IMG/VR virus record: IMGVR_UViG_3300027779_000018
Location: 1-64,000 of that record
Reading direction: 5' to 3' (one strand)
Source: a virus
Length of the DNA stretch: 64,000 nt
Both the position numbers and the translations under genes were made by a program. This document shows, piece by piece, positions 1 through 64,000 of this stretch (positions are counted from its first letter, which is position 1; every line of letters starts with the position of its first letter). The notes below the pieces were generated by a model. That model did no database searches. It had not been told where the DNA came from and was given only the letters and a program-made list of their open reading frames with translations.

Positions 1-584
1 AAGACATCGCAAAAGATTACCCAGTTTCACTTGCACAAGCAAAAGAATTTCTTAAAGATTACTACGGTCAGAAGAAAGGTTCTAGAAAAGAAGCTTCAGA
101 AGGTAAAATGGATGGTTCTAAATTAACAGGACAAGAGATATCCTCTTACTTCAAACGTAACAAAGTTGCAGATAAGACAACAAGAAAAGCAATTGAGATT
201 GCACTCGATCATGGTGGTGCATTGAACTTTGCAATGAAAGAAATCGAAAAACTTAAAAGAGGTCTTACCAAAAATAAAGACGTTAAGAAAGCATTGAACT
301 ATGCAAACTATGGTGAGGCTTATAGAGTAGAATCAGTAGGATTTCAATTCAAAGAAGATTCTCCAATTGCAGGTGATATCAAAGATGTAGCAATATCAGA
401 AGACCCTTACACTCCCCAAAAGAAGGGAGTTAACAAGAACATTGCAAACTACTGGAAGAAACTAGGATTTAAGAAAGATTCAGAACTAGAAAAGATTCAG
501 TCAATGTACACGATAACAGATCATAATGGTGTTGTTGCAATGTATAAAGCAGGGAAAAGAGAGTTCGAAAAGTCCGTCCGATAA
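1..584 (+). CDS. Hypothetical protein, 5'-truncated by window edge
   Basis: The reading frame is open from base 3 at the left edge, so the gene begins outside the window and the first ATG at 108 is internal. The visible 193 or so residues are Lys-rich and mostly helical in character. The C-terminal third contains an aromatic stretch around SMYTITDHNGVVAMYKAGK. I do not recognise the family. The genes that follow look like small virion or head-associated proteins, so a structural or core role is possible but is only inferred from position. Confidence 0.75.
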   Translation, partial: DIAKDYPVSLAQAKEFLKDYYGQKKGSRKEASEGKMDGSKLTGQEISSYFKRNKVADKTTRKAIEIALDHGGALNFAMKEIEKLKRGLTKNKDVKKALNYANYGEAYRVESVGFQFKEDSPIAGDIKDVAISEDPYTPQKKGVNKNIANYWKKLGFKKDSELEKIQSMYTITDHNGVVAMYKAGKREFEKSVR

Positions 585-590
585 TAAGAC

Positions 591-597
591 CTAAATA
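591..597 (+). promoter_or_regulatory. Late promoter-like CTAAATA box
   Basis: CTAAATA matches the T4-type late box TATAAATA in six of its last seven bases. It lies 13 bp before the ATG at 611. Unlike the leaderless cases elsewhere in the window it leaves room for an AGGAG ribosome site. Other longer-leader copies are at 3427-3433, 5951-5957, 14856-14862, 20274-20280 and 20559-20565. Confidence 0.45.
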
Positions 598-610
598 TTA
601 ACAGGAGTTG

Positions 611-898
611 ATGTTGACAACTGAAGAGATTATGGAAAAGCACGGTACAGGAAGTCAGTACGTTGTTCGTACTTTCACGGATTCTGTGACCAAGGAAGAG
701 CTACAAGCTTTTCGGACAAGAAGTGAAAGTCTTGGGTATAAAGAATCTCAATCAACACATATATTAGAAGGACATGGGTGGAAGATGAAGGAACATGGTT
801 ATCTTCCAATTAATATTGAAAGAGGAAAGGACTGTATAATCAAAGGAAGCCTTATAAAAGGCCTCGATGATCTAGTAGTCAGAATTCAAATAACATAA
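611..898 (+). CDS. Hypothetical protein, 95 aa
   Basis: Small soluble protein of unknown function. I chose ATG 611 over the preceding TTG at 608 because AGGAG at 603-607 would touch the TTG. The ATG has a short but usable spacer. The sequence has no signal peptide, membrane segment or cysteine motif. It lies in a tight co-directional run with the following small acidic proteins. Confidence 0.7.
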   Translation: MLTTEEIMEKHGTGSQYVVRTFTDSVTKEELQAFRTRSESLGYKESQSTHILEGHGWKMKEHGYLPINIERGKDCIIKGSLIKGLDDLVVRIQIT

Positions 899-906
899 AT
901 AAAGAT
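895..906 (+). promoter_or_regulatory. Late promoter ATAAATA directly abutting a start codon
   Basis: ATAAATA (895-901) is followed by exactly five bases and then ATG 907. In T4 the late box spans -13 to -6, so the A of ATG would be +1 and the mRNA leaderless. No Shine-Dalgarno sequence is present. The box overlaps the stop codon of the preceding gene. Confidence 0.6.
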
Positions 907-1227
907 ATGGTACATAAAACAGAAAATTGGCAAGAAGCTTTACTGAGAGTTCGACAAGGGTTGAATGAAAACAAAGAGCCTGTTGTTAAGACAGAGGATG
1001 AGATCATCTTGGAAGAGATTGATGCTCTGATAGGTCTTTTAGAGGAAGATAATGTTGCATCCGAAGCAATAGAAGAGTCACCAATTGTTGAAGAAGAGGT
1101 TGTAAAACCTGTTTCTAAATTACTTGAAAAGAACATGTTAGGTAGACTTGCAAAGTCTATGGAACTTACAGAAGAAAACAAAACAAAATTATTCGATTAT
1201 TTCGAATCAGGAGAGTTAGAACAATGA
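907..1227 (+). CDS. Acidic hypothetical protein, 106 aa
   Basis: Strongly acidic, helical protein with Glu-rich blocks at about residues 28-70, then a more basic segment (LLEKNMLGRLAKSMEL). Its composition resembles the small prohead core proteins found near the capsid genes of T4-like phages, but I cannot match it to gp67 or gp68 by sequence. Its ATG lies at the predicted +1 of a late promoter and it has no SD. The stop overlaps the next start by 4 bases (ATGA). Confidence 0.7.
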   Translation: MVHKTENWQEALLRVRQGLNENKEPVVKTEDEIILEEIDALIGLLEEDNVASEAIEESPIVEEEVVKPVSKLLEKNMLGRLAKSMELTEENKTKLFDYFESGELEQ

Positions 1228-1640
1228 GTTTTACAGGATATAAATTAGGTTTAACCGATTCACTAATCGAAGCATCAAAGAAAGTTGTAGAGTCATCTGC
1301 AGCTTACAAGAAGTTTTTTGACGGTGTATTAAAGAAATTTGGTGTCACTTCCCCAGCAGAGTTATCAGGTGATAAGAAGAAGGAATTCTTTGACTACATC
1401 GATAAGAACTGGAATGGTGAAGATGAAGCTGGTAAAGACGGTGCCAAAGAAGAAGTCAAAGAAGGTGAACTTCCACCTGCGTTAAAAAAGGCTATTGCTA
1501 AGAAGAAGGGTGAAGACGAAGATTCTGAAGAAGAAGAAGTTAAAGAGGGTGAACTTCCCCCAGCCTTAAAGAAAGCAATTGCTAAGAAGAAGGGTGAAGA
1601 CGAAGATTCTGAAGAAGACGAAGACAAAAAGGAAGACTAA
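1224..1640 (+). CDS. Acidic/basic repeat protein, 138 aa (possible prohead core protein)
   Basis: The N-terminal 70 residues are helical (TDSLIEASKKVVESSAAYKK). The C-terminal half is two tandem 28-residue repeats (residues 76-103 and 104-131), each with EVKEGELPPALKKAIAKKKG followed by GEDEDSEE, plus an acidic tail. The alternating acid and base blocks suit a scaffold or internal head protein, which is inference from composition and position. Translation is probably coupled to the previous gene. Confidence 0.7.
   Translation: MSFTGYKLGLTDSLIEASKKVVESSAAYKKFFDGVLKKFGVTSPAELSGDKKKEFFDYIDKNWNGEDEAGKDGAKEEVKEGELPPALKKAIAKKKGEDEDSEEEEVKEGELPPALKKAIAKKKGEDEDSEEDEDKKED
1449..1616 (+). repeat. Two tandem 84-bp coding repeats
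   Basis: Units at 1449-1532 and 1533-1616 encode the same 28 residues. The first half of each unit differs mainly at third codon positions (for example GTC/GTT, GAA/GAG, CCA/CCC), while the second half is nearly identical at the DNA level. This is an in-frame duplication kept under protein-level constraint. Confidence 0.85.
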
Positions 1641-1645
1641 TTCTC

Positions 1646-2191
1646 ATGGAACGAGTTGACGCAAGGTACAAGTCTTTTAAAGAGAAGGTTAAAAAACTTG
1701 GTTACATGAAGGGTGAGGCAAAGAAAGTTGCCGCTGTCATGGAGAAGGTTGCGGATTTTGGAATGATGTCAGATGCCGGCAATATTAAAATTGCAAGAGC
1801 AGTGGCAAAAGCCAAGAACGAAAAAGAATTAAGAACTGCATTAGATAAAATTGCCTCTATGGCAGGTGGAAAATATGCAGAGGCAGGAGAAGACGATGTA
1901 ATCCAAAGAGCAGTTTGGGCATTATCATCAACTGCAACAGGAATCCAATTACGACCCGATGCACAGGTATTAATGCAATTGAAGAAATTGATTGATACTA
2001 AAAGAGATCAAGACATCAGGACGGATGATATGAAGAAAGTGAAGGTAAAAGCAGCCGATGCAGAGAAAGTTCATGACGTATTAATGCAACTTAAGACACC
2101 TGTTCGGTCTAAATACCTTAGACTATTACAGAAAGACATAAAGTCTTTCAAAACAACATTTGCTGGTATACTAAAAGTAGCCAATAGATAA
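1646..2191 (+). CDS. Hypothetical helical protein, 181 aa
   Basis: Basic, almost wholly helical protein with no recognisable catalytic motif. It contains long Ala/Lys helices (residues 10-90) and a C-terminal segment VRSKYLRLLQKDIKSFKTTFAGIL. It starts 5 bp after the preceding stop and continues the same operon. A virion-internal or scaffold role fits the neighbourhood but is not shown by the sequence. Confidence 0.7.
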   Translation: MERVDARYKSFKEKVKKLGYMKGEAKKVAAVMEKVADFGMMSDAGNIKIARAVAKAKNEKELRTALDKIASMAGGKYAEAGEDDVIQRAVWALSSTATGIQLRPDAQVLMQLKKLIDTKRDQDIRTDDMKKVKVKAADAEKVHDVLMQLKTPVRSKYLRLLQKDIKSFKTTFAGILKVANR

Positions 2192-2205
2192 ACGGAGATA
2201 AGAAA

Positions 2206-2745
2206 ATGGCATTATGGGGATTAAACGACGCTGGGAAACCATCGTACTTAACACAAACAGATAAGAACAACACTGTGGCCAAACCACATGGTTGGGAATT
2301 ACAAAAAACAGTAGGTTCAAGAACTCAAACAGAAACATTGGTTTGTGTTGGAAGTTCAACTAACCTATCTACTTCTCTAGCAGAAGCAACTATTAACTCA
2401 GTACACTTTGGTGCATCTACATATGCTCAAGCCGCAGCTGGTATAGTAACAGTTGTTTACAACGAATTAGTCAATGTGACTAACGGTGCTACTCTTGCAG
2501 TAACAGGTTCAGTAACAGGTGCTGTTACAGCGACTGCAGCTGCACACACTTCAGACAACACTGTTAACTTCGCATTCACTGTTCCATCACAAACTGAAAC
2601 ACTTACAATCGGTGCTCAGACTATTAGTGGAACAATCGTTGATTCAGCAGGTGGTGCAACATCCGACAAAGTATTTGTCGCAGGTGATGTAATTGATGCT
2701 GGTGGTGCTGGAACTGGTGGAACTGCTACAATAGCAGTTGCATAA
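2206..2745 (+). CDS. Putative virion structural protein, 179 aa
   Basis: It starts MALWGLNDAGKPSYL, a style of N-terminus I associate with small virion proteins of cyanophages and pelagiphages. After it comes a low-complexity Thr/Ala/Gly/Val beta-rich body. GGAG lies 10 bp before the ATG. The composition, with many T, A, V and G and no Cys-rich or catalytic motif, is typical of exposed beta-structured capsid or tail decoration proteins. The exact role is unknown. Confidence 0.7.
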   Translation: MALWGLNDAGKPSYLTQTDKNNTVAKPHGWELQKTVGSRTQTETLVCVGSSTNLSTSLAEATINSVHFGASTYAQAAAGIVTVVYNELVNVTNGATLAVTGSVTGAVTATAAAHTSDNTVNFAFTVPSQTETLTIGAQTISGTIVDSAGGATSDKVFVAGDVIDAGGAGTGGTATIAVA

Positions 2746-2760
2746 CATTAAGGTGACATT

Positions 2761-3024
2761 ATGAAATTAAATGTATTAGGAACAGAAGCTGCTTGTGGAA
2801 CATCCAGTGGAAATGGTGCAAATTTCGGAACTGCAACAGCAGTAAGAGTACATAACTCAGGAGCCTCTGCAAGATTAGTATCTGTAGAGACTGCTGCAGC
2901 TGCTCTAATCGGAACCTTTACACTAGGTGTTGGTAAGACAGAGATAATTTCAAAAGCCTCTACAGACGAAGTATTTGCAGCTCACGCTGAAGTACTTGCA
3001 GTTAAAGTAGGAATAATAGGATAA
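2761..3024 (+). CDS. Putative small virion protein, 87 aa
   Basis: Ala/Gly/Thr/Val-rich beta protein with an N-terminal GTEAACGTSSGNGANFGTA stretch and a body that reads as a compact beta-sandwich. It lies 15 bp after the preceding structural candidate and shares its composition. It is probably a minor structural component. Family membership is inferred from style and position. Confidence 0.65.
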   Translation: MKLNVLGTEAACGTSSGNGANFGTATAVRVHNSGASARLVSVETAAAALIGTFTLGVGKTEIISKASTDEVFAAHAEVLAVKVGIIG

Positions 3025-3028
3025 TAAT

Positions 3029-3430
3029 ATGAAAAATTTTAGAGACTTTATTACAGAATACCATGACATTGGAGCAGCAGGATTATCATCAACTCATATT
3101 CCCCATGATTTGAGTGACCCTGATGTTAAATCAAGGATTAATGCCGTCCTTGGTCATTGTGCAGTCGCTGAATTTATGAACCCAATGGCTGCAGTCGGTC
3201 AGATTGAAGCAAAACTTGCTCAATTAGGTCTACAAAAAGCAGGAGAGTTTGCAGAGGTCACTGAAAGTGGTACTTACAATATTGGATTCAAAAGATACGG
3301 TGACATTTTTGGAAAGACTGTAGATACACCACACGACCAGTTTGATAACGAGACCCAAGTTGTCGGACTTTCACTCAAAGTTGAAAAATTAGAAAGTGGT
3401 TCATTTAAAGTATACGGTTCATTAGTCTAA
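3029..3430 (+). CDS. Conserved hypothetical protein, 133 aa
   Basis: Begins MKNFRDFITEY, an N-terminus often seen in small T4-like head-region genes, followed by a soluble alpha/beta body. No catalytic signature is visible. The start lies 4 bp after the preceding stop. There is no strong SD, so translation is probably coupled. Function unknown. Confidence 0.65.
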   Translation: MKNFRDFITEYHDIGAAGLSSTHIPHDLSDPDVKSRINAVLGHCAVAEFMNPMAAVGQIEAKLAQLGLQKAGEFAEVTESGTYNIGFKRYGDIFGKTVDTPHDQFDNETQVVGLSLKVEKLESGSFKVYGSLV

Positions 3431-3466
3431 ATACTAACATTAGATTAACTACATTATGAGTATATT

Positions 3467-3838
3467 ATGGGTCTGTTTGACAAATTAACAGTTAAAAACT
3501 TTGGTGCGTTCGCACTACAACACTACGATGACCCTCAATGTTCAGACATTGAGGAATTCCAAGAAGACTTACGAAGGTTTAGATACCTAAAAAGACTTCT
3601 ACATCGTTATCATGAAGCAGGAGAATTAAGAGAAAGACTCATGCTCAACCACCTCATTACCATATTCAATGTCTTCGGATACGATGCATCAATGAGGATG
3701 TTGGACTTTAAAATCAAAGAAGATTCATACTGGCCATCCATCAAAACAATGTTACTATACCTAGGTTATATCACAGAATCGTGGAACACAGATGTTCCGA
3801 TAGACGATGAACTTGCACAAAGATTAAGAGATTTATAA
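3467..3838 (+). CDS. Conserved hypothetical protein, 123 aa
   Basis: Compact helical, charged protein with QHYDDPQCSDIEEFQEDLRRFRYLKRLLHRYHEAGELRERLMLNHLI in its middle. I associate this pattern with a conserved T4-like marine phage protein of unknown function. A CTAAATA late box lies at 3427-3433. The stop codon is immediately followed by the first base of tRNA-Thr, so the two share a transcript. Confidence 0.7.
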   Translation: MGLFDKLTVKNFGAFALQHYDDPQCSDIEEFQEDLRRFRYLKRLLHRYHEAGELRERLMLNHLITIFNVFGYDASMRMLDFKIKEDSYWPSIKTMLLYLGYITESWNTDVPIDDELAQRLRDL

Positions 3839-3914
3839 GCCCGAATAGCTCAGCAGATAGAGCGCCACACTTGTAATGTGGATGTCGGGGGTTTGATTCC
3901 CTCTTCGGGCTCCA
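3839..3914 (+). tRNA. tRNA-Thr (anticodon TGT)
   Basis: A 76-nt cloverleaf with 3' CCA encoded. The acceptor pairs GCCCGAA with TTCGGGC, the anticodon stem CCACA/TGTGG encloses loop CTTGTAA, and the T arm GGGGG/CCCTC encloses TTTGATT. The anticodon reads ACA codons, which are frequent in these genes. It begins on the base after the stop codon of the upstream CDS. Confidence 0.95.
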
Positions 3915-3942
3915 TTTCTCCATTTTGAGGGGTTTAATTCAC

Positions 3943-3954
3943 CTAAATAGATAT
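3943..3954 (+). promoter_or_regulatory. Late promoter CTAAATA abutting start codon
   Basis: CTAAATA (3943-3949), five bases GATAT, then ATG 3955. The string TAAATAGATATATG is identical to that in front of gp25 (56741-56754). There is no SD, so a leaderless transcript is predicted. Confidence 0.65.
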
Positions 3955-4515
3955 ATGAGAATAGTAGATACATTAATAGTGTTCCGAATTTTAAAGTTGT
4001 TAACCACACCTTGGATAAAATTTGACGCATTCAAACTTGGTCTTATTGATAAAAATGGTCATAGACTTAAGGATAAGAAGGTTGAATCTAATGACGAAAA
4101 ACAGGCATTTTCGGTATTACATAGATTAGTATTCAATCTAAAGAGAATTCTAAACAAAGTTCCTTTTGGGAAGACTGCATTTGCATCATACGCTGTTGCA
4201 CTACTATTGTTGAAAGAAGAGACAAATCTAGATGAAGAACAAATGGATGAATTATGTGAGAAATTTTATCACTATATCAAGAAGGAACACTTCCTTACCA
4301 ATGAAATGATTACTGAAACACTTGATATTCCTGAAGTGTTAGTTAATTGTGATTACCGTCTGAAAAGACCTCTTAAAGAACAAAACGATACAACATATCT
4401 TGCTAAAACCCCCATTCGTATACTAGCTGAACACAGTATGGTGTTTGGACTGAAAGTATATGTGGGTTATATTGATATGGATCGTGTACTGGTAACTGGC
4501 GATGACTTATACTAA
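3955..4515 (+). CDS. Conserved T4-like marine phage protein, 186 aa
   Basis: Starts MRIVDTLIVFRILKLLTTPWIKFDAFKLGLID and contains AFSVLHRLVFNLKRILNKVPFGKTAFASYAVALLL. I recognise this as a family recurring in cyanophage-type T4 relatives, with no established function. I chose ATG 3955 over an upstream TTG because it sits exactly at the predicted late-promoter +1. It overlaps the next gene by 14 bases. Probably a late, virion-associated protein. Confidence 0.75.
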   Translation: MRIVDTLIVFRILKLLTTPWIKFDAFKLGLIDKNGHRLKDKKVESNDEKQAFSVLHRLVFNLKRILNKVPFGKTAFASYAVALLLLKEETNLDEEQMDELCEKFYHYIKKEHFLTNEMITETLDIPEVLVNCDYRLKRPLKEQNDTTYLAKTPIRILAEHSMVFGLKVYVGYIDMDRVLVTGDDLY

Positions 4516-4768
4516 AGAAAGTAGAACAAGAATGGCCCTGAAACCTTCCTCATGGGAAGATCGTCAAAAAATGTCTAAAAATGTAAGAGCAGACTTTTGG
4601 AAACAATTCAAGAAAATTAAAAAAGAAGACAACAGGAAAACACTTAAGGTTTGGGAAGATGCACCGATGAATGCAACAGGTGGAGCAGTATCCACAGACC
4701 AACCAATAGTGAGAAAAAAGAAGAAAAAAGGCATGTATAATGCCGAGGTGTTAAGACGGAAACCTTAA
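4502..4768 (+). CDS. Basic hypothetical protein, 88 aa
   Basis: Lys/Arg-rich small protein with a polybasic patch (RKKKKKG) near the C-terminus and no cysteines. Nucleic-acid contact is plausible from charge alone. It overlaps the preceding gene's end, suggesting coupled translation. Function unknown. Confidence 0.65.
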   Translation: MTYTKESRTRMALKPSSWEDRQKMSKNVRADFWKQFKKIKKEDNRKTLKVWEDAPMNATGGAVSTDQPIVRKKKKKGMYNAEVLRRKP

Positions 4769-4779
4769 CGGATTAAATT

Positions 4780-5958
4780 ATGAAATATTTGAATTACTTA
4801 GCCTTGCTAACAGCATTAGGGATCGCAGGAATCGCTGCATACTTTTCTGTATTGGGTCTTGCAACCATATTTGCTGGTGCATTCATGGGTATTGTTATCA
4901 TGGCAGGTGCATTAGAATTCGGTAAGATCGTTTCAGCTGCTTACCTTCATCTATTTTGGGATAGACTAACATGGACGAAGTACTTCATGACCCTTATGGT
5001 GGTCGTTCTCATGCTAATCACATCATTGGGTATATTCGGATACCTATCTAAAGCACATTCAGAACAAACTGGTGATACTGCACAAGCACAATCAGTAGTA
5101 ACTCGAATTGAGAATCAAATCCTTCGAGAAGAAAACAAAATTGAAACTTACGAAGGACGTATTGTTACACTAGGTGTATCAACTATTGATGTAAGTGCAT
5201 CAATATCCCAACAGGAAGAGATCAGAGATGGTGCATGGACACGAGTTCAAGGGGATATTGACTATGCAAAAGGTCAGATTGAATCACTGAGAGGTGAATT
5301 AAGTACACTTAATGAAACAGTGGCCACTTTAAGAAACAAAGGTATCCAAACAGTTATCCTAGATGAAGGTGGGTTATTTGCATCAGCAGATATCGAGAAG
5401 ATTGATTATGTTGCACAAGCAAACACTCTATTCACACAACAGTCACCTCAGAGAATACAAATCAGAGATGACATAGGTGAACAACAGGCTAACATTGACT
5501 CTTACAGAAGTCAAGCACAAGACACCATCAACACTGCAAACAGTGAAATCAAGGCCTTGCAAACATCCTCTACAGGAGATGTGGATGACCTTATTGCAAA
5601 GACAGAAGAATTCAACTTGTTAATAGATGCGTCTTATGATACAATAGATGAGTACAAGGATGAGATGTTTGAAAGTAAACAGATTATTCTTACATTGGAA
5701 AGAGAAGTAGGCCCGATTAAGTACATTGCAGAAGTGATGTATGGCCAAGAGGAATCTGTCAAGTACCTTGACAACGCTGTTCGGTGGGTCATTTACATGT
5801 TAATCTTTGTGTTCGACCCCCTTGCAGTGTTATTATTAATTAGTAGTGCAGGCCAAATCCACAGAAGAATTGAACAAGAAAAACCTATAATAAATGAGAC
5901 AAGATATGTACTTCAAATCCCAAAAAACCGTGTTAAGAACATGGAAAATACTAAATAA
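4780..5958 (+). CDS. Membrane protein with long coiled coil, 392 aa
   Basis: Three N-terminal transmembrane helices (about residues 5-25, 28-48 and 68-90), then a 210-residue helical coiled-coil region with SIESLRGELSTLNETVATLRN-like heptads, and a C-terminal membrane helix near 335-357. This gives a loop anchored at both ends. Comparable proteins occur in marine T4-like phages without known function. An envelope role, such as exclusion or lysis control, is a guess. Confidence 0.75.
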   Translation: MKYLNYLALLTALGIAGIAAYFSVLGLATIFAGAFMGIVIMAGALEFGKIVSAAYLHLFWDRLTWTKYFMTLMVVVLMLITSLGIFGYLSKAHSEQTGDTAQAQSVVTRIENQILREENKIETYEGRIVTLGVSTIDVSASISQQEEIRDGAWTRVQGDIDYAKGQIESLRGELSTLNETVATLRNKGIQTVILDEGGLFASADIEKIDYVAQANTLFTQQSPQRIQIRDDIGEQQANIDSYRSQAQDTINTANSEIKALQTSSTGDVDDLIAKTEEFNLLIDASYDTIDEYKDEMFESKQIILTLEREVGPIKYIAEVMYGQEESVKYLDNAVRWVIYMLIFVFDPLAVLLLISSAGQIHRRIEQEKPIINETRYVLQIPKNRVKNMENTK

Positions 5959-5994
5959 GAGTAATTAACACTAATACCTTTAGAGGAAAATAAA

Positions 5995-6207
5995 ATGCCA
6001 TTCGTAGAAAAAACAGTAGAAGAAATCCAAGCTTTGTCTCGTGCAGATAAAAAAGCATGGTTAGAAGGTGACGGAGCTCCTGTTAAACCAACAGGATATG
6101 ATGACCTTGCAGTAGACGATGGTGCTAGACTGGCTTATGACGCCTCAGCAGCCACCACTGCAGCCCAAATCGCAGGTGTCGTTGACGCTATCGCAAACGC
6201 AGACTAG
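5995..6207 (+). CDS. Small hypothetical protein, 70 aa
   Basis: Short protein with an acidic middle and an Ala-rich C-terminus (AYDASAATTAAQIAGVVDAIANAD). AGAGGAAAA gives a fair ribosome site 7-8 bp before the ATG. A CTAAATA late box lies at 5951-5957. Possibly a minor virion or internal protein. No family recognised. Confidence 0.6.
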   Translation: MPFVEKTVEEIQALSRADKKAWLEGDGAPVKPTGYDDLAVDDGARLAYDASAATTAAQIAGVVDAIANAD

Positions 6208-6231
6208 TACAACTATCTAACTAAAAACATC

Positions 6232-6260
6232 TTGTAAAAACGCATATACTATAGTATACT
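6232..6260 (+). promoter_or_regulatory. Early sigma70-like promoter for the primase-nrd operon
   Basis: TTGTAA (6232-6237), a 17-bp spacer, then TATACT (6255-6260). A second TATACT lies at 6245. The expected +1 is at about 6267, only two bases before the primase ATG, so the mRNA is nearly leaderless. Confidence 0.65.
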
Positions 6261-6268
6261 ATGGGTAT

Positions 6269-7318
6269 ATGCTGTGGTTAGAGAAAAAATACTTATCGAT
6301 GGTCGTGTCCTCACTGGACATGGCAAAATGGAAGGGTGATACCACCCTTAACCATCGCTGTCTCTATTGTGGAGACTCATCAAAAAATACCCATAAAGCA
6401 CGAGGATATCACTTTGTCAAAGATCAAAGTTTTATCTATAAGTGTCATAATTGTGGTAAATCTACTAGTACAATTCAATTTCTGAAAGACCATTTCAGTG
6501 TCATACACAAAGAATACATGAGAGAGTGGTTGATAGAAACTGGAGTGAAAACTCGTCAACCAAAAATGCCTTCTTCTAACGAATTTAAGTTCAAACCAGC
6601 CATTCCAGTAGAAGAAGAATCCCTAAATAAAAATAATATTATGTCTGTTGAAAACCTTAAGTTTCTGATGAAACCTTGTAGTGAGGTTCATGAAGCACGA
6701 GAGTATTTACAGGATAGGTTGATACCTGAAGTCCATTATAAAGACCTATGGTTCACTAAAACCCCCCAATCTTTATCGATGTTATCACCGAAATACAAGG
6801 ACAGGGTTTTGGGTAATGACCCTAGAATAATAATACCGTTTCTAGATGAAAATGAACAGTTAATTGGGTTAAGTGGTCGTGCAATTAATGACAGTCCATT
6901 ACGATATATGACCATGAAATTTCATGAAGAAGTTCCCCTTATCTACAACCTACATAAGGTAGATAAATCAAAAACTATCTATGTAACAGAAGGCCCAATA
7001 GATAGTTTATTCCTACCTAACAGTATAGCAGTCGGTGGTAGTGACTTCACAAAGATAGACGATAGTCTCAAAGAAAACGCAGTTTTAATATATGACAACG
7101 AACCACGGAATGGTGAAATCCTTAAGAAACTCAATCATGTAATTGAGTTAGGATTTTCTGTTTGTATATGGAACGATAGACGAGTGAACGACCTAAAAGA
7201 TATTAATGAAATGATATTAAACGGATTGACGAATGATGAAGTGGTTGATATAATAGATAACTGTACTTATACTGGGTTAAGTGCAAAAGCAAAATTTATG
7301 GAGTATAAGAAAGGATGA
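6269..7318 (+). CDS. gp61: DNA primase (T4 gp61-like)
   Basis: Lagging-strand primase of 349 aa, close to T4 gp61. An N-terminal zinc ribbon has Cys31, Cys34, Cys59 and Cys62 (HRCLYCGDS ... YKCHNCGKS). A TOPRIM catalytic core follows, with VTEGPIDSLF and the acidic LIYDNEP strand. It acts with the gp41 helicase, which lies outside this window. ATG 6269 keeps the family N-terminus (LEKKYLS) and lies 8 bp from a -10 box with no SD. The stop overlaps nrdA. Confidence 0.93.
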   Translation: MLWLEKKYLSMVVSSLDMAKWKGDTTLNHRCLYCGDSSKNTHKARGYHFVKDQSFIYKCHNCGKSTSTIQFLKDHFSVIHKEYMREWLIETGVKTRQPKMPSSNEFKFKPAIPVEEESLNKNNIMSVENLKFLMKPCSEVHEAREYLQDRLIPEVHYKDLWFTKTPQSLSMLSPKYKDRVLGNDPRIIIPFLDENEQLIGLSGRAINDSPLRYMTMKFHEEVPLIYNLHKVDKSKTIYVTEGPIDSLFLPNSIAVGGSDFTKIDDSLKENAVLIYDNEPRNGEILKKLNHVIELGFSVCIWNDRRVNDLKDINEMILNGLTNDEVVDIIDNCTYTGLSAKAKFMEYKKG

Positions 7319-9615
7319 GTCCAATGATGTTAGTTATAAAGTCAGATGGTTCTAAGGTCGGGATTGATCTAGATAAGATTCATAAGATGGTTCATAAAGC
7401 ATGTAAGAGGGTAGCAGGTGTATCCGAATCCCTAGTAGAAATGAACAGTGGTTTACAATTCTATGATGGAATAACCACTATAGACATTCAGAAGATTTTA
7501 GTTAAATCTGCATCAGACCTCATCAGTTTAGAAAACCCAAATTACCAATATGTGGCAGCCAGACTGCTGTTATTTGGAATGCAAAAACAAGTGTTTAACA
7601 CTAAGTGGAAGGACACAACCATCTATCCACCCCTTTACGACATGATTGAAAGGAACATAGGTCAAGGTGTTTATGACCCATCTATAATTACTGTCTACAC
7701 GAAGGAAGAGATAGAGAAGTGTGATACCTACATCAAACATAGTCGTGACTTAACATTTACCTATGCAGGGTTACAACAGATTGTAGACAAGTACCTAGTA
7801 CAAGATAGAAGTAATGGTCAGGTGTTTGAGACACCTCAGTTCATGTACATGTTAATTGCAATGACTCTATTTCAAAATTATGACGAAGACAGGAGATTAG
7901 ATTATGTCAAAAGATATTACGATGCAATATCCCAGTTTAAAATCAACATTCCAACACCCATTATGGCAGGGGTGCGTACACCCTTACGGCAGTTCGCATC
8001 ATGTGTACTCGTTGATTCAGATGATTCCCTCGATTCAATCTTTACGAGTGACATGGCAATCGGAAGATATGTTGCCCAAAGAGCTGGTATTGGAATTAAC
8101 GCAGGAAGAATTAGAGGACTTGGGTCAAAGATACGAGGTGGAGAAGTACAGCACACAGGTGTAATACCTTTCCTAAAGAAATTCGAGGCAACCGTAAGAA
8201 GTTGTACTCAAAATGGAGTTAGAGGTGGAAGTGCAACAGTGCATTTTCCTATCTGGCATCAAGAGATTGAGGACATACTTGTTCTCAAGAATAATAAAGG
8301 AACTGAAGATAATAGAGTCAGAAAATTAGATTACTCTATACAGATATCTAAACTGTTTTACGAGAGGTTCCTAACGAATGGGGAGATAACTTTGTTTTCT
8401 CCACATACTGTACCTAATCTTTATGAGGCATTTGGAACGGATGAGTTTGATGAATTGTATGAAAGATACGAAAGAGCAACATCTATACCAAAGACCAAAG
8501 TTAGTGCAAGAGAATTGTTTACTGATCTATTAAAAGAAAGAGCTGAGACAGGCAGAATCTATATCATGAACATAGACCATTGCAATTCTCATAGTAGTTT
8601 TCTTGACAAGATTTCGATGTCAAATCTTTGTCAGGAGATTACACTACCAACAAAACCTTTAACACATATTGATGGAGAGGGGGAAATTGCATTATGTATA
8701 TTAAGTGCAATCAATATTGGTATTATGAAACAGGACGAGCTACCCAACCTATGTGATCTAGCAGTACGAGGACTTGAGGAATTAATTGATTTCCAAGAAT
8801 ACCCTGTAGAAGCTGCTAAGAGATCAACTCTTGCAAGAAGATCACTAGGTATTGGGTACATCGGTCTTGCACATTTCCTTGCAAAAAACAAGGTCAAGTA
8901 TGATGACCCTGAAGCACACAGATTAGTCCATGAACTTACGGAGTCATTCCAGTATCATTTACTATCTGCATCAAATCAGATTGCATCAGAGAAGGGCCCA
9001 TGTGATGGGTATGAATCAACTAAGTATTCAATAGGAATCCTTCCTATAGACACATACAAGAAGGAAGTGGATGAGATTACTCCACATGTATTAAAGGAAG
9101 ATTGGGATAAATTACGAACTCGTATAAAGGTTCATGGGTTACGACACTCTACCCTCACTGCACAAATGCCCTCTGAGAGCTCCTCAGTGGTCTCTAATGC
9201 CACTAATGGAGTAGAACCACCAAGAGATTACCTGAGTGTCAAGAAGAGTAAAAAGGGAACATTGAAACAAGTGGTTCCACAATATTCAATATACAAGAAT
9301 TTTTACACTTTATTATGGGACATGAAAGACAACGATGGGTACATAAAAACGATTGCAGTTATGCAGAAGTTCTTTGACCAAGCAATCAGTGGAAACTGGT
9401 CGTATAATCCTGAGAACTACCCAAACAATGAAGTACCAGTATCAGTCCTTGCAAAGGATATGTTAACTACTTATAAATATGGATGGAAAACATCTTATTA
9501 CCAAAACACTATGGATGGTAAGACAGAAGATGTAGTAAAAGATGCAGAGCCAGTGCAATTGCAGCTTGACCCTTTTACGGACAATGAGAGTGATTGTGAT
9601 GCCTGTGCGATATAA
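7315..9615 (+). CDS. nrdA: Ribonucleoside-diphosphate reductase alpha subunit, class Ia
   Basis: Large subunit of 766 aa that reduces NDPs to dNDPs. An N-terminal ATP-cone-like region spans about residues 1-90. The catalytic barrel carries FASCVLVDSDDS (the first redox cysteine), NLCQEITLPTKP (thiyl cysteine and glutamate) and the partner cysteine in ALCILSAINIG. It ends CDACAI, a C-terminal CxxC that accepts electrons from glutaredoxin, which is encoded nearby. ATGA overlap with primase; MM at 7324-7329 is an alternative start better spaced from AAAGGA. Confidence 0.97.
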   Translation: MSPMMLVIKSDGSKVGIDLDKIHKMVHKACKRVAGVSESLVEMNSGLQFYDGITTIDIQKILVKSASDLISLENPNYQYVAARLLLFGMQKQVFNTKWKDTTIYPPLYDMIERNIGQGVYDPSIITVYTKEEIEKCDTYIKHSRDLTFTYAGLQQIVDKYLVQDRSNGQVFETPQFMYMLIAMTLFQNYDEDRRLDYVKRYYDAISQFKINIPTPIMAGVRTPLRQFASCVLVDSDDSLDSIFTSDMAIGRYVAQRAGIGINAGRIRGLGSKIRGGEVQHTGVIPFLKKFEATVRSCTQNGVRGGSATVHFPIWHQEIEDILVLKNNKGTEDNRVRKLDYSIQISKLFYERFLTNGEITLFSPHTVPNLYEAFGTDEFDELYERYERATSIPKTKVSARELFTDLLKERAETGRIYIMNIDHCNSHSSFLDKISMSNLCQEITLPTKPLTHIDGEGEIALCILSAINIGIMKQDELPNLCDLAVRGLEELIDFQEYPVEAAKRSTLARRSLGIGYIGLAHFLAKNKVKYDDPEAHRLVHELTESFQYHLLSASNQIASEKGPCDGYESTKYSIGILPIDTYKKEVDEITPHVLKEDWDKLRTRIKVHGLRHSTLTAQMPSESSSVVSNATNGVEPPRDYLSVKKSKKGTLKQVVPQYSIYKNFYTLLWDMKDNDGYIKTIAVMQKFFDQAISGNWSYNPENYPNNEVPVSVLAKDMLTTYKYGWKTSYYQNTMDGKTEDVVKDAEPVQLQLDPFTDNESDCDACAI

Positions 9616-10606
9616 TAAAAAGGAAATAAAAATACAAGTATTAGATTCAGTTGAAACAGGAACAGGCAGTAATGATGGAGAAGTAGCAGTTTCGGGTTAT
9701 ACTAATCAGGAGACCTTAGATTTTCAACAGAAGGGATACCTAATCTTAAGAAATTTCATCCCCAAAGACATTATTGATATGACCTTGGATGCATGGAAGA
9801 GTATTGAGAATAAACCTGAATGGAACGATACCTTCTTTGCAAGAGAAGAGGACATAATCAATGATTCCCCTAAATCATCCTTGCGTAAATCTCAAGGATG
9901 TTATTCATTTCCGCCAGCAGTTTCATTACACAGATGGTTGAAGGATAATTTGCACAGCGTCCTCGATATGCAATTAGTGGAAACTTATGCATACACAAGA
10001 AAATATGACAGGGGTGCATACCTCAAAGCACACTCAGATAGACCATCATGTGAAGTGAGTGCAACGATATGTTTGAATTATAAAACAGATGATAATTCCC
10101 CTTGGAAGATATGGGTACAGAAAGATCAAAACTATGTTGACCTAGGAAAAGATCAACAGGCCTTGTTTGAAAGATCACAAGGTATGTCACATCGTGACAG
10201 AATTGGAACACCTATCTCACTGGAAGTGGGTGATGTGTTACTATATCAAGGCCCGAATGCAATCCACTGGAGAGATGAATTCTTAGGTGACTTCTCATAT
10301 CATATGTTCTTGCATTTTATTAACCATGGTGGATCAATCAACCGATTCGCACCGTTCCATAAGAGGGACATACATCAATCATCGGATGGTAGACCCCATA
10401 GTGTATTTGCATATGATGGGAGAAAGAGTAGGTACGACCACGAACAATCAAAAGAGTTTCAGGATGCAATGGAAATTTGGAATGACTGGGCCAAGGGAGA
10501 ACTAAAGGATTTTGAAGACTTTAAACCATCGGATTATATAAATCATTACGACAATGTAGTAGAAGTAGAAGAAACGGAAAATGATAAAAAAAGAAGAAGA
10601 AAATGA
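9599..10606 (+). CDS. 2OG-Fe(II) dioxygenase inserted between nrdA and nrdB
   Basis: A phytanoyl-CoA hydroxylase-like or general 2-oxoglutarate/Fe(II) oxygenase of about 335 aa. HSD (His145, Asp147) and a distal His223 in NAIHWRDEF form the iron facial triad. The C-terminus is very charged (EVEETENDKKRRRK). ATG 9599 overlaps the nrdA end, and its stop overlaps the nrdB start, so it is translationally locked into the reductase operon. The substrate is unknown. The position hints at nucleotide, DNA or reductase-linked chemistry, which is inference. Confidence 0.85.
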   Translation: MPVRYNKKEIKIQVLDSVETGTGSNDGEVAVSGYTNQETLDFQQKGYLILRNFIPKDIIDMTLDAWKSIENKPEWNDTFFAREEDIINDSPKSSLRKSQGCYSFPPAVSLHRWLKDNLHSVLDMQLVETYAYTRKYDRGAYLKAHSDRPSCEVSATICLNYKTDDNSPWKIWVQKDQNYVDLGKDQQALFERSQGMSHRDRIGTPISLEVGDVLLYQGPNAIHWRDEFLGDFSYHMFLHFINHGGSINRFAPFHKRDIHQSSDGRPHSVFAYDGRKSRYDHEQSKEFQDAMEIWNDWAKGELKDFEDFKPSDYINHYDNVVEVEETENDKKRRRK

Positions 10607-11700
10607 CAGTATTTAATAGGAAGAAAGTAGACTTCACCAAGCAGAAAATTTTCTTTGGTGAACCACTTAACACACAACGATTTGATGAGTTTAAATACCC
10701 AGTATTTGATAAACTCACTCAAACACAATTGGGGTTCTTTTGGAGACCCGAAGAAGTGTCTCTACAGAAGGACAGATCAGATTATCAACGATTGACGGAT
10801 GCACAGAAACATATTTTCACCTCTAATCTGAAATACCAAACACTACTGGATAGTGTTCAAGGTAGAGCCCCTGCAATTGCATTTCTACCTTTCATTACAT
10901 TACCTGAGTTGGAATCTTGTGTTATCACATGGGATTTCATGGAGACAATACACTCAAGAAGTTACACTCATATCATTAAGAACATTTATAGTAACCCTAG
11001 TGATGTGTTCGATACCATCTTAGATACCCCAGCCATTGTCACACGAGCAGAAGCAGTAACCGAAAAGTATGATGAGTTCATTGATATAGGTAGACGTAAG
11101 TTGATAGGCCAAGACATTAAAGATTATGATCTATATAAGGCATTGTACCTTGCATTAATATCAGTTAACATCTTGGAAGGTATACGTTTTTTTGTTTCCT
11201 TTGCATGTTCATTTGCATTCGGTGAGTTGAAGATGATGGAAGGAAGTGCAAAGATTATATCCCTTATTGCAAGAGATGAATCACAACACTTAGCCATTAC
11301 ACAACACATCCTGAAGTGTTACAAAAATTCAGAGAACGATAAGGTCATGAACAAGGTCATGAAGGATTGTGAAGATGAAGTGTATATCATGTATCGTAAT
11401 GCAGTAGATCAGGAGAAGGATTGGGCAGAGTTCTTATTCCAACATGGTTCAATGATTGGTCTGTCTACACAACTATTAGGTAATTATGTTGAATATACTG
11501 CAAATAAAAGGCTCAGAGCATTGGGTCTGCAACCTATATATGAGGTCAGTTCTACCAACAACCCATTACCATGGACGGAACATTGGTTCAACAGTAGAGG
11601 ATTACAGAACGCACCCCAAGAGACAGAAATCGAATCATATGTGATTGGTGGTATTAAACAAGATGTTGATGATGATTCATTTAAAGGATTTAAACTATGA
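10603..11700 (+). CDS. nrdB: Ribonucleoside-diphosphate reductase beta subunit, class Ia
   Basis: Radical-generating subunit of 365 aa. The di-iron and radical motif METIHSRSYTHI places Glu114, His117 and the radical Tyr121. LLDSVQGR supplies the first Asp ligand, and the second metal half is in the ARDESQH segment. The tyrosine is intact, so this is a standard class Ia enzyme. It overlaps the upstream oxygenase and the downstream glutaredoxin (ATGA). Confidence 0.97.
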   Translation: MTVFNRKKVDFTKQKIFFGEPLNTQRFDEFKYPVFDKLTQTQLGFFWRPEEVSLQKDRSDYQRLTDAQKHIFTSNLKYQTLLDSVQGRAPAIAFLPFITLPELESCVITWDFMETIHSRSYTHIIKNIYSNPSDVFDTILDTPAIVTRAEAVTEKYDEFIDIGRRKLIGQDIKDYDLYKALYLALISVNILEGIRFFVSFACSFAFGELKMMEGSAKIISLIARDESQHLAITQHILKCYKNSENDKVMNKVMKDCEDEVYIMYRNAVDQEKDWAEFLFQHGSMIGLSTQLLGNYVEYTANKRLRALGLQPIYEVSSTNNPLPWTEHWFNSRGLQNAPQETEIESYVIGGIKQDVDDDSFKGFKL

Positions 11701-11915
11701 TTGAAATATATGGAAAACCCCAGTGTCCTTTTTGTGACATGGCCAAAGCACTATGTGAAAATAAAGGTATTACTTATACCTATAAACAACTCGGAGAAGA
11801 TTTCACTAGGGATGACCTAATGGTTCGATTCCCAAACGCAAGAACCTTCCCTCAGATTATACTGGACGGAGAGGCAATTGGTGGATTTGATAACCTTAAG
11901 GATATGATAGCATGA
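11697..11915 (+). CDS. grx: Glutaredoxin
   Basis: 72-aa thioredoxin-fold protein with active site CPFC (Cys10, Cys13), TFPQIILDG (cis-Pro loop) and GGFDNL (glutathione-binding end). It is the likely electron donor for the NrdA C-terminal cysteines, comparable in role to T4 NrdC. Coupled by ATGA overlaps on both sides. Confidence 0.95.
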   Translation: MIEIYGKPQCPFCDMAKALCENKGITYTYKQLGEDFTRDDLMVRFPNARTFPQIILDGEAIGGFDNLKDMIA

Positions 11916-12127
11916 AGAAATGGTATCATATCTTATGGGGTAGTAAAGAAGAAGACGAAGCTGTCGAGACATTGGCAGTAGAAAAAGACATTGACCCTGC
12001 AGATTTAAGTATTGAGAATGCATATAAGACAAGATGGATATGGTATCACACGATCCTTGCTGGTCTGATGTTTATCATGGTTATTATCATGTTAGGAATA
12101 TTTACACTCTTGGCCGTTAAGCTTTGA
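11912..12127 (+). CDS. Small single-span membrane protein, 71 aa
   Basis: Acidic soluble N-terminus (EEDEAVETLAVEKDIDPADL) followed by one strong transmembrane helix at about residues 47-69 (ILAGLMFIMVIIMLGIFTLLAV). It shares an ATGA overlap with glutaredoxin and is followed by a second small membrane protein. The function is unknown; the pair could act together in the inner membrane. Confidence 0.7.
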   Translation: MKKWYHILWGSKEEDEAVETLAVEKDIDPADLSIENAYKTRWIWYHTILAGLMFIMVIIMLGIFTLLAVKL

Positions 12128-12141
12128 GTAGAGGTAAAAGT

Positions 12142-12300
12142 ATGTGGCAAGTATGGAAACACGCTTTAGGAGCGTTTGACGAAGAAGATGGGTACGACCC
12201 AGCTAGTGAAAATAAGATCGCGTATATACGCACATTTATTGTCGTATCTAATTTGCTGTGTGCATATGTATTCATGTTTAAGATGGTAGGGTTCTTCTAA
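12142..12300 (+). CDS. Small membrane protein, 52 aa
   Basis: MWQVWKHALGAFDEEDGYDP, then a helix containing IRTFIVVSNLLCAYVFMFKMVGFF that would span the membrane. GAGG lies about 9 bp before the ATG. The layout of a short acidic head and a C-terminal helix mirrors the upstream 71-aa protein. The stop TAA shares its last A with the next start (TAATG). Confidence 0.6.
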   Translation: MWQVWKHALGAFDEEDGYDPASENKIAYIRTFIVVSNLLCAYVFMFKMVGFF

Positions 12301-12548
12301 TGGATCAATTCTTAGCATATCTATTGCCCGAGGATCAGCAAGGTGTAGAGGACATGAGGATTAAACACTTGTTAAGTACACTAGACGTAAAAGAGGTTGA
12401 ATTACGGTACTATATACAGGGATTAGATTTTAGAAAAAACGAATTAGAACACAATGTTCCATTTGTAATGATGAACGGTAAAAAGAAATCGTTTGATAAC
12501 CTATGGAAAGAAGTAATTGGAGAGAAAGAACTTGATACAGATATATAA
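12300..12548 (+). CDS. Hypothetical protein, 82 aa
   Basis: Charged helical protein beginning MDQFLAYLLPEDQQGVEDMRIKHLL and ending in an acidic tail. It has no recognised domain. The start overlaps the preceding stop (TAATG), so translation is coupled. Function unknown. Confidence 0.65.
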   Translation: MDQFLAYLLPEDQQGVEDMRIKHLLSTLDVKEVELRYYIQGLDFRKNELEHNVPFVMMNGKKKSFDNLWKEVIGEKELDTDI

Positions 12549-12693
12549 AGTGCATTGTTCAATATGCAAAAGTGAGTCAAACATTAATCATGAGATGGAA
12601 TCATATCAGTATGATATTGAATTTTGTCCCTTTTGTGGTGAAGAAATAGATGAGGATGAGAGAGAACTAATTGATGAGATCGAGACTGAATAA
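12532..12693 (+). CDS. Small zinc-ribbon protein, 53 aa
   Basis: Two CxxC knuckles, CSIC near the N-terminus and CPFC about 23 residues later, form a plausible zinc ribbon before an acidic tail (EEIDEDERELIDEIETE). I propose TTG 12532, preceded by GGAG at good distance. GTG 12550 is an alternative. It overlaps the preceding gene by 17 bases in another frame. A DNA/RNA-binding or polymerase-interacting role is possible. Confidence 0.55.
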   Translation: MIQIYKVHCSICKSESNINHEMESYQYDIEFCPFCGEEIDEDERELIDEIETE

Positions 12694-12712
12694 AGAGTTT
12701 TGAGAAAAGGGG

Positions 12713-12742
12713 TTGACAGAATACCCTATGTAATGATATACT
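12713..12742 (+). promoter_or_regulatory. Early sigma70-like promoter
   Basis: TTGACA (12713-12718), 18-bp spacer, TATACT (12737-12742). It precedes the metallopeptidase gene, whose ATG lies only 13 bases after the hexamer. The leader is very short and has no SD. Confidence 0.75.
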
Positions 12743-12754
12743 GAATGTATATTA

Positions 12755-13219
12755 ATGAATCCACAAGTGAAAATCTATATGATTAATGTTGATATAACAG
12801 GTCAAATAGCACGGAAGAACGACATAATCAATTACATTGGTGATGTTATATACCACCTACACCCCAAGCTTAAGAACAATGTTGATCTTGATTTATCAAT
12901 AGTTACAGATCAATATGAAGAGGGGAATTATACCTATGCTACCTGTTCAGGTAGTAGACGACAAATTGATATCATACTCAATAGAGTAGATGAAACTTCC
13001 AAGAAATTCACCCATGACCAAATGATGCTTAACTTAGCACATGAATTGGTACATGCAAAACAGTTCCTTAAAGGTGAATTATCCCCCAAATTAGCCTCAT
13101 GGAAGAAGAAAAACCACCGAAAAACACCCTATTCAAGGCAACCATGGGAAAAAGAGGCATATAAGTTAGAAGAACAGCTGTTTAACATGTTTTGGGTAGG
13201 AAGAGACCAGTTTATATGA
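12755..13219 (+). CDS. SprT-like zinc metallopeptidase, 154 aa
   Basis: The zincin motif HELVH spans residues 96-100 (LAHELVHAKQ), with a downstream Glu in EKEAYKLEEQ as a candidate third ligand. This resembles SprT/WSS1-type and phage M78-type zinc proteases. The N-terminal part is beta-rich. It is expressed from its own early promoter, so it may process a host protein early in infection. The substrate is unknown. Met9 (12779) is an alternative start. Confidence 0.75.
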   Translation: MNPQVKIYMINVDITGQIARKNDIINYIGDVIYHLHPKLKNNVDLDLSIVTDQYEEGNYTYATCSGSRRQIDIILNRVDETSKKFTHDQMMLNLAHELVHAKQFLKGELSPKLASWKKKNHRKTPYSRQPWEKEAYKLEEQLFNMFWVGRDQFI

Positions 13220-13227
13220 GATTTCAC

Positions 13228-13257
13228 TTGACAATGCCCTCACTTTTTTGTTATACT
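13228..13257 (+). promoter_or_regulatory. Early promoter, copy 1 of a duplicated 42-bp cassette
   Basis: TTGACA (13228-13233), 18 bp, TATACT (13252-13257). The 42 bases 13225-13266 recur unchanged at 38299-38340, and both copies are followed by a similar AGAGGAAACAAAT ribosome site. The intervening ATG at 13270 encodes only MKNRGNK before a TGA that overlaps the real start. Confidence 0.85.
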
Positions 13258-13288
13258 ATGTATATAGAATGAAAAATAGAGGAAACAA

Positions 13289-13510
13289 ATGACAGAAATG
13301 AGAATGACATATGAAGGATTAGCACAGGCAATAGCCGATGAAGTTAATGAGGACATCAGGTTTAATAACAATTTATCTGATGGTGATGTATATAACGATA
13401 CAGTTTTAGACAGGGTGATAATGGACAGAGCAAGTTCAGTGTGTCCTGATTACCTAGATCACTACGATGTTGCTGATCTTGCAAGAGGAATGGTAGAGAT
13501 AACATGGTAG
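13289..13510 (+). CDS. Hypothetical early protein, 73 aa
   Basis: Acidic soluble protein. AGAGG sits 7 bp before ATG 13289, and the gene is the first downstream of a strong early promoter. No domain recognised. Its end overlaps the next gene by 7 bases. Small early genes of this kind often modulate host functions, but nothing in the sequence says which. Confidence 0.65.
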   Translation: MTEMRMTYEGLAQAIADEVNEDIRFNNNLSDGDVYNDTVLDRVIMDRASSVCPDYLDHYDVADLARGMVEITW

Positions 13511-13713
13511 ATATAGCTAGTAAAATATCGACAAAATTACACTTTTACCAAGATGAACTGGACAAACAGTGGTTTGCAGTTTTAGATGATCTTCGGGAAG
13601 GTGGTACAATCAACATGTTTGGGGCTCCTAGACACCTAGTTGAGACCTACGATGTCCCTCAAGAATTCGCAGATGCAATATGCATAAAGTGGATGGAGCA
13701 GTTCGGATCATGA
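13504..13713 (+). CDS. Hypothetical early protein, 69 aa
   Basis: Small alpha/beta protein with no cysteine motif or membrane segment. It contains REGGTINMFGAPRHLVETYDVPQEFADAI. It overlaps the genes on both sides, so it is read from the 13228 promoter. Function unknown. Confidence 0.65.
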   Translation: MVDIASKISTKLHFYQDELDKQWFAVLDDLREGGTINMFGAPRHLVETYDVPQEFADAICIKWMEQFGS

Positions 13714-13898
13714 ATTTTGAACAATACTGTCAACACATGTATGCAGAGAATTGTCATGAACGTAGAGAATATGGACAAATAGAATATGCGTCCGTTGAAG
13801 AATATATGAATAATGGAAGAAACTTAATCTTTTTAAATGACTCCTTTATCAATAAATCCACCGAAGAATTACACGAATTCTTAGAATCCCTAAAGTAA
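13710..13898 (+). CDS. Hypothetical early protein, 62 aa
   Basis: I took ATG 13710 as the start because it overlaps the preceding stop by ATGA. An upstream in-frame ATG at 13680 lies inside the previous gene. The protein is acidic with a YCQHMYAENCHERREYGQIEY N-terminus. It is the last gene before the next early promoter. Function unknown. Confidence 0.6.
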   Translation: MNFEQYCQHMYAENCHERREYGQIEYASVEEYMNNGRNLIFLNDSFINKSTEELHEFLESLK

Positions 13899-13902
13899 CC
13901 CC

Positions 13903-13932
13903 TTGACAGTGCATAGCACTTTATGTTATACT
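13903..13932 (+). promoter_or_regulatory. Early sigma70-like promoter
   Basis: TTGACA (13903-13908), 18-bp spacer, TATACT (13927-13932), five bases after the preceding stop. It drives the HAD phosphatase gene with an approximately 26-nt leader. Confidence 0.8.
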
Positions 13933-13964
13933 AGGTGTATAGAATGGAGAATGAGCAGTAAATT

Positions 13965-14507
13965 ATGAATATTAAAAGAATTTTTATCGACATGGACGGA
14001 GTCCTTGCCGATTTTAATGTTGGAGTGGAAACCCTAACAGGAAATCCTTTTCCAAATACAGATAAGGGTCATAACGATTATGACGAAAGAAAAGAAGAAC
14101 TTACGAACAAAAGATTGTTCAGAAACCTACCCCCAATGCCTGATATGTACGAGTTGATTGGATATGTCAGACACACATTACTTCCATGGGAAATCCTCAC
14201 TGCAGCTGGTGTTATCAACAGAGAATTAGTAGTGTTCGACAAGAACGAATGGATCAAAGAACATGTCAGTCCTACAGTGGTAGTGACTTGCACAATGAGT
14301 GGTAGTCAAAAAGGTATGTTTGCATACAAAGGAAGTGTCCTTATTGATGACAGACAAAAGAATATAGATGCGTGGGAAGCACACGGTGGTACAGGAATAC
14401 TACACACGAGTGCAGAAGATACCATCAACCAGTTAAAAAAATTAAGAAGCGAACCATTGAAAGATCATGCTGGGAGTTATTACTCAGACATCGCCGATGA
14501 CGCTTAA
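13965..14507 (+). CDS. HAD-family 5'(3')-deoxyribonucleotidase-like phosphatase
   Basis: 180 aa. The N-terminal nucleophile motif is FIDMDGVLADF (Asp10 and Asp12 in the DxD), and the C-terminal acidic motif is VLIDDRQKNIDAWEAHGG. This order and the short cap match the NT5C family (5'(3')-deoxyribonucleotidase), which dephosphorylates nucleoside monophosphates. Its role is presumably nucleotide-pool adjustment alongside NrdAB. It has its own early promoter. Confidence 0.85.
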   Translation: MNIKRIFIDMDGVLADFNVGVETLTGNPFPNTDKGHNDYDERKEELTNKRLFRNLPPMPDMYELIGYVRHTLLPWEILTAAGVINRELVVFDKNEWIKEHVSPTVVVTCTMSGSQKGMFAYKGSVLIDDRQKNIDAWEAHGGTGILHTSAEDTINQLKKLRSEPLKDHAGSYYSDIADDA

Positions 14508-14579
14508 ACGAATTCAACAATTAAGTTGAATAATGGTGAGTATGGGAATGCTCATCGCTTATATTAGGAGAAATATATA

Positions 14580-14837
14580 ATGGCTTTATCCAAAACGCAA
14601 AAAGTGTTAAACCTACTTTCAAAAGGTAAAAATGTAAAATGGACTACAATTAGAAACCGTTTTGACTTAACTTCACCAGCTAGAACAATTGGTAAGTTGC
14701 AGTCTCAAGGACATGTAATCTATACTAACCGAAATACTTCAGGTGTTTCTTTTAGAATGGGAACCCCTTCTCTTGCAATCTTAGCCGCAGGGCAAGCAGC
14801 AGTTAATGGTGGTTCACTATTTACATACGACAGCTAA
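14580..14837 (+). CDS. Winged-helix DNA-binding protein, 85 aa
   Basis: KTQKVLNLLSKGKNVKWTTIRNRFDLTSPARTIGKLQSQGHVIYT fits a winged helix: two helices, a recognition helix around LTSPARTIGKLQ, then a beta wing. Similar HTH proteins are common in marine T4-like phages. AGGAG lies about 8 bp upstream. The C-terminal 25 residues are Ala/Gly-rich. It is probably a regulator. Its targets are unknown. Confidence 0.75.
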   Translation: MALSKTQKVLNLLSKGKNVKWTTIRNRFDLTSPARTIGKLQSQGHVIYTNRNTSGVSFRMGTPSLAILAAGQAAVNGGSLFTYDS

Positions 14838-14861
14838 GAGTAACTTTTTAGTTGACTAAAT

Positions 14862-14890
14862 AATAGACACACTTCGGTGTGTCTATTTGT
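14862..14890 (+). terminator. Intrinsic terminator with TTCG tetraloop
   Basis: A TAGACACAC stem pairs perfectly with GTGTGTCTA around a TTCG loop, extended by A-T pairs and followed by TTTGT. It ends the winged-helix transcript. It also forms part of the leader of the next gene, so some read-through is likely. Confidence 0.85.
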
Positions 14891-14903
14891 AATAGAGGAC
14901 AAT

Positions 14904-15146
14904 ATGATGAAGAAAATAGGTATCTTTAGACGATTTTGGGACTGGATAAAACATTGGTTTTCTCCACGGTATAAGATCACAGTTTTTAGAACGAATGAGT
15001 TCACTGAAAACGTGTACAAAGAATCGTATATATCTAGACGGATTCTCATCCAAAAAATTAATCATCTTAAATTCAAAGATGAACATAAAAAGATAGTTGA
15101 ACTTCGAGCAGCGAAAGGTTTAGACTATCGTATAGTGGAGTTATAA
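14904..15146 (+). CDS. Basic hypothetical protein, 80 aa
   Basis: I chose ATG 14904 because AGAGG ends 5 bp upstream. An upstream in-frame TTG falls in the terminator. The protein is aromatic and basic (MMKKIGIFRRFWDWIKHWFSPRYK), possibly membrane-surface associated. It ends one base before the inner spanin candidate, so it may belong to the lysis group. Confidence 0.65.
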   Translation: MMKKIGIFRRFWDWIKHWFSPRYKITVFRTNEFTENVYKESYISRRILIQKINHLKFKDEHKKIVELRAAKGLDYRIVEL

Positions 15147-15147
15147 C

Positions 15148-15531
15148 ATGAATCAGATTCTAATAGGAGTAATACTAATCTTAGGGTTGGGATCGTATTA
15201 TCTCTACAACCAAAACATCACCCTACAATCCAACAATGCAAAATTGGAATATGCAGTAGAAGAACAACAACAGGCCATGGCGGCAATCCAAGAGAGTTTT
15301 GAGAAGCAGACAAAAGCATTGACGAATATGTCAAGAAAAAATGCAGAGATCGAAGCTGACAAAGAACGATACCTATCAATCCTTTCAAAACATAATTTTG
15401 AACAACTCGCAACTGCAAAGCCGGGATTGATGGAAAAGAGATTTAACAAAGGCACAGTTGAAGTAATTGAGGGAATAGAAGATGACACTAAGAATATTAG
15501 CGATCTTGAGTCTACTGATAACAACGACTAG
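15148..15531 (+). CDS. Inner-membrane spanin candidate (Rz-like), 127 aa
   Basis: One N-terminal signal-anchor helix (residues 3-20), then a periplasmic coiled-coil region (QNITLQSNNAKLEYAVEEQQQAMAAIQESFEKQ) and a charged C-terminus. This topology is that of phage i-spanins. The next gene encodes a lipoprotein in another frame that starts inside this gene, the classical Rz/Rz1 arrangement. The role would be outer-membrane disruption at lysis. Confidence 0.7.
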   Translation: MNQILIGVILILGLGSYYLYNQNITLQSNNAKLEYAVEEQQQAMAAIQESFEKQTKALTNMSRKNAEIEADKERYLSILSKHNFEQLATAKPGLMEKRFNKGTVEVIEGIEDDTKNISDLESTDNND

Positions 15532-15979
15532 TTGTTCATTGTGGCCTGCAAAGGAAATACAGATTATATCCAAACCAGTAGAGATTGAGATCATTCAACC
15601 TACACTACCTAGACCCCTTGATTTACAACCACCTAAGTGGTATGTCGTATCAGAGGCACGAATTGCAAATCCATGTAACAAGGTAACCCAAGAAGACGGT
15701 ACAGAGAAACGACCTAAAGCATGTGACCAAGTAGACAGACAGAATCCTGAATGGAAAGAAGGATACACTTATCTAGATAGATTTCTAGATGATATGAAGG
15801 ATCAGAACAGTGGTGATGTAGTATTCGTTGCAACTACTGTTGGTGATTACAAGGTTATGATTAAGAATAACCAAGAGATTAAGAGATACATCAAACAGCT
15901 TGGTGAAGTGATTGTAGTGTATCGTAACGTGACAATGAGTGACGGACAGAAAGGAATAGTTGCCGAAGTTAAGAAATGA
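15482..15979 (+). CDS. Outer-membrane spanin candidate (Rz1-like lipoprotein), 165 aa
   Basis: A hydrophobic signal ends TTTSC, so Cys18 is a probable lipidation site, although the lipobox lacks the usual Leu at -3. The mature part has a proline-rich start (LPRPLDLQPPKW) and a beta-rich body. It overlaps the i-spanin gene by 50 bases. It is longer than lambda Rz1, and its C-terminal domain has no partner in lambda. Confidence 0.7.
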   Translation: MTLRILAILSLLITTTSCSLWPAKEIQIISKPVEIEIIQPTLPRPLDLQPPKWYVVSEARIANPCNKVTQEDGTEKRPKACDQVDRQNPEWKEGYTYLDRFLDDMKDQNSGDVVFVATTVGDYKVMIKNNQEIKRYIKQLGEVIVVYRNVTMSDGQKGIVAEVKK

Positions 15980-16176
15980 TACCACAGGCATTCAATGAAG
16001 TACTAACACTTGAATTCAAATCATTTACATCGAGGATGTGGTTAGATTATTGTGACGAGAATAGTGCATTCGGTTCTCATTACGAGGACTACCCTACATA
16101 CTTAGTAACAAATTTTAAGTATTTAATAAGACGATTTAATGCAAATAATAATCATGAAGATTGGAATGTAAAATAG
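15976..16176 (+). CDS. Hypothetical protein, 66 aa
   Basis: Aromatic-rich small protein (SFTSRMWLDYCDENSAFGSHYEDYPTYLVTNFKYL). Its start overlaps the o-spanin stop by ATGA. No domain recognised. Co-expression with the spanins is implied by the overlap. Confidence 0.6.
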   Translation: MIPQAFNEVLTLEFKSFTSRMWLDYCDENSAFGSHYEDYPTYLVTNFKYLIRRFNANNNHEDWNVK

Positions 16177-16190
16177 GAAACACTTATATT

Positions 16191-17126
16191 ATGAAACCCC
16201 CAGTAATGGAAGATTCACCCACTATGGTGGAACTACCCAATCCCTCACAACCGAAGGGAACATTCACAGGTAAACCACCAACTGCACAATTTGGAGTAGG
16301 TGATCGTGTAAAACCACATACAACTGTATCTGCAGTAGTAGAACCTGAACCTGAACATGGATATGCCCCTGCCGCGGGTGAAATCCTATCTCTATTCTCA
16401 ACACCATTTCTTAGAGGTGTTATAGACCTCGATACAGAGGTTATTGCACAAGACTGTCGGTTACTATGCGATCAGGTTGCAGAGAGAACAGGTTACAACC
16501 CTCAACATGAATACACTACCTATTTCGATGACGATATAAGGACATCCATGCATGATATGGGGTGGTTCAAAGACTTCTCAAACATCATTAAAGATTCCTA
16601 TGTAACATTTGTTACAAACATGTTTCAACACCCAGTGAGTCACCTAGAAAGAGATGACATACACTTGTTTGCATGGGTAAGTCGTTACACTGGGGCCCAT
16701 CAACATGAAGCACACAACCATGTAAACTGTTTAATATCAGGAACCTACTATATTAAGAACACGGATGAGGTAACTCAACCGATCAAATTTTGGAGTCCTA
16801 ACCATGGGGTTATTTCCAATCACCAGTCAGTAGAGAGACCTCAAGAAAGAGATAACATGCCTAATATGGTATTTGATGGTGTCCATGGGAGTGACTCAAC
16901 CATGTCATATTACCCACAAGAGGGACAGTTCCTTCTATGGCCATCATATATACTACACTCAGTTCCACCAGTGATGGGTGATGTGCCTGAAGACTATGAA
17001 CGAATTAGTATATCATTTAACCTCAAACACAGGGTAGAGACTGACAGTAACACTACAGGAGACAATATGAGTTATAGTTTTTTTGAAGAGGAAGTAACAA
17101 ATGAGGGAGAAGCACATGTTAAATAA
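16191..17126 (+). CDS. 2OG-Fe(II) oxygenase (HxH subfamily), about 311 aa
   Basis: The core region has HNHVNCLISGTYYIK, a metal-binding HxH followed by the double-stranded beta-helix. The distal His is in YILHSVPPV and an Arg in ERISISFNL binds 2-oxoglutarate. It resembles the putative 2OG oxygenase family PF13759. A disordered Pro-rich N-terminus of about 70 residues precedes the fold. It is first of three consecutive oxygenase-like genes. Start taken at ATG 16191. Substrate unknown. Confidence 0.8.
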   Translation: MKPPVMEDSPTMVELPNPSQPKGTFTGKPPTAQFGVGDRVKPHTTVSAVVEPEPEHGYAPAAGEILSLFSTPFLRGVIDLDTEVIAQDCRLLCDQVAERTGYNPQHEYTTYFDDDIRTSMHDMGWFKDFSNIIKDSYVTFVTNMFQHPVSHLERDDIHLFAWVSRYTGAHQHEAHNHVNCLISGTYYIKNTDEVTQPIKFWSPNHGVISNHQSVERPQERDNMPNMVFDGVHGSDSTMSYYPQEGQFLLWPSYILHSVPPVMGDVPEDYERISISFNLKHRVETDSNTTGDNMSYSFFEEEVTNEGEAHVK

Positions 17127-17826
17127 AACCTTCTCGATGGATGAGTTATTTCAGATCAGTCCACAATTGGATGCCCACTTCGATGGGACGGTACTCACCA
17201 TAGACAACTTCTATGAGAACCCTGAGATACTCCATGACTTCATTTCAACTCGTAGTTATCCTCTATGGAAATACAGTACAGAACGAGAGAGTAGAAATGG
17301 GGTAGACTACAACGATTGTAGGATAACCGATAAGGTAGCTCACCCAACAAGAATGTATTTCAATGAGATGGATAGAATTGTATCTCTTTGTCGGCAACAT
17401 TGGCATAAGGGAAAATACGAATGGGATTTAATTCAGGAGTTTAACTGTTTTCAAACCATTACACAATTTGACCCCGAATTACAACACTACCCACACACAG
17501 ATTCAACACTGGATACCCCTGATGAAGAAGCAACACTGAATATGATTGTCTACATGGACAAGGTAGAAGACGGTGGAACTGCATTATATGGTGGTACATG
17601 GTTAAGTAATGATGAGGATAGGAACCTTTTATATCCAGTAAAAAAGAGGTTTGATGTAGATCAACTCATCCCTGCAAAATTCAATCGATGTGTCATATTT
17701 CCTGGCAATAGAATCCACGGAGCCTATATTGATGACTACACTAAATACTCAGGTGAAAGTTGGAGATACACTCAAGTGCAATTTCTAACTCCAGTAAGAA
17801 ATGTAAGAGACGAAAGGAATAACTAA
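17101..17826 (+). CDS. 2OG oxygenase-like protein (DUF6445-type), 241 aa
   Basis: HYPHTDS supplies HxD, NMIVYMDKVEDGGTALYGG is a core strand pair with the GGT turn, and the distal His is in FPGNRIHGAYI. The pattern matches DUF6445/prolyl-hydroxylase-like proteins. It overlaps the upstream oxygenase by 26 bases. ATG 17116, with GAGGGA 7 bp ahead, is an alternative start. Probably works with its neighbours. Confidence 0.75.
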   Translation: MREKHMLNKTFSMDELFQISPQLDAHFDGTVLTIDNFYENPEILHDFISTRSYPLWKYSTERESRNGVDYNDCRITDKVAHPTRMYFNEMDRIVSLCRQHWHKGKYEWDLIQEFNCFQTITQFDPELQHYPHTDSTLDTPDEEATLNMIVYMDKVEDGGTALYGGTWLSNDEDRNLLYPVKKRFDVDQLIPAKFNRCVIFPGNRIHGAYIDDYTKYSGESWRYTQVQFLTPVRNVRDERNN

Positions 17827-17829
17827 ATT

Positions 17830-18477
17830 ATGAAAAACCCACCCATATTAATCGTAGGACATGCGGCACTAGATGAAGAGTGTTGTGAAGCAATAATCCA
17901 ACTCCATGAAAAAGCACCGATGACTGAGGTCGTTGAAGGTGACAGACATAACGGTCACTTCATAGCTGTCAACGAAGAAGACGGTAACAGGATGAAGTAT
18001 CTAGACCCCATGGGAAGAATTTCTTATAATGTAGGATTTGATAACGCTGATTTTGAGAAGATCATGTCATGGATAGAGGATGTCATACCATGGAATGAAG
18101 ATTTCCAAAATGTATCATTCATGCAAATAATCCAGTATCCAATGGACTCTGCTATGCCTTTTCACCAAGATCAAGCAGATAGTAATGATACAGGTACTAT
18201 TATATTCAACTTAAATGACGATTTTAAGGGTGGACGGCACATGGTTGACGGTCACCAACTGATTCCTTTTACAGGAACAATGATAGCATTTAATAACTCC
18301 ACTGAACGATGGCATGGAGTTGACCCAATTCTCGTAGGGGAACGATGGGTACTCGCACTATGGTTTGACCGAGGCGATGATAACGATGATAATGAAGTTC
18401 TCGGTGCGATGGAAGCCGCTAACGATGAACAGAACGAAGAAATTAAAGTATTCCCAAAGGCTATACTTAAACAATAA
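17830..18477 (+). CDS. 2OG-Fe(II) oxygenase, prolyl-4-hydroxylase-like, 215 aa
   Basis: FHQDQAD gives the HxD pair, FKGGRHMVDG is the core turn, and ERWHGVDPILVGERWVLALWF gives the distal His and the 2OG-binding Arg. The acidic tail DDNDDNEVLG follows. It starts 4 bp after the previous gene and is the third consecutive oxygenase. The substrate is not deducible. Confidence 0.82.
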   Translation: MKNPPILIVGHAALDEECCEAIIQLHEKAPMTEVVEGDRHNGHFIAVNEEDGNRMKYLDPMGRISYNVGFDNADFEKIMSWIEDVIPWNEDFQNVSFMQIIQYPMDSAMPFHQDQADSNDTGTIIFNLNDDFKGGRHMVDGHQLIPFTGTMIAFNNSTERWHGVDPILVGERWVLALWFDRGDDNDDNEVLGAMEAANDEQNEEIKVFPKAILKQ

Positions 18478-18482
18478 ACAAT

Positions 18483-18695
18483 ATGCAACACCAAGCGACC
18501 ATGAAATGTGCAGTATGTTTAGATGATGTCCGAATAGAAGACATCAAATATCATACCCCCGATGGGGACAAAATATTTTGTGGGCCAAGTTGCAGCCTTA
18601 AATATCACCAAGGAAAGGAAAATGAGAAAACAAATAACAATATTAAAGATTTTAACAACACTAACAGCAATAGCACTGACACTACAAGTGGTTGA
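18483..18695 (+). CDS. Small zinc-binding protein, 70 aa
   Basis: CAVC and CGPSC knuckles 20 or so residues apart in the first half form a treble-clef or ribbon-like zinc site. The C-terminal half is a low-complexity Asn/Thr/Lys tail that looks disordered. Met7 (18501) would remove only a short leader. Function unknown. Confidence 0.6.
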   Translation: MQHQATMKCAVCLDDVRIEDIKYHTPDGDKIFCGPSCSLKYHQGKENEKTNNNIKDFNNTNSNSTDTTSG

Positions 18696-18711
18696 ACTGT
18701 TTATACTATAG
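18622..18711 (+). CDS. Possible 29-aa hydrophobic peptide
   Basis: An AAGGAAAGG ribosome site precedes ATG 18622 inside the tail of the zinc-protein gene, in another frame. The product is MRKQ followed by a hydrophobic helix (ILKILTTLTAIALTLQVVELFIL). The strong SD and membrane character argue for a real small peptide. Its tiny size argues for caution. Confidence 0.35.
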   Translation: MRKQITILKILTTLTAIALTLQVVELFIL

Positions 18712-18723
18712 GAGAAAGACCCG

Positions 18724-18978
18724 ATGCCCATCAAATTAAGACAATCACAAACACAGAGGATTGATAGGCGATCAGAGAAAACAACCACAACACATTACTG
18801 GATGAAGGGTCAAACAGTAGATGTGTTAATAGAGGAATTGGTCAAATGTTATGAAACAGATGACCATGGAAGAGAGGTTACCAAGAAGGGTAAGGGAAAA
18901 CTGAAAATGAAGATACTAAACGAGTTAGTACGAAGAGAAGTTAAACCTTACAAAACACACTTTAAGGTAAGTAAATAA
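18724..18978 (+). CDS. Basic hypothetical protein, 84 aa
   Basis: Lys/Arg/Thr-rich protein preceded by AGGAG at about 10 bp. The middle (MKGQTVDVLIEELVKCYETDDHGREVTKKGKGKLKMKILNELVRRE) is helical and charged, consistent with nucleic-acid binding. No family recognised. Confidence 0.65.
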   Translation: MPIKLRQSQTQRIDRRSEKTTTTHYWMKGQTVDVLIEELVKCYETDDHGREVTKKGKGKLKMKILNELVRREVKPYKTHFKVSK

Positions 18979-19003
18979 ACAATATATTATGAAGGAGAAC
19001 AAC

Positions 19004-19675
19004 GTGAAATATATATTAACTGGCCTATTAGCTTTAGGCCTATCAACACACGCACTAACAGATCATCTAAGTTTTGATGAGACTAGTTTTAGTGGTGATA
19101 TCAACTATGCATCAGATTACATCTTTAGGGGTGTATCTCAAGCAGGTAAACCAGTCGTATCAGTAAGTGCAGTCGTATCAGACTTGCCCGCTGGTGCATA
19201 TGTCGGAGTATGGAGTAGTGATGTAGACTTCTCTAGAGACGGCGACAGTGAAACCACAAGAGAAGTAGATTTCTTTGGTGGATTCGTAACACAGATAGCA
19301 GACAACCTTACGGTTGACTTAGGATACATAAGATATCAGTACGATGGAATCGTAGACGATATTGAAGAGGTGTATGCAGTAGTCAATTGGGGTAACCTGA
19401 CACTATCGAACTATACAGATACAAACACCCATGACAACTACGCAGAAGTAGGATACTCATTCGGGTGGTTATTTGGTGATGCATTTGATGTATCATTTAT
19501 CTATGGTCTCTATGATGAGGATGACACATTTACTATGTTATCGGCGTCAAAGAATTTTGGTTCATCTGACCAGTGGACATTTGGGGTATTGATTGGTGAA
19601 GATGTGCTTGACGGACAAGCATCTAATTCAATCCATGCAAGTATAAATTATAACTTCGGATTTACGAGGGGGTAA
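19004..19675 (+). CDS. TorF/gcw_chp-family outer-membrane porin-like protein, 223 aa
   Basis: Signal peptide MKYILTGLLALGLSTHA, then SGDINYASDYIFRGVSQ, the hallmark start of the TIGR02001 (TorF family putative porin) beta-barrel. Alternating amphipathic strands follow, ending SINYNFGF with an aromatic barrel end. GTG 19004 is preferred over ATG 18989 because AAGGAG lies inside the longer version, 6 bp before the GTG, and the GTG start gives a clean signal peptide. Presumably inserted in the host outer membrane during infection. Confidence 0.85.
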   Translation: MKYILTGLLALGLSTHALTDHLSFDETSFSGDINYASDYIFRGVSQAGKPVVSVSAVVSDLPAGAYVGVWSSDVDFSRDGDSETTREVDFFGGFVTQIADNLTVDLGYIRYQYDGIVDDIEEVYAVVNWGNLTLSNYTDTNTHDNYAEVGYSFGWLFGDAFDVSFIYGLYDEDDTFTMLSASKNFGSSDQWTFGVLIGEDVLDGQASNSIHASINYNFGFTRG

Positions 19676-19679
19676 CACC

Positions 19680-19892
19680 ATGAGTTGGTGGAATACAGTA
19701 ACAGACTTCTTTGGGTTTGAATGGGTCAGAGCAAGAGACGAGAAAGGTCGTTTCGTTGCAGATGATAAATCAACACCTGATGTAGACGAGTCTAAAAAGA
19801 AGGTCTACAAGAAGAGAGTACCTAGAACAGGGTATGCAAAACCCAAAAAAGCATCATCTAAGAAGGAGATGTTGAAGGGTGACTCTAAGTAG
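19680..19892 (+). CDS. Basic hypothetical protein, 70 aa
   Basis: Aromatic N-terminus (MSWWNTVTDFFGFEWVRARDEKGRFVADD) and a Lys-rich disordered C-terminus. The phrase RARDEKGRFVADD resembles a recurrent marine T4-like small protein, but I know no function. It follows the porin by 4 bp. Confidence 0.6.
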   Translation: MSWWNTVTDFFGFEWVRARDEKGRFVADDKSTPDVDESKKKVYKKRVPRTGYAKPKKASSKKEMLKGDSK

Positions 19893-19903
19893 AATCTAGA
19901 ATA

Positions 19904-19923
19904 GTCGGTTCGGGTTCCGACTG
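19904..19923 (+). terminator. Hairpin between CDS and tRNA-Ala
   Basis: AGTCGG and CCGACT pair around an 8-nt loop. A second palindrome, ATGATCGATCAT, lies just downstream. There is no T-run, so this could be a processing signal for the tRNA rather than a terminator. Confidence 0.35.
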
Positions 19924-19986
19924 CAGTTGTCAGATGATCGATCATTATCAGTAATGACTGTAGTACAAAAACCCACCATTTTTTAT

Positions 19987-20062
19987 GGGGCTGTAGCTCA
20001 GTTGGGAGAGCGCTTCCCTTGCACGGAAGAGGTCGTAGGTTCGATCCCTATCAGCTCCACCA
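19987..20062 (+). tRNA. tRNA-Ala (anticodon TGC)
   Basis: A 76-nt cloverleaf with encoded CCA. The acceptor pairs GGGGCTG with CAGCTCC, the anticodon stem CTTCC/GGAAG encloses CTTGCAC, and the T loop is TTCGATC. It reads GCA, a very common Ala codon in these genes. The sequence looks strongly bacterial and could be host-derived. Confidence 0.95.
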
Positions 20063-20088
20063 TTATGCTAAACCAAGAGGAAAACATT

Positions 20089-20277
20089 ATGGACGAAATG
20101 ACATTCGTGGACTACAAGTTCTATCTGAATGGTCAAGGTGACATAGCATTTGATGAAGGTCTCGATACCCATCAATTGCGTGTAAGACAAGGTGATCTAC
20201 TCAGAGTGAGTAGAGACGTTGAAGGACGAATATGTCTACAACGGTATGGTCATGTCTCACCACACGAAAATGACTAA
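20089..20277 (+). CDS. Hypothetical protein, 62 aa
   Basis: ATG 20089 has AAGAGG 8 bp ahead and lies just after the tRNA. In-frame sequence further upstream would run through the tRNA and is not coding. The small beta-type protein (VDYKFYLNGQGDIAFDEGLD) has no known family. Confidence 0.65.
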   Translation: MDEMTFVDYKFYLNGQGDIAFDEGLDTHQLRVRQGDLLRVSRDVEGRICLQRYGHVSPHEND

Positions 20278-20359
20278 ATACATTTGAACGAGTAATAACC
20301 TGTCGAGACGATCAAAAGTCCAAAGGTTATGAAAGTACATACATAATAAGGAGATATAA

Positions 20360-20506
20360 ATGCAATATATAGCATCAATGTCTGCCTCGATACATGACAA
20401 TTACGCCATCTTATCCCGCAGACATCTAAAACCCACATGGAAAAAATTCAATAAGTTATTGAAATCTGGCCGGTTCGACAAGGTAGTTAAGACGTTTATC
20501 TTATAA
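20360..20506 (+). CDS. Small basic protein, 48 aa
   Basis: A near-perfect ribosome site, AAGGAGATATAA, precedes the ATG. The product MQYIASMSASIHDNYAILSRRHLKPTWKK and so on is Lys/Arg-rich and helical. An upstream hairpin pairs ATAACCT (20294) with AGGTTAT. The strong SD makes this short gene credible. Function unknown. Confidence 0.65.
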   Translation: MQYIASMSASIHDNYAILSRRHLKPTWKKFNKLLKSGRFDKVVKTFIL

Positions 20507-20512
20507 ACCCCC

Positions 20513-20541
20513 TTGTCAAAGATGAGTTGGGGTAGTATAAT
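20513..20541 (+). promoter_or_regulatory. Early sigma70-like promoter
   Basis: TTGTCA (20513-20518), 17-bp spacer, TATAAT (20536-20541). A CTAAATA late box follows at 20559-20565, so the operon from 20607 may be read both early and late. Confidence 0.7.
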
Positions 20542-20606
20542 AGACTAATGGTGGAGTACTAAATACCTCTACAAACAACAACTGAATATATTATTAAGGA
20601 ACAAGA

Positions 20607-21518
20607 ATGGCGACTAACATTATAATGCATCAGAAGTCTAACATGACTGCTGAAACAATCAACACCTCATTTGTACGACTCAAGAAACTTAGAGTTCAAA
20701 TGATTCAAGCAGGACACAATGAAGTATCGTTTTTCTGCCTCAAAGATAGAGCGTGTCAAACTGGTGGACTACTGGATTGGATTACCCCAATTCTTTACGA
20801 TGCTGACCCTCTCATTACTGATGAGTCCTATTACCAATTAACGGTCTTAGCCGATCACCCCCAACTTGCAATAGACCATTGTAAGAATATCTTGTGGAAC
20901 CCTGCATTAATTCCCCTAGACCTATGTCAAACTGCTATCCTCGCCAACCTACCATCAAAAGGGGACATCAAGAATATACCCGATAGCGTAGAGTTAGACG
21001 CTGCCACCCTAGTCACCATTAAAGAGAATGCACTACCCTTCATAGAGATGCCGATGAAATGGTGGGACTTTGAAGATGATGATGACATAGACACTGAATT
21101 CAAGGGACAATGGTATTTTGCCTTTGTCAGTGAAGAACTCAAGGACATAAAAACCACCTTCATGGCTGATATCACAAACACTATAGACACCTATAGTGCA
21201 ATAGGTGGTGTTCAAGGATTTATAGAATCCCAATACAAGGGAGTTGTCCTACCCACCAAATGTGGTCAGTTCACCCCTTACTATATCAACAACGAAGAGA
21301 AGAATTTAGAACTTAACGAACAATGGGAAACGAAGATCAGACATTATTTCCCTACTGAGTGGTATCCACCCGATCAGTCAGAAATGGATGCACCCCTGTT
21401 TTCCTATGACCACGAATGGAGAGACGTGTCAAAACAAGTACGATTCTTGTTCATGGATGACAACAACGGTGAACACGATCAGAAATCTGATTTGTATGCA
21501 CGACTATGGTTCCTATAA
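20607..21518 (+). CDS. Hypothetical protein, 303 aa
   Basis: Soluble protein with no domain I recognise. It contains an acidic FEDDDDIDTEFKGQWYFAFVSEE segment at the middle and an aromatic C-terminus (DQKSDLYARLWFL). The coding strand here is visibly richer in C than neighbouring core genes. It overlaps the oxygenase-methyltransferase fusion by 13 bases, so the two are probably made together and may share a pathway. Confidence 0.7.
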   Translation: MATNIIMHQKSNMTAETINTSFVRLKKLRVQMIQAGHNEVSFFCLKDRACQTGGLLDWITPILYDADPLITDESYYQLTVLADHPQLAIDHCKNILWNPALIPLDLCQTAILANLPSKGDIKNIPDSVELDAATLVTIKENALPFIEMPMKWWDFEDDDDIDTEFKGQWYFAFVSEELKDIKTTFMADITNTIDTYSAIGGVQGFIESQYKGVVLPTKCGQFTPYYINNEEKNLELNEQWETKIRHYFPTEWYPPDQSEMDAPLFSYDHEWRDVSKQVRFLFMDDNNGEHDQKSDLYARLWFL

Positions 21519-22798
21519 CGCCCTTAAAGTTGCGCCTACCCTCGGGCGAAGCGCTCGTTAACGGCGTTATAGGAAATAAGGAACATCTAATTTTCGATCA
21601 ATTCCTCACGGACGAGGAATGCAATCACATTGCTACCATACTCAAACGAGACGAACATAAGATTTTGCGTATACCGAATCACGAGGATACTGGTTACACA
21701 GGAACCACTTCTAAATATTCGGTATACAATCTGTTAAATCATGGTGATATTCGCCCCCTGAAACTACCCGATAGACTATTCAACTTATCCCTATTTTCAC
21801 ATTGCACTGAACTATGGGTGCAATGTTGGGGTAACGTATTGCATCAAGGACAAGAATTGTCCACTCACATGCATAGCTCCGTAGAACAACCATTGAATTT
21901 GTGTGCCACGTCCATATACCTAGAAGGCCCCGAACCTTCTTATACACATTGGGAAGACACTGGCCAGACCCAAAACATTCAGGGACAACTCAACGTGGTC
22001 GGACAACACCACGAACACTCAGTCAAACCCAATATACACACACAACCACGGATTTCTATGGCATTGGATATTCATTGGGAGTATAGTCCTCTCATGATCG
22101 AAAACAACACCAAACGATTCATGCACATTCAGAGAAAGGAGAAGGTACTGTACGAATCAGACTATGAGGGTATGCCCATAATCGTTAAAGAAACTAACGA
22201 CACCACCAAATTATACTTCGGTCACCAGTCGAAAATAGTCCAAACGATAATCTCAAAGAAGAATCCTCTCACACTATGGCACACCTATAGTAAGCAGTTA
22301 TGTGAAGTGACCAAACGAGTGAAAGACCCAAAAAATGCATTGGTACTTGGATTGGGGGGTGGAATCATACCCTCATGGTTACTTGCAAACACTAAGTGTA
22401 AGGTTGATGCGGTTGAGATCATACCCGAACTCGAACACATAGCACAAAAATACTTCCACATGCCCAAGAGTATCAATGTCATTATAGACGATGCATTTAA
22501 ATTCGTGCAGGACACTTCAAACACCTATGATATTATCGTTGTCGATCTATGGGAACCCACAGGGGACTTTATGGAGAAGTTTGATGATGCATTCTATAAT
22601 GGATTAAAACAGATTCTCAGAAACCCTAACGGCTGTATTGCAATCAACACCTTATTTCGTATGGATAGGGAACGCCATGACGAGTACCTACTACGACTTA
22701 AAAAGGAATTCACATCCGTAACAGAATGCCTCAACCCTTACCCCAAGAGCAACAATTGTGTCATCTACTGCAGTAATAACACCATAAATAACACATAA
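21506..22798 (+). CDS. 2OG-oxygenase / spermidine-synthase-like methyltransferase fusion, 430 aa
   Basis: Residues about 28-200 form an HxH-type 2OG oxygenase: THMHSS near 120, and HSVKPNIHTQPRISMALDIHW near 171-190. The latter parallels the HSV...RIS pattern of the oxygenase at 16191. Residues about 225-425 form a Rossmann methyltransferase or polyamine-synthase fold: ALVLGLGGGIIPSWLL (motif I), VDAVEIIPE, DDAFKFV and YDIIVVDLWEP. The two catalytic halves are in one frame. The usual spermidine-synthase diamine-binding Asp pattern is not obvious, so methyl or aminopropyl transfer are both open. Confidence 0.75.
   Translation: MVPITPLKLRLPSGEALVNGVIGNKEHLIFDQFLTDEECNHIATILKRDEHKILRIPNHEDTGYTGTTSKYSVYNLLNHGDIRPLKLPDRLFNLSLFSHCTELWVQCWGNVLHQGQELSTHMHSSVEQPLNLCATSIYLEGPEPSYTHWEDTGQTQNIQGQLNVVGQHHEHSVKPNIHTQPRISMALDIHWEYSPLMIENNTKRFMHIQRKEKVLYESDYEGMPIIVKETNDTTKLYFGHQSKIVQTIISKKNPLTLWHTYSKQLCEVTKRVKDPKNALVLGLGGGIIPSWLLANTKCKVDAVEIIPELEHIAQKYFHMPKSINVIIDDAFKFVQDTSNTYDIIVVDLWEPTGDFMEKFDDAFYNGLKQILRNPNGCIAINTLFRMDRERHDEYLLRLKKEFTSVTECLNPYPKSNNCVIYCSNNTINNT
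21510..21575 (+). repeat. 13-bp perfect inverted repeat across a gene junction
   Basis: TTCCTATAACGCC (starting 21510) is matched by GGCGTTATAGGAA (ending 21575) around a roughly 40-nt loop that is unusually GC-rich. It covers the stop of the 303-aa gene and the first codons of the fusion gene. It may be an RNA hairpin controlling coupled translation, or a binding site. Confidence 0.75.
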
Positions 22799-22813
22799 AG
22801 GAAACAATTAAAC

Positions 22814-23182
22814 ATGAAATTTGACAGTAACAACCCCAAAGTATTGGTACACTACGAAACGAGCAACCCCTTAGCCTCTGAGATGTTCGAATACCTAACC
22901 GACAAAGTCCCCTTCATGGATGAGGTAGGAGATTCAAACACTTACGGAAGTTGGGTACACCACACGGACGAGCATGGACTCTTTGACATCTACTTCCACC
23001 TGATAGACAATCCTACCCTCACAGAACCATGGTTAGAATTAGGAGAGGCCATCAGCCACAAAACCTATTTCGTAGACACCACAGGAACGCTGGAGAATAT
23101 ACCCACGAATGCGTCCGTCATCGTAGAAACCACACCCGCGGAGCTATGGGAACGAGTCAAACGAGAGTATCTTGAACGGTGA
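22814..23182 (+). CDS. Hypothetical protein, 122 aa
   Basis: Acidic, aromatic alpha/beta protein (GSWVHHTDEHGLFDIYFHLIDNPTLTEPWLELGEA). It is the third gene of the C-rich operon. AAGGAAAC lies 7-15 bp upstream. No catalytic signature is certain. It overlaps the next gene by 4 bases. Confidence 0.65.
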   Translation: MKFDSNNPKVLVHYETSNPLASEMFEYLTDKVPFMDEVGDSNTYGSWVHHTDEHGLFDIYFHLIDNPTLTEPWLELGEAISHKTYFVDTTGTLENIPTNASVIVETTPAELWERVKREYLER

Positions 23183-23541
23183 CCTACAACAATAACTACA
23201 CCGAACCCAACATAGACAACGGAATAACGGTCAGTAGAAAGAATTCAGAGGTCATCGGTAATACCTTTACCCCTGATTGGAGTAAAAACACTCACCTTTG
23301 CTATGGGGGTGGAGATCACTTCCATGAGGGAACCACAAGAACAAGACGTAGTACCGTAGAACACTTCAACATCCCCCTAAACTATAAGGAACTCCAACAC
23401 CTTACCACAGGGGATCATTCCACACTTCACCACCAACTCAAAGAACGTCTAGGAATAGACCTACACACGGTGTACGATATCGATAGAGTATGGATAGCTC
23501 CTCATAACACATGGGAACCAATAGGAAAGGGGTCTTATTAA
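23179..23541 (+). CDS. Hypothetical protein, 120 aa, GTG start
   Basis: GTG 23179 overlaps the preceding stop by GTGA. The protein is His-rich (GGGDHFHEGTTRTRRSTVEHFN, LHHQLKERLGIDLHTVYD). A metal role is possible but unproven. Its 3' end meets the minus-strand gene tail to tail with a 4-base overlap, leaving no room for a terminator. Confidence 0.6.
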   Translation: MTYNNNYTEPNIDNGITVSRKNSEVIGNTFTPDWSKNTHLCYGGGDHFHEGTTRTRRSTVEHFNIPLNYKELQHLTTGDHSTLHHQLKERLGIDLHTVYDIDRVWIAPHNTWEPIGKGSY

Positions 23542-23759
23542 CCCAACTGAGAGAAGTATCGTCTAATCATATAGACCCGACAATAGGCAACCACGGTCAT
23601 GATTGCCGTCACCGTAGTACCAATGTAAAATGCACTGTCCCATTCGAGGATATTCATGAAGAGAAACAGCAGAGAAAGATTCAGAGGGTAGTTAATTAAC
23701 AACCCAGTACCTACTGCTGTCATTGTTTCTTTGTGTATTTTACGAGACTTCTTAGACAT
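23538..23759 (-). CDS. Small membrane protein, 73 aa (DUF7220-like)
   Basis: MSKKSRKIHKETMTAVGTGLLINYPLNLSLLFLFM then a second hydrophobic span (GTTVTAIMTVVAYCRVYMIRRYF) gives two transmembrane helices. The pattern resembles the small DUF7220 membrane family. ATG 23759 lies exactly six bases after a TATACT box, so the transcript should be leaderless. It is opposite to the surrounding operons. Confidence 0.65.
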   Translation of the reverse strand: MSKKSRKIHKETMTAVGTGLLINYPLNLSLLFLFMNILEWDSAFYIGTTVTAIMTVVAYCRVYMIRRYFSQLG

Positions 23760-23765
23760 ACCTAT

Positions 23766-23794
23766 AGTATAACACACTGAGAGGCCTATGTATA
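23766..23794 (-). promoter_or_regulatory. Minus-strand early promoter giving a leaderless start
   Basis: TATACT on the minus strand at 23771-23766, with TATACA 17 bp upstream as a weak -35. The 18-mer TGTTATACTATAGGTATG, which joins the -10 and the ATG, is identical to that in front of the gene at 25131. Confidence 0.6.
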
Positions 23795-24031
23795 GGGGGT
23801 TTTAATATAATTCTGAGAGTCTTATGGTGAGAGTGATTAAAAGTGGGGAGAAGTGTGTCAAAGTGGGGGAATAATAATGGAATGTAAGGGGTGATACTGA
23901 GAGTATTACTTTTTGGGTATCGGTGATGTTGTTAAGGGGTACAAACACGAGATTTAGTCGGGAGTCAAGTCGGAGCGTTGCCTAAATGGTGCCGCTGAGA
24001 CCCTTATCCCATAGGTATCTCAGAGCGCCTG
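23795..24031. other. Noncoding stretch of about 240 bp
   Basis: No credible gene on either strand. It is visibly purine-rich on the plus strand (runs of GTGGGG and GAGAG). A hairpin at about 23994-24023 pairs CTGAGA with TCTCAG, downstream of the minus-strand operon, where it may terminate transcription. Confidence 0.5.
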
Positions 24032-24211
24032 CTAGAGGACAGTGCATTTGGTGATGTGAATGCACTTAGTGTCATCTATGTGCAGGGCATTCAGCTCCTC
24101 TTGAGAGATAAACGTAGCGTCTTCCGTCCATTCTTTGTCCGTCCAGTTCTCTAGTGTCTCTCCTAGACGGTGGGTTTGTGCAATCCAGTTGTTATATCCT
24201 TCTAGTGACAT
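24032..24211 (-). CDS. Minus-strand mini-operon gene 3, 59 aa
   Basis: Protein MSLEGYNNWIAQTHRLGETLENWTDKEWTEDA and so on, acidic and Trp-containing, ending CIHITKCTVL. GAGG lies 10 bases upstream of its ATG, and it overlaps gene 2 by 10 bases. The order and overlaps indicate one transcript from 24611. Function unknown. Confidence 0.6.
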   Translation of the reverse strand: MSLEGYNNWIAQTHRLGETLENWTDKEWTEDATFISQEELNALHIDDTKCIHITKCTVL

Positions 24212-24369
24212 GATACATAGGCCTCGTCTGAACTCATGGGGGATCGATTGAGTGCAATTTGTATGTTGACCTTCTCTGCGTACTCATGAGCGGCCATCTT
24301 TGTCTTGAATATCTTTGCACATAGGGGTCGGTGAGTGTGTAAGCAGCTGATTCGGTAGTAGAAAAACAT
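24202..24369 (-). CDS. Minus-strand mini-operon gene 2, 55 aa
   Basis: Protein MFFYYRISCLHTHRPLCAKIFKTKMAAHEYAEKVNIQIALN and so on. GGAG lies 8 bases before the ATG, inside the end of gene 1, and the junction is TAATG. These signals support a real gene despite its size. The Cys/His content at the N-terminus is notable but not a clear zinc motif. Confidence 0.55.
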   Translation of the reverse strand: MFFYYRISCLHTHRPLCAKIFKTKMAAHEYAEKVNIQIALNRSPMSSDEAYVSCH

Positions 24370-24554
24370 TATACACTCTCCATTTTCAGTTTTGTGATTG
24401 CACTTCGTAGTTTTGCTTCCTTACGAGGACTAGCCGGCAGTGATATCCCTCTATTTTGTCCTATTAGAGGGATGCGATCATCCTCTATAGCCCATATCTC
24501 TGAAACCATCTCAGTCCGTTCTTCTTTTGTCATCTCATTCCACTCTTTCATCAT
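24369..24554 (-). CDS. Minus-strand mini-operon gene 1, 61 aa
   Basis: Charged helical protein MMKEWNEMTKEERTEMVSEIWAIEDDRIPLI and so on, with a basic C-terminal helix (PRKEAKLRSAITKLKMESV). It lies 28 bp from the -10 box of a strong minus-strand promoter. The second ATG at 24551 is equally possible. No family recognised. Small early proteins next to an origin-like site could be replication or host-takeover factors. Confidence 0.6.
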   Translation of the reverse strand: MMKEWNEMTKEERTEMVSEIWAIEDDRIPLIGQNRGISLPASPRKEAKLRSAITKLKMESV

Positions 24555-24581
24555 CTTTCTCTCATTATTTAATATACAAGT

Positions 24582-24611
24582 ATTATATCAGAAATGTGGG
24601 GTCATTGTCAA
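24582..24611 (-). promoter_or_regulatory. Strong minus-strand early promoter
   Basis: On the minus strand: TTGACA (24611-24606), 18-bp spacer, TATAAT (24587-24582), with the family-typical TTGACAATG extension. It drives the three-gene mini-operon. Confidence 0.85.
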
Positions 24612-24749
24612 CACTTTTCTGCACCTATATTCGTTTTCTTTGCACACTTATCTGCACCACGCAGCGCTTTGAGTTTCCCACGGAGAATGTATGCTTCATT
24701 GTCGGGTCTTTGTTCCTGAAACCCTTACCACCACTGGGTTTCAGAGCGG

Positions 24750-24779
24750 TTGACAATGGGTCACACTTTATGTTATACT
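24750..24779 (+). promoter_or_regulatory. Strong early promoter with no gene behind it
   Basis: TTGACA (24750-24755), 18 bp, TATACT (24774-24779), with the same TTGACAATG...TATACTATGTATATA layout as the duplicated cassette. The following 300 bases contain only a 7-codon reading frame. Transcription would run into the DnaA boxes. Confidence 0.8.
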
Positions 24780-24785
24780 ATGTAT

Positions 24786-24910
24786 ATAATGGAGATTAAG
24801 CGAATGATATAGAGTGACGGCGGTGCGAGGCAATGTCGATACCTCACTGTATAGACTGCAAGAGTCTGAATTTTTGGAAACACTACTAGTGTCTCTGAGA
24901 TTTCTTTGAG
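24786..24910 (+). ncRNA. Candidate noncoding transcript upstream of the DnaA boxes
   Basis: It begins at the expected +1 of the 24750 promoter. Small stems are visible: GAGG...CCTC at about 24817, GACT/AGTC at about 24854, and ACACT/AGTGT near 24880. No conserved ORF. It could be a regulatory RNA, a replication primer, or the remains of a lost gene cassette. Confidence 0.35.
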
Positions 24911-24916
24911 CTAAAG

Positions 24917-24963
24917 TTATCCACAGAGTTATCCACAAAAAGTTATCCACAGAGTTATCCACA
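24917..24963 (+). other. Cluster of four perfect DnaA boxes (origin-like site)
   Basis: TTATCCACA occurs at 24917, 24929, 24943 and 24955, all in the same orientation, with spacings of 12, 14 and 12 bp. I see it nowhere else in the window. It is made of two copies of a 23-bp block. This is the high-affinity DnaA box sequence, arranged as in iteron-type origins such as P1 oriR. A promoter lies on each side and an AT-rich stretch lies at 24555-24590. Function as an origin or as a DnaA-titration site is inference. Confidence 0.8.
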
Positions 24964-24987
24964 GGCGCCCCTCGGTTGGCGTATCAC

Positions 24988-24999
24988 CTGTGGCCACAG
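24988..24999 (+). repeat. Perfect 12-bp palindrome CTGTGGCCACAG
   Basis: Located 24 bp after the last DnaA box. A second inverted repeat, TACACCTAGTGTA, lies at about 25050. Both may bind dimeric proteins acting at the origin-like site or at the 25095 promoter. Confidence 0.5.
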
Positions 25000-25094
25000 C
25001 TTAAACTGAGTCGGCCTGGTATGAAAATCGAATGAGCGCTCCCTTGATACACCTAGTGTACAGGGTACGTCAAACGGTGTCGCAGAAATAACAC

Positions 25095-25124
25095 TTGACA
25101 ATGCCTCCGATAAACTGTTATACT
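25095..25124 (+). promoter_or_regulatory. Early promoter giving a leaderless start
   Basis: TTGACA (25095-25100), 18-bp spacer, TATACT (25119-25124), then six bases and ATG 25131 at the expected +1. It shares TGTTATACTATAGGTATG with the minus-strand gene at 23759. Confidence 0.8.
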
Positions 25125-25130
25125 ATAGGT

Positions 25131-25364
25131 ATGATAAAGAATCAAGAAAATAAATTGATCGCGACCCACCTTGCCACAGGTCAGTCTGTAGAGATAGACC
25201 TCACTGACAAAGAGATGGTGTATGCAACCTGTAAGGACGTGTGCATCAACGAGTGCTGGGACTTCTTAGACAGCCTAGTGGACAACAGGACAGGGATTAA
25301 GATCATCGATGAATTGCAGATAGACTTCATCGTGGTTAACGGAATTAAAAAGGTTTTCCACTAG
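25131..25364 (+). CDS. Hypothetical early protein, 77 aa
   Basis: MIKNQENKLIATHLATGQSVEIDLTDKEMVYATCKDVCINECWDFLDSLV and so on, a mixed alpha/beta protein with three clustered cysteines. The start sits at promoter +1 with no SD. The first codons resemble the MKNQEETN leader at 38341, so the two cassettes may share ancestry. Function unknown. Confidence 0.65.
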   Translation: MIKNQENKLIATHLATGQSVEIDLTDKEMVYATCKDVCINECWDFLDSLVDNRTGIKIIDELQIDFIVVNGIKKVFH

Positions 25365-25390
25365 ACACACAGACCTCACCATGGTATAAT
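25362..25390 (+). promoter_or_regulatory. Early promoter before a structured leader
   Basis: TAGACA (25362-25367), 17-bp spacer, TATAAT (25385-25390). The -35 overlaps the stop codon of the preceding gene. Confidence 0.75.
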
Positions 25391-25396
25391 AACTGT

Positions 25397-25525
25397 ATGG
25401 TTTAAAGAAATGAATCAAAGGCAATACTAGAGTGCCTATGAAAGTCTAGTAGGGTGACGGCCGAACGTCATTAAGTTCTGATAGAGCAGAGGGGTTATGA
25501 GAGTGACCCCCCTTTACTGTTAGAT
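25397..25525 (+). ncRNA. Structured leader or small RNA ending in a terminator-like hairpin
   Basis: About 130 nt with no ORF. Stems include AGGCA/TGCCT (about 25419-25437), a GACGGCCGAACGTC element (about 25456) and GGGGT/ACCCC (about 25491-25509) followed by CCTTTACT. It could be a free small RNA, or an attenuator in front of the 65-aa gene at 25542. Confidence 0.4.
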
Positions 25526-25541
25526 AAGGATATGATATAAT

Positions 25542-25739
25542 ATGAAGACAAACGTAATTGGAGCAGAACGGTGGACTACTGTAGATGTATACAGTATACC
25601 AAAGGACTCTACGCGTATGGCAGGAGCATCGATGCTAGAGCGTCGCACTAAGACCCCTGTAAGCCTCTCTGAGGGACTTGCAGTGTGTCAAGAGTACGAG
25701 GGTCAGGGTCATGTCGTAGAGCTCCGTAGAGTGACGTAG
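25542..25739 (+). CDS. Hypothetical protein, 65 aa
   Basis: Small protein with SKPKDSTRM-like basic patches and SLSEGLAVCQEYEGQGHVVELRRVT at the end. AAGGA lies about 11 bp upstream. It lies behind the structured leader and may be attenuated by it. No family recognised. Confidence 0.55.
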   Translation: MKTNVIGAERWTTVDVYSIPKDSTRMAGASMLERRTKTPVSLSEGLAVCQEYEGQGHVVELRRVT

Positions 25740-25880
25740 AGAGAGAGCGTCTTAAAACAGTGCTGTGGGACTCCTAGACTCTTTTAGAAGCGACCTAGAC
25801 CCCCACCCTAATTGTATTCAAAGATTATTCTAAGTGATATCAAAAAATTTCTCAGGTAAAAATTATGACTAAAAACAAAA
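25740..25880. other. Noncoding gap of about 140 bp
   Basis: No convincing gene. A seven-codon ATG frame at 25864 leads into the next CDS. There is no clear promoter hexamer pair. AT content rises sharply from 25815. Confidence 0.4.
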
Positions 25881-26036
25881 ATGAATAATTCAGAGCAATG
25901 GAAAAAGAACTCCGATGAATGGGTCAAGACCATGGAAGCATCAAGAATTAAAAAAGAAGAATACAACAAGTATCGTATCACCACGAAGAACCCATTATCC
26001 TACAGAGATTGGTTGGCCATGGGAGAAATATCATGA
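25881..26036 (+). CDS. Hypothetical protein, 51 aa
   Basis: MNNSEQWKKNSDEWVKTMEASRIKKEEYNKYRITTKNPLSYRDWLAMGEIS, a charged helical peptide. It shares an ATGA overlap with the following membrane protein, which supports it as a real gene. There is no clear SD. Function unknown. Confidence 0.55.
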   Translation: MNNSEQWKKNSDEWVKTMEASRIKKEEYNKYRITTKNPLSYRDWLAMGEIS

Positions 26037-26308
26037 GTCACAGTGCAATGTTTAAAGCAATGAATCGAGAGAAGTCTGCATGGATTCTTAAATGGGTCGC
26101 AAGTGTATGTCTAGTGATAGGAATGAGTGTTCGTGCAAGTGGTATACCCGAACTCGCTATATTTGATTTAACATTTTCCTTCGTGGGTATATGTGGTTGG
26201 TTGACGGTGAGTATTATATGGAATGACCGTGCATTGATATTATTAAATGCAACTGGGTTTCTGATTTTATTGACTGGTTTAATTAAATACTTTTTCGTGG
26301 GAGTCTAA
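26033..26308 (+). CDS. Three-span membrane protein, 91 aa (DUF6552-like)
   Basis: ILKWVASVCLVIGMSVRASG, LTFSFVGICGWLTVSIIW and NATGFLILLTGLIKYFF are three membrane helices. The pattern NREKSAWILKWVAS...WNDRALILLNATGF resembles a small family seen in marine bacteria and their phages (I believe DUF6552). Function unknown. Translation is coupled to the 51-aa gene. Confidence 0.7.
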   Translation: MSHSAMFKAMNREKSAWILKWVASVCLVIGMSVRASGIPELAIFDLTFSFVGICGWLTVSIIWNDRALILLNATGFLILLTGLIKYFFVGV

Positions 26309-26316
26309 ATAATATC
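26305..26316 (+). promoter_or_regulatory. Late promoter CTAAATA abutting start codon
   Basis: CTAAATA (26305-26311), five bases ATATC, then ATG 26317. There is no SD. A leaderless late transcript is predicted. Confidence 0.6.
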
Positions 26317-26595
26317 ATGATAGATTTTTTATTAAGTATACTGACCTTTCCTTTTTGGTTAGTGTCTACCTTTTTCATTTACGCTTTTGGAATTGTGTTT
26401 TACTATGGCATCTATGTGTTGTGTCGTGTGTACATCTACGAGGCACATTGGGATACCATTAAAGACAAGGTCTTTACAAGAACAGAAATGAAAACCCATA
26501 GGGAGCCCTCTCGTGTCTACACCAAGGCAGAAGATTATAAGACACCAAAGGACTACTCACCGAAACACGATGATATAGAGGATTATATAAATTAA
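26317..26595 (+). CDS. Membrane protein with cytoplasmic tail, 92 aa
   Basis: Two close hydrophobic segments (FLLSILTFPFWLVSTFFIYAFGIVFYYGIYVLCRVYI) are followed by a charged 50-residue tail (MKTHREPSRVYTKAEDYKTPKDYSPKHDD). The start lies at the predicted late-promoter +1. Unknown function. One of three adjacent small membrane proteins. Confidence 0.65.
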   Translation: MIDFLLSILTFPFWLVSTFFIYAFGIVFYYGIYVLCRVYIYEAHWDTIKDKVFTRTEMKTHREPSRVYTKAEDYKTPKDYSPKHDDIEDYIN

Positions 26596-26596
26596 T

Positions 26597-26800
26597 ATGC
26601 AAGACGCAAATATTTTAATACACATAGGATACGTTGTCGCACTCGTGTGGTTTGTATTCCGTAACGGCCGTAAGAGTGGTCGTAAAGAACTTTGTGAGGA
26701 ATTCATGGAGAAGGGACTCATTACAGAAGCTAAACTCATGAAACACTACCCACCACCCCCTGAAATTAAAGACGATTTGAAAAACCCCCCGAAAGAATAG
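26597..26800 (+). CDS. Single-span membrane protein, 67 aa
   Basis: One N-terminal helix (ILIHIGYVVALVWFVF), then a basic NGRKSGRKE segment and a Pro-rich tail (HYPPPPEIKDDLKNPPKE). It starts 1 bp after the previous stop. Function unknown. Confidence 0.65.
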   Translation: MQDANILIHIGYVVALVWFVFRNGRKSGRKELCEEFMEKGLITEAKLMKHYPPPPEIKDDLKNPPKE

Positions 26801-26809
26801 GACAGTATA

Positions 26810-28120
26810 ATGAATGAAACAAAGAAAGACAGTGAGAAAGTCATTTCGGATGAGACTCAGCAGAACATAAGAATCCTAGGGATTAATATTTCACATGACG
26901 CGTCTATTGCAGTCATCGATAACGGTGTCGTAACCAGTGTCTACGAAGAGGAACGCTGTCGCAGGACGAAGTACTGGGCTCCCCATGGGGATAAGGAAAC
27001 ACTCTACCAGTGTATCGAGCAGAAGAACCTAGAAGAGATTGATGAGGTGGTCTTCACTTCATTTGATCGCAGGCAGTTTAATGTTGTGGTCTCACCCACG
27101 ATCAGTCTCGACAGAATGAAGTCTCGTGAGTTTATTAGAAAATTAGAAACACAACAATTGTCTCGAGCTCGGTTAGAAGAGTTGGTAGAAGAATACCCCG
27201 ATGATTTCTCTATTGAGAAAATCTATGAGAACGATGAAGACCAAAGAATCATGGATGACATCGCAACCAATCAGTTAGGATTATCTTCAGAGGAATACCT
27301 CTACAATGTAGATCACCATGTCCACCATGCCTATTGTGGATTCGTTCAGTCAGAGATGGAGAATGCATTGGTCATTGTCATGGACGGTGGTGGCTGTCAG
27401 AAATATTACGACACACATCCTGCTTACCAAGAAATTGAATCCATTTATTATGCTACCAAAGGTGGGATGGAACCCTGTTGGAGTCGATTGTCGAACAGTC
27501 GTTTCATCGGGGACTTCGATGAGTTCTTCCCCAACGAATGTCACGCAGCTGGTCTCTGTTACTTAGATGAAGAGGAACATAGGGATGGGGTTGATCTTTG
27601 TTTTACTTCTCGTCCTAGCGCTGGTATGAACTTCAGTAACATGTCTCTAGCACTAGGGACGGATGACCAAGGTCGAGCAGCTGGAAAAGTGATGGGTATG
27701 GCATCCTACGGAAAACCTTCTCAGAATATATTCAACAAGTATAATGTCAGTCAACAATTGGAACTCGATTCCTACGACCATACGGTGGAGATCATCAAAC
27801 GTGCTATTGACTATGCACCTGATTGTAGGAACATTGTTCTCAGTGGTGGGTACTCTTTAAACTGTACCAACAACTACAAGTACTTAGAGGCCTTCCCTGA
27901 TTATCAAATCTTCGTTGACCCTATTCCCCATGATGGTGGAACGGCAGTCGGAGCTGCATTGCAGATGTGGGAAAATATTAATAGTAATAATGTTTCTAAT
28001 AATGTACAAAGTACATTTAATGAAACAAATGAAGAGGATAACGACACTTTACCCGACTGGCCAGAGATAAAAGATGATGAACCACAGATCACCCCTTTAG
28101 AGTGGAGTGCAGATAAATGA
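26810..28120 (+). CDS. Carbamoyltransferase, N-terminal (Kae1-like) half, 436 aa
   Basis: ILGINISHDASIAVIDNG and DHHVHHAYCGF are the signature nucleotide- and metal-binding motifs of NodU/TobZ/CmcH O-carbamoyltransferases. VIVMDGGG, GKVMGMASYG and NIVLSGGYSLNCTNN complete the ASKHA-type domain. It lacks the C-terminal domain, which is encoded by the next gene with an ATGA overlap. It forms carbamoyl-adenylate from carbamoyl phosphate and ATP in this family. The acceptor is unknown. The C-terminal 50 residues are acidic and low-complexity. Confidence 0.88.
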   Translation: MNETKKDSEKVISDETQQNIRILGINISHDASIAVIDNGVVTSVYEEERCRRTKYWAPHGDKETLYQCIEQKNLEEIDEVVFTSFDRRQFNVVVSPTISLDRMKSREFIRKLETQQLSRARLEELVEEYPDDFSIEKIYENDEDQRIMDDIATNQLGLSSEEYLYNVDHHVHHAYCGFVQSEMENALVIVMDGGGCQKYYDTHPAYQEIESIYYATKGGMEPCWSRLSNSRFIGDFDEFFPNECHAAGLCYLDEEEHRDGVDLCFTSRPSAGMNFSNMSLALGTDDQGRAAGKVMGMASYGKPSQNIFNKYNVSQQLELDSYDHTVEIIKRAIDYAPDCRNIVLSGGYSLNCTNNYKYLEAFPDYQIFVDPIPHDGGTAVGAALQMWENINSNNVSNNVQSTFNETNEEDNDTLPDWPEIKDDEPQITPLEWSADK

Positions 28121-28737
28121 TTACAAGAATAGTAAGAGACTTAGATGACATCGTTGATTTAATTATTGATGAGAAACAAATCGTTGCGATCTTTCAAGGT
28201 GAAGGTGAGTGGGGCCCTAGAGCGCTAGGTAACCGTTCTATTCTATTTGACCCTAGACATAAGGAAGCTAAACAAATCGTCAACAGTGTGAAGAAGAGAG
28301 AGTCCTACAGACCTTTTGCAGGGAGTGTCATGGCAGAACATGCTCATGAGTATTTTCACATGTTGCAATTAAAAGAATCCCCATGGATGTCCTTTGCGAT
28401 TCAAGCAAAAGATATTGCCTACGAAAAAGTACCGACACTGGTACACGCAGATGGGACTTGCAGAATTCAAACGGTCACAAGAGAACAGAATAAAAACTAT
28501 TACGAATTAATTGAAGCCTTCTATGAGAAGACTGGTGTCCCGATGATTTTTAATACTTCGTTTAACTTGGGTGGTGAAGCACTGGTTGAAACAATTCAAG
28601 ATGCTATTGACACTTGCAACCGTTCTGAAATTAATTACCTCTATATTCCTGAAGACCAAGACTTTGATATCCCCTTTGAACAATTGAAATATAAATCATT
28701 GGAAGAGATAAACAAAAATAAAGGGGACATGGAATAG
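28117..28737 (+). CDS. Carbamoyltransferase, C-terminal domain, 206 aa
   Basis: IVAIFQGEGEWGPRALGNRSILFDPR, SYRPFAGSVMAE and PMIFNTSFNLGGEALVETIQDA are the standard Carbam_trans_C motifs. The domain is normally fused to the Kae1-like half in one chain of about 550-600 aa. Here it is a separate ORF in another frame, joined by a 4-base overlap. The complete motif set suggests a working split enzyme rather than decay. Confidence 0.88.
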   Translation: MITRIVRDLDDIVDLIIDEKQIVAIFQGEGEWGPRALGNRSILFDPRHKEAKQIVNSVKKRESYRPFAGSVMAEHAHEYFHMLQLKESPWMSFAIQAKDIAYEKVPTLVHADGTCRIQTVTREQNKNYYELIEAFYEKTGVPMIFNTSFNLGGEALVETIQDAIDTCNRSEINYLYIPEDQDFDIPFEQLKYKSLEEINKNKGDME

Positions 28738-28765
28738 ATGATTTCAATTCGTTTGGTTTTAAATA

Positions 28766-28777
28766 CTAAATAGTAAG
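28766..28777 (+). promoter_or_regulatory. Late promoter CTAAATA abutting start codon
   Basis: CTAAATA (28766-28772), five bases GTAAG, then ATG 28778. Same leaderless geometry as at 907, 3955, 26317, 36066 and 56752. Confidence 0.6.
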
Positions 28778-29113
28778 ATGATAGAAGTTACAGACATTGC
28801 AATTGCAAAACTCATAGAGAAGAAAGTAGACTCAGTTAGAATGGGTGTTACTGGTGGTGGGTGTAGTGGTTACGAATACGTTTTTGTCGAAGACGAATTT
28901 AAAGACGGAGACGAAGTAATTGATTACGGTAAGTTTAAATTTCTGATAGATAGAATGAGTCAACCCTTTTTAAGAGGGGTGACATTAGATTATATTAAAG
29001 AAGGATTGAATGAAACATTTACGTTTCAGAATCCAAATGAAGAAGCCAGTTGTGGCTGTGGAGTGAGTATTACATTTAATGAAGACATCGTCAGCGAAAG
29101 CCAAAGGGCGTAA
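28778..29113 (+). CDS. iscA-like: IscA/HesB-type iron-sulfur carrier, 111 aa
   Basis: A-type carrier with the three ligands Cys29 (GGGCSGYEY), Cys92 and Cys94 (SCGCGVSI), the full spacing of IscA/ErpA. It would deliver Fe-S clusters to apo-proteins, plausibly including the radical-SAM enzyme encoded at 34585. Such genes recur in marine T4-like phages. The start is at a predicted late +1. It overlaps the next gene by 35 bases. Confidence 0.92.
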   Translation: MIEVTDIAIAKLIEKKVDSVRMGVTGGGCSGYEYVFVEDEFKDGDEVIDYGKFKFLIDRMSQPFLRGVTLDYIKEGLNETFTFQNPNEEASCGCGVSITFNEDIVSESQRA

Positions 29114-29429
29114 ACTACAACAGTGGTTTGCCCAAGTAATGGTTAATACACTTAACCTACATGAGGAAGATTTAGAATCTAGACCGATGGGGTCACAGGG
29201 TGAGGATATTATTATGGGTCGAGAGTCAAGGGAACAGTTTCCGTACTCAATCGAATGTAAAAACCAAGAAGCTGTTAACGTATGGAAAGCTTACGAACAA
29301 GCTGAAACAAATTGTAAGGGGTACGAACCCCTAGTAGTGATTAAACGAAACCGAAGTAAACCACTAGTGTTAGTGGATGCTGAACACTTCGTTGCACTAC
29401 ACAAAAGAGAAACGAATGAAATCATTTAA
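29079..29429 (+). CDS. PD-(D/E)XK nuclease-like protein, 116 aa
   Basis: KGRKLQQWFAQVM, then SRPMGSQGEDIIMGRES and FPYSIECKNQE fit a minimal PD-(D/E)XK core, with the catalytic Asp in GEDI and Glu-x-Lys in ECK. It resembles small Holliday-junction-resolvase or VRR-NUC-like proteins. A role in recombination or DNA processing is inferred. It overlaps genes at both ends. Confidence 0.72.
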   Translation: MKTSSAKAKGRKLQQWFAQVMVNTLNLHEEDLESRPMGSQGEDIIMGRESREQFPYSIECKNQEAVNVWKAYEQAETNCKGYEPLVVIKRNRSKPLVLVDAEHFVALHKRETNEII

Positions 29430-30459
29430 CGAGTCAAGAATAGTCCAAGAGGCACCTGAGAAGAACTACAAGTTAGTTCTCATTTCTCATGATGATCCTA
29501 ATGACACTAATGATACTGGTGTCCTGATTAGAGACACCGCTAAGAAGATGGGCATTGAAGTACACCTATGTGAATTCATGGGAGCTTACCTTACTAGGAA
29601 GGGGAAGAAGACATTCCTCAATTCATTTAAAGTCAACAAGGAAGGTGATATAGAAACATTAGGTGGTGATAAAGGTATCACCGATGGTAAAGATCACATG
29701 CAAGAACCTATCGAACTGGATGACAACACTCTCATCATGGTCAGAGGTATCGGAACAAGTGGTATCAGTGGTAACGCATCGTGGAAGAACTTAGCATTTC
29801 AACTTGAACAAGAAGGACATTCAGTCGTTAACTCTACCCAGTGTCATTGGTATTGTGCAGACAAAGACCTCAATCAATATATGTTTGAGAAAGAACACTT
29901 CACCACCCCCATTACTACAAGGATGACTCATTCAGAAGATGGTGTTGAAGCCATGAAACGAATTGGTGATGAGTTCCCTGTAATATTAAAAACAGGAACA
30001 GGAAGTCGTGGTATAGGTGTAGTGTACATTGAGTCTCATAAAACCCTTAGAGCAATCGCACAATTATTATATCGTGAGTCAGAGTGGACAGATATTCTTT
30101 TACAAGAGTTTGTAAAATGTAAATACGATGTTCGTGCAATTGTTTGTTGTGGTGAAGTGATCGGTGCAATGAAACGTCCAATCGTGGATGGAGATTTCAG
30201 AAGTAATGTTTCACAAGGTTCAAAAGCAGAAGCAATGGAGTTGACCGAAAAAGAAATTGCAGAATGTATCAGAGCTGCAGATTGTGTCGAAGCAAAAATA
30301 TCAGGAGTGGATTTTATTCCTGCGACAGACAGAGAGAAAGGTGAACCAATATTCATTGAAGTAAATTCAACGCCAGGCTTAAAAGGAATTGCAGAAGTCA
30401 TTCCAAACATAGTGAAGGATGTCCTGAAGTGTTTTTATAATAGAGAGTTTTGGAAATAG
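29416..30459 (+). CDS. RimK-like ATP-grasp ligase, 347 aa
   Basis: ATP-grasp fold of the RimK/alpha-L-glutamate ligase type: FPVILKTGTGSRGIGVVYIES (ATP-binding Lys and Gly-loop), ILLQEFVKCKYDVRAIVCCGEVIGAMKR, and FIEVNSTPGLKGI (Mg ligands Glu/Asn). Members ligate amino acids to protein or small-molecule carboxylates, as RimK glutamylates ribosomal protein S6. ATG 29416 is chosen over an upstream in-frame ATG inside the previous gene. The substrate is unknown; a ribosome target would fit with the phage bS21. Confidence 0.85.
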   Translation: MKSFNESRIVQEAPEKNYKLVLISHDDPNDTNDTGVLIRDTAKKMGIEVHLCEFMGAYLTRKGKKTFLNSFKVNKEGDIETLGGDKGITDGKDHMQEPIELDDNTLIMVRGIGTSGISGNASWKNLAFQLEQEGHSVVNSTQCHWYCADKDLNQYMFEKEHFTTPITTRMTHSEDGVEAMKRIGDEFPVILKTGTGSRGIGVVYIESHKTLRAIAQLLYRESEWTDILLQEFVKCKYDVRAIVCCGEVIGAMKRPIVDGDFRSNVSQGSKAEAMELTEKEIAECIRAADCVEAKISGVDFIPATDREKGEPIFIEVNSTPGLKGIAEVIPNIVKDVLKCFYNREFWK

Positions 30460-30461
30460 AC

Positions 30462-30491
30462 TTGACAATGGGTTGAACATTTTGATATACT
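30462..30491 (+). promoter_or_regulatory. Early sigma70-like promoter
   Basis: TTGACA (30462-30467), 18-bp spacer, TATACT (30486-30491), immediately after the ligase gene. It drives the RNase H operon. Confidence 0.8.
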
Positions 30492-30523
30492 AGATACAAT
30501 AAAACTTCAACTAGAAAATATAT

Positions 30524-31225
30524 ATGATGACAAACACAATATCAATACAAGACCGATGTGCAAATAAAGCCTTAGATGCTTTCGGTGAAATAGAATACCA
30601 AATAGACGAATACCTTGCACGACCCTTTGGAAGTGACTGGGAGTGCATTAGGTATTTAAATAAACTTGCATATTCCCCCATGGTAATAAAATACATGAGG
30701 GGTCAATTATCTGACATGGTCACCGAAGTAAAAAATAAAGAAGGGTGTGAACAGTTAGAGGAAGCCTACAGCTTCCTAAACAAATCAGAAAAGAAAAAAT
30801 TCCTAACATTCCTAGATTCAATCGAAAGTGATATTGCACGATACCTTGTAACTAATAAAACAAGACGTAAAGCAAAAATTAAAACCCCTGCACAGATGGT
30901 TGCTAAACTCCCTTACCTTAAACAAGACCACGAGCTGGTGTCGATTAATCCTGAAGAGATTATTCGTGCAAGGATGTTATACACTTATAATATTAAGACA
31001 AGGAGACTAGCATCTTACACTGGACATTTATCTGTCAAAGCAACCAGTATTATAGGATTTGATAAGAGTGAAGAAAAGACCTTGACAGATCGTAGGCTTC
31101 TTGATAGAATGGTACAAGGTGGTAATATAATTGCATCGGGTTTCATGGACGAATTAAAAACCAAGTCATATGAACCCAGTAAGATAATTACCAAAAATAC
31201 AATATTATTAAAAGTGATTAAATAA
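30524..31225 (+). CDS. Conserved hypothetical protein, 233 aa
   Basis: Soluble helical protein with LNKSEKKKFLTFLDSIESDIARYLVTNKTRRKAKIKTPAQMVAKLPYLKQD followed by a beta-rich half. I associate this with a marine T4-like family found next to rnh, with no known role. It shares one base with the RNase H start, so the two are coupled. Confidence 0.7.
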   Translation: MMTNTISIQDRCANKALDAFGEIEYQIDEYLARPFGSDWECIRYLNKLAYSPMVIKYMRGQLSDMVTEVKNKEGCEQLEEAYSFLNKSEKKKFLTFLDSIESDIARYLVTNKTRRKAKIKTPAQMVAKLPYLKQDHELVSINPEEIIRARMLYTYNIKTRRLASYTGHLSVKATSIIGFDKSEEKTLTDRRLLDRMVQGGNIIASGFMDELKTKSYEPSKIITKNTILLKVIK

Positions 31226-32061
31226 TGATTCTAATAGATTTTACCCAAACCATAATAGCAGGTTTGATGGCACAGCTCAAGATGAACAATGGTGAGGTGT
31301 CAGAAGATATGTTACGACATATGATATTGAACTCTGTTCGTGTTTATCAGAAACGATACTCTAATGAATATGGTGAGATCACTTTATGTACGGATGCACC
31401 CAATACATGGAGAAAAGAATTCATGCCATTGTATAAAGCAAACCGTAAGAAGACTAGAGATAAATCAGACCTAGACTGGGGTATGTTATTCGAAACACTT
31501 AATAAAGTTAAACAGGAAATCAAAGAGAACTTCCCATACCGATATATGTATGTTGAACGTGCAGAGGCAGATGACATCATCGCCATCCTAGTTAAACATG
31601 CAAAAGAACCAGTGATGATAGTCAGTGGAGATAAAGACTTCCAACAGTTACACAAGTATGACTATGTGAAACAATGGAGTCCCAACCTAAATAAACTAAT
31701 AGATTGTCCCAACCCTGAATTGTTTCTTAGGGAACATATTCTAACTGGGGACAAATCAGATGGCATTCCAAATATATTATCTAATGATGATTGTTTTGCA
31801 GAAGGTATCAGACAGACACCTTTAAGAAAAGGTATAAAAGATAGTTACCTCAGAATGACCATTGAAAAAGACGATAAATACTATCGGAACTATTTAAGAA
31901 ACCAAACTCTTATTGACCTAGAGTTCATTCCTCAAGATTTAGAGGATTGTATCTTAGACGAGTTTTCAAAGACTGCACCTGTAAGAGGGAAAGTATTTGA
32001 TTACCTAAGAACACATAGGTTGAATGAGTTATTAAATCATGTAGAGGACTTTACGTTATGA
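31225..32061 (+). CDS. rnh: RNase H / 5'-3' exonuclease (T4 Rnh, FEN family)
   Basis: 278 aa. The order of acidic motifs is that of FEN-type nucleases: MILIDF, CTDAPNTWRKEFMPLYKANRKK (arginine/lysine arch), ERAEADDIIAIL, IVSGDKDFQQL and LTGDKSDGIPNI. It removes RNA primers of Okazaki fragments and works with gp32 in T4. It overlaps the next gene by 4 bases. Confidence 0.93.
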   Translation: MILIDFTQTIIAGLMAQLKMNNGEVSEDMLRHMILNSVRVYQKRYSNEYGEITLCTDAPNTWRKEFMPLYKANRKKTRDKSDLDWGMLFETLNKVKQEIKENFPYRYMYVERAEADDIIAILVKHAKEPVMIVSGDKDFQQLHKYDYVKQWSPNLNKLIDCPNPELFLREHILTGDKSDGIPNILSNDDCFAEGIRQTPLRKGIKDSYLRMTIEKDDKYYRNYLRNQTLIDLEFIPQDLEDCILDEFSKTAPVRGKVFDYLRTHRLNELLNHVEDFTL

Positions 32062-32570
32062 CAGAAAAGAAAGGAAGAGGGCGTCCCAAGGGAGCTCCAA
32101 ATAAACCGTTAATGGAAATTGATACAAAAAGAAATACACTTCTAAACAATGCAGATGTTGTTGAAATTTTGAGTCAAGCAAACCTAGTTGCACCTGAGAA
32201 CGAAACCCATGCAGTCAATGGACTTATGGTATTCGGTAAAAAGAATGGTGCAATCAAACCAATCCTACAGTGGGTCTTCTCTTCGAAGATCAACTCAACC
32301 TTGCCTGAAGGCAAGACTCCGTACAAAAGTAATGATGCACCAGCAACAGACTTAGCTGAAACCAGTCTAAGGTTTGAACACAGGTTATTCAAGTATTTTG
32401 TAACAGAGCAGATTCCTATGACAAAGCGTGAAGCTATGTGGATAGGTATGTTGGAAGGAATACCTACTAGGGAAGCAGAATTGATGGACTTAGTAAAAGA
32501 CGGTAAGTGGCCGTTTAAAAATATCACTGGTGAGATCGCGAAGAAAGCTTTCTCTGACATTAACATTTAA
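32058..32570 (+). CDS. AT-hook-bearing protein, 170 aa
   Basis: The N-terminus GRGRPKGAPNKP is an AT-hook-like minor-groove binder. The remaining 150 residues are alpha/beta with no recognised fold. It sits where T4 places small DNA-binding late-transcription factors (after rnh), but I cannot align it with DsbA. DNA binding is likely; the role is unknown. Confidence 0.7.
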   Translation: MTEKKGRGRPKGAPNKPLMEIDTKRNTLLNNADVVEILSQANLVAPENETHAVNGLMVFGKKNGAIKPILQWVFSSKINSTLPEGKTPYKSNDAPATDLAETSLRFEHRLFKYFVTEQIPMTKREAMWIGMLEGIPTREAELMDLVKDGKWPFKNITGEIAKKAFSDINI

Positions 32571-32680
32571 TAAATATAAGAGTAGTTCGAGACTATAGAT
32601 ATAATTAGGACTGGATTGAACGAGTCAATAAAAACTTTTTTAGTCGTATACTGCTCCATGGGAATTGAGGAAATTTAATA

Positions 32681-34174
32681 ATGAATGACATGGATAAAAA
32701 TCAAACAATGTTCGCTCAAGAGCAGGTTGTTTCTGAACCTACAGAAATAGAAAAAATACAAAACAGAGTAGCTAACTTTGCTGTCAGGGTAAAACCTAAT
32801 ACGGCCGAAGCAATTAGTGCTACTCTACAAATGTGTTTATCTAAAGGTATGTTTGGAATAGACGATCTAGATGCAGTGGTTACAATTCGTGAAGAGATCA
32901 CAAAGGGGTTAATTGAGTACCGTAGTACAGTTGAAAATGCACAGAAACAATTAGACAGTGCAGTAGAAGAACAACAAAAAGTATTACAGGCAGAAGCAGA
33001 AGCTAGAGTTGAAGCAGATAGACAAAGGTTAATTGACGAAAGACTTCTAAGAAAAAGAACTGAAGATCGTGTAGCACAAATGGAAGCAGCCCTTGCGAAA
33101 GCAGGATTGCACATAGACTTAAATGGTGACGGCATTGTTGGATTACAACAAGGACAACCTGAAGATACTCTAACTGCAAACGAACAATCACAAGTTGCTG
33201 AAATGTTAGCACAGTCTAAAGAAGCTGTTCATGCACCAGTTGATTCTTCTCCATATAAACACACTATGCCTGTACCACCAGTTGCACCAGTAGAACCAAC
33301 CAAACCTCATCAAACTAGTAATGCATTTAAATTAGCACGGATGTTAAATCCTGTTAGTGAAGTTCCTGAACCTAGTGAATCAGAGATTATGCAATCGGAG
33401 CTAGAACCGATCTACCACCCAACCGAACATGACGAGTCTGATGATCTAGAAGATGCCAAACAAATTGAAGCAGAACTAGATGCAGTCCTTTCAGGAGAAA
33501 GAGTAATATCTGAAGACCCTGAATTTGTGGAACGAATAGAAAAGGCAACCAAGTCCTTTAAAGATTTTGTTCCCTCTGATGTAGTAGCAGGTGGTGTAGA
33601 TACTGAATCCTTTATGGAAGAAGTTGCAAGTGTTGATCCTGATGTTGATCCCGATTCAGACTTCGAAGACTCTGCAGAATTTTATAATGGTGAAGAAGAA
33701 ACTACCAAGACACCTATTGCAGCTGGAGTCTATGTTGAACATACAGAAACCCCTGATGAAGAACCTACCTTAGACATTGGGTATTCATCAAGTAACCCAA
33801 TGGTCACAGCTGGTAATGCACCCAACATAACAGGTGTTGAAATTGGTGAGAATGATGTAGTCATTCGATCAGATGCAATTAAAATTATGGATGAAATTCC
33901 TACCCCTTCAGTTCAAGAAGAGGATGAGTTTGAAGAAGTTGTAATTCCTAATCGTGCAGAACTAAATGCAATGACTAAGAAACAACTTTCCAATTCAGCT
34001 GAGAAGTTGAGTTTCACTATAGACAAAAAATTAACTAAAGCGAAAATGGTTGACTCTTTTGAAGAACAATCCAATGTGTTGATTGAAGAATTAACAGCTG
34101 GTGAAGAATTCGTGAGTGCAACTGAGGAAGATGTCGATGGTGATGAGGATAGGAGAGACGGCGGATACTTTTAA
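32681..34174 (+). CDS. Large acidic protein with coiled coil, 497 aa
   Basis: Residues about 70-135 form a long coiled coil (ENAQKQLDSAVEEQQKVLQAEAEARVEADRQ). IDLNGDGIVG near 141 resembles a calcium-binding loop. A highly acidic, Pro-rich disordered middle follows, and a C-terminal MTKKQLSNSAEKLSFTIDKKLTKAKMVDSF that resembles a SAP-like DNA-binding helix pair. It could be a virion or DNA-organising protein. A 110-bp leader region with an ATAAATA box at about 32569 precedes it. Confidence 0.7.
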   Translation: MNDMDKNQTMFAQEQVVSEPTEIEKIQNRVANFAVRVKPNTAEAISATLQMCLSKGMFGIDDLDAVVTIREEITKGLIEYRSTVENAQKQLDSAVEEQQKVLQAEAEARVEADRQRLIDERLLRKRTEDRVAQMEAALAKAGLHIDLNGDGIVGLQQGQPEDTLTANEQSQVAEMLAQSKEAVHAPVDSSPYKHTMPVPPVAPVEPTKPHQTSNAFKLARMLNPVSEVPEPSESEIMQSELEPIYHPTEHDESDDLEDAKQIEAELDAVLSGERVISEDPEFVERIEKATKSFKDFVPSDVVAGGVDTESFMEEVASVDPDVDPDSDFEDSAEFYNGEEETTKTPIAAGVYVEHTETPDEEPTLDIGYSSSNPMVTAGNAPNITGVEIGENDVVIRSDAIKIMDEIPTPSVQEEDEFEEVVIPNRAELNAMTKKQLSNSAEKLSFTIDKKLTKAKMVDSFEEQSNVLIEELTAGEEFVSATEEDVDGDEDRRDGGYF

Positions 34175-34595
34175 TTCTGTTGTTCGTGGTTTACATTTAA
34201 ATGAAGTAAGTCCTCTCCATGAGGATAAACTTCGTGGTATCGAAGAGGATGTATTGAGATTCGATTTACCACACGATCATTCTATAAGGTTAGGAACTCT
34301 TCACAATGGAGAGTATATATTTGTTGTGCAAGAAGGAAGTCACATTCTTTTCTCAGCACACCAGTTAAATAAAAACCCCCTTAGATCAGGAGTTCTAAAA
34401 ACCTTCTTACACAAAGAAAGGGGATTCCCTCGATCTGTAGAATTAGATGTCAATGAAGACGCACAGTTTGTTTGTATTCCTAAAGACCTAGCAGAAGGAT
34501 TTGTTGTGGACAATAAAATTAATTATGAACTTATTAAAGAAACACCTGAAGTGGAACGACACATAAGATGCACAAGGATTACTAGTGTCGAATAA
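34143..34595 (+). CDS. RmlC-like cupin protein, about 150 aa
   Basis: VVRGLHL...LRFDLPHDHSIRLGTLHNGEYIFVVQEGSHILFSAHQ and KERGFPRSVELDVNEDAQFVCIPKDLAEGFVV read as a beta jelly-roll with the IPxxxxxGF turn seen in dTDP-4-dehydrorhamnose 3,5-epimerases. The start is uncertain (34116 or 34143), inside the previous gene. It is followed by radical-SAM and SDR genes, consistent with a small biosynthetic cassette. Confidence 0.55.
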   Translation: MRIGETADTFNSVVRGLHLNEVSPLHEDKLRGIEEDVLRFDLPHDHSIRLGTLHNGEYIFVVQEGSHILFSAHQLNKNPLRSGVLKTFLHKERGFPRSVELDVNEDAQFVCIPKDLAEGFVVDNKINYELIKETPEVERHIRCTRITSVE

Positions 34596-35514
34596 CATCC
34601 CAACAACTGCAGTTGACCAACATGACTTTCTTGCTCACAGAAGAGAACAGGAAAAGAAACATTGGGCGAAAAAAACTGGAGAGTTAAATGAATTGGATTC
34701 AATCCTTACTGTTGAAGTTAACACTACTGAGTTGTGCAATCGTACCTGCGTATTTTGTCCAAGACACGACCCTAAAGTTTTCCCCAACAGGAATCTTCAT
34801 CTTACGGTTAAAGGTGCTTGCACCATTGCGACAGAGTTAGGACGAAATAACTTTAGTGGTAAAATATCCTTTAGTGGATTCGGAGAGAATTTACTTAACC
34901 CAAACTTCCAAACAATCGTGAGAGAGTTCAGAACACATTTACCAAATGCAACACTAGAGTGTAACACTAACGGTGACAAACTTACTGTTGAATATGCAAG
35001 AGAATTAATTAACAACGGACTAGACTTGTTGTACATTAATCTATACGATGGGATTGAACAGATGACTCCCTTCGAAGATATGATGAACCTCGCAGGACTC
35101 AATGAGACACAATATAAATTTAGAATGCACTGGGGAGACTTTGATACCCATGGATTGATTCTAAACAACAGGAGTGGAACGGTTGACTGGGTTGGAATAG
35201 AAGAATCTAGTATAACCAGTCTAAAAGGAAAGCCCTGTCACTACCCTTTCTACAAAATGTTTGTGGACTGGAATGGAGATGTACTTTTCTGTTCTAACGA
35301 TTGGGGAAGAGAACATGTTGTGGGTAACTTATTACAATCTACCCTACATGAAGTGTGGTTCAGTAAACCCATGAACAAGATCAGAAAGAGATTGATGAGG
35401 GGAGATAGATCACACTCACCCTGTAACAAGTGTAGTGTAGATGGTTCACTATTCGGCAAACAATCTTTTGAGATCGTCAAGGAGTATTATGAAAGTTCTA
35501 ATAACAGGAAGTAG
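34585..35514 (+). CDS. Radical SAM enzyme with SPASM-like C-terminus, 309 aa
   Basis: The CxxxCxxC cluster site is Cys51, Cys55 and Cys58 (CNRTCVFC). ISFSGFGENLLNP is the SAM-binding GGE-like strand. C-terminal cysteines (PCHYPFYKMFVDWNGDVLFCSND and PCNKCSVDG) match a SPASM/twitch auxiliary cluster. GTG start at 34585 overlaps the previous gene. Substrate unknown: peptide or sugar modification are both typical. The phage IscA could supply clusters. Confidence 0.88.
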   Translation: MSNNIPTTAVDQHDFLAHRREQEKKHWAKKTGELNELDSILTVEVNTTELCNRTCVFCPRHDPKVFPNRNLHLTVKGACTIATELGRNNFSGKISFSGFGENLLNPNFQTIVREFRTHLPNATLECNTNGDKLTVEYARELINNGLDLLYINLYDGIEQMTPFEDMMNLAGLNETQYKFRMHWGDFDTHGLILNNRSGTVDWVGIEESSITSLKGKPCHYPFYKMFVDWNGDVLFCSNDWGREHVVGNLLQSTLHEVWFSKPMNKIRKRLMRGDRSHSPCNKCSVDGSLFGKQSFEIVKEYYESSNNRK

Positions 35515-36061
35515 TGGACTAGCAAAAGTTATCGGGGATATGATAGCCGCAACTCCCTATGTTGGTTCTATACACATAATCAACCATGCTCGTATCGAAG
35601 ATTTATTAATGTGGACTCCACCTGAGTGGAACGAGTATGATGCATTTATTAATTGTGCTCATTTAGACTTTCAGCAATGCAATCTACTAATGTTGGCCTA
35701 CGAAGCATACAAAGAAGATGATAGTAAAACAATAATCAACATCTCATCTCGTGCAAGTCAGCCTAACATATCTAAGGGATACCTCTATGCGGCTCAGAAA
35801 GCCGCTCTACTGCATTTAAATAACAACCTAGTGTACAACTCAGACAAGAGATGTCGTATCACTACGATGAACCTAGGACTCTTAAATCACACTGACCTTC
35901 CTAGTATCTCACACAATGAGGTTGCAAGTTGGATATACAGTCACCTCACTACATCTAAACATGTAGACATACCTGAGATCACCCTTCAGAATAGGGCAAA
36001 CTACATGACCATTCAACGTGATAAAGAAACACTTAGAGAACTAGAGAGATATACTAAATAA
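35489..36061 (+). CDS. Short-chain dehydrogenase/reductase, 190 aa
   Basis: Rossmann start MKVLITGSSGLAKVIGD, the INISSRAS strand with the catalytic Ser, and Tyr100-x3-Lys104 (YAAQK) make a complete SDR active site. It is shorter than typical SDRs (about 250 aa). AAGGAG lies 5-10 bp before ATG 35489. It overlaps the radical-SAM gene by 26 bases, implying a joint pathway. Confidence 0.82.
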   Translation: MKVLITGSSGLAKVIGDMIAATPYVGSIHIINHARIEDLLMWTPPEWNEYDAFINCAHLDFQQCNLLMLAYEAYKEDDSKTIINISSRASQPNISKGYLYAAQKAALLHLNNNLVYNSDKRCRITTMNLGLLNHTDLPSISHNEVASWIYSHLTTSKHVDIPEITLQNRANYMTIQRDKETLRELERYTK

Positions 36062-36065
36062 TATT
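36054..36065 (+). promoter_or_regulatory. Late promoter CTAAATA abutting start codon
   Basis: CTAAATA (36054-36060) overlaps the SDR stop, followed by five bases ATATT and ATG 36066. There is no SD. Confidence 0.6.
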
Positions 36066-36314
36066 ATGACTACAGAATATAACGACTTTGGTTTTACCGC
36101 TATGGATGCAGATGAACTTGCGTCCATTGATTCTAAGATTATCGAGAAGACTACTACTGCAACGGAAGTAATCAACAAACTCGATGATTTCGTAAGACCC
36201 CTACTTGAGAATCTTGCAAAGGATTCAGACAAGGACTATATCTATTGGCCCAATCGAGTAGAGATCATAAACAAGAAATTAAAAGAATTAGACGAAATTC
36301 AAAAAACCCTCTAG
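36066..36314 (+). CDS. Conserved small T4-like protein, 82 aa
   Basis: Helical acidic protein with the conserved-looking phrase DKDYIYWPNRVEIINKKLKEL, which I associate with small proteins throughout T4-like phages. It has no established function. The start is at the predicted late +1, so it should be a late leaderless gene. Confidence 0.7.
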   Translation: MTTEYNDFGFTAMDADELASIDSKIIEKTTTATEVINKLDDFVRPLLENLAKDSDKDYIYWPNRVEIINKKLKELDEIQKTL

Positions 36315-36340
36315 ACAGAGAGTTGGGTTTATGTTATACT
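36312..36340 (+). promoter_or_regulatory. Early promoter with long leader
   Basis: TAGACA (36312-36317), 17-bp spacer, TATACT (36335-36340). The leader to the next ATG is about 133 nt and contains an AAAGG/CCTTT hairpin at about 36357-36375. Post-transcriptional control is possible. Confidence 0.7.
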
Positions 36341-36479
36341 AAATACATATGATGATTAAAGGGGATTAGCTCCTTTAGCTTCAAAGCAGACAAACCTATT
36401 TCGAAAGATACCATGGTGAGTCGATACAAAGAACGACTTAATTGTCAATGTTCCGAGTATTTAAAAAGAGGAAAAACCC

Positions 36480-37697
36480 ATGAGAGCAACAATCAACGCT
36501 TTTAAAACAGTCGTACCGTTTCAACAACCGACATTCAATAACAACCCACACTATCAACTAGACTTAACAATGAGTCTCGCGGAGAGTGGCTATCCAATTT
36601 ATAAGACCAAAGAGTTCCTTCTTAAGGTACTAGCTGGTGCAATAAAAACAGGACAAGTTAATAAAGATTATGATATCTTAAGTAAACTTCGTGCAAGAAA
36701 GTTTAATTTAATGAAAATGATCTCTGCAGCAGCCGAGAAGGATTTACAAACCAAAGGTTATTCTTCAGGTAACCAAGATGTAAAAATATTGCAAGAGGTT
36801 CTCGGAGAAGGTGGTACATTTTTATATAGTTCACCATGTCCTATGGTGGTAACTAATCCAACATCCTCAAAAGATGTGTTAGCAATTGGTGACAATAGAT
36901 TTGCAGCCAAAGGAAAACTTGGATGGAAGTATGATATCACTGATGTTATAGAATTGGATTTAACAAACACAGAAGATTTTGCAATCTATAAGATGATTTC
37001 GTCTAACAGTAACAACCATCCACATCAAACTTCAATGAAAACTAAAGAAGTGACTGCATTGGTCTATGAGATGGTTTGTAGGGATACTCAATTAATTGAT
37101 ATGTTCAATCCAAAGAAAAATACATTTGATAAAAACAAATGTTTTGATTTCATTAAATCATACAAAGAACCTATTACCTCAACTTCACTAAAAACAGTTC
37201 TAAAAAATGTACAAATAAAATTGAGTGAAGGAAGTCAGATTCGAGGAATGTTTAAAACCATGACATCTGATGGAGAGACTTTAAAACAAGCAACTGCTCT
37301 AGGTACAGACAAGAGAGACGATATCATAACTGTAGAAAAGGGTATGATTGATAGGTATCTATATGACAACATCGTTAAATTAGCTGGGACTTTTAATAAA
37401 CTATATGTCATTATGAAAGTAAACACTTCCGATTTTAGTATATCAGTAGATAAGTTAAATCAGAGCAGACGTGATGCCGCACATTCTCTAAAAATAATCT
37501 CGTCAGCTGCAAGTGCAATAGCTGGATTTAAAAAAGTGGGAATCAAACAAGCATACATAGACAATGTAGTAATCTTAGGTTACTGGTCACAACACTCATC
37601 AGAGTCAGCAGAACTTCTTCAAAGAGTGGATGTTAATGGTACGATTACAAGTGTGAGTCTTGATGAAGCATTGAACCTACCATCAATGGTTGTTTAA
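36480..37697 (+). CDS. Hypothetical protein, 405 aa
   Basis: Large soluble protein that I cannot place. It starts MRATINAFKTVVPFQQPTF and contains DNRFAAKGKLGWKYDITDVIELDL and a C-terminal NVVILGYWSQHSSESAELLQRVDVNGTITSVSLDEAL. There are no catalytic signatures or membrane segments. AAAGAGGAAA lies about 8 bp upstream. It is monocistronic, from its own early promoter to the terminator at 37712. Confidence 0.75.
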   Translation: MRATINAFKTVVPFQQPTFNNNPHYQLDLTMSLAESGYPIYKTKEFLLKVLAGAIKTGQVNKDYDILSKLRARKFNLMKMISAAAEKDLQTKGYSSGNQDVKILQEVLGEGGTFLYSSPCPMVVTNPTSSKDVLAIGDNRFAAKGKLGWKYDITDVIELDLTNTEDFAIYKMISSNSNNHPHQTSMKTKEVTALVYEMVCRDTQLIDMFNPKKNTFDKNKCFDFIKSYKEPITSTSLKTVLKNVQIKLSEGSQIRGMFKTMTSDGETLKQATALGTDKRDDIITVEKGMIDRYLYDNIVKLAGTFNKLYVIMKVNTSDFSISVDKLNQSRRDAAHSLKIISSAASAIAGFKKVGIKQAYIDNVVILGYWSQHSSESAELLQRVDVNGTITSVSLDEALNLPSMVV

Positions 37698-37711
37698 TTC
37701 AAAATAAAGTT

Positions 37712-37742
37712 TAAAAAGGGGTTTACAATGACCCCTTTTTTT
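37712..37742 (+). terminator. Intrinsic terminator with embedded -35 element
   Basis: AAAAAGGGGT and ACCCCTTTTT form a perfect 10-bp stem around TTACAATG, followed by more T. The loop holds the TTTACA of the next promoter, so the terminator and the promoter overlap. Confidence 0.9.
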
Positions 37743-37751
37743 TCGTATAAT
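37722..37751 (+). promoter_or_regulatory. Early promoter overlapping a terminator
   Basis: TTTACA (37722-37727), 18-bp spacer, TATAAT (37746-37751), with the family-typical ACAATG extension. It drives the three-gene set at 37788-38297. Confidence 0.75.
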
Positions 37752-37787
37752 GGTATCTACTATGAAACAATACAATAAGGAAAAAAT

Positions 37788-38060
37788 ATGAATAAAGCAG
37801 GAGAATATTACGCAGAAGACCCAAAGGTCATGCAAGTCGTAAAGTTAGGTCAGGAACTAATAGCAAAAGCAGAAGATGGAACACTATTCAATGGTAATGA
37901 CGATGAGTCATATAAACTATGGAATGCAGCCGTCACAGCAGGAAATCGAATGACTACATTCGGTATGGTTTGGAGCAACTTCAAATCAATGTCACAGTTA
38001 ACTAAGATCGAAGCATCAGCAGTGTTACAATATTTAGATATTAAGAGAAAGGATAAATGA
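37788..38060 (+). CDS. Hypothetical early protein, 90 aa
   Basis: Helical soluble protein (KVMQVVKLGQELIAKAEDGTLFNGNDDESYKLWNAAVTAGNRM). AAGGAAAA lies about 6 bp upstream of the ATG. It overlaps the next start by ATGA. Function unknown. Confidence 0.7.
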   Translation: MNKAGEYYAEDPKVMQVVKLGQELIAKAEDGTLFNGNDDESYKLWNAAVTAGNRMTTFGMVWSNFKSMSQLTKIEASAVLQYLDIKRKDK

Positions 38061-38230
38061 GGCTGATATTAGAAAACTATGGAGATGCAAGAATATTCTC
38101 AGAACGGCCCTATGGTTACAAGCGATATATCGTGGAATACAAGGATGGACGAACTGTAATGTACAGTAGTCTTTGGTATTCTCTAGAGAAAGTTAAAAAA
38201 TTTGTGGAGAAAGACTTAAATGGAACCTGA
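38057..38230 (+). CDS. Hypothetical early protein, 57 aa
   Basis: MRLILENYGDARIFSERPYGYKRYIVEYKDGRTVMYSSLWYSLEKVKKFVEKDLNGT: beta strands then a basic helix. It overlaps both neighbours (ATGA at the start, 11 bases at the end), which supports coding status. Function unknown. Confidence 0.6.
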   Translation: MRLILENYGDARIFSERPYGYKRYIVEYKDGRTVMYSSLWYSLEKVKKFVEKDLNGT

Positions 38231-38297
38231 AGACCATAGACCACTACTCTTATTAGGGTTAGCTTTAGTCATAATTTATGTAGTTATTTACCTCTAA
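38220..38297 (+). CDS. 25-aa single-span membrane peptide
   Basis: MEPEDHRPLLLLGLALVIIYVVIYL: an acidic head and one membrane helix reaching the C-terminus. It starts inside the end of the 57-aa gene and ends 5 bp before the next promoter. Its size limits certainty, but the helix and packing are convincing. Confidence 0.45.
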   Translation: MEPEDHRPLLLLGLALVIIYVVIYL

Positions 38298-38301
38298 ACA
38301 C

Positions 38302-38331
38302 TTGACAATGCCCTCACTTTTTTGTTATACT
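38302..38331 (+). promoter_or_regulatory. Early promoter, copy 2 of the duplicated 42-bp cassette
   Basis: TTGACA (38302-38307), 18 bp, TATACT (38326-38331). Bases 38299-38340 equal 13225-13266. Downstream ATGAAAAATCAAGAGGAAAC also parallels copy 1 with a few changes. Confidence 0.85.
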
Positions 38332-38364
38332 ATGTATATAATGAAAAATCAAGAGGAAACAAAT

Positions 38365-38769
38365 ATGAAATTATCAGAACTAGTTGAAGAAGTCAACTCA
38401 GAACAGAACCTATTAGAAAAAGTCCAACTATTATGTGATGGACTAACAGCACAGATACATGCCGCGTATAAACATACTGCGAATAACTACTACGGCTATA
38501 CAGTCGGTAAAAAATACATCAAGGTCATCTCTTATGGAAATCAGACTTCTGTTTGGGGTTTTATCAACATCAATGAATTCACTAAAGTCAGGAAAATGGA
38601 AAGAGTGAATGGTATTGTCAACAAAGAAATTACTTTCAAAGAAGGTGATGTGTTAATGTCAGCAGGTTGGAACACTCCAGCACTGAATATGGCAAGAGGA
38701 AACCTTTTAACCACCGCAGGATATCCTGTTCATCAAGGTAACCAACACGGCCCTAGTTACCTAATATAA
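38365..38769 (+). CDS. Hypothetical early protein, 134 aa
   Basis: I chose ATG 38365 because AGAGG is 8-9 bp ahead and the parallel cassette at 13289 starts at the same place. The in-frame ATG 38341 would add eight residues. The protein has a helical N-terminus and a beta-rich body (YYGYTVGKKYIKVISYGNQTSVWGFINI). Function unknown. Confidence 0.7.
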   Translation: MKLSELVEEVNSEQNLLEKVQLLCDGLTAQIHAAYKHTANNYYGYTVGKKYIKVISYGNQTSVWGFININEFTKVRKMERVNGIVNKEITFKEGDVLMSAGWNTPALNMARGNLLTTAGYPVHQGNQHGPSYLI

Positions 38770-38771
38770 AC

Positions 38772-38801
38772 TTGACAATGGGTGTCACTTTTTGGTATAC
38801 T
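38772..38801 (+). promoter_or_regulatory. Early sigma70-like promoter
   Basis: TTGACA (38772-38777), 18-bp spacer, TATACT (38796-38801), just after the preceding stop. It belongs to the TTGACAATG family. Confidence 0.8.
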
Positions 38802-38834
38802 AGTAGAGTAGAGAAATAAAGAGATAAACAAATT

Positions 38835-39062
38835 ATGATAACATTAGAAAGACAATCCATGTTAACAGGTAACACCAGTTCAATGGAATTAAACACAACA
38901 CAGGAGAAGATCGATATCTTCTTTGATGAATCTCAGAGACAAACAAGACCCTTTATTCAAGACTTGTTCTCAGAGTTGACTCAAGATGAACGAGAGTTTA
39001 TTCAAACAGGAGCAACTCCGAAAGAGTGGTCAGATTTAGAGCAAACAGTGAGAGCAATATGA
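38835..39062 (+). CDS. Hypothetical early protein, 75 aa
   Basis: Acidic helical protein (TTQEKIDIFFDESQRQTRPFIQDLFSELTQDEREFIQTGATPKEWSDLEQ). It is first gene of the operon from the 38772 promoter and overlaps the next gene by ATGA. No family recognised. Confidence 0.65.
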   Translation: MITLERQSMLTGNTSSMELNTTQEKIDIFFDESQRQTRPFIQDLFSELTQDEREFIQTGATPKEWSDLEQTVRAI

Positions 39063-39403
39063 ATATAGAAAATGCAAATAAAGAAATAAATAAATTAGAA
39101 GACAAGTCTTGGGACTTGGAGTTATTGATATCACAAGTGAACGATAAGACTAAGGAAATCAAATACAATGATGTTCCTAGTGATATCTATCTTTCGATTA
39201 TGACTCTCGCAGAAGAGGGTGGTATTGACGAATCAGAACTTGAGTACAAGATTGACGAAGTCAGAAAAAAAGTCAATGCACTTGAGTCTGCAATTTACGA
39301 TTTAGTCGAACCCTTTGACGATAAGAAAAGAGAGATCGATAATGCAAAAGATGAAATCGAGTGTGACATCTCAGATTACGAATACGAGAAGAAGCATTGT
39401 TAA
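39059..39403 (+). CDS. Coiled-coil protein, 114 aa
   Basis: Nearly all of the protein is charged heptad-like helix (NIENANKEINKLEDKSWDLELLISQVNDKTKEI; DEVRKKVNALESAIYDL). ATG 39059 overlaps the previous stop. It may be a dimeric adaptor. Function unknown. Confidence 0.65.
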   Translation: MNIENANKEINKLEDKSWDLELLISQVNDKTKEIKYNDVPSDIYLSIMTLAEEGGIDESELEYKIDEVRKKVNALESAIYDLVEPFDDKKREIDNAKDEIECDISDYEYEKKHC

Positions 39404-39433
39404 ATACAACTGGAATAGTTAGAGGATAGAGTT

Positions 39434-39802
39434 ATGAGTCATATACCAAGTAGCAAAGTTTTTGTCTTAGGTGGGGTACAGAAAACCTACCACTTCTCAA
39501 ATGGATACGGTGCAAGTGTAGTGTGTCATAATGGTTCTTATGGGGGCCCTTACATTCAGAATTCAGATAAAAACTTATGGGAACTTGCAGTACTAGATGG
39601 GGATGATATCACATATCACACACCTATAACACAAGATGTTGTTGGTCACCAATCTGAATCTGAAGTTGAAATTTTACTCAAAGAGATATCAGAGTTAACA
39701 CGAGAAATAGTTGAGAAAGAAGAACAGGAATATCAGTTCGCAGCTCAACACGCAGAACAAGATTACATTGATGAATATGGAGAAGACGATGTCAACCGAT
39801 GA
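39434..39802 (+). CDS. Hypothetical protein, 122 aa
   Basis: Beta-rich N-terminal half (GGVQKTYHFSNGYGASVVCHNGSYGGPYIQNSDKNLWELAVLDGDDI) and a helical acidic C-terminal half. AGAGGATAGAG lies upstream of the ATG. It overlaps the next gene by 14 bases. Function unknown. Confidence 0.65.
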   Translation: MSHIPSSKVFVLGGVQKTYHFSNGYGASVVCHNGSYGGPYIQNSDKNLWELAVLDGDDITYHTPITQDVVGHQSESEVEILLKEISELTREIVEKEEQEYQFAAQHAEQDYIDEYGEDDVNR

Positions 39803-39980
39803 TAAAAAAGTAGAAGCATTTAAAAAACAGCAGGTTGATGATGCAATTAACCGATTGCTTTATGGAACAGCCAATGCACAAGACATGGCACCTGAAGTTT
39901 CAGACGTTCCTAATAGTAATTGTCTATGTGGACACTTTAATTGTCCTGATGAATATGCACATACAACGAGTGGGTATTAA
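39789..39980 (+). CDS. Hypothetical protein with Cys/His cluster, 63 aa
   Basis: A helical N-terminus (KKVEAFKKQQVDDAINRLLYG) precedes CLCGHFNCPDEYAH, a compact possible metal site. ATG 39789 overlaps the preceding gene. Function unknown. Confidence 0.6.
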   Translation: MSTDDKKVEAFKKQQVDDAINRLLYGTANAQDMAPEVSDVPNSNCLCGHFNCPDEYAHTTSGY

Positions 39981-39981
39981 T

Positions 39982-40497
39982 ATGTATTGCTTTAACAACA
40001 TGCAGAAGTACAAATACCTAAGTCTTTTTATACTGGGTTTTGGTTTTGGATTTTTCACAGGGAATGCTCAAGCATCTGATGAAAACGGTGATGCATTTTG
40101 TCTTGCACAAAACATCTATTTTGAAAGTGGTAATCAACCTCTTGCAGGGAAGATCGCAGTTGCACAGGTAGTGCAAAACAGGATGAATGACTTTCAGTTT
40201 CCTGATACAATATGTGATGTAGTGTATCAATCCTACACTAGGGTTAACTGGAAAGGTAACGTAGTTCCACAACGTGGAAGGTGTCAGTTTAGTTGGTATT
40301 GTGACGGCAAGTCAGATGAACCAGTTGACTCAGTTACTTGGATTGAATCCATGGGAATTGCACGAAGGGTTCTAGCTGGTGAATGGGGTGACATCACAGA
40401 AGGTGGCCTTTACTATCACGCAGATTACATCTATCCTTACTGGGCATCCTCTTTAAATGAAACCGTAATTATTAACAACCACATATTTTACAAATGA
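39982..40497 (+). CDS. Exported SleB-type cell-wall hydrolase, about 171 aa
   Basis: A signal peptide (KYLSLFILGFGFGFFTGNAQA) precedes a SleB/Hydrolase_2 (PF07486) domain: CLAQNIYFESGNQPLAGKIAVAQVVQNRMNDFQFPDTICDVVYQ with the catalytic Glu in YFESGNQP, then RCQFSWYCDGKSDEP and GGLYYHADYIYPYWA. It is a peptidoglycan hydrolase and a candidate Sec-exported endolysin, although it lies far from the spanins. Met at 40000 is an alternative start. Confidence 0.85.
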   Translation: MYCFNNMQKYKYLSLFILGFGFGFFTGNAQASDENGDAFCLAQNIYFESGNQPLAGKIAVAQVVQNRMNDFQFPDTICDVVYQSYTRVNWKGNVVPQRGRCQFSWYCDGKSDEPVDSVTWIESMGIARRVLAGEWGDITEGGLYYHADYIYPYWASSLNETVIINNHIFYK

Positions 40498-40793
40498 AAC
40501 AATTAGATTTATTAGACTCACTTAAACCACCAAGGGGTGGCATAGACAAACAAGAATTTGCACTGATATTAGATGCCGAAGGTAACTTCAAACAGTATGC
40601 ACATGGAACCTATGAAGAGATTGAGTATTATTGTGAACAGAATAACTGTTGGGTAGATAAGTATCTTAATTATGTTGCACCACATGTAGTGAGGCAAGGA
40701 TTTGATTATATCGGTAGTGGGCCAGGCCATTATGAACTACAAAGAGGATTTAATTACGATACTTCCGAAAAGGTAGTTGACGATAGCTTCTAA
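40494..40793 (+). CDS. Hypothetical protein, 99 aa
   Basis: Aromatic, soluble protein (FALILDAEGNFKQYAHGTYEEIEYYCEQNNCWVDKYLNYVAPHV). It starts with an ATGA overlap on the hydrolase gene. The promoter for the next gene is inside its 3' end. Function unknown. Confidence 0.65.
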   Translation: MKQLDLLDSLKPPRGGIDKQEFALILDAEGNFKQYAHGTYEEIEYYCEQNNCWVDKYLNYVAPHVVRQGFDYIGSGPGHYELQRGFNYDTSEKVVDDSF

Positions 40794-40805
40794 GTATGTT
40801 ATACT
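40777..40805 (+). promoter_or_regulatory. Early sigma70-like promoter inside a 3' coding end
   Basis: TTGACG (40777-40782), 17-bp spacer, TATACT (40800-40805). An AAAGGAAAC ribosome site then precedes ATG 40830. Confidence 0.65.
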
Positions 40806-40829
40806 TGATGTAACAAAAGGAAACAACCC

Positions 40830-41138
40830 ATGCCAATTTATGAATTTGAGAATCTAGAGACTAATGAATGTTTTGAACTTCTCTTATCCTTTTCAGGAAA
40901 AGATGAATACCTGAAAGACAACCCCAATATTGCACAACGACATTTTAAAGCACCTAATATTGTAGGTGGTCATGGTGATCGTGTAAAGGTAGATGATGGG
41001 TTTAAAGCAGTTCTATCAAAAGTTGGTGAAGCATATCCCGGCTCAAATTTAGATAAACAAGTAAACAAACAAACAGCCAAGTCCATAAAGACACGAGGTA
41101 TTGTCGAAAAACATATGGACATACAGGGTAAAAAGTAG
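40830..41138 (+). CDS. FmdB-like N-terminus protein, 102 aa
   Basis: MPIYEFENLETNECFELLLSFSGKDEYLKDNPNI resembles the start of FmdB-type zinc-ribbon proteins, but three of the four usual cysteines are missing, so it is unlikely to bind zinc. Similar proteins occur in T4-like phages next to replication genes. The C-terminus is basic. Function unknown. Confidence 0.65.
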   Translation: MPIYEFENLETNECFELLLSFSGKDEYLKDNPNIAQRHFKAPNIVGGHGDRVKVDDGFKAVLSKVGEAYPGSNLDKQVNKQTAKSIKTRGIVEKHMDIQGKK

Positions 41139-41150
41139 TAAAATATAACT

Positions 41151-41813
41151 ATGGAAAATTTAATAGCATTAGGTGATTTAGAATCACTACCAATGAATCG
41201 AATATCAGAGAACGGTAAGAGATTTTATCTTACACCTGAAGGTCAGAAATATCCAAGTGTCACAACTGTCACTGGATTACTTTCAGGAGATCATATCAAG
41301 TTGTGGAGAGAACGAGTCGGTGAAGAAGAAGCCAACCGTATCTCAAATGCAGCTACAAAACGAGGGACAAGAATGCACTCGTTGTTTGAACAGTATCTTC
41401 GTGCAGAAGAAGATGTTACATTTGATAACATTATGGAATCATCTATGTTCGAAGCTGTCCAACCTATGTTGGATGAGATTATTCCAATTGCATTGGAAGC
41501 ACCATTACACTCTAATTATTTACAGATGGCAGGACAAGTAGATTGTGTTGGTATCTTTGATAACCAGTTATGTGTAATAGATTTTAAAACCTCATCCAAG
41601 TACAAGGAAGAGTACATGGCAGAACCGTGGTTTCATCAGATGACTGCATATGCAATTATGGTAGAAGAACTTACAGGTGAAGAGGTAGCAGAAATTATAG
41701 CTATCGTTGGAGTCGATGGTGGTGGGTGTCAGGTGTTTACAGCCGACCCAAGAGAGTATGTGGACAAACTCACTGAGTTGAGAAACAGATATAGAATTTT
41801 ATATGGAGTATAA
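41151..41813 (+). CDS. PD-(D/E)XK exonuclease, 220 aa
   Basis: PSVTTVTGLL, RGTRMHSLFEQYL (motif His), GQVDCVGIFDNQLCVIDFKTSSKYK (catalytic Asp and DxK), then FHQMTAYAIMVEELTG (the QxxxY motif) match Cas4/RecB-like exonucleases of the PDDEXK_1 type common in marine T4-like phages. It probably degrades or processes DNA during recombination. TAAAATA then five bases precedes ATG, a variant of the late leaderless geometry. Confidence 0.85.
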   Translation: MENLIALGDLESLPMNRISENGKRFYLTPEGQKYPSVTTVTGLLSGDHIKLWRERVGEEEANRISNAATKRGTRMHSLFEQYLRAEEDVTFDNIMESSMFEAVQPMLDEIIPIALEAPLHSNYLQMAGQVDCVGIFDNQLCVIDFKTSSKYKEEYMAEPWFHQMTAYAIMVEELTGEEVAEIIAIVGVDGGGCQVFTADPREYVDKLTELRNRYRILYGV

Positions 41814-41815
41814 AG

Positions 41816-42049
41816 ATGATAAGTAAAAAAGAATTCACAGAGCAGGTCGAACAGATTCTTCTCAGATCAAACACAGACGTAATGGACGCAATCATTACAG
41901 TGTGTGATAAGAATAATATGGAACCTGAATCTGCAAAGAGATTTATATCACAACCCCTGAAGGAGAAACTTGAAGCAGAAGCACAAGGTCTCAATATGGT
42001 TAATCGTGGTAAGTCAGGTCGTGGTAGTATAGTTGGTTTTTTCGAATAG
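41816..42049 (+). CDS. gp33: Late-transcription coactivator gp33-like, 77 aa
   Basis: MISKKEFTEQVEQILLRSNTDVMDAIITVCDKNNMEPESAKRFISQPLKEKLEAEA is the pattern of cyanophage-type gp33. The extreme C-terminus SIVGFFE fits a sliding-clamp-binding tail like those of T4 gp33/gp55. It bridges RNA polymerase and the clamp at late promoters. It lies just before gp59 and gp32, near its T4 position. Confidence 0.82.
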   Translation: MISKKEFTEQVEQILLRSNTDVMDAIITVCDKNNMEPESAKRFISQPLKEKLEAEAQGLNMVNRGKSGRGSIVGFFE

Positions 42050-42058
42050 GAGTTAATA

Positions 42059-42337
42059 ATGAAAAAAGGTGATATCGTAACAGTGGTTACAATTAGTGGA
42101 GAGTACGTTGGAAAACTAGTCTCACTTGAAGACGCAACAGTAGAGTTGAAAGACCCTAAAATGATTTTATCAAATCCAACTGATGGTAGTATGGGATTTG
42201 CAAAAGGACTAGCTGCAACAGGAATGGAAAATCCTACATCAGCAGTATTCCAACAAGTAGTATTTGTAGTTCCTACAAATGAGAAAGTAGCAGAGGCCCA
42301 CTTAACTGCAACAAGTGGATTGGTGTTAGCGAAGTAG
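42059..42337 (+). CDS. Conserved small protein between gp33 and gp59, 92 aa
   Basis: MKKGDIVTVVTISGEYVGKLVSLEDATVELKDPKMI begins as an Sm-like small barrel, followed by a conserved-looking GFAKGLAATGMENPTSAVFQQVVFV. AGGAG lies 4-8 bp upstream. It is regularly seen at this locus in cyanophage relatives. Its function is not known. It abuts gp59 directly. Confidence 0.75.
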   Translation: MKKGDIVTVVTISGEYVGKLVSLEDATVELKDPKMILSNPTDGSMGFAKGLAATGMENPTSAVFQQVVFVVPTNEKVAEAHLTATSGLVLAK

Positions 42338-42931
42338 ATGACGAGTCGTGATGGTTACGATGCATACACATTATACCTTGGTATAAAATTGCACTTCCAT
42401 TCTGAGAGTTACGATTTCGTTAAGTATAACGGAAAGGTTAAATCAGACATCAACTCATTTTTAAAAAGAAAGGACAAATACCATTTCGGTAAGTTGTTCA
42501 AAACTTATAAACAAGACCTACAAGATTTTTATATAGCAAACCTATCCTTTAAAGATTATTGGGCAGGTGACTTGTTGGATAAAGAATGTGACAAACGGTA
42601 CAAGGAATGGAAGAACCGTAATCAGAAACTTGGTTACATGTTTGAAACCGAAGTGTCCGATCTGTTGGGGAAGTTTAAAATTGAGACACAACTTAAGGTT
42701 GTCAATGGTCAACATCCTCGTCTACTCAAAGCATACATGAGTAAACAGATAAGTCTAGAAACTATTTGTATCATGGATGAGATAATAGGTTTCACTAAAG
42801 ATTGGGACACACTTATATCTGAACAGATAGTGTATCCTGATTTACGAATAAAGATAAACAAGTACAAGTCATTCCTTACATATGACCAATCCAAATACAA
42901 GACTAAACTTATAGAATTATGTACGAAGTAA
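42338..42931 (+). CDS. gp59: Helicase loader gp59-like, 197 aa
   Basis: DGYDAYTLYLGIKLHFHSESYDFVKYNGKV matches the T4 gp59 N-terminus (YKLYLMIKQH...YDVIKYN). The all-helical, basic remainder also agrees in size (T4: 217 aa). It loads gp41 helicase onto gp32-coated DNA. The gene order gp33-x-gp59-y-gp32 supports the call. Confidence 0.85.
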   Translation: MTSRDGYDAYTLYLGIKLHFHSESYDFVKYNGKVKSDINSFLKRKDKYHFGKLFKTYKQDLQDFYIANLSFKDYWAGDLLDKECDKRYKEWKNRNQKLGYMFETEVSDLLGKFKIETQLKVVNGQHPRLLKAYMSKQISLETICIMDEIIGFTKDWDTLISEQIVYPDLRIKINKYKSFLTYDQSKYKTKLIELCTK

Positions 42932-43641
42932 CAATTGTAGGAAACGGCCCAAGTCGATTGGGTTGTGATCTTAGTAATATAACCCATGAAGTGTGGGGGT
43001 GTAATGCAATCTTCCGTGACACTAAAGATTGTGATATAGTGTTTGCAGTTGACATGCCAATGCAGAAAGAGATAGTCGAGTCGGGTTACTATAGAGGTAA
43101 CCTAGTTGCATTCGCAGATATAGAACCATTGGATATTATGATGATGGAGTTGATGAAGCCCGGCTTTGAATATACACATAGTGTCAATGTTAGTGTCAAA
43201 GATGATGATACTCATTTTATTATTCAGGGAAATGCAACCGAAACAGATTTTTTGGGTCTTGTAAATCCCCATCTCATTGTTACATATAACGATACAATGT
43301 TAAGAAATTTATTGACTGGAATGTCTGCATTAGGATTTGCAATGTTACAGGGATATGAAAGAATCAACCTAATCGGGTTTGATGGTTTGGAACACTTAGG
43401 TGAACCAGCAAATATTTATGAAGGTAGTATTAACTATCCGACTAAATACACAACAGAGGATTCTGTACTTAGTGTACAGAGGTCTCAGTTCATAGCACTA
43501 CTAGAATGGTACTATGGAAAAGGTTCAATATACTGGCAAAACCCTCTAGACAAAGAGGACGAAATCAAGTATAATGAACTATCTTATTATGAAATAAGTG
43601 AAGAATGGATTTTAGGTCAAGGCTTGAAATCTTTAATATGA
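42919..43641 (+). CDS. Rossmann-like protein with VGNGPS motif, 240 aa
   Basis: MYEVTIVGNGPSRLGCDLSNITHEVWGCNAIF resembles the N-terminus of DUF115/MptE-like or sialyltransferase-like proteins with a dinucleotide-type loop. Later ALGFAMLQGYERINLIGFDGL is another conserved-looking strand-loop. It recurs near gp59/gp32 in marine T4-like phages. Enzymatic function unproven. It overlaps gp59 by 13 bases. Confidence 0.65.
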   Translation: MYEVTIVGNGPSRLGCDLSNITHEVWGCNAIFRDTKDCDIVFAVDMPMQKEIVESGYYRGNLVAFADIEPLDIMMMELMKPGFEYTHSVNVSVKDDDTHFIIQGNATETDFLGLVNPHLIVTYNDTMLRNLLTGMSALGFAMLQGYERINLIGFDGLEHLGEPANIYEGSINYPTKYTTEDSVLSVQRSQFIALLEWYYGKGSIYWQNPLDKEDEIKYNELSYYEISEEWILGQGLKSLI

Positions 43642-43681
43642 TAAAATTGTTAATAAAATTGTAATACAATAGGAGAATACA

Positions 43682-44581
43682 ATGTCAAGTAGTTTAGATA
43701 AACTAAGAGCAGCAATGGAAACTGCTTCCCCATCTGATGGTGGAAAACAAAAATCCTTTAATGACGAAAGAGTGTGGAAACCTGAACTGGATAAAACTGG
43801 TAATGGATATGCAGTAGTTCGTTTTTTACCAACCCCCGATGGAGAAGAGATGCCTTGGGTATCTTATTTCGATCATGGCTTTCAAGGGCCAGGTGGATGG
43901 TATATTGAGAAGTCTTTAACGACTCTTAATAAAAAAGACCCTGTAAGTGAATATAACACTTCGTTATGGAACACTGGAATTGAAGCAAACAAAGAGATTG
44001 CAAGGAAACAAAAACGCAGACTGCATTATGTTTCTAATGTCTATGTTGTTTCTGATCCTAAGAATCCTGATAACGAAGGTAAAGTGTTCATGTATAGGTT
44101 CGGAAAGAAAATCTTCGAACAGTTAAAAGAAGCAATCTCACCAGCATTTGAAGATGAGAAAGCAATCAATCCTTTTGACTTAAGAGATGAAGGTGCAAAC
44201 TTCAAAATCAAAATTAGAAAAGTTGATGGTTATTGGAACTACGACAAATCTGAGTTTGATGCAACAGCACCTTTGTTTGATGATGAGGCAAAACTAAACT
44301 CAGTGTTTAGTCAAGTGCATTCATTGTCAGGTGTAATTGCCCCAAGTGAATTCAAGTCTTATGAAGAACTCAAAGAGAAGCTTCAACGAGTACTTGGAAC
44401 TGTTGGGTCAACATCTACTGCTGAATCAGTTGCAGAAGACATGGACGAAGTTCCGTGGGCTAATGTGAATACTGAGACAGTAGCAGTTGAACCAGTAATT
44501 GAAAGTGTATCCCCTTCGGCTGGAACTAGTTCCGATGAAGTAGATGCAATGGATTACTTTAAGAAGTTAGCTCAAGACTAA
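43682..44581 (+). CDS. gp32: Single-stranded DNA-binding protein gp32
   Basis: 299 aa (T4: 301). It has the N-terminal LAST-like basic segment, the core VVRFLPTPDGEEMPWVSYFDHGFQGPGGWYIEKSLTTL, WNTGIEANKEIARKQKRRLHYVSNVYVVSDPKNPDNEGKVFMYRFGKKIF and an acidic tail ending DAMDYFKKLAQD. It contains no cysteine, so the zinc finger of T4 gp32 is absent. AGGAG lies just upstream. Confidence 0.95.
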   Translation: MSSSLDKLRAAMETASPSDGGKQKSFNDERVWKPELDKTGNGYAVVRFLPTPDGEEMPWVSYFDHGFQGPGGWYIEKSLTTLNKKDPVSEYNTSLWNTGIEANKEIARKQKRRLHYVSNVYVVSDPKNPDNEGKVFMYRFGKKIFEQLKEAISPAFEDEKAINPFDLRDEGANFKIKIRKVDGYWNYDKSEFDATAPLFDDEAKLNSVFSQVHSLSGVIAPSEFKSYEELKEKLQRVLGTVGSTSTAESVAEDMDEVPWANVNTETVAVEPVIESVSPSAGTSSDEVDAMDYFKKLAQD

Positions 44582-44609
44582 CTTCGATTGGGGTGCATAG
44601 GTTTTAATT

Positions 44610-44777
44610 ATGAATATTTGTGATAAGTCTATGCATTCACTGAGACCGTGGATTAAGGGGGTACTCAGTAAGGGTAAGGTTGACAGCATTAAAGCGGGTC
44701 AATCGGTGTGGAGCGGGTATGCTGTAAGGCGTGGGGCGACTACACACTTTTTTAATATAGATAGAATAGGACTTTAA
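44610..44777 (+). CDS. Small basic protein, 55 aa
   Basis: MNICDKSMHSLRPWIKGVLSKGKVDSIKAGQSVWSGYAVRRGATTHFFNIDRIGL. The frame is open from ATG 44610 to a stop that touches the bS21 start. Only a weak AGG lies upstream. The base composition is more GC-rich than its neighbours. It could be a real gene or the leader of rpsU. Confidence 0.4.
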   Translation: MNICDKSMHSLRPWIKGVLSKGKVDSIKAGQSVWSGYAVRRGATTHFFNIDRIGL

Positions 44778-45020
44778 ATGCCACAAGTAACACCGAAATA
44801 CAATCCTAAGACGAGACAGTCAGAATCGTTTGATGGATTATTACGGCGTTTTAAAAAGGCATGTGACAATGCAGGGATTATTCAAGAAGTCCGTGACAGG
44901 GAATATTACGAGAAACCTAATCAGGTTAAACATAAGAAACTTCAGCAACAAAAGAGACGTAAGAAACTTGAAGCAATTAAGAAATCTAAAGAGAGTGGTC
45001 GTTCTCGACATCCTTGGTGA
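44778..45020 (+). CDS. rpsU: Ribosomal protein bS21
   Basis: 80 aa. [54 protein letters not shown] followed by a Lys/Arg tail is a full bS21 (V...[10 protein letters not shown]....G...E.R.REYYEKP). bS21 joins the 30S platform near the anti-SD and affects initiation. A phage copy could retune host ribosomes. It lies directly after the gp32 region. Confidence 0.93.
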
Positions 45021-45026
45021 TAGATC

Positions 45027-45233
45027 ATGAATCCCATCAATGGCAAGGGGTCTAAGAGAAGACCCGAATCAGGTAATTCCTACGGTGATAATTGGGAGTT
45101 AATCTATGGAAAGACAAATCCAGTTAAAAAGAATATGGATAAATTTCATAAACCTTCAACCCATCCTGATAAAACTAAGTATAACCGAAAGGTAACTAAA
45201 GCAGATATCCTTAAAGGGCCTGACTTTAGCTAA
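45027..45233 (+). CDS. Basic hypothetical protein, 68 aa
   Basis: MNPINGKGSKRRPESGNSYGDNWELIYGKTNPVKKNMDKFHKP: Lys/Arg/Asn-rich, mostly disordered. The GKGSKRRP N-terminus is recurrent in small phage proteins, possibly nucleic-acid binding. It follows bS21 by 6 bp and ends one base before the convergent tail gene, with no terminator between. Confidence 0.6.
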   Translation: MNPINGKGSKRRPESGNSYGDNWELIYGKTNPVKKNMDKFHKPSTHPDKTKYNRKVTKADILKGPDFS

Positions 45234-45234
45234 C

Positions 45235-47208
45235 TTAATTTGCGTATTGCAATGTATGGTCTTGGTCAGTGGTAACTTGGTGGCCAATAACTGTTTGACC
45301 CCCAGTCACAATTGAAGAATTATCAGCAATTGATGAGGTATTAATGTTGTTCATATTCAATTCTTTTCTTTCTCTTGCATCTTCGGTAGCGTTTGCTAAA
45401 TCATCTCCACCACTAACAGTTTCTTTCACTGCTTTCCAACCTTTGCTTAAGTTAGTTTCAACTTCAATGGAATTGTCCATTAGCGCTTGGTCAATAACTG
45501 CTTGAGAGTTCTCACCCCCTACAACGGCTTCCCCTAAGTCAGTAGCCATGTCATCACCTGCTTTACCACCTAGAAGACCACCTACAATTGCACCACCAAC
45601 TCCACCAAGGAAACCACCTATTGCAGTTCCTATGCCGGGCCCGAAGAAAGAACCAATAAATGCACCAGCTTTAGCACCAGCGGCTCCACCTGCGAGGGCC
45701 CCTGCGAACGCACCAGTAGCTTTACCAGTTGAACCCACTAAATTAGCTTCATGAGCAGTTTCGAGTTTTTCAAATTCATCATCAGACATGTCTCTCATCT
45801 CACCATCGGCACCTTTAATTTTGAGTGTTCCTGCTTCTCTTTGTTTCTTAAGTGCTTCAAACTTAGACATTTGTTCATCTACGTCAACGGCACCTTCTAC
45901 AACTGCACCGATGATCGGTAACTTTTTAACTATAGCACCTAAACCTTTTTTAAGACCACTCCACATTCCACCTGATTTAGCAACTTCTTTAACAACATCA
46001 TCACCGGCTTTTAAACCTTGTCCTTGTCCTTTAAATCGTTTGTCGGGTGTGCCATCTGCTTTTAATTTGACACCTTTAGGCACTTTGTCCATCTTCGGTT
46101 TTGGTGGGAAGAGTTTAGAAAATCTATTTTGTAACCCTTTCCAACCTTTAGCAACCATGTCAGCGCCTGACTGAATAACTTTACCAGCACCCTCAATAGC
46201 CTTCTTTACTGCGGTAGCTGCACCAGTAAATGCGCCTGCCTCAAACGCAGCCAAAATCAGACCAATTGCGGCCCCAATTGCTATAATGGGTAATAAAATA
46301 CCAGCAGATATCAAGAGCAATGAAGTAGTGATACCCAACAATAAGAAGCCAAGTCTTTTCGATATCTTCTCTAGTGTTCCAGTATTATCCTCTTGTTGAT
46401 CTATGCCATCCTGCTGACCTTCCAATCGTTCCTCATCCATTTCTAAACTTTTATTCATGAAACCACCCAACTTTTTAATTGGGGTAGCAAGAAAACCAAC
46501 CACATCCTTAGCTGCTGACCATTGTTTTGTAATTGCATCTAGGGGCGCAGCGATATCAACGAGACCACCAGTCATGGTTTTTATACCAGCAGTGAATTTA
46601 TCAAACCCATCACTGTTGTTGGCCTCTTCCATCTGTTTGAGTTTCTCATCGTTTATTTCTTTGGCAGCTAACTGATATTTTTCTGATTCCTTTTCTTCAA
46701 TCTCAATTCTTTTATCTACACTAGATAGAATTTGTTCTTCTGTTTTTTTTCTTTTATCTTGTAACTCTTCAATAGATTTCATCTGATTATTAAGAGCTGC
46801 CCCCTGAAGCTTCGCACTCACTTCAATTTTATCAGCAATTTTTTTATCGAGCTCACCAAGTTTATTAGTCGATTTAAGTGCAGTTTCAAGTCTGTCTGTT
46901 CTTTCTTGTTCCAAGGTCTCTCGTATTTTGAGGGAGTCCTTAACAGCTTGATTAACTTTTATGAACTCAGAGTCGTTTTTAAATTTCTCTTGAACTTTTA
47001 GAGATTTACGAGCAGCTAGTGCAGACGCGAATGTATCAGAAGAGTTGTTAGCGATGTCAGCTGCAGCTTTAGCCACATCAACATTGATATCTTTTAAGTT
47101 ATTAATAACACCTTTAAATGCAGAAGGAAGCTTGGCACTAACCTTGGTTAATTCCTTAGTGTTCTTTAATATCTCTTTATTTTGATCTGCTACTGAGTCC
47201 TTGGCCAT
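45235..47208 (-). CDS. Tail tape-measure candidate, 657 aa
   Basis: The N-terminal 210 residues are long charged coiled coils. Hydrophobic helices follow near 285-325 (LLLGITTSLLLISAGILLPIIAIGAAIGLILAAF), and a glycine-zipper region lies near 500-560 (GGAAGAKAGAFIGSFFGPGIGTAIGGFLGGVGGAIVGGLLGG). This composition is typical of tape-measure proteins that leave the tail tip and enter the membrane. The length is near T4 gp29 (590). Position just downstream of the gp26/gp51 pair supports it. I cannot align it with gp29. Confidence 0.6.
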   Translation of the reverse strand: MAKDSVADQNKEILKNTKELTKVSAKLPSAFKGVINNLKDINVDVAKAAADIANNSSDTFASALAARKSLKVQEKFKNDSEFIKVNQAVKDSLKIRETLEQERTDRLETALKSTNKLGELDKKIADKIEVSAKLQGAALNNQMKSIEELQDKRKKTEEQILSSVDKRIEIEEKESEKYQLAAKEINDEKLKQMEEANNSDGFDKFTAGIKTMTGGLVDIAAPLDAITKQWSAAKDVVGFLATPIKKLGGFMNKSLEMDEERLEGQQDGIDQQEDNTGTLEKISKRLGFLLLGITTSLLLISAGILLPIIAIGAAIGLILAAFEAGAFTGAATAVKKAIEGAGKVIQSGADMVAKGWKGLQNRFSKLFPPKPKMDKVPKGVKLKADGTPDKRFKGQGQGLKAGDDVVKEVAKSGGMWSGLKKGLGAIVKKLPIIGAVVEGAVDVDEQMSKFEALKKQREAGTLKIKGADGEMRDMSDDEFEKLETAHEANLVGSTGKATGAFAGALAGGAAGAKAGAFIGSFFGPGIGTAIGGFLGGVGGAIVGGLLGGKAGDDMATDLGEAVVGGENSQAVIDQALMDNSIEVETNLSKGWKAVKETVSGGDDLANATEDARERKELNMNNINTSSIADNSSIVTGGQTVIGHQVTTDQDHTLQYAN

Positions 47209-47220
47209 TTATTTTTCTCT

Positions 47221-47604
47221 TTATTTTCCGAATGCTTTTCCAGCTTCTGATATACCGAATGCACCTAGTGTAACTACAACAAATGATGTGTAGATAGTTT
47301 CAGATACTTTCAAGTCCATATCAAATGCTAATGCTGTAACTAAATCTGTTATTCCAAACACGACCATCAATGCAAATGAAGTGAATCCTATGATTGCTTT
47401 TTCATTAACATCGTTATCATCTAAGAACAACATTCCAAATGTTCTCTTAGGTGGTTCAAGTTGATTTCGTGCTTTAACAGCATCTTCCTTCATCTCCTTG
47501 ATTCGATCTTCTTGGTCATCGAGTTTTTCGATAAGTGCCATGTACTTATCTAAATCTATTTCAACTTCATTGCCACCCGATTTCTTATCGTCATCGTCGC
47601 TCAT
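47221..47604 (-). CDS. Two-span membrane protein, 127 aa
   Basis: Acidic, coiled N-terminus (MSDDDDKKSGGNEVEIDLDKYMALIEKLDDQEDRI), then membrane helices at about 71-92 and 102-120. It lies between gp51 and the tape-measure candidate on the same strand. It could be a holin-like or tail-assembly membrane factor; nothing in the sequence decides between them. Confidence 0.65.
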   Translation of the reverse strand: MSDDDDKKSGGNEVEIDLDKYMALIEKLDDQEDRIKEMKEDAVKARNQLEPPKRTFGMLFLDDNDVNEKAIIGFTSFALMVVFGITDLVTALAFDMDLKVSETIYTSFVVVTLGAFGISEAGKAFGK

Positions 47605-47681
47605 TTTTATTCCTCTATATTAAAAATTAAAAAATCACTTCACCGACACATAATTAATCTATTACTATCATTTGATCGTAC

Positions 47682-47813
47682 CTACTGGTTACGAGCTTGT
47701 GTTTGTCTATCCTTTTCTTCCTCTAGCCAATTCAGCAACAGAGAAATGTATATCTCTCTTTCCCATGGTATCATACTTTCTAGTTCTGTTAAACTGTACT
47801 TATGATGTTGCAT
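47682..47813 (-). CDS. gp51: gp51-like baseplate hub assembly protein / frameshift-encoded domain, 43 aa
   Basis: MQHHKYSLTELESMIPWEREIYISLLLNWLEEEKDRQTQARNQ matches the short gp51-like proteins of cyanophages. ATG 47813 has no SD. Its frame is open upstream without a stop right back to the T-run at the end of gp26, so it may be made mainly as a gp26-gp51 fusion of about 296 aa. Confidence 0.75.
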   Translation of the reverse strand: MQHHKYSLTELESMIPWEREIYISLLLNWLEEEKDRQTQARNQ

Positions 47814-47866
47814 CAATTGAAAGTTAGTTTTATAATAGTTTACTAAACTTTCATGAGAAAGAGATA

Positions 47867-48571
47867 TTAAAAAAAATCTGATAGACCTCTAAGTGTTGAG
47901 GTATTTTTAGTACCACAAACATTACAGTCAAATTCCACCACCTCTTCAATGGTAGGAATTTGTTCGAAGAAGTCATTCAACTTCTCCATCTGATCTATTG
48001 TTAAACTCTCAATGAATTCAACAAGTTCTGCATCCTGAATTTCATCAGCTGTATATACAGTTTCTTCATCATATATACTTTCAATTCCGTATTTTAACAA
48101 CTCAACAATTCTATCACTTGTCTCTTTCGAGTCAACCATTGCTAATTGTTTGGTTGATGGATAACGAAGAGTGACACCTAGTGTATCGGATAGTGCAATT
48201 GTTGGGTCAACAACTTGGTCAGAGAATTTAACTTTAACTTCTGATAAATCAACTTCAACTTCTCCTGAACCTACACATCCTGTTTTATTACAGTACAATG
48301 CTACCTTAGTTGTTTCTCCTATCGACTTTGCTCTAATTTGTAAAAACAAATATTCCAAGTCAAAGATAGGTAGTTTATCCGAATCAACCTTTCCATCTGT
48401 AACAGCTGTAACTAAACTTTTAACTGCACCAAGAGTTTCCATGTTGTCTTGACTTTCTTTTGCAAGTAGCAAGTACTTTTGTTCTTTCACTAGAAAAGGT
48501 CGAAACTCAACTTCCCTTCCCCCGCTTAATTGACACTTAAACTTAGGTGCCTTTTGGATTGGTAATCCCAT
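47867..48571 (-). CDS. gp26: Baseplate hub protein gp26-like, 234 aa
   Basis: MGLPIQKAPKFKCQLSGGREVEFRPFLVKEQKYLLLAKES is the T4 gp26 family signature (T4 gp26: 208 aa). Cysteines in YCNKTGC and FDCNVCGTKN may bind zinc. Helical EIQDAELVEFIESLTIDQMEKLNDFF precedes the zinc-like end. Required for hub assembly. Its 3' end carries the slippery T-run, analogous in layout to lambda G/GT tail chaperones. Confidence 0.88.
   Translation of the reverse strand: MGLPIQKAPKFKCQLSGGREVEFRPFLVKEQKYLLLAKESQDNMETLGAVKSLVTAVTDGKVDSDKLPIFDLEYLFLQIRAKSIGETTKVALYCNKTGCVGSGEVEVDLSEVKVKFSDQVVDPTIALSDTLGVTLRYPSTKQLAMVDSKETSDRIVELLKYGIESIYDEETVYTADEIQDAELVEFIESLTIDQMEKLNDFFEQIPTIEEVVEFDCNVCGTKNTSTLRGLSDFF
47870..47876 (-). 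other. Candidate -1 ribosomal frameshift site (T TTT TTT)
   Basis: On the minus strand gp26 ends GAT TTT TTT TAA. The run of eight T (47876-47869) contains a perfect X XXY YYZ heptamer in the gp26 frame, directly followed by the stop. A -1 slip reads TTA ATA TCT and continues for 62 codons through gp51. Confidence 0.7.
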
Positions 48572-48590
48572 AATTTACTCCATATTGTAA

Positions 48591-49385
48591 TTAACCACCA
48601 CCACCGAATAAATTATTAATCTGTGTGGTTCTCGTATCTAGATTTGATAAAGTCTTGTTAAATTTTCCACCTTTACCAAATCGGTCTAATATTTTTCCAC
48701 CCTCTAATAGTGAATCTAATATTACTCGTCCTTTATTTAGTGCAGACCGTTCAGGTGCAGCCACATATTCTGACTCCCAATTCCTAAACGCAATCGTACA
48801 TGTAAATTTCATTATTTCGTCACTAGTTCCCCGATTCAACTCTTGAGGTTCAAACTTAATAGGGTATGCTTCATATAGATTAACCTTTAAGGCCTTCTTC
48901 CCATCCAGTCTATGTTGAATGATCTCAACTTTGCCAATGTAATCATCGTACCATGACATACTTGGATTAAGTACACTACCAGTTTCATCATTTGTAGTAC
49001 CTATAACATTTCCCTCTACATCTTTTTTCATAGTGGATGGTGCAGAACTGAATACTATTTGTTGCCATGCTTCAATGATTAATCTATCTGCAAAGTGTTG
49101 GTCACATATAAAGGTAAAATCCATTGAACCACCTGAACCATCTATTGTACCAGTTGGCATTTGTCTTACTTGACCATACTCAGAAAATGATTTAACTTCA
49201 AGTTCTCTGCCTGGCAATTGACATGATTCTAATCTTACACCCATTAATTTTGATTCGGTCAACACATCATTGGAAAAACTGTTTGGTAGAAAGAAGTTTG
49301 CATCGAAACGGTTCGGCCTTGCACCCGAATCAAAATTATATTTTAGTTCGTCTATACTGGTGCCTTTTCTTGTAAAAATTGACAT
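48591..49385 (-). CDS. gp54: Baseplate tail-tube initiator gp54-like, 264 aa
   Basis: Tail-tube fold: RLESCQLPGRELEVKSFSEYGQVRQMPTGTIDGSGGSMDFTFICDQHFADRLIIEAWQQIVF carries the tube-family PGR loop, followed by VEIIQHRLDGKKALKVNLYEAYPIKFEPQEL. Size and neighbours (gp26, gp4) fit gp54, which starts tube polymerisation on the hub. The C-terminal 50 residues are specific. It overlaps the upstream gene by one base. Confidence 0.8.
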   Translation of the reverse strand: MSIFTRKGTSIDELKYNFDSGARPNRFDANFFLPNSFSNDVLTESKLMGVRLESCQLPGRELEVKSFSEYGQVRQMPTGTIDGSGGSMDFTFICDQHFADRLIIEAWQQIVFSSAPSTMKKDVEGNVIGTTNDETGSVLNPSMSWYDDYIGKVEIIQHRLDGKKALKVNLYEAYPIKFEPQELNRGTSDEIMKFTCTIAFRNWESEYVAAPERSALNKGRVILDSLLEGGKILDRFGKGGKFNKTLSNLDTRTTQINNLFGGGG

Positions 49386-49951
49386 TAAAATTGTTTCCTA
49401 GATTCGGCATACACCGTGTTTGCATTAGTTCCTTTAAAATTTGAGGTTGGTAACATTGCAGCTACATCCCAATAATCTAAAGATATTTTCATTGGTTTTC
49501 TTATGATATGACTGTAGAGATATTTCTTAATACAGGGTTTTGCAAAACTTAATCTACTTACCTTCTGTATGTAATGATATTCTGCAAACACACCCTCATC
49601 CTTATTCTTTATCTTATATAATTCTTCTAACAACAAAGTTCTATGTCTTGGAGCAATGTAGTGTAAGTTCAACCCATAGAAACTATCTATAGGACTAATG
49701 TCAAATGGAATTACTAGTGGAAATCTATCCCAGTATGGTAATTTCTTTTTTGTTTTTGCATCATAGAACATCATGTACATGTTACCTTCTATGAGTTGAG
49801 AGGTCTTAGTACCCTCTTGATATAGGCTATCCCTTATCATGGGTTTATAGATATTTCTAATTTGTGTTCTAAACCATTCTAAAGATTCTTGAGAATGCAC
49901 CCTGATTTCAGCGGGTTTTAGTTTTGTTAGGTTTTCGAATAAATCTGCCAT
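49385..49951 (-). CDS. Conserved T4-like protein, 188 aa
   Basis: The central block GNMYMMFYDAKTKKKLPYWDRFPLVIPFDISPIDSFYGLNLHYIAPRHRTLLLEELY looks strongly conserved and is familiar from marine T4-like genomes next to gp4. I cannot decide whether it is equivalent to the DNA end protector gp2 or to another completion protein. A head- or tail-completion role is inferred from neighbours. Confidence 0.65.
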   Translation of the reverse strand: MADLFENLTKLKPAEIRVHSQESLEWFRTQIRNIYKPMIRDSLYQEGTKTSQLIEGNMYMMFYDAKTKKKLPYWDRFPLVIPFDISPIDSFYGLNLHYIAPRHRTLLLEELYKIKNKDEGVFAEYHYIQKVSRLSFAKPCIKKYLYSHIIRKPMKISLDYWDVAAMLPTSNFKGTNANTVYAESRKQF

Positions 49952-49965
49952 ACTACTATTTATAC

Positions 49966-50397
49966 TCAGGTGAGGTGATCTTCCGTCAATATCCTGAAAA
50001 CAAATTTACGATTTTTACAATATTCTTCTGCAGCCTTGAACTTTGCTTGGTTAACAGCATAAGTTGCTACCTCATTTAGGTATCTCTTGGTTTTTCTTTG
50101 GGGTGTTTTGGGGGGTTTACATTGTCTTTTAGGTTTTACTTCAATGATTTCATGGACTGATTTACCCATAGTGTCTACTTTCTTGATATAGAAGTCAGGA
50201 AAGTAACGATGTGTTCGGTTATCTATGGGAGATATGTACGGTATTACGACTTCTTCACTGTTCCATTCAACAATACTGGGGTTCTTATCACAATATAACA
50301 TGAATCTTCTCTCCCACAGAGATCGATAGAAGACCTTTGTGGGGTCTCCTTTGTATTTTTTATAATTCTTTGGTGTAAACCTACCTTTATAAGACAT
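49966..50397 (-). CDS. gp4: Head completion protein gp4 (nuclease-like)
   Basis: 143 aa. GRFTPKNYKKYKGDPTKVFYRSLWERRFMLYCDKNPSIVEWNSEEVVIPYISPIDNRTHRYFPDFYIK and EIIEVKPKRQCKPP form a TnsA/PD-(D/E)XK-like core (E, PDF, ExK). T4 gp4/50/65 closes filled heads. A TATAAATA late box on the minus strand lies about 33 bp upstream. Confidence 0.93.
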   Translation of the reverse strand: MSYKGRFTPKNYKKYKGDPTKVFYRSLWERRFMLYCDKNPSIVEWNSEEVVIPYISPIDNRTHRYFPDFYIKKVDTMGKSVHEIIEVKPKRQCKPPKTPQRKTKRYLNEVATYAVNQAKFKAAEEYCKNRKFVFRILTEDHLT

Positions 50398-50437
50398 AAA
50401 TAATAAAAACTCTAATAACTTCTTTCAGGTATTTATA
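50395..50437. promoter_or_regulatory. Divergent late promoters for the two tail operons
   Basis: On the plus strand ATAAATA at about 50397-50403 faces gp48. On the minus strand TATAAATA (plus-strand TATTTATA at about 50430-50437) faces gp4. The intergenic gap is only 44 bp, so each promoter lies in the other's leader. Confidence 0.65.
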
Positions 50438-50441
50438 ATCC

Positions 50442-51557
50442 ATGGGAACAATCAGTAAAATTCTAGGTAAGATCAACAAGGCAAAGTCTGCAATCAATTC
50501 GTTGAAAGGCATCGGTGCTAAACTTGAAAGTCTCAACTACACAAGTCAAGTTGACAAACTTGGAGAACAAGCAGAATATGCACAACAGATTCTAAAAGAT
50601 CGTAGAGCTTCCTTGGCGGCATCCATGGATTCTGCAAACAAAAGAAGGGACTTAGCAAAAGCCAGTCCTAAATCAGTGCAAGAAGAGTTGATATATCCAG
50701 TTAATGATTTATTACCTAACTATATTGTTTTTACTACTAGACCTAGAAAAAAAAGAGTTGGTGTAAATAATCTTTTAGCTGACTCATCTACTGAGATTAT
50801 GTTATATGTTCCCGATGGAATTACCAGTGATTCAACAGTATCATTCCAGTCACAGGGTGTTAGTAAAAGGGGCAAAAATATAATGCGTGCCATTGATGGA
50901 ATGCAGTCAGCCACTACTATAGGACAGAAGTTTGATAAAGGAAAGGATGTTGTGCTGGGGGTGGTGGAAGATCAGCTGGTTACCATGGGTAATGCCCTAA
51001 CAGATAATGTGAGTAATATCAGAGCTGGTAGAGCAGTCAACCCTATGAAAGAACAAATGTTAGATGGAGTCGATTTTAGAAGTTTTGATTTTGATTATGA
51101 GTTCTGGCCAAAGAACGAAATGGAAGCAATTATGGTCAATAAAATTATATGGACATTTAGAACTGCAATGTTACCTGATACTTTTGGTGCTACAACTGAT
51201 GGTGAGATTGAAAACTACTATAACTACCCTAACATATTTGATGTAGAATTTGAAGGAGAGTTAGCAGGAAAAATAGATGGGTTCTTACCTATGGTTTGTA
51301 CTGGATGTTCAGTTGACCATTTTAATGGTAATAAAGTTTCCACATTTGCAAATGGTCAACCAGTATCTACATCAATGAAATTAAGTTTCTCAGAAATTAA
51401 AGTTCTTTCTCAAGAATCATATCAACAGATTTCTCCATTAGGGAACAAAAATATCGGTTCGGACAGAACTAGTCTAATCAACGAAACTCAGACAGAAACG
51501 GATATTACAAGGTCGGCCGGTATAAAACCCCCCACGCAAACAGGAACAGGTGGATAA
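50442..51557 (+). CDS. gp48: Baseplate tail-tube cap gp48-like, 371 aa
   Basis: A helical N-terminus (KINKAKSAINSLKGIGAKLESLNYTSQVDKLGEQAEYAQQILKDRRASLAASMD) is followed by LPNYIVFTTRPRKKR...ELMLYVPDGITSDSTVSFQ-type body and a tube-like domain (FDFDYEFWPKNEMEAIMVNKIIWTFRTAMLPD). T4 gp48 is 364 aa. It caps the hub for gp54 and tube. First gene of the plus-strand baseplate operon. Confidence 0.85.
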   Translation: MGTISKILGKINKAKSAINSLKGIGAKLESLNYTSQVDKLGEQAEYAQQILKDRRASLAASMDSANKRRDLAKASPKSVQEELIYPVNDLLPNYIVFTTRPRKKRVGVNNLLADSSTEIMLYVPDGITSDSTVSFQSQGVSKRGKNIMRAIDGMQSATTIGQKFDKGKDVVLGVVEDQLVTMGNALTDNVSNIRAGRAVNPMKEQMLDGVDFRSFDFDYEFWPKNEMEAIMVNKIIWTFRTAMLPDTFGATTDGEIENYYNYPNIFDVEFEGELAGKIDGFLPMVCTGCSVDHFNGNKVSTFANGQPVSTSMKLSFSEIKVLSQESYQQISPLGNKNIGSDRTSLINETQTETDITRSAGIKPPTQTGTGG

Positions 51558-51559
51558 CC

Positions 51560-52279
51560 ATGGCAAACGAATTATTTAAAAACTTCCCACAATTACAGTA
51601 CACTCTTAACACTGGTAAGATTGTTACTATTAAGGATTTCTTCCGTAAAGTACAGGTTGAAAAGTCTGCGCAAGATAGTCTAATTGATTATGAAAAATAT
51701 GAAATATTAGATGGAGAACGACCCGATGTAGTTGCAGCTAAACTTTATGGTAATGGTGATTTACATTGGACTATTTTTCTAGTCAATGAGTTTACAAACT
51801 ATTATGATTGGCATATGGATTTTCAAACCTTTCAAACATATATAACTGCAAAATTTCCTGGCCAAAGTCTAACTGCCTTAAACACCACTGATATAGTTTC
51901 GTCCTCAAGTAAGTTTTTAATTGGTGAGGAATGTACATCTAACCTAGGAAATACTGGAAGTGTAACACAAGTAGAACCAACATATAGTAGAATCAGTATA
52001 GAAGGTGCAGATACCTTTGCAGCTGGAGAGACGGTTACAGGTAGTAGAAGTGGTAAATCATTTGTAATACAATCTGTTACTGAACATAGAGACTCAGCTC
52101 ATCATTATAAAGATGCAGACGGTAACCGAAGGAATAACGGTGGTACTGGGTGGACTGCAGTATCTAACTTCATCGAAGAGTCAGAAGACAATGAAAGGAA
52201 AAGGAATATTAAAATTATTAGACCCAATAAAATCAAAACTGTTGTAGCAGAATTTGAACGACTGATGGCAAATGAGTAA
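51560..52279 (+). CDS. gp53: Baseplate wedge protein gp53-like, 239 aa
   Basis: NELFKNFPQLQYTLNTGKIVTIKDFFRKVQVEKSAQDSLIDYEKYEILDGERPDVVAAKLYGNGDLHWTIFLVNEF is the standard gp53 N-terminal half (LysM-like, YEI.DGERPD). A later beta domain (FAAGETVTGSRSGKSFVIQSV) resembles the small domains in gp7. It completes wedges around the hub. It overlaps the next gene by 8 bases. Confidence 0.92.
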   Translation: MANELFKNFPQLQYTLNTGKIVTIKDFFRKVQVEKSAQDSLIDYEKYEILDGERPDVVAAKLYGNGDLHWTIFLVNEFTNYYDWHMDFQTFQTYITAKFPGQSLTALNTTDIVSSSSKFLIGEECTSNLGNTGSVTQVEPTYSRISIEGADTFAAGETVTGSRSGKSFVIQSVTEHRDSAHHYKDADGNRRNNGGTGWTAVSNFIEESEDNERKRNIKIIRPNKIKTVVAEFERLMANE

Positions 52280-53747
52280 TTATAAAGCAGGTGAATTTCA
52301 AACTGAAGCAATCCACATAGTCAATCAAGAGGGTGATACCTTAGACATTAGTGGAAGTGTTGCAAACTTTCGTCTGTATGAAAGTATTCATAAAAAGTTT
52401 GTTACAGGAGATGTTTCGATAATTGACGGTTTGAACCTATTAAAGAACTTTAGGTTTACTGGTCAGGAATTCATCCGTATATCAATTCGTCAAAAAGAAG
52501 GTGCTGGAGATGACGGAGCTAATGAGTTTGCTATTAATAAGGACTCCATTAATAAGACATTTAGAATCTTCAAGGCTACATCTGTAGAACGAATTAAAGA
52601 TGCAGTACAAACATACCAACTCAAAATTTGTGATCCTTCCTTGTTTTCTGCAAGACGAACACGACTTAGTAAAGTCCTCACAGGTTCTTACAGTGATATG
52701 TTAGGTGAAGTGATGTTAAATCATTGTCATGTTAAAAAAGAAGAGATTGATAATTGGGAAGCTAGTGTTCCACCTAACCAACAGTTTATTGTACCTAACT
52801 GGAACATCTCTAAGTTTATTGATTATGTCTGTATGAATGCAAACATCGGGCCAACAGCATCATACAGGAATGGGATGTTTTTCTACCAAACACTAAATGG
52901 TGGATTTAGATTTAGATCAGTTGACACGATGTTTGGGGAAGAGTTCCCAATATCTTTTTCATACTTACCATTGTCATCAGAAAGTACAGAAAATATTCAT
53001 ATCAATGCACCTGGCGGATTAAACTCTCAGATTCAAGGAATTACTCGCCCTCAAATGTTTGATTCACTTAAGGGAACAATGGGTGGTGCATATGCTTCAA
53101 GTGCAAAGGTGTACGATCCAATTAGAAAACTCGAAGAAGATATCAACTACGATATGGAAGAAACCTTTGCACGAAGTAAATTGCATGTCTCAGGATATCC
53201 TATGACAAGAACAAGTAAGATGTTGCAGAATAACCAAGAAAGAATGTTATCTACTAACAATATGCAAGATAAAAATGTGAGTCCTACAGTTAATGAAATA
53301 GGTGTTGATCTTCCCCCAAACAAATCAAACACAGCTGTAGTTGTTTATGATTACACTACTAACCACGATTTTGATGATAGTAAAGACATCTCAACCAATT
53401 CACCTTTTAGTGGAACTACCTTTAAGACCAATGGACTTCTAGAGAGACGAGCATTACTTGAAATATTTCAACAACATAGAATTACAGTAACCATACCATT
53501 AAGAACAGATTTATCAGTAGGCACTGTCATAGATTTAAATATACCTGAACCTGAACTATATGATGACTCTAGTTCCCCGAAGGATAAAATTAATGACCAT
53601 AGATATCTAATTATTAATTTATGTGTTAATGCAAACCCAATTCAAAGATCGGGTACTTTAGATTTGGAGTGTGTTAAAGAAAGTTATGCGAAAGATATAT
53701 CAAAGGCAACTCCACTAGCTGATGCAAGTCGTGGGGAAGAAGTATAA
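52272..53747 (+). CDS. gp27: Baseplate hub protein gp27-like, 491 aa
   Basis: FQTEAIHIVNQEGDTLDISGSVANFRLYESIHKKFVTGDVSIIDGLNLLKNFRFTGQEFIRISIRQKEG matches the beta domains of the gp27/VgrG-N hub family. RSRTRLSKVLTGSYSDM-like and MNANIGPTASYRNGMFFYQT segments follow. It forms a trimeric torus carrying gp5 (T4 gp27: 391 aa). It is longer than T4, with an extended C-terminal half. Confidence 0.85.
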   Translation: MSNYKAGEFQTEAIHIVNQEGDTLDISGSVANFRLYESIHKKFVTGDVSIIDGLNLLKNFRFTGQEFIRISIRQKEGAGDDGANEFAINKDSINKTFRIFKATSVERIKDAVQTYQLKICDPSLFSARRTRLSKVLTGSYSDMLGEVMLNHCHVKKEEIDNWEASVPPNQQFIVPNWNISKFIDYVCMNANIGPTASYRNGMFFYQTLNGGFRFRSVDTMFGEEFPISFSYLPLSSESTENIHINAPGGLNSQIQGITRPQMFDSLKGTMGGAYASSAKVYDPIRKLEEDINYDMEETFARSKLHVSGYPMTRTSKMLQNNQERMLSTNNMQDKNVSPTVNEIGVDLPPNKSNTAVVVYDYTTNHDFDDSKDISTNSPFSGTTFKTNGLLERRALLEIFQQHRITVTIPLRTDLSVGTVIDLNIPEPELYDDSSSPKDKINDHRYLIINLCVNANPIQRSGTLDLECVKESYAKDISKATPLADASRGEEV

Positions 53748-53748
53748 C

Positions 53749-54810
53749 ATGAAAACATATTACGGAATAGTTGAAGATAGACAAGACCCACTTAAGATAG
53801 GTAGGGTTCGTGTTCGTGTGCATGGTATTCATACTGATAAGAAAGATGAAATTGCAACACCCGACCTTCCATGGGCCCAAGTGATTCTTCCTACTACCTC
53901 TGCAGGGTTGTCAGGATTTGGAACACAACACGGACTTGTGGAAGGGTCTACGGTGTTGTTATTTTTCAGAGATGGTGATCTATGTCAACAACCAGTTATT
54001 ATGGGTTCAGCTGCAGGAATACCTCAAGCTGGTTATAGGGAGACTGCAACGGATGAAATGTTGACTCGTCAAGTAGATCGAGGATTTAATGATCCTAGAC
54101 AACTTACAGTAGCAGATTACAATGACACCCCCGATGGCCCGAACCCCGATCATTTTCCACAAAGGGGACATGGTCTAACTTCTTCACTGAAAGAAGCACC
54201 TAAAATTTATGAATCTAGAGGTATTAGTTACATAGGGAAGGGGTCTTCAATTGAAGAACCTACACTTACCGAAAAACAGTTACCCTACTATCCTCTATAC
54301 ACGGATAAGTCAGATTTATCTGCACTCGCTGATACTACGGATGAAACAGGTCTTCATGCAGGAAGAGATATACCTAAAGACCTTCTTCCTAGTAAAAAGG
54401 AAATAAAATCTCCTGCTAAACCAGTCTACCCATACAACAAAGTTATACAGTCAGAGTCAGGTCATGTTATAGAGATGGATGATACACTAGGTGCTGAACG
54501 ACTTGCAATAGAACATAGGTCAGGAACTTTTCAGGAGATTCATCCTGATGGCTCTATGGTGACTAGAGTTGTAAATGATAACTATACTATTATTTGTAGG
54601 AACGAAGAAGTACTCATTGGTGGAAAGGTTAACATTAAAGTTCTAGGTGATGCGAAGGTTGAGGTCATCGGTGGACTTGAACTTAAATCTTTTAGTGATG
54701 CTAAGATTGATATTGTGGGTAAACTCGACATTGAAGCTGGTGGAAATATAACCTTAAAATCTGGCAAAGGTGTAATAGTAAAAGCACCTAAATTTAGACC
54801 GAACTCTTAA
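53749..54810 (+). CDS. gp5: Baseplate central spike gp5-like, no lysozyme domain, 353 aa
   Basis: The N-terminal OB-fold is YYGIVEDRQDPLKIGRVRVRVHGIHT...LPWAQVILPTTSAGLSGFGTQHGLVEGSTVLLFF. The C-terminal repeats IGGKVNIKVLGDAKVEVIGGLELKSFSDAKIDIVGKLDIEAGGNITLKSGKG form the triple beta-helix needle. The T4 lysozyme domain between them is missing. ATG 53749 follows GGGGAAGAAG. Confidence 0.93.
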   Translation: MKTYYGIVEDRQDPLKIGRVRVRVHGIHTDKKDEIATPDLPWAQVILPTTSAGLSGFGTQHGLVEGSTVLLFFRDGDLCQQPVIMGSAAGIPQAGYRETATDEMLTRQVDRGFNDPRQLTVADYNDTPDGPNPDHFPQRGHGLTSSLKEAPKIYESRGISYIGKGSSIEEPTLTEKQLPYYPLYTDKSDLSALADTTDETGLHAGRDIPKDLLPSKKEIKSPAKPVYPYNKVIQSESGHVIEMDDTLGAERLAIEHRSGTFQEIHPDGSMVTRVVNDNYTIICRNEEVLIGGKVNIKVLGDAKVEVIGGLELKSFSDAKIDIVGKLDIEAGGNITLKSGKGVIVKAPKFRPNS

Positions 54811-54812
54811 TT

Positions 54813-56714
54813 ATGACTGAGACAAGTGAAGTTAAACCTTTAGAAGAAACCATATCAGATTCGTTCCCATGTCCTGAAGGGGACATATTTGACCTACCAA
54901 CAAAAGAAGAAATTGTAAACGCATTTAATGAAATAGCTGCGTTGCCTGGCAAGATGGTTGGAAAAGTCCAAGAGATGAAGGCTGAGAAGGAAAAGGAAAT
55001 TGCAGCTTTATATAAGTCTTTAGAGGATGCAGATACAGAAGAAGCTAGAGCTGCGATAAACAAACAGATTGCAGAGAAAGAAAATTACATCAAGACTCAA
55101 ATCGAGGGTGTGATACAGAAAGAGATTGATGACGTTGTAGAAACTGTTGAAGAATTTGTTGATGTACTAAGTGACATCTTATCCCCATATTGGGATAAAG
55201 AAGGTTTAAATCGTGACTGGCAAAAAGAGGCAAGAGATGCCTTTGAACAATTACTTCAAGAGTTCCATCTTTATATACCAGTAAAAATTGCTGAATTATT
55301 GTCTAAGTTAGTTCCTATTAGTTTTGCAATTAATGTTTTGGGTATTCAGATTGATGTGTTAAAACTAGTCAGCAGTCCTTCTTATCAAAAAGAATTGCAA
55401 GACCAAATTTCGGGTATCAATTTTGATTTACAAATAGTAGAGAAGTTTAAAGAACTTCAAAAGATTAATGATAAAATAACAAAACTGGTGGAAGAGTTAG
55501 CAGACCCCGACATTAGTATGGAAGACCATATAAAGAAATCGGAAGAATTGTTTGCACTAGAGGAAGAAAAGAAAACAATTCTTGGGGCGATTGATATAAT
55601 CTACGATTTAAAAGATGGGTTTATTGATAAGTTTTGGCAACTTGTTCCTGAAGAGTTTAGACAATTTGATGGTGAATTCGGAGTAGTAGACAACAAAGCA
55701 AAAGCAAAGATAATTTGGAAATGGATTAAAAAGGAAATTAAAGAGTGGTTGCAGAATTGGTATCTTAAAGCAATCCAAAAGTTACTAAGTCTCTTTGAGA
55801 CGATTTGGAACTTGTTAGGTTTACCCGAATTACCCATCCAAATATTAATAGACATTATCAATTTTGATGTAAAGGCATTTATAACAAGTGCAATCAAAGC
55901 CATGAAAGATGCATGGAAAAAGTTGAAAGAAAGTTTACAGACAGACCTACAAAAAATAGAAGGTAAGATTGCAAAGGTTAAAGAACAATTAGCAGACCCC
56001 GACATTAGTATGGAAGACCATATAAGATTATCAACAGAGTTAGATACACTAGAAAAAGAATACAAAAAGAAACAGGAAGAGATACTTTCAGCTAAAGATG
56101 CATTTGTAAAACTGATTAAAGATACTATACTAGACCTTCAAATCTTTGGTTTTAGTATAGGAAAAATTTTAGGTGCTTCAATAAAATCAACTACTGAATC
56201 AATTGAAGAAGAAATTTCTGAAATGTTATTCGCACTGGAAGAATTTAAAATAAATTTCCATAAGAAGATACTGTTTGAATGGGTAACGCTAGTTAAGAAG
56301 TTTTTCTCAGCAATAGGATTGGGTGCAATTTTTGATTTCTTAACGATCACCTTATGTGACTTCTTAAAATTAATCGGTATGCCCATGGGAATTAATTTAC
56401 AGTTACCAGCGATAGCAGGTGTTATAAGTGTGGTCACAAAAGAAACTGTTCATAAACCTCACCCACAAAAAGACTATGGTAGTGACGATGGAGTTGCATT
56501 TACTAAAGTGAAGGTAGAAGATGATATAGATAAAACAGAATTCTCAGTCACAACTGGAAGTGGAACAATTCATGCATTTGTTGATGGAGTGGAAGTTGAA
56601 GCAGGAAGTGGAATGTCAGTTTCAGGAAACACAGTGACGTTTGATACTGCACCATTGACTCAGTTGGAATATGATGCTGGAATTACAAAAGATGTTTCAT
56701 TAATTAAGATATAG
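54813..56714 (+). CDS. Large helical tail/baseplate protein, 633 aa
   Basis: Mostly coiled-coil and amphipathic helices (EMKAEKEKEIAALYKSLEDADTEEARAAINKQI; LLSKLVPISFAINVLGIQIDVLKLV) ending in a small beta domain (IHAFVDGVEVEAGSGMSVSGNTVTFDTAPLT). A similar VYLDGILKTP...VDYTW domain occurs in gp7. Two copies of ADPDISMEDHI lie 164 residues apart. It is placed between the spike and gp25. It is the alternative tape-measure candidate, or a hub/fibre-network protein. Confidence 0.65.
   Translation: MTETSEVKPLEETISDSFPCPEGDIFDLPTKEEIVNAFNEIAALPGKMVGKVQEMKAEKEKEIAALYKSLEDADTEEARAAINKQIAEKENYIKTQIEGVIQKEIDDVVETVEEFVDVLSDILSPYWDKEGLNRDWQKEARDAFEQLLQEFHLYIPVKIAELLSKLVPISFAINVLGIQIDVLKLVSSPSYQKELQDQISGINFDLQIVEKFKELQKINDKITKLVEELADPDISMEDHIKKSEELFALEEEKKTILGAIDIIYDLKDGFIDKFWQLVPEEFRQFDGEFGVVDNKAKAKIIWKWIKKEIKEWLQNWYLKAIQKLLSLFETIWNLLGLPELPIQILIDIINFDVKAFITSAIKAMKDAWKKLKESLQTDLQKIEGKIAKVKEQLADPDISMEDHIRLSTELDTLEKEYKKKQEEILSAKDAFVKLIKDTILDLQIFGFSIGKILGASIKSTTESIEEEISEMLFALEEFKINFHKKILFEWVTLVKKFFSAIGLGAIFDFLTITLCDFLKLIGMPMGINLQLPAIAGVISVVTKETVHKPHPQKDYGSDDGVAFTKVKVEDDIDKTEFSVTTGSGTIHAFVDGVEVEAGSGMSVSGNTVTFDTAPLTQLEYDAGITKDVSLIKI
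55497..56025 (+). repeat. Pair of 37-bp direct repeats inside a CDS
   Basis: Bases 55497-55533 and 55989-56025 are identical over 37 bp and encode ADPDISMEDHI in the same frame, 492 bp apart. They flank a 164-residue unit, so unequal recombination could delete or duplicate it. Confidence 0.85.
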
Positions 56715-56738
56715 AGTTAACTAACCCCTCACTCATGG

Positions 56739-56751
56739 TATAAATAGATAT
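56739..56751 (+). promoter_or_regulatory. Consensus late promoter TATAAATA abutting gp25
   Basis: TATAAATA (56739-56746), five bases GATAT, then ATG 56752. It is identical to the T4 late consensus and leaderless by geometry. There is no SD. Confidence 0.8.
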
Positions 56752-57174
56752 ATGGCAATAGATATAACCAACGAAGCAAAAACCGTAGCTACCTCTAAAG
56801 GCACATACAGGGATTTAGATTTACTTTTTCGTGCGCACCCTCAGACTGGAGATGTAGTGGTACGAACCGATGCCGAGGCAGTTAAGAGATCAGTTAGAAA
56901 TATCATATTAACCAATCATTATGAACGACCATTTAAGCCAGGCTTTGGTGGTTCTATCAGAGACCTTCTATTTGAGTTGAATACGAGCAGACAGTTAAAG
57001 AAGGTACAGAGAAGACTTAAAGATATGTTGGAAGCATTTGAACCTAGAGTTAAGGATGTAGTGGTGAGTATCTTAACTCAAGATAGTAATGAAGTTAATT
57101 TAAACATACAGTATTCGATTATAAATATAGCACGCAACCAAGCGTTAGACCTCACAGTAACAAGGGCAAGATAA
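56752..57174 (+). CDS. gp25: Baseplate wedge protein gp25
   Basis: 140 aa (T4: 132). FRAHPQTGDVVVRTDAEAVKRSVRNIILTNHYERPFKPGFGGSIRDLLFELNTSRQLKKVQRRLKDMLEAFEPRVKDV is the gp25/GPW family, with the EPR motif (FEPRV) that holds the sheath initiator in contractile systems. It starts at a predicted +1. Confidence 0.96.
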   Translation: MAIDITNEAKTVATSKGTYRDLDLLFRAHPQTGDVVVRTDAEAVKRSVRNIILTNHYERPFKPGFGGSIRDLLFELNTSRQLKKVQRRLKDMLEAFEPRVKDVVVSILTQDSNEVNLNIQYSIINIARNQALDLTVTRAR

Positions 57175-57175
57175 C

Positions 57176-59047
57176 ATGGCAATTAAAAGTTCACAAATAA
57201 ACGTAACCGATTTAGATTTTGATGATATAGCAACTAATTTAAAAGGGTTTCTACAAGGACAAACCCAGTTAAAGGATTACGATTTTGAAGGTTCAACCAT
57301 GTCAGTATTGGTTGACCTACTTGCATATGCATCACACATTAGTGCAGTCAATACTAATATCGCAGGAAGTGAATTGTTCTTGGATTCTGCTCAGATCAGA
57401 AAGAATGTAGTTTCTCGTGCAAAGGACTTGGGATTTATCCCTGCGTCTGAAACAAGTGCAACTGCAATTGTAGATATAGCCATAAAGAATGTTAGGAATG
57501 CAGATGGAACTTACCCGACAGTTAGTGAAATGTCTCTTCTAAGAGGAAGTCAATTTAGAACAATATATGATGGGAACCAATATTTCTTTGTTGTTCCCAA
57601 TACAGTAAAACCAATACAAAATGGTGGGACATATAATCTAACAAGTGTTCCATTAGTACAAGGAACATATGCTTCGGATACATTTGTTTTTGACAACCAA
57701 GTTGGTAATCCAAAATTTGTATTATCCAACGAAAGGGTTGACAGATCAAGATTAGAGATAGCCGTAAACTCAGGTGGGGTTTCAACAACTTATACACTAT
57801 CTACTGATGTGTCAATGATTAAAACCACTTCAAAGGTTTATTACGCACAAGAGAATGAAGATGGGTTTGTTGAAATTTATTTTGGAGATGGTACACTAGG
57901 TGCATCTCTAGTAGATGGTGACATTATCGAAGCCACTTATGTTATTGTAGATGATACCCATTGTAATGGAACAAAAACTTTTACACAGATAACAGCTGTT
58001 AATGGTTATACAGATTCAACAGTGACTATAAAACAAGCTGCAGAAGGTGGTATAGAGAAAGAGTCCATTGAATCAATCAAATTTAAAGCAACAAAGTTCT
58101 ATACATCTCAGAACAGACTGGTAACACTGAATGACTACAAAGCAAAGGTCAGTGAGTATTACCCGAATGCAGATGCAGTTGCAGTATGGGGTGGAGAAGA
58201 TAATGACCCACCACAATACGGAAAAGTGTTTCTTGCAATCAAACCTCTAAACTCAGATTATCTTTCAGACACAGAGAAGAAAAACATTACCTCTAAGTTA
58301 AAAAGTTTGAACATGTTAACAGTAAGGCCTGAGATAATTGATGCAGAGATAATTAAAGTTCTTATATCCTCAACTTTTAAATACAACGAAAGAGGAACAA
58401 CTTTATCAAAAGGTGAATTAGAATCATTGGTAACAACAACTATCAATAATTATGATAACCTTAAGTTAACAAACTTTGATTCAATCTTTAGACACTCAAA
58501 TTTAGTTAAAGACATTGATGAGGCTCATGGAGCAATCATGAGTAACACTACTAACATTAGATTGAAAAAGAGTTTACCTGCGAAGACAGGACAACTCTTA
58601 AGTTACACTATACTCTTTGGAAATGGATTATACAATCCTAACTCAGGGTACAATGCAACTAGTGGTGGTATAACAACCACAACAGGATTTTATGCACTTG
58701 GTGATGCAACCAATATCCATTACTTCGATGACGATGGTAATGGAAATTTGAGAAGGTATTACCTCTCAGGTGCAACAAGAATATATGTAGATAAGACAGC
58801 TGGAACAGTTGATTACACTACAGGAAAAATTTCGATTGAAAGCATCAGTTTTACTTCAACAGTAAATGCAGATGCAACAATTGACTTCACAATGATACCT
58901 CTCAGCAGTGATGTTGTTGCAACGCGAGGAATCTTAGTTGATATCTCGTCTGCTGATATAAAGGTAGCAGGTGAGATAGACACCATCGCAAGTGGTGAAT
59001 CGAGTGCTGGTGTAGGGTTTAATTCTACATCGAACTCAACATATTAA
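57176..59047 (+). CDS. gp6: Baseplate wedge protein gp6-like, 623 aa
   Basis: FEGSTMSVLVDLLAYASHISAVNTNIAGSELFLDSAQIRKNVVSRAKDLGFIPASETSATA is the BaseplateJ/gp6 N-terminal signature. FVEIYFGDGTLGASLVDGDIIEATYV and TAKFYTSQNRLVTLNDYKAKVSEYYPNADAVAVWGGEDND follow. T4 gp6 is 660 aa. Wedge backbone dimer with gp53 and gp7. Confidence 0.93.
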   Translation: MAIKSSQINVTDLDFDDIATNLKGFLQGQTQLKDYDFEGSTMSVLVDLLAYASHISAVNTNIAGSELFLDSAQIRKNVVSRAKDLGFIPASETSATAIVDIAIKNVRNADGTYPTVSEMSLLRGSQFRTIYDGNQYFFVVPNTVKPIQNGGTYNLTSVPLVQGTYASDTFVFDNQVGNPKFVLSNERVDRSRLEIAVNSGGVSTTYTLSTDVSMIKTTSKVYYAQENEDGFVEIYFGDGTLGASLVDGDIIEATYVIVDDTHCNGTKTFTQITAVNGYTDSTVTIKQAAEGGIEKESIESIKFKATKFYTSQNRLVTLNDYKAKVSEYYPNADAVAVWGGEDNDPPQYGKVFLAIKPLNSDYLSDTEKKNITSKLKSLNMLTVRPEIIDAEIIKVLISSTFKYNERGTTLSKGELESLVTTTINNYDNLKLTNFDSIFRHSNLVKDIDEAHGAIMSNTTNIRLKKSLPAKTGQLLSYTILFGNGLYNPNSGYNATSGGITTTTGFYALGDATNIHYFDDDGNGNLRRYYLSGATRIYVDKTAGTVDYTTGKISIESISFTSTVNADATIDFTMIPLSSDVVATRGILVDISSADIKVAGEIDTIASGESSAGVGFNSTSNSTY

Positions 59048-59130
59048 TTATGTATAAAGTGGTGTGAGATGGTAGGTTCCATGCTCACAGTAGCATCCCA
59101 TTAACTTGGTTTTTATAGGAGAAAACAACA

Positions 59131-59619
59131 ATGGCAGATAAAAAAATAAGTGCATTAACACAGGTTTCTGATTCAGATATCGGTGCTGATGATTTACTAC
59201 ATATCGTAGATAATCCCGGCGGAACGCCCGTCAACAAGAAAATGACTATTGGTCAAATGTTTGAAAATATCCCTACTCACTTAGCAGTAGATGATATTAC
59301 AACTTTGACTGCAACTGCATCAAACCTTGCCTCATCATTCGCAACCGCGATTAATTTGTCAGGTGCGTCAGGAAACGTAGCATTTACATTAGACAATGGA
59401 ACAGATACAGGACAATTGAAAGTAATTTATGCTTCTCATGAACCTGCCTCTTCTTATGTCGCAAATATTACTGTAACCTCTTGGGGTTCGAGCGGAACTG
59501 GTACAAACCAAATCGTTCTTTCAACTTTAGGTGAATCAGCAGTATTAATTTGGAATGGTTCAAACTGGTTTGTAATTGCAGACTCAGGAATCACTTCATC
59601 AAGAGCAGCCATTACTTAA
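59131..59619 (+). CDS. Putative tail/virion protein, 162 aa
   Basis: KKISALTQVSDSDIGADDLLHIVDNPGGTPVNKKMTIGQMFENI is a short adaptor-like N-terminus common on phage tail and fibre proteins. The remainder is Thr/Ser/Ala-rich beta structure (VIYASHEPASSYVANITVTSWGSSGTGTNQIVLSTLGESAVLIWNGSNWFVIADSG). AGGAG lies about 13 bp upstream. Inserted between gp6 and gp7, it may be a decoration of the baseplate. Confidence 0.7.
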   Translation: MADKKISALTQVSDSDIGADDLLHIVDNPGGTPVNKKMTIGQMFENIPTHLAVDDITTLTATASNLASSFATAINLSGASGNVAFTLDNGTDTGQLKVIYASHEPASSYVANITVTSWGSSGTGTNQIVLSTLGESAVLIWNGSNWFVIADSGITSSRAAIT

Positions 59620-59633
59620 TACGAGTATAATCT

Positions 59634-62600
59634 ATGTCACATGAAAAATATGTCAAGGAAAGACTCTCACACAGACTTCCCTCTTTACTCCCTGAGTATT
59701 TAAGAGAAGAATCTCCTGCGTTTGAGGCCTTTCTAAAAGCATACTTTGAATACCTTGAGGCAGAAGTATTAGTACTTAAATCTCAAAGTGATATAGATGG
59801 TTTCTTATCCGAGGACGGTACTGGTAGTCTACTCCTAGAGAAGGCCACCAGTCACCCCTCACCTGATGAAGATTCATCAAAAATTCGTCAAGAAAGAAAT
59901 GCACTAAATCCTATTCAGGATGCAGACCCTTTCAAGCTTGGTGAATACATTGTCGGAAAGACAAGTAAGTCCGTTGCAAAAATCGAGGTAATCAACGGTA
60001 ATACACTTTACCTCAAATCAATTTCAGGTAATGGTTTTGCATCAAATGAAACTGTTACAGGAAGGGTGTCTCAACAAACAGGTATAGTTAGTACATTTAA
60101 AGAGAATAACATCCTTGCCAACAATCGACTATTAGATTATTCTGATATCGATAACACGACAGAAGACTTCTTAGAGTATTTCCAAAAGGACTTCATGCCA
60201 TCATTAGATTTGGCATCTCTAAAGAACAAACGATTAACAATCAAAAATATCAAAGACCTTTATAAAAAGAAAGGTACAGCCGAGTCAATAGAATTCTTAA
60301 TGAGAATTTTGTATGCTCAAGACGCAACAATAAGATATCCAATCAATGAGACAATCCATTTAAGTGAGTCGGGATATACACAGCAAAGAAGACTAAGAGT
60401 AACAATGGATTCAGGAATTCCTGAAGCAAACGATAGAATTACTGCATACGATGGGACTGCCATTATTGCACAAGCTGTCATTGAGAATGTATGGATTGAT
60501 GATGCTGATGCTGGACTGTATGCATTTGAAATAATGAACAACCATATAGGAACCTTTACTAAGGATCAAGCAGTAACAATTTTAGATCGCGATGGTGTAA
60601 CGACACTTACTGGAAAAATCAATGGTATTATTTCAGATGTTACAACAGGTTCATCGACTTACTTCGATCATGAAGATAGTGGTGACATACTTTTAGAATC
60701 AGGTCTAGCTGCAGTCTATAGTGGAACTTATGACGGAAGTCAATTAAATACAGAAGCTACTCATGGTGGTGGTGCATTACTAGAAACTAAAACATATCCT
60801 TTTGGTTCACTGTACACCATGAACGACAAGATAAACATTGTTGGTGGTAAATCTGATACAGATACTACAGAATGTCTTGCAGTAATTAATGGATTAATTG
60901 AAGGTCAAATTTCAGAAATCTTGATTGAAACCGCAGGTATAAATTATGAAGCAGGTGACATGGTTGTATTTGAAGGTGGAGAAGGTGGCAATGCAGAAGC
61001 AGTCATTGGTTCTACTGGAGATGAGATTCTATTAGAAGGTGGTTCAACATTTGGACACTACGAGATCACCACAATTACAAACCAAACCCAAATAGGTGGA
61101 GCTGGTGTTAAAGATAACAATGGACACTTTATCATCTTCAATGATAATGCACTCGATGTATATCTTGATGGTATTCTTAAAACTCCAACCGTAGATTACA
61201 CTTGGAAAAATGACAGGGTAGTGTTTGGAAGTGCGTGTTCAGCAGGTCAATTAGTAGAACTTTATACTGAGTATAACAGAGTTGTATACGAAGATGGAAG
61301 TTCCATCGACTATGACGGTTATATGAATGGTGCAACTAGAGTTGCTGATGATGGAAGAATCAGAAGTATCCTCATTAAGGACGGTGGAAAATTTAAAGAG
61401 ATTCCTAAAATATATCCCGGCGGATACATTTATTGTGCAGACCCATCATTGTTTGAAAAAGGTGAAGTAGTCACAGGAACAACCTCAGAAGCAACTGGAA
61501 CTATTGTAAGATTAGACAGTGAAAACAAACGACTTCTTATCAAAAGACTCCCAACAGACACAGGAGTGTTTGCAGTTGCAGAATTAATAACAGGTGGAAG
61601 CTCTGAAAATACTGATACTATAGTACAAACAACTGTATCCAGTGGAACAGGTGCAAAACTTTATTGTTATTCAGATACCATTGGTGGTGTTGGATCAATA
61701 AACATTAGAAACCAAGGTAACAAGTTTGATGCTGACGGACTCGTGTCAGGAACTTCATACTTCCCTATGTTGATTAAGACACCTAGTGCAAACTTAACAA
61801 AAGGTTTAGTTCTTACTGGTACGTTATCGGGAACCACTGCTGAAGTTATCACATACAATAGTGATACACACATTCTAACTTACACAACTAATGCTGGTGG
61901 CTTCTATGATAACGAGAAAGTTACCTATAACATTTCCGATTCCTTCCAAACACTTAAATCCAATACCTTTGATGGTCGTGGTTTATTTGCAGGGGAAGGT
62001 ATCATTGAAGAACAGATGGTTGGAGATTATGGAACACTTAATGCAGAGGCATCAAGAGTTCAAGACAGTAAATTCTATCAATCACATTCATATGTAGTTA
62101 AGGTTGGAGAGTCTATTAATAAGTGGAGAGGTATTGTTAAAGACTTACTTCACCCTGCTGGCCATGTATTCTTTGGTGAGGTTGCACTTAAACAATCAAT
62201 CAACACAGTTGTAAGTGAACAGTTCAGATTTATGCCGACTATCATCATTCATGGCGACCCAACACTAGCTGTACCAACACCGTTTTCAAATTCATCTAGA
62301 AAGATAATGTTCTATACCCTTTCGGATGAGATGAATGATCCATTCACAGTTCTAAAAGAAGCAGGACAACCAGCATACAACACAGACCCTACAACTGGTG
62401 GTGCTTTATCAGCATTCGCAATGGTAGCGGGAGTACAGACAGGAGAGGGAACAGAATTCTACGACTCTATGATGAGAAGTAGACACATGAACGTCCACAG
62501 AATTAAGTCTGTTGATGTAGCAAGTGTACAAACAGGTACTTATTCACATGACGGTATTCCAACAGTTCTTTCATTAGACTGGAATGATAACGGATGGTTG

Positions 62601-63299
62601 AATGGTCGAAGTGAAATGTTATACAGGAAAGCACAAGACGGAAAAATTATACAACTGTATAATCCTAACCACGAAAGTCTAATATTAGAGGATGGTGGTT
62701 TAATAGAACAAGAATCCGTTCCAAACTATTTAAGGTTTGATGAAAGAATAGCAGGAGAAGTATACTTTCAGGGAGACTATGGAGAACGTATAGTAACAGA
62801 AGATGGTTTAGATTTGATTAACACAGAAGATGCAACGGTACTTAATGAAGTACAGCATTTTGTATCAGAAAGATCAATAGAATTAGAGTCTGGCGGAATA
62901 TATTTTGAGGACGGAGACAGAATAGCAACTGAATCAGGACAAGCATTCATCCAAGAGGACATGTCCGAAATAGGAATTACTTCGTATGTTCCATTAGGAA
63001 GTACTTTAAGGAGTCTAAATACCATTACTGGTCAAAGAATATTTGATATTTCATATTATCTAAAAGATGAAACAGATAATGATGATATTGCATTAGAAGA
63101 CGGTATACCTAATGGTGCATCGGGATACAGTAGTGCAGGTAGTTCATTCTTAATGAGTGAATTATCAAAGGCAGAGGGATTAAGGATTCAAGATTTAACA
63201 TCGTATTACCCCAACTTCTTTATACCCGAATATGAGAATCAAGAAAGAAAACGAACAAATATTACATACAGTGCATACATTAAGTCTGCAACTGCATAA
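59634..63299 (+). CDS. gp7: Baseplate wedge protein gp7-like, 1221 aa
   Basis: RLSHRLPSLLPEYLREESPAFEAFLKAYFEYLE and FQKDFMPSLDLASLKNKRLTIKNIKDLYKKKGTAESIEFLMRILYAQDATIRYPIN are typical of cyanophage-type gp7. The centre holds many small beta domains (VTGTTSEATGTIVRLD repeats) and a fibre-like C-terminal part. Longer than T4 gp7 (1032 aa). It connects gp6 wedges to outer fibres. Position between gp6 and gp8 confirms it. Confidence 0.85.
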   Translation: MSHEKYVKERLSHRLPSLLPEYLREESPAFEAFLKAYFEYLEAEVLVLKSQSDIDGFLSEDGTGSLLLEKATSHPSPDEDSSKIRQERNALNPIQDADPFKLGEYIVGKTSKSVAKIEVINGNTLYLKSISGNGFASNETVTGRVSQQTGIVSTFKENNILANNRLLDYSDIDNTTEDFLEYFQKDFMPSLDLASLKNKRLTIKNIKDLYKKKGTAESIEFLMRILYAQDATIRYPINETIHLSESGYTQQRRLRVTMDSGIPEANDRITAYDGTAIIAQAVIENVWIDDADAGLYAFEIMNNHIGTFTKDQAVTILDRDGVTTLTGKINGIISDVTTGSSTYFDHEDSGDILLESGLAAVYSGTYDGSQLNTEATHGGGALLETKTYPFGSLYTMNDKINIVGGKSDTDTTECLAVINGLIEGQISEILIETAGINYEAGDMVVFEGGEGGNAEAVIGSTGDEILLEGGSTFGHYEITTITNQTQIGGAGVKDNNGHFIIFNDNALDVYLDGILKTPTVDYTWKNDRVVFGSACSAGQLVELYTEYNRVVYEDGSSIDYDGYMNGATRVADDGRIRSILIKDGGKFKEIPKIYPGGYIYCADPSLFEKGEVVTGTTSEATGTIVRLDSENKRLLIKRLPTDTGVFAVAELITGGSSENTDTIVQTTVSSGTGAKLYCYSDTIGGVGSINIRNQGNKFDADGLVSGTSYFPMLIKTPSANLTKGLVLTGTLSGTTAEVITYNSDTHILTYTTNAGGFYDNEKVTYNISDSFQTLKSNTFDGRGLFAGEGIIEEQMVGDYGTLNAEASRVQDSKFYQSHSYVVKVGESINKWRGIVKDLLHPAGHVFFGEVALKQSINTVVSEQFRFMPTIIIHGDPTLAVPTPFSNSSRKIMFYTLSDEMNDPFTVLKEAGQPAYNTDPTTGGALSAFAMVAGVQTGEGTEFYDSMMRSRHMNVHRIKSVDVASVQTGTYSHDGIPTVLSLDWNDNGWLNGRSEMLYRKAQDGKIIQLYNPNHESLILEDGGLIEQESVPNYLRFDERIAGEVYFQGDYGERIVTEDGLDLINTEDATVLNEVQHFVSERSIELESGGIYFEDGDRIATESGQAFIQEDMSEIGITSYVPLGSTLRSLNTITGQRIFDISYYLKDETDNDDIALEDGIPNGASGYSSAGSSFLMSELSKAEGLRIQDLTSYYPNFFIPEYENQERKRTNITYSAYIKSATA

Positions 63300-63314
63300 A
63301 TAGTATTATAAATA
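63296..63314 (+). promoter_or_regulatory. Tandem late boxes before gp8
   Basis: ATAAATA (63296-63302) overlaps the gp7 stop and TATAAATA (63307-63314) follows. Here the second box is followed by an 18-base leader containing AGGAG, so this late gene is not leaderless. Confidence 0.65.
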
Positions 63315-63332
63315 TCTAGGAGATAGAAACAA

Positions 63333-64000
63333 ATGGCAGCAATAATCACAGAAAAGTTTAGAGTGCATAACGCTAGACAATTCAAAGAAGACTTTGGAGA
63401 AAGTGCTTCTTCAACATACATATTCATAGGTCGATCAAATTCGTGGCCTATAGATACATCCCCCCCAACACCAGTAAACGGAACTTCAGAGGAAGTTGAT
63501 GCGTTTTCTGATATGATTGCACTTAAGAAAGTAGCAACTGCTGATGTGTCTCATGGATTAACAAGATACGACTGGACTACAGGAGTTACATACGATGAGT
63601 ACGCACACGATTACTCAGCAAGTAATACTTCTCCTTCAGGTGCAACAAGTTTGTTTGCATCAAAGTTCTATGTTATGACAGACGAGTATCATGTTTACAA
63701 ATGTCTCAGAACTGGAAAAGATTCAAATGGTGCTAATGTTGCTTCAACAGTTAAACCAACAGGAACTTCCGCAACGACATTAGTATCAACCTCAGATACA
63801 GGTGCAACTCGTTATGGTTACGTTTGGAAATATATGTATACTGTTACTGCCTCAGATACTATTAAATTCGTAACTAACGATTTCATCCCAGTTAAAACAT
63901 TGGGAGCTCAAACAGAAATCAATGGAGACCTAGGTGCTTACGGTTCAGCTGGAACAGATGACGGTTCATCTCAGTATGATGTCGAAGTAGCAGCAGTAGA
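63333..64000 (+). CDS. gp8: Baseplate wedge protein gp8-like, 3'-truncated by window edge
   Basis: MAAIITEKFRVHNARQFKEDFGESASSTYIFIGRSNSWPIDTSPPTPVNGTSEEVDAFSDMIALKKV, with YVMTDEYHVYKCLRTGKDSNGANVASTVKPTG and TRYGYVWKYMYTVTASDTIKFVTNDFIPV, is the gp8 family (T4: 334 aa). About 222 residues are visible and the frame is open at base 64000. AGGAG lies about 11-15 bp upstream. Confidence 0.93.
   Translation, partial: MAAIITEKFRVHNARQFKEDFGESASSTYIFIGRSNSWPIDTSPPTPVNGTSEEVDAFSDMIALKKVATADVSHGLTRYDWTTGVTYDEYAHDYSASNTSPSGATSLFASKFYVMTDEYHVYKCLRTGKDSNGANVASTVKPTGTSATTLVSTSDTGATRYGYVWKYMYTVTASDTIKFVTNDFIPVKTLGAQTEINGDLGAYGSAGTDDGSSQYDVEVAAV

Follow-up and report, generated by a model that had tools for sequence, protein, structure and literature searches.

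A replaceable tandem array of DnaA boxes in an early region of a T4-related marine virus: a putative capture site for host DnaA

The E. coli site datA requires both an IHF site and DnaA boxes in defined orientations, and phages of the T4 type are taught as being independent of DnaA. In E. coli, DnaA is an established transcription factor (PMC11317965), and ChIP-seq has shown that it binds in vivo mainly to pairs of boxes spaced by 2–3 bp, one extra base pair in the spacer greatly lowering the binding (PMC11317965). The promoters of phages of Alphaproteobacteria contain sites for CtrA, a regulator of the host cell cycle, and the phages of that study had no asymmetric distribution of DnaA sites (PMC9437464). 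Other phages have been assigned DnaA-box origins by prediction (PMC11512268). Searches of open-licence papers gave no account of DnaA-box arrays in phages of the T4-like or T5-like kind, nor of the other phage arrays considered below.

The array considered here lies in a 64,000-nucleotide stretch of viral DNA (the window), which is part of an 81,951-base record. As judged from its genes, the source is a T4-related, virulent virus of marine bacteria with relatives among the Kyanoviridae and pelagimyophages. Its gp6 is ~40% identical to those of Methylophilales phage Melnitz and Pelagibacter phages Mosig and HTVC008M, and a T4-type baseplate, gp32 (SSB), primase, the gp59 helicase loader, NrdA and NrdB (the RNR genes), and a late-promoter regulator are present, placing it among the T4-like phages. 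No close relatives were found via its carbamoyltransferase gene. The contig contains no DnaA DNA-binding domain (DnaA_C), so the reader of the boxes would be the DnaA of the host. In our best reading, the array is a selected, replaceable element that would capture host DnaA and act as a decoy and/or a transcription roadblock.

Layout of the array and its early promoters

The features of the locus are as follows.

24582..24611, minus strand: divergent early promoter for minus-strand small genes (24554 and below); 12/12 consensus
24750..24779, plus strand: early-type promoter TTGACA-18-TATACT with extended -10, pointing into the array; 11/12 consensus
24792..25094, plus strand: lineage-specific cassette with the array, in whose place the syntenic relatives L502 and L503 have different sequence; bounded by the alignment end at 24791
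24913..24963, plus strand: the 26-bp unit AAAGTTATCCACAGAGTTATCCACAA, duplicated in tandem to form the array; Tandem Repeats Finder (TRF)
24917..24963, plus strand: array of four perfect DnaA boxes (two double boxes); 9-mer counts and TRF
24964..25090, plus strand: stable G+C-rich flank 3' of the boxes, with the palindrome CTGTGGCCACAG; duplex stability in 60-bp windows
25095..25124, plus strand: early promoter 3' of the array, for a 77-aa ORF starting at ~25131; 11/12 consensus

The word TTATCCACA occurs four times without mismatch on the plus strand (24917–24925, 24929–24937, 24943–24951, and 24955–24963), at start-to-start distances of 12, 14, and 12 bp, and has no further exact copy in the 64-kb window, where a first-order model predicts ~0.44 copies on the plus strand and ~0.57 on the minus strand by chance. 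These exact counts confirmed what an earlier note had reported of the number, common orientation, spacing, and uniqueness of the boxes. No other 9-mer forms a comparably tight cluster in the window, and no second box pair occurs in the remainder of the 81,951-base record. The array does not represent four independent sites, because TRF resolved it into a single perfect 26-bp unit present in two identical copies (period 26 × 2.0, 100%). Each unit is a double DnaA box with a 3-bp spacer within the pair, and 5 bp separate the two pairs; the array therefore has the features of a double box, defined as at least two TTATNCACA boxes in the same orientation with spacers of 2–3 bp. The 12-bp palindrome that the earlier note had mentioned is indeed present beside the array, at 24988–24999, but it was given no weight because ~16 palindromes of this length are expected by chance per 64 kb.

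The three promoters that had been noted at the locus, 24611(-), 24750(+) without a gene, and 25095(+), were all recovered with consensus scores of 11/12 to 12/12. The two plus-strand promoters share an 18-bp spacer and a TG before the -10 element, and a further plus-strand promoter lies at 25362. The title of the earlier note placed the boxes between divergent promoters; however, the divergent pair is 24611(-)/24750(+), and the array lies outside it, downstream of 24750(+) and between this promoter and 25095(+), which have the same direction. The window contains nine near-identical early-type promoters (12713, 13228, 13903, 24611(-), 24750, 25095, 30462, 38302, and 38772) with the family pattern TTGACAATG...TGTTATACT, of which 13228 and 38302 share the same 30-bp sequence, and the array is placed amid the strongest early-type promoters of the contig. 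No plus-strand ORF of at least 40 aa starts within 24780–25094, where only a 7-codon mini-ORF follows promoter 24750, and a structured RNA from this promoter was unsupported (folding z = -1.2).

A gene-less promoter that points into the array, with a second promoter following, would suit a role in DnaA-controlled transcription. The array would then be an operator or roadblock at which bound DnaA stops or delays the 24750 transcript, together with read-through toward 25095, until DnaA is depleted or altered in state, so that early expression would sense the replication state of the host. The known activity of DnaA as a transcription factor in E. coli (PMC11317965) and the CtrA sites in promoters of Alphaproteobacteria phages provide precedents, although the phages of the CtrA study showed no asymmetry in DnaA sites (PMC9437464). 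The boxes overlap neither promoter, being ~130 bp 3' of the likely 24750 start and ~130 bp 5' of the 25095 -35 element, which makes direct promoter control less likely, and the relative L502 keeps the promoters without the array. We consider control of transcription by DnaA rather unlikely as the main role of the array.

Positions 25362–25520 hold a candidate small noncoding RNA, consisting of promoter 25362 and a strongly folded transcript at 25398–25520 (z = -3.9, with 0 of 200 shuffles as stable) that ends in a terminator at 25491–25510; an overlapping stretch, 25419–25881, is 72% identical in L502. An Rfam search of the sequence returned two tRNAs only, and no similarity to plasmids was found. 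The G+C content of 20001–28000 is 0.41–0.43, versus 0.38, with a flat GC skew, and this part of the window coincides with host-type metabolic genes (a spermidine synthase domain and the carbamoyltransferase).

The locus in relatives and similar arrays in other phages

Two viral contigs, L502 and L503, are syntenic across the locus. In L502, the sequence corresponding to 24579–24791 is 94% identical, including promoters 24611(-) and 24750(+), but the alignment ends at 24791, beyond which small ORFs and another two early promoters take the place of the array. Early promoters and neighboring genes are likewise kept in L503, again without the array, and the 77-aa ORF has homologues in both contigs. 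Because these syntenic relatives retain the promoters and neighbors without the array, 24792–25094 is a lineage-specific cassette, and the array is dispensable, since both do without it. Judging from these alignments, the locus is a region of shuffled early promoters with short inserts. No box pair occurs anywhere in the full L502 and L503 contigs, in a 129.6-kb relative, or in the complete genomes of Melnitz-3, Mosig, and HTVC008M, nor was one present in 50 relative contigs collected on the basis of gp6, most of which do not cover the locus. A 73-aa early gene of the window (13289–13510) is 100% identical in L502 (10237–10455) at a different locus, directly next to the position that the array occupies in the window, and is apparently a mobile early cassette.

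When viral contigs were searched with the box-pair pattern, the distances between boxes peaked at 11–12 and 20–22 bp, with few pairs at 14–19 bp even though all distances were allowed, and almost all pairs were in direct orientation. Arrays of three boxes were found in at least 120 viral contigs, versus 7 with the reversed-pattern control, an excess that could partly reflect tandem duplication; some of the arrays are coding repeats. The median gap between the ORFs flanking intergenic viral arrays was 730 bp, and RusA resolvases, HNH endonucleases, and terminases were recurrent neighbors of the arrays. No array with the same spacing was found in bacterial genomes; the double box by itself is widespread there and uninformative. 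One T4-like contig with three boxes (L166, 7621–7653) was discarded because the boxes belong to a VDK-type coding repeat; L478 and L480 are near-identical in sequence there. Boxes in coding repeats represent a class of false positives for box scans.

Such coding repeats show that an array can be mimicked, and a perfect two-copy duplication missing from relatives is what would be expected of a recent neutral repeat. The array could accordingly be a mere look-alike, either a functionless 12/26-bp slippage repeat or a site for another phage protein. However, the unit that was duplicated already constitutes a perfect double DnaA box, in viral arrays the exact box word outnumbers its reversal at least 17-fold, and the changes inside the boxes of Vibrio T4-like phages, described below, fall mainly at a position that DnaA tolerates. 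We regard this alternative as improbable.

Related arrays are present in isolated phages of unrelated kinds, including the T7-like phages P483 and nasanit, the T5-like phage BF23, Lactococcus phage WRP3, and Pseudoalteromonas phage H101, and also among Microbacterium, Streptomyces, and microvirus records. The BF23 boxes are part of the terminal repeat, with divergent pre-early promoters on either side, those of P483 and nasanit lie at the early end, and the arrays of WRP3 and H101 are located within large noncoding gaps. In several phage groups, arrays are near record ends or in terminal repeats (L350, BF23; H38–H50, Microbacterium; H51/H92, Streptomyces; H179, Arthrobacter; L001, P483), which is no more than a lead, as the start of a record can be arbitrary.

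The Vibrio T4-like phages (Straboviridae) carry 4–7 boxes (seven in ValKK3 and VH7D, five in VS2 and QD01, and four in nt-1 and CZ01) in a corresponding noncoding gap among small hypothetical genes. A match inside a gene of QD01 (133 kb) was discarded because it contains a single real box; the true QD01 array is at 97 kb. In the six-phage alignment, 3 of 56 columns were variable at non-degenerate box positions, compared with 23 of 46 in the spacers and 78 of 153 in the flanks, and 3 of the 7 columns at the degenerate fifth box position varied. The difference between boxes and spacers gave a Fisher p of 2e-7, a value derived from a few related sequences whose columns are not independent. This pattern matches the one that DnaA binding would impose, suggesting that the boxes are constrained in these phages. 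The constraint figures come from the Vibrio arrays, as no close relative carrying the array of the window was found. In KVP40, phi-pp2, VH1_2019, and TCU-VP03, the flanks are retained and no boxes are left; between the KVP40 group (L505, L507, L512, and L513) and the phages with boxes (L504, L506, and L508–L511), the flanks are 53–83% identical. The Vibrio phages with and without boxes thus constitute a natural comparison.

Origin, decoy, or roadblock

The 3-bp spacers of the array correspond to the spacing that E. coli DnaA prefers in vivo, and the array is therefore likely to be bound by host DnaA. The earlier proposal that the boxes are DnaA sites is well supported by this spacing and by the box-specific constraint in other T4-like phages. 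Three functions had been put forward for them, of which the sponge and the DnaA-regulated promoter survive, as our best reading and its rival, and the origin, which headed the earlier note, is disfavored.

In an origin dependent on DnaA, the host protein would open the DNA and load host DnaB, or would aid R-loop priming of the first round from 24750. The number, tight spacing, and common orientation of the boxes resemble the DnaA-assembly regions of oriC, the transcript from promoter 24750 could serve as a primer, and there are the predicted DnaA-box origins of other phages (PMC11512268). However, no low-stability unwinding element lies beside the boxes: every 60-bp window with a start between 24926 and 25051 ranks within the most stable 0–10% of the window, and the sole very weak DNA, at 24564–24593, is 320 bp from the array, at the -10 of the minus-strand promoter. 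No IHF site (WATCAANNNNTTR) occurs within 24300–25600, and the GC skew, which is weak over 20–26 kb, shows no lasting sign change centered on 24.9 kb. The phage also has its own T4-type gp59 loader, gp32, and primase. In addition, the array is missing from the syntenic L502 and L503 and from the complete Melnitz-3, Mosig, and HTVC008M genomes, so that its position is not conserved among relatives as that of an oriC-type site would be; the earlier note had itself named absence from close relatives as evidence against its proposal, and as regards an essential, conserved origin this evidence applies. For these reasons, the origin was rejected as the best reading and is considered very unlikely.

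The reading that we favor, to which we assign an even chance, is that the array offers host DnaA a docking site, composed of two double boxes on a replaceable cassette, that serves for capture rather than as an origin. We infer that the array is bound by the DnaA of this phage's host and that binding leads to titration or to a roadblock. Within each pair, binding of DnaA to the two boxes is expected to be cooperative, and a short DnaA filament could nucleate on the two pairs. As the phage genomes multiply, each would add four high-affinity DnaA sites, which would draw DnaA away from the oriC of the host and from DnaA-controlled promoters; capture would take place early in infection, and DnaA bound to the array would, in addition, impede the early, gene-less transcript that starts at promoter 24750. 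As a counterpoint, four sites per genome make a small sponge early in infection, which would become relevant only once replication has taken place or in cells with few DnaA molecules. Capture is favored and the roadblock is a close rival, and the sequence alone cannot separate them.

More tentatively, virulent phages of many unrelated families, several T4-like lineages among them, may each have gained, independently of one another, DnaA-capture arrays that are selected and replaceable and that lie in the early region. If so, such arrays would withdraw host DnaA, stopping initiation, or read the replication state of the host, in either case by a DNA-based host-takeover strategy that is undescribed. 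A DnaA-binding array whose individual boxes are conserved within one set of T4-like phages, and which other sets have gained or lost, implies an importance of host DnaA for these phages that has yet to be described. The question is directly testable, because phages of the ValKK3 type, with the array, and KVP40, without it, have been isolated and can be cultured.

Comparison with known systems

Like the arrays of BF23, P483, and nasanit, that of the present phage consists of tandem AGTTATCCACAG boxes that lie in a large noncoding region of a virulent phage, close to early promoters. The arrays of those three phages lie in or near DNA ends, whereas fixed ends are not expected in a permuted genome of the T4 type, and the number of boxes differs, with three in BF23 and five perfect plus several degenerate boxes in P483. 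The Vibrio arrays also share with this array a virulent T4-like phage as carrier, tandem TTATNCACA boxes in the same orientation, a noncoding gap among small hypothetical genes, and a presence in some lineages and absence from others, but they have looser spacing (9–23 bp) and some degenerate boxes, belong to another family and locus, and are kept across several species. There is no homology beyond the boxes between this array and those of the T5-like, T7-like, and Vibrio T4-like phages.

Among bacterial systems, oriC resembles the array in having several consensus boxes for DnaA within 50 bp, but the array has no adjacent unwinding element or lasting skew switch, and the phage has its own helicase loader. 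The array also resembles datA and the chromosomal double boxes of E. coli, which are high-affinity box clusters that bind DnaA without starting replication, as is predicted for the array. It was not classed as datA-type because it lacks an IHF site, but its 3-bp paired spacing is the one mapped for the double boxes of E. coli (PMC11317965).

Follow-up and report, generated by a model that had tools for sequence, protein, structure and literature searches.

A probable -1 frameshift joining gp26 and gp51 in an uncultivated T4-like marine phage, with a slip site conserved among relatives

Vladimirov and colleagues are said to have found frameshifting conserved in several groups of T4-like phages and separate genes in T4's own group. 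Their study (Vladimirov, Gautam and Davidson, Virology 2022, 566:9-15) is cited in two later papers as having identified the tail assembly chaperones of T4-like phages (PMC10885494, PMC12846349). As cited in the PRFect paper (PMC10885494), it covers T4-like phages that have, in place of the frameshift, one short chaperone gene and one long, fused one; the Adele paper (PMC12846349) refers to it on the subject of poly-T -1 slip signals within the TAC-N genes of T4-like phages. For T4 itself, a review places gp26 and gp51 among the chaperones of hub assembly and states that gp51 is missing from the finished particle (PMC3004832). The locus described here comes from an uncultivated marine phage that is not known to be among those of Vladimirov et al. 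(2022), and it is of the same kind as the T4-like chaperone loci that the citing papers attribute to that study. The idea of a frameshifted T4-like chaperone is already published, and our locus is a well-supported further instance of it.

We analyzed a stretch of 64,000 nucleotides (the window) from an IMG/VR record of 81,951 bases. A megablast search of phage records, with 24 kb of window sequence as the query, returned no match. The gene of interest, gp26, lies on the minus strand (47867..48571), as do all other features given below, and it is preceded by the Shine-Dalgarno (SD) sequence GGAG (48578..48581), read 6 nt before its ATG. Its product of 234 aa (26.2 kDa) matched PF12322 T4_baseplate (1.5e-54) and phrog_150 (1.2e-58) and was modeled by AlphaFold2 with a mean pLDDT of 94.6. 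This TAC-N-like short form is a member of the T4 gp26 family (PF12322/phrog_150). The window's gp26 also carries the cysteine pairs CNKTGC and CNVC (near residues 94-99 and 217-220), which resemble a split zinc-ribbon and are missing in some relatives (survey entries L015-L022).

On the minus strand, the 3' end of gp26 reads ...AGA GGT CTA TCA GAT TTT TTT TAA. The initial annotation had described a T TTT TTT slippery heptamer immediately before the stop codon, and we read that heptamer at 47876..47870, directly before the TAA. The -1 frame that opens there (47682..47876) comprises 64 codons counted from the slip site, followed by a TAG (47684..47682); once the two slip codons are subtracted, 62 codons remain, which was the length originally given for the open frame running through gp51. 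The predicted gp26-gp51 fusion has 296 aa (33.8 kDa), with LSDFF-LISLSHESLVNYYK as the residues at its junction, and the -1 frame would supply the gp51, or TAC-C, domain of this long form. The -1 product matched phrog_634 (3.3e-28), a family annotated as "baseplate hub assembly catalyst". It also matched phrog_150 in its C-terminal part (8e-7), from which it follows that the public phrog_150 family already includes long forms. The window has 85 ORFs with 100 codons or more, 20,335 codons in total; T TTT TTN occurred in phase nine times in these ORFs, and the gp26 heptamer was the only one of the nine that lay 8 codons or fewer from a stop. An open -1 frame of 60 codons was present at 16 of the 85 ORF ends and is not rare by itself. 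The weight of the case rests on the conserved protein in the -1 frame (phrog_634) and on the relatives, not on the length of the open frame.

We sought relatives of gp26 in IMG/VR contigs and annotated phages and obtained 138 genes, forming 112 clusters at 80% identity. The heptamer was absent from ten clusters. Seven of these were of T4 type, T4 itself among them, and the other three (Det7, K5lambda5 and Vibrio K444) were distant. All of the remaining 102 clusters, a count that leaves out T4's own group and Ackermannviridae-type phages, carried an in-phase T TTT TTN that ended 0 to 8 codons short of the gp26 stop, with C as the last base in 51, T in 46, A in three and G in two. The -1 frame was likewise intact in 102 out of 102 clusters, with a median of 63 codons, one frame ending at a contig edge. 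Heptamer bearers included cyanophages, Pelagibacter phage Mosig, Methylophilales phage Melnitz-1, Pseudomonas pf16, Sinorhizobium phiM12, Caulobacter Cr30, Rhizobium P10VF, Aeromonas Ah1 and Vibrio nt-1. The position of the heptamer was fixed, and the stop of the short form lay 0, 1, 2, 3 or 8 codons past it. The extensions of 101 clusters gave the consensus FF...lsh.sl.nyy.tnF.lmqhhkyS..elenm.PwEReiY, in which conservation begins at the slip codons. The initial annotation had proposed to check T4-like marine phages for a conserved T-run and an open -1 frame; both were present in every one of these clusters, and in the heptamer-bearing relatives surveyed the -1 frame ran from the T-run to the gp51 core without a stop codon. 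A slippery heptamer near the end of a short ORF and an open -1 extension behind it, both conserved, are the marks of a frameshifted TAC gene, and both are present here.

The same survey bears on whether an error of sequencing or assembly in the T-run has split one real gene. Homopolymer runs are error-prone; however, three further contigs with an identical gene showed the same frame relation, as did the 101 other clusters, which stem from many projects and isolates, and T TTT TTC types, whose runs are short, showed it as well. This explanation is contradicted by the relatives, and we regard its chance of being correct as negligible.

The -1 relation extended to phages outside the count of 102 clusters. 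In Det7 and Klebsiella phage K5lambda5 (Ackermannviridae), a gp51-like domain also lies in the -1 frame, without T TTT TTN, and GAGATTTTCATTTAATTTTTGAAATTGATTTA at the gp26 end is identical between these two genera. This identity hints at a different recoding site in these phages. The -1 relation also held for Vibrio phage K444, where CTTTTTGCGTAATG stands at the junction and would be either a non-canonical slip or stop-start coupling.

Codon usage at the slip site was skewed. The first Phe codon was TTT in 102 out of 102 clusters, compared with 65% in the rest of these genes, and it was preceded by T in every cluster, across six different codons; since p-values for these biases ignore shared ancestry, we used their direction alone. 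Long runs of A or T can cause RNA polymerase to slip, and the run in the window is eight T long, as would suit transcriptional slippage, in which the polymerase adds a base on the T-run and part of the mRNA encodes the fusion in-frame. However, only six T stand in a row in 56 of the 102 clusters, T TTT TTC occurs about as often as T TTT TTT, and an SD-like stretch lies upstream of the slip. The heptamer also keeps its codon phase, which is needed by two-tRNA slippage and not by the polymerase. The 56 clusters with six T only make transcriptional slippage improbable, and these short runs together with the kept codon phase favor two-tRNA slippage on the ribosome.

The SD-like stretch in question, AGAGG (47886..47890), lies 9 nt before the heptamer in the window, a spacing of the dnaX type, and we propose it as a stimulator on the basis of its affinity for the anti-SD. 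Across the relatives, anti-SD affinity 3-20 nt before the slip was the strongest of 201 gp26 codon positions (mean -5.65 versus -1.43, sd 0.82, over the 201 positions and uncorrected for shared ancestry). It was also stronger than under synonymous recoding (-5.38 versus -4.42, with an sd of the null means of 0.11, again uncorrected for shared ancestry). T4-type gp26 also encodes Gly at this stretch, and part of the signal may therefore be protein conservation. Overall, these affinities suggest that the stretch stimulates slippage. Folding just after the slip was mildly stronger than in controls (mean z of -1.44 versus about 0 to -0.65), with one gp26 control window at a z of -1.06. We found no single conserved stem-loop or pseudoknot downstream of the slip; energies were mildly low and shapes differed among relatives.

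We also considered whether gp51 is a gene of its own, read from an internal or coupled start, with the T-run incidental. Public records annotate it as a separate gene, and a gene finder would choose the ATG at 47811..47813 for a stand-alone gp51 in the window. Consistent with the initial annotation, which had noted an ATG without an SD, we found none for this codon (its first base at 47813), and a start there would remove 21 residues from the beginning of the conserved domain. The public records of Mosig and Melnitz-1 begin gp51 at a similarly far downstream ATG, whereas those of Ah1, ACG-2014d, S-CAM7 and S-MbCM6 leave the stretch without a gene even though the -1 frame is intact. In 42 out of 102 clusters, ATG, GTG and TTG were all absent from the -1 frame upstream of the conserved core, so independent initiation cannot yield the conserved protein there. 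The strong SD for gp51 in relatives, which the initial annotation had named as evidence against a fusion, did not occur. The start of conservation at the slip codons themselves and the fused form carried by T4 gp51 (see below) also argue against a separate gene. In some relatives (nt-1, Cr30 and P10VF), a start codon overlaps the gp26 stop, and coupled initiation could therefore add free gp51 as an additional product in these three phages. As the whole explanation of gp51, separate genes are highly improbable. In the literature examined, where Vladimirov et al. (2022) is represented by the papers citing it, we found neither the SD-like stretch nor a count of relatives lacking a gp51 start. For hundreds of marine phage genomes, gp51 is most likely the tail end of a frameshift product; current annotations of marine phages either make it a separate gene, with a start that is arbitrary, or omit it.

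We conclude that one gene very probably yields two chaperone forms by a -1 frameshift at T TTT TTT. The fusion of gp26 and gp51 put forward in the initial annotation is supported by the conserved heptamer, the open and conserved -1 domain, the lack of a usable gp51 start in many relatives and T4 gp51 as a version of the long form in one fixed frame; the slippage itself, its rate, the stimulation by the SD-like stretch and the chaperone role are inferred. Most ribosomes would stop at the gp26 stop codon and release the short form. A fraction would slip back by one base with two tRNA-Phe on T TTT TTT, probably aided by pairing of AGAGG with the 16S tail and by the stop codon next to the heptamer. 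These ribosomes would then add 62 codons and produce gp26-gp51, the long form of 296 aa. If lambda G/GT is taken as the model, gp26 and gp26-gp51 would act as chaperones: short forms would coat the tape-measure protein, the helical gp51 domain would recruit tail-tube subunits so that tail assembly starts correctly, and neither form need remain in the virion.

Comparison with T4 supports the view that this is the T4-family version of a chaperone pair. T4 gp51 (249 aa) aligned end to end with the window's fusion, through the junction (blastp 3.7e-14, 280 columns), so that the predicted long form is colinear with T4 gp51, and the counterpart of the short form is T4 gp26 (208 aa). Positions 13-280 of the 282 in phrog_150 were covered by T4 gp51, an essentially full-length match, and positions 14-235 of 282 by T4 gp26. 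In Pfam, a T4-type gp51 matched T4_baseplate over the whole profile, window-type gp26 and T4-type gp51 compared as profiles gave a probability of 97.9, and the predicted model of a T4-type gp51 had the element order of the gp26 model plus C-terminal helices. T4 gp26 and gp51 are thus homologous to the window's short and long form, respectively. T4 differs in that genes 26 and 51 stand apart from each other, diverge on opposite strands and lack the slip heptamer. With gp51 as the fusion and gp26 as the short form, two paralogous genes in T4's group therefore encode what other T4-like phages would obtain from one gene and a slip. We infer that T4 genes 26 and 51 arose by duplication. A broader proposal, to which we assign about even chances, is that in T4-like phages outside T4's group a dnaX-type internal SD 10-14 nt before the heptamer, and no downstream structure, mainly drives the frameshift, and that T4 genes 26 and 51 derive from duplication of such a gene. 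What gp26 and gp51 do in the assembly of the T4 hub has long been uncertain, and our comparison supports the T4 "baseplate hub" protein gp26 and "hub assembly catalyst" gp51 as the short and long chaperone forms.

The likeness of the locus to lambda G/GT, claimed in the initial annotation, stood as to layout and strategy; homology was not detected. The layout in question is a short protein, a -1 slip near its end (predicted in the window), a C-terminal extension and then a tape-measure gene (a candidate in the window), in the lambda order G, T, H. The window differs in having a 127-aa ORF with one hydrophobic segment (47221..47604) between gp51 and the tape-measure candidate; it had no confident family match and is conserved at this place in near relatives. 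The ORF beyond it (45235..47208, 657 aa) is a candidate tape-measure protein by its position, a hydrophobic segment near 282-330 and weak PHROG matches, including one to the tape-measure family phrog_23574 (6.5e-5), and in phiM12 and Cr30 the genes in this position carry a tape-measure annotation. Comparison of gp26 with lambda gpG (PF06894) by hhalign gave a probability of 0.2, with a shallow lambda alignment of six sequences that are 96-97% identical. The gp26 model had no match among solved structures (PDB) at an E of 0.001 or better, the best VIA-align Z being 3.0, and its matches among predicted viral structures were gp26/gp51 relatives. The slip sequence of lambda G/GT is G GGA AAG, unlike the T TTT TTT of the window. 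The TAC locus of Vandenendeviridae and Andersonviridae is alike in its open -1 frame, poly-T slip motif and chaperone upstream of the tape measure, and it differs in its invariant motif, GTTTTT, where the window has T TTT TTN (PMC12846349).
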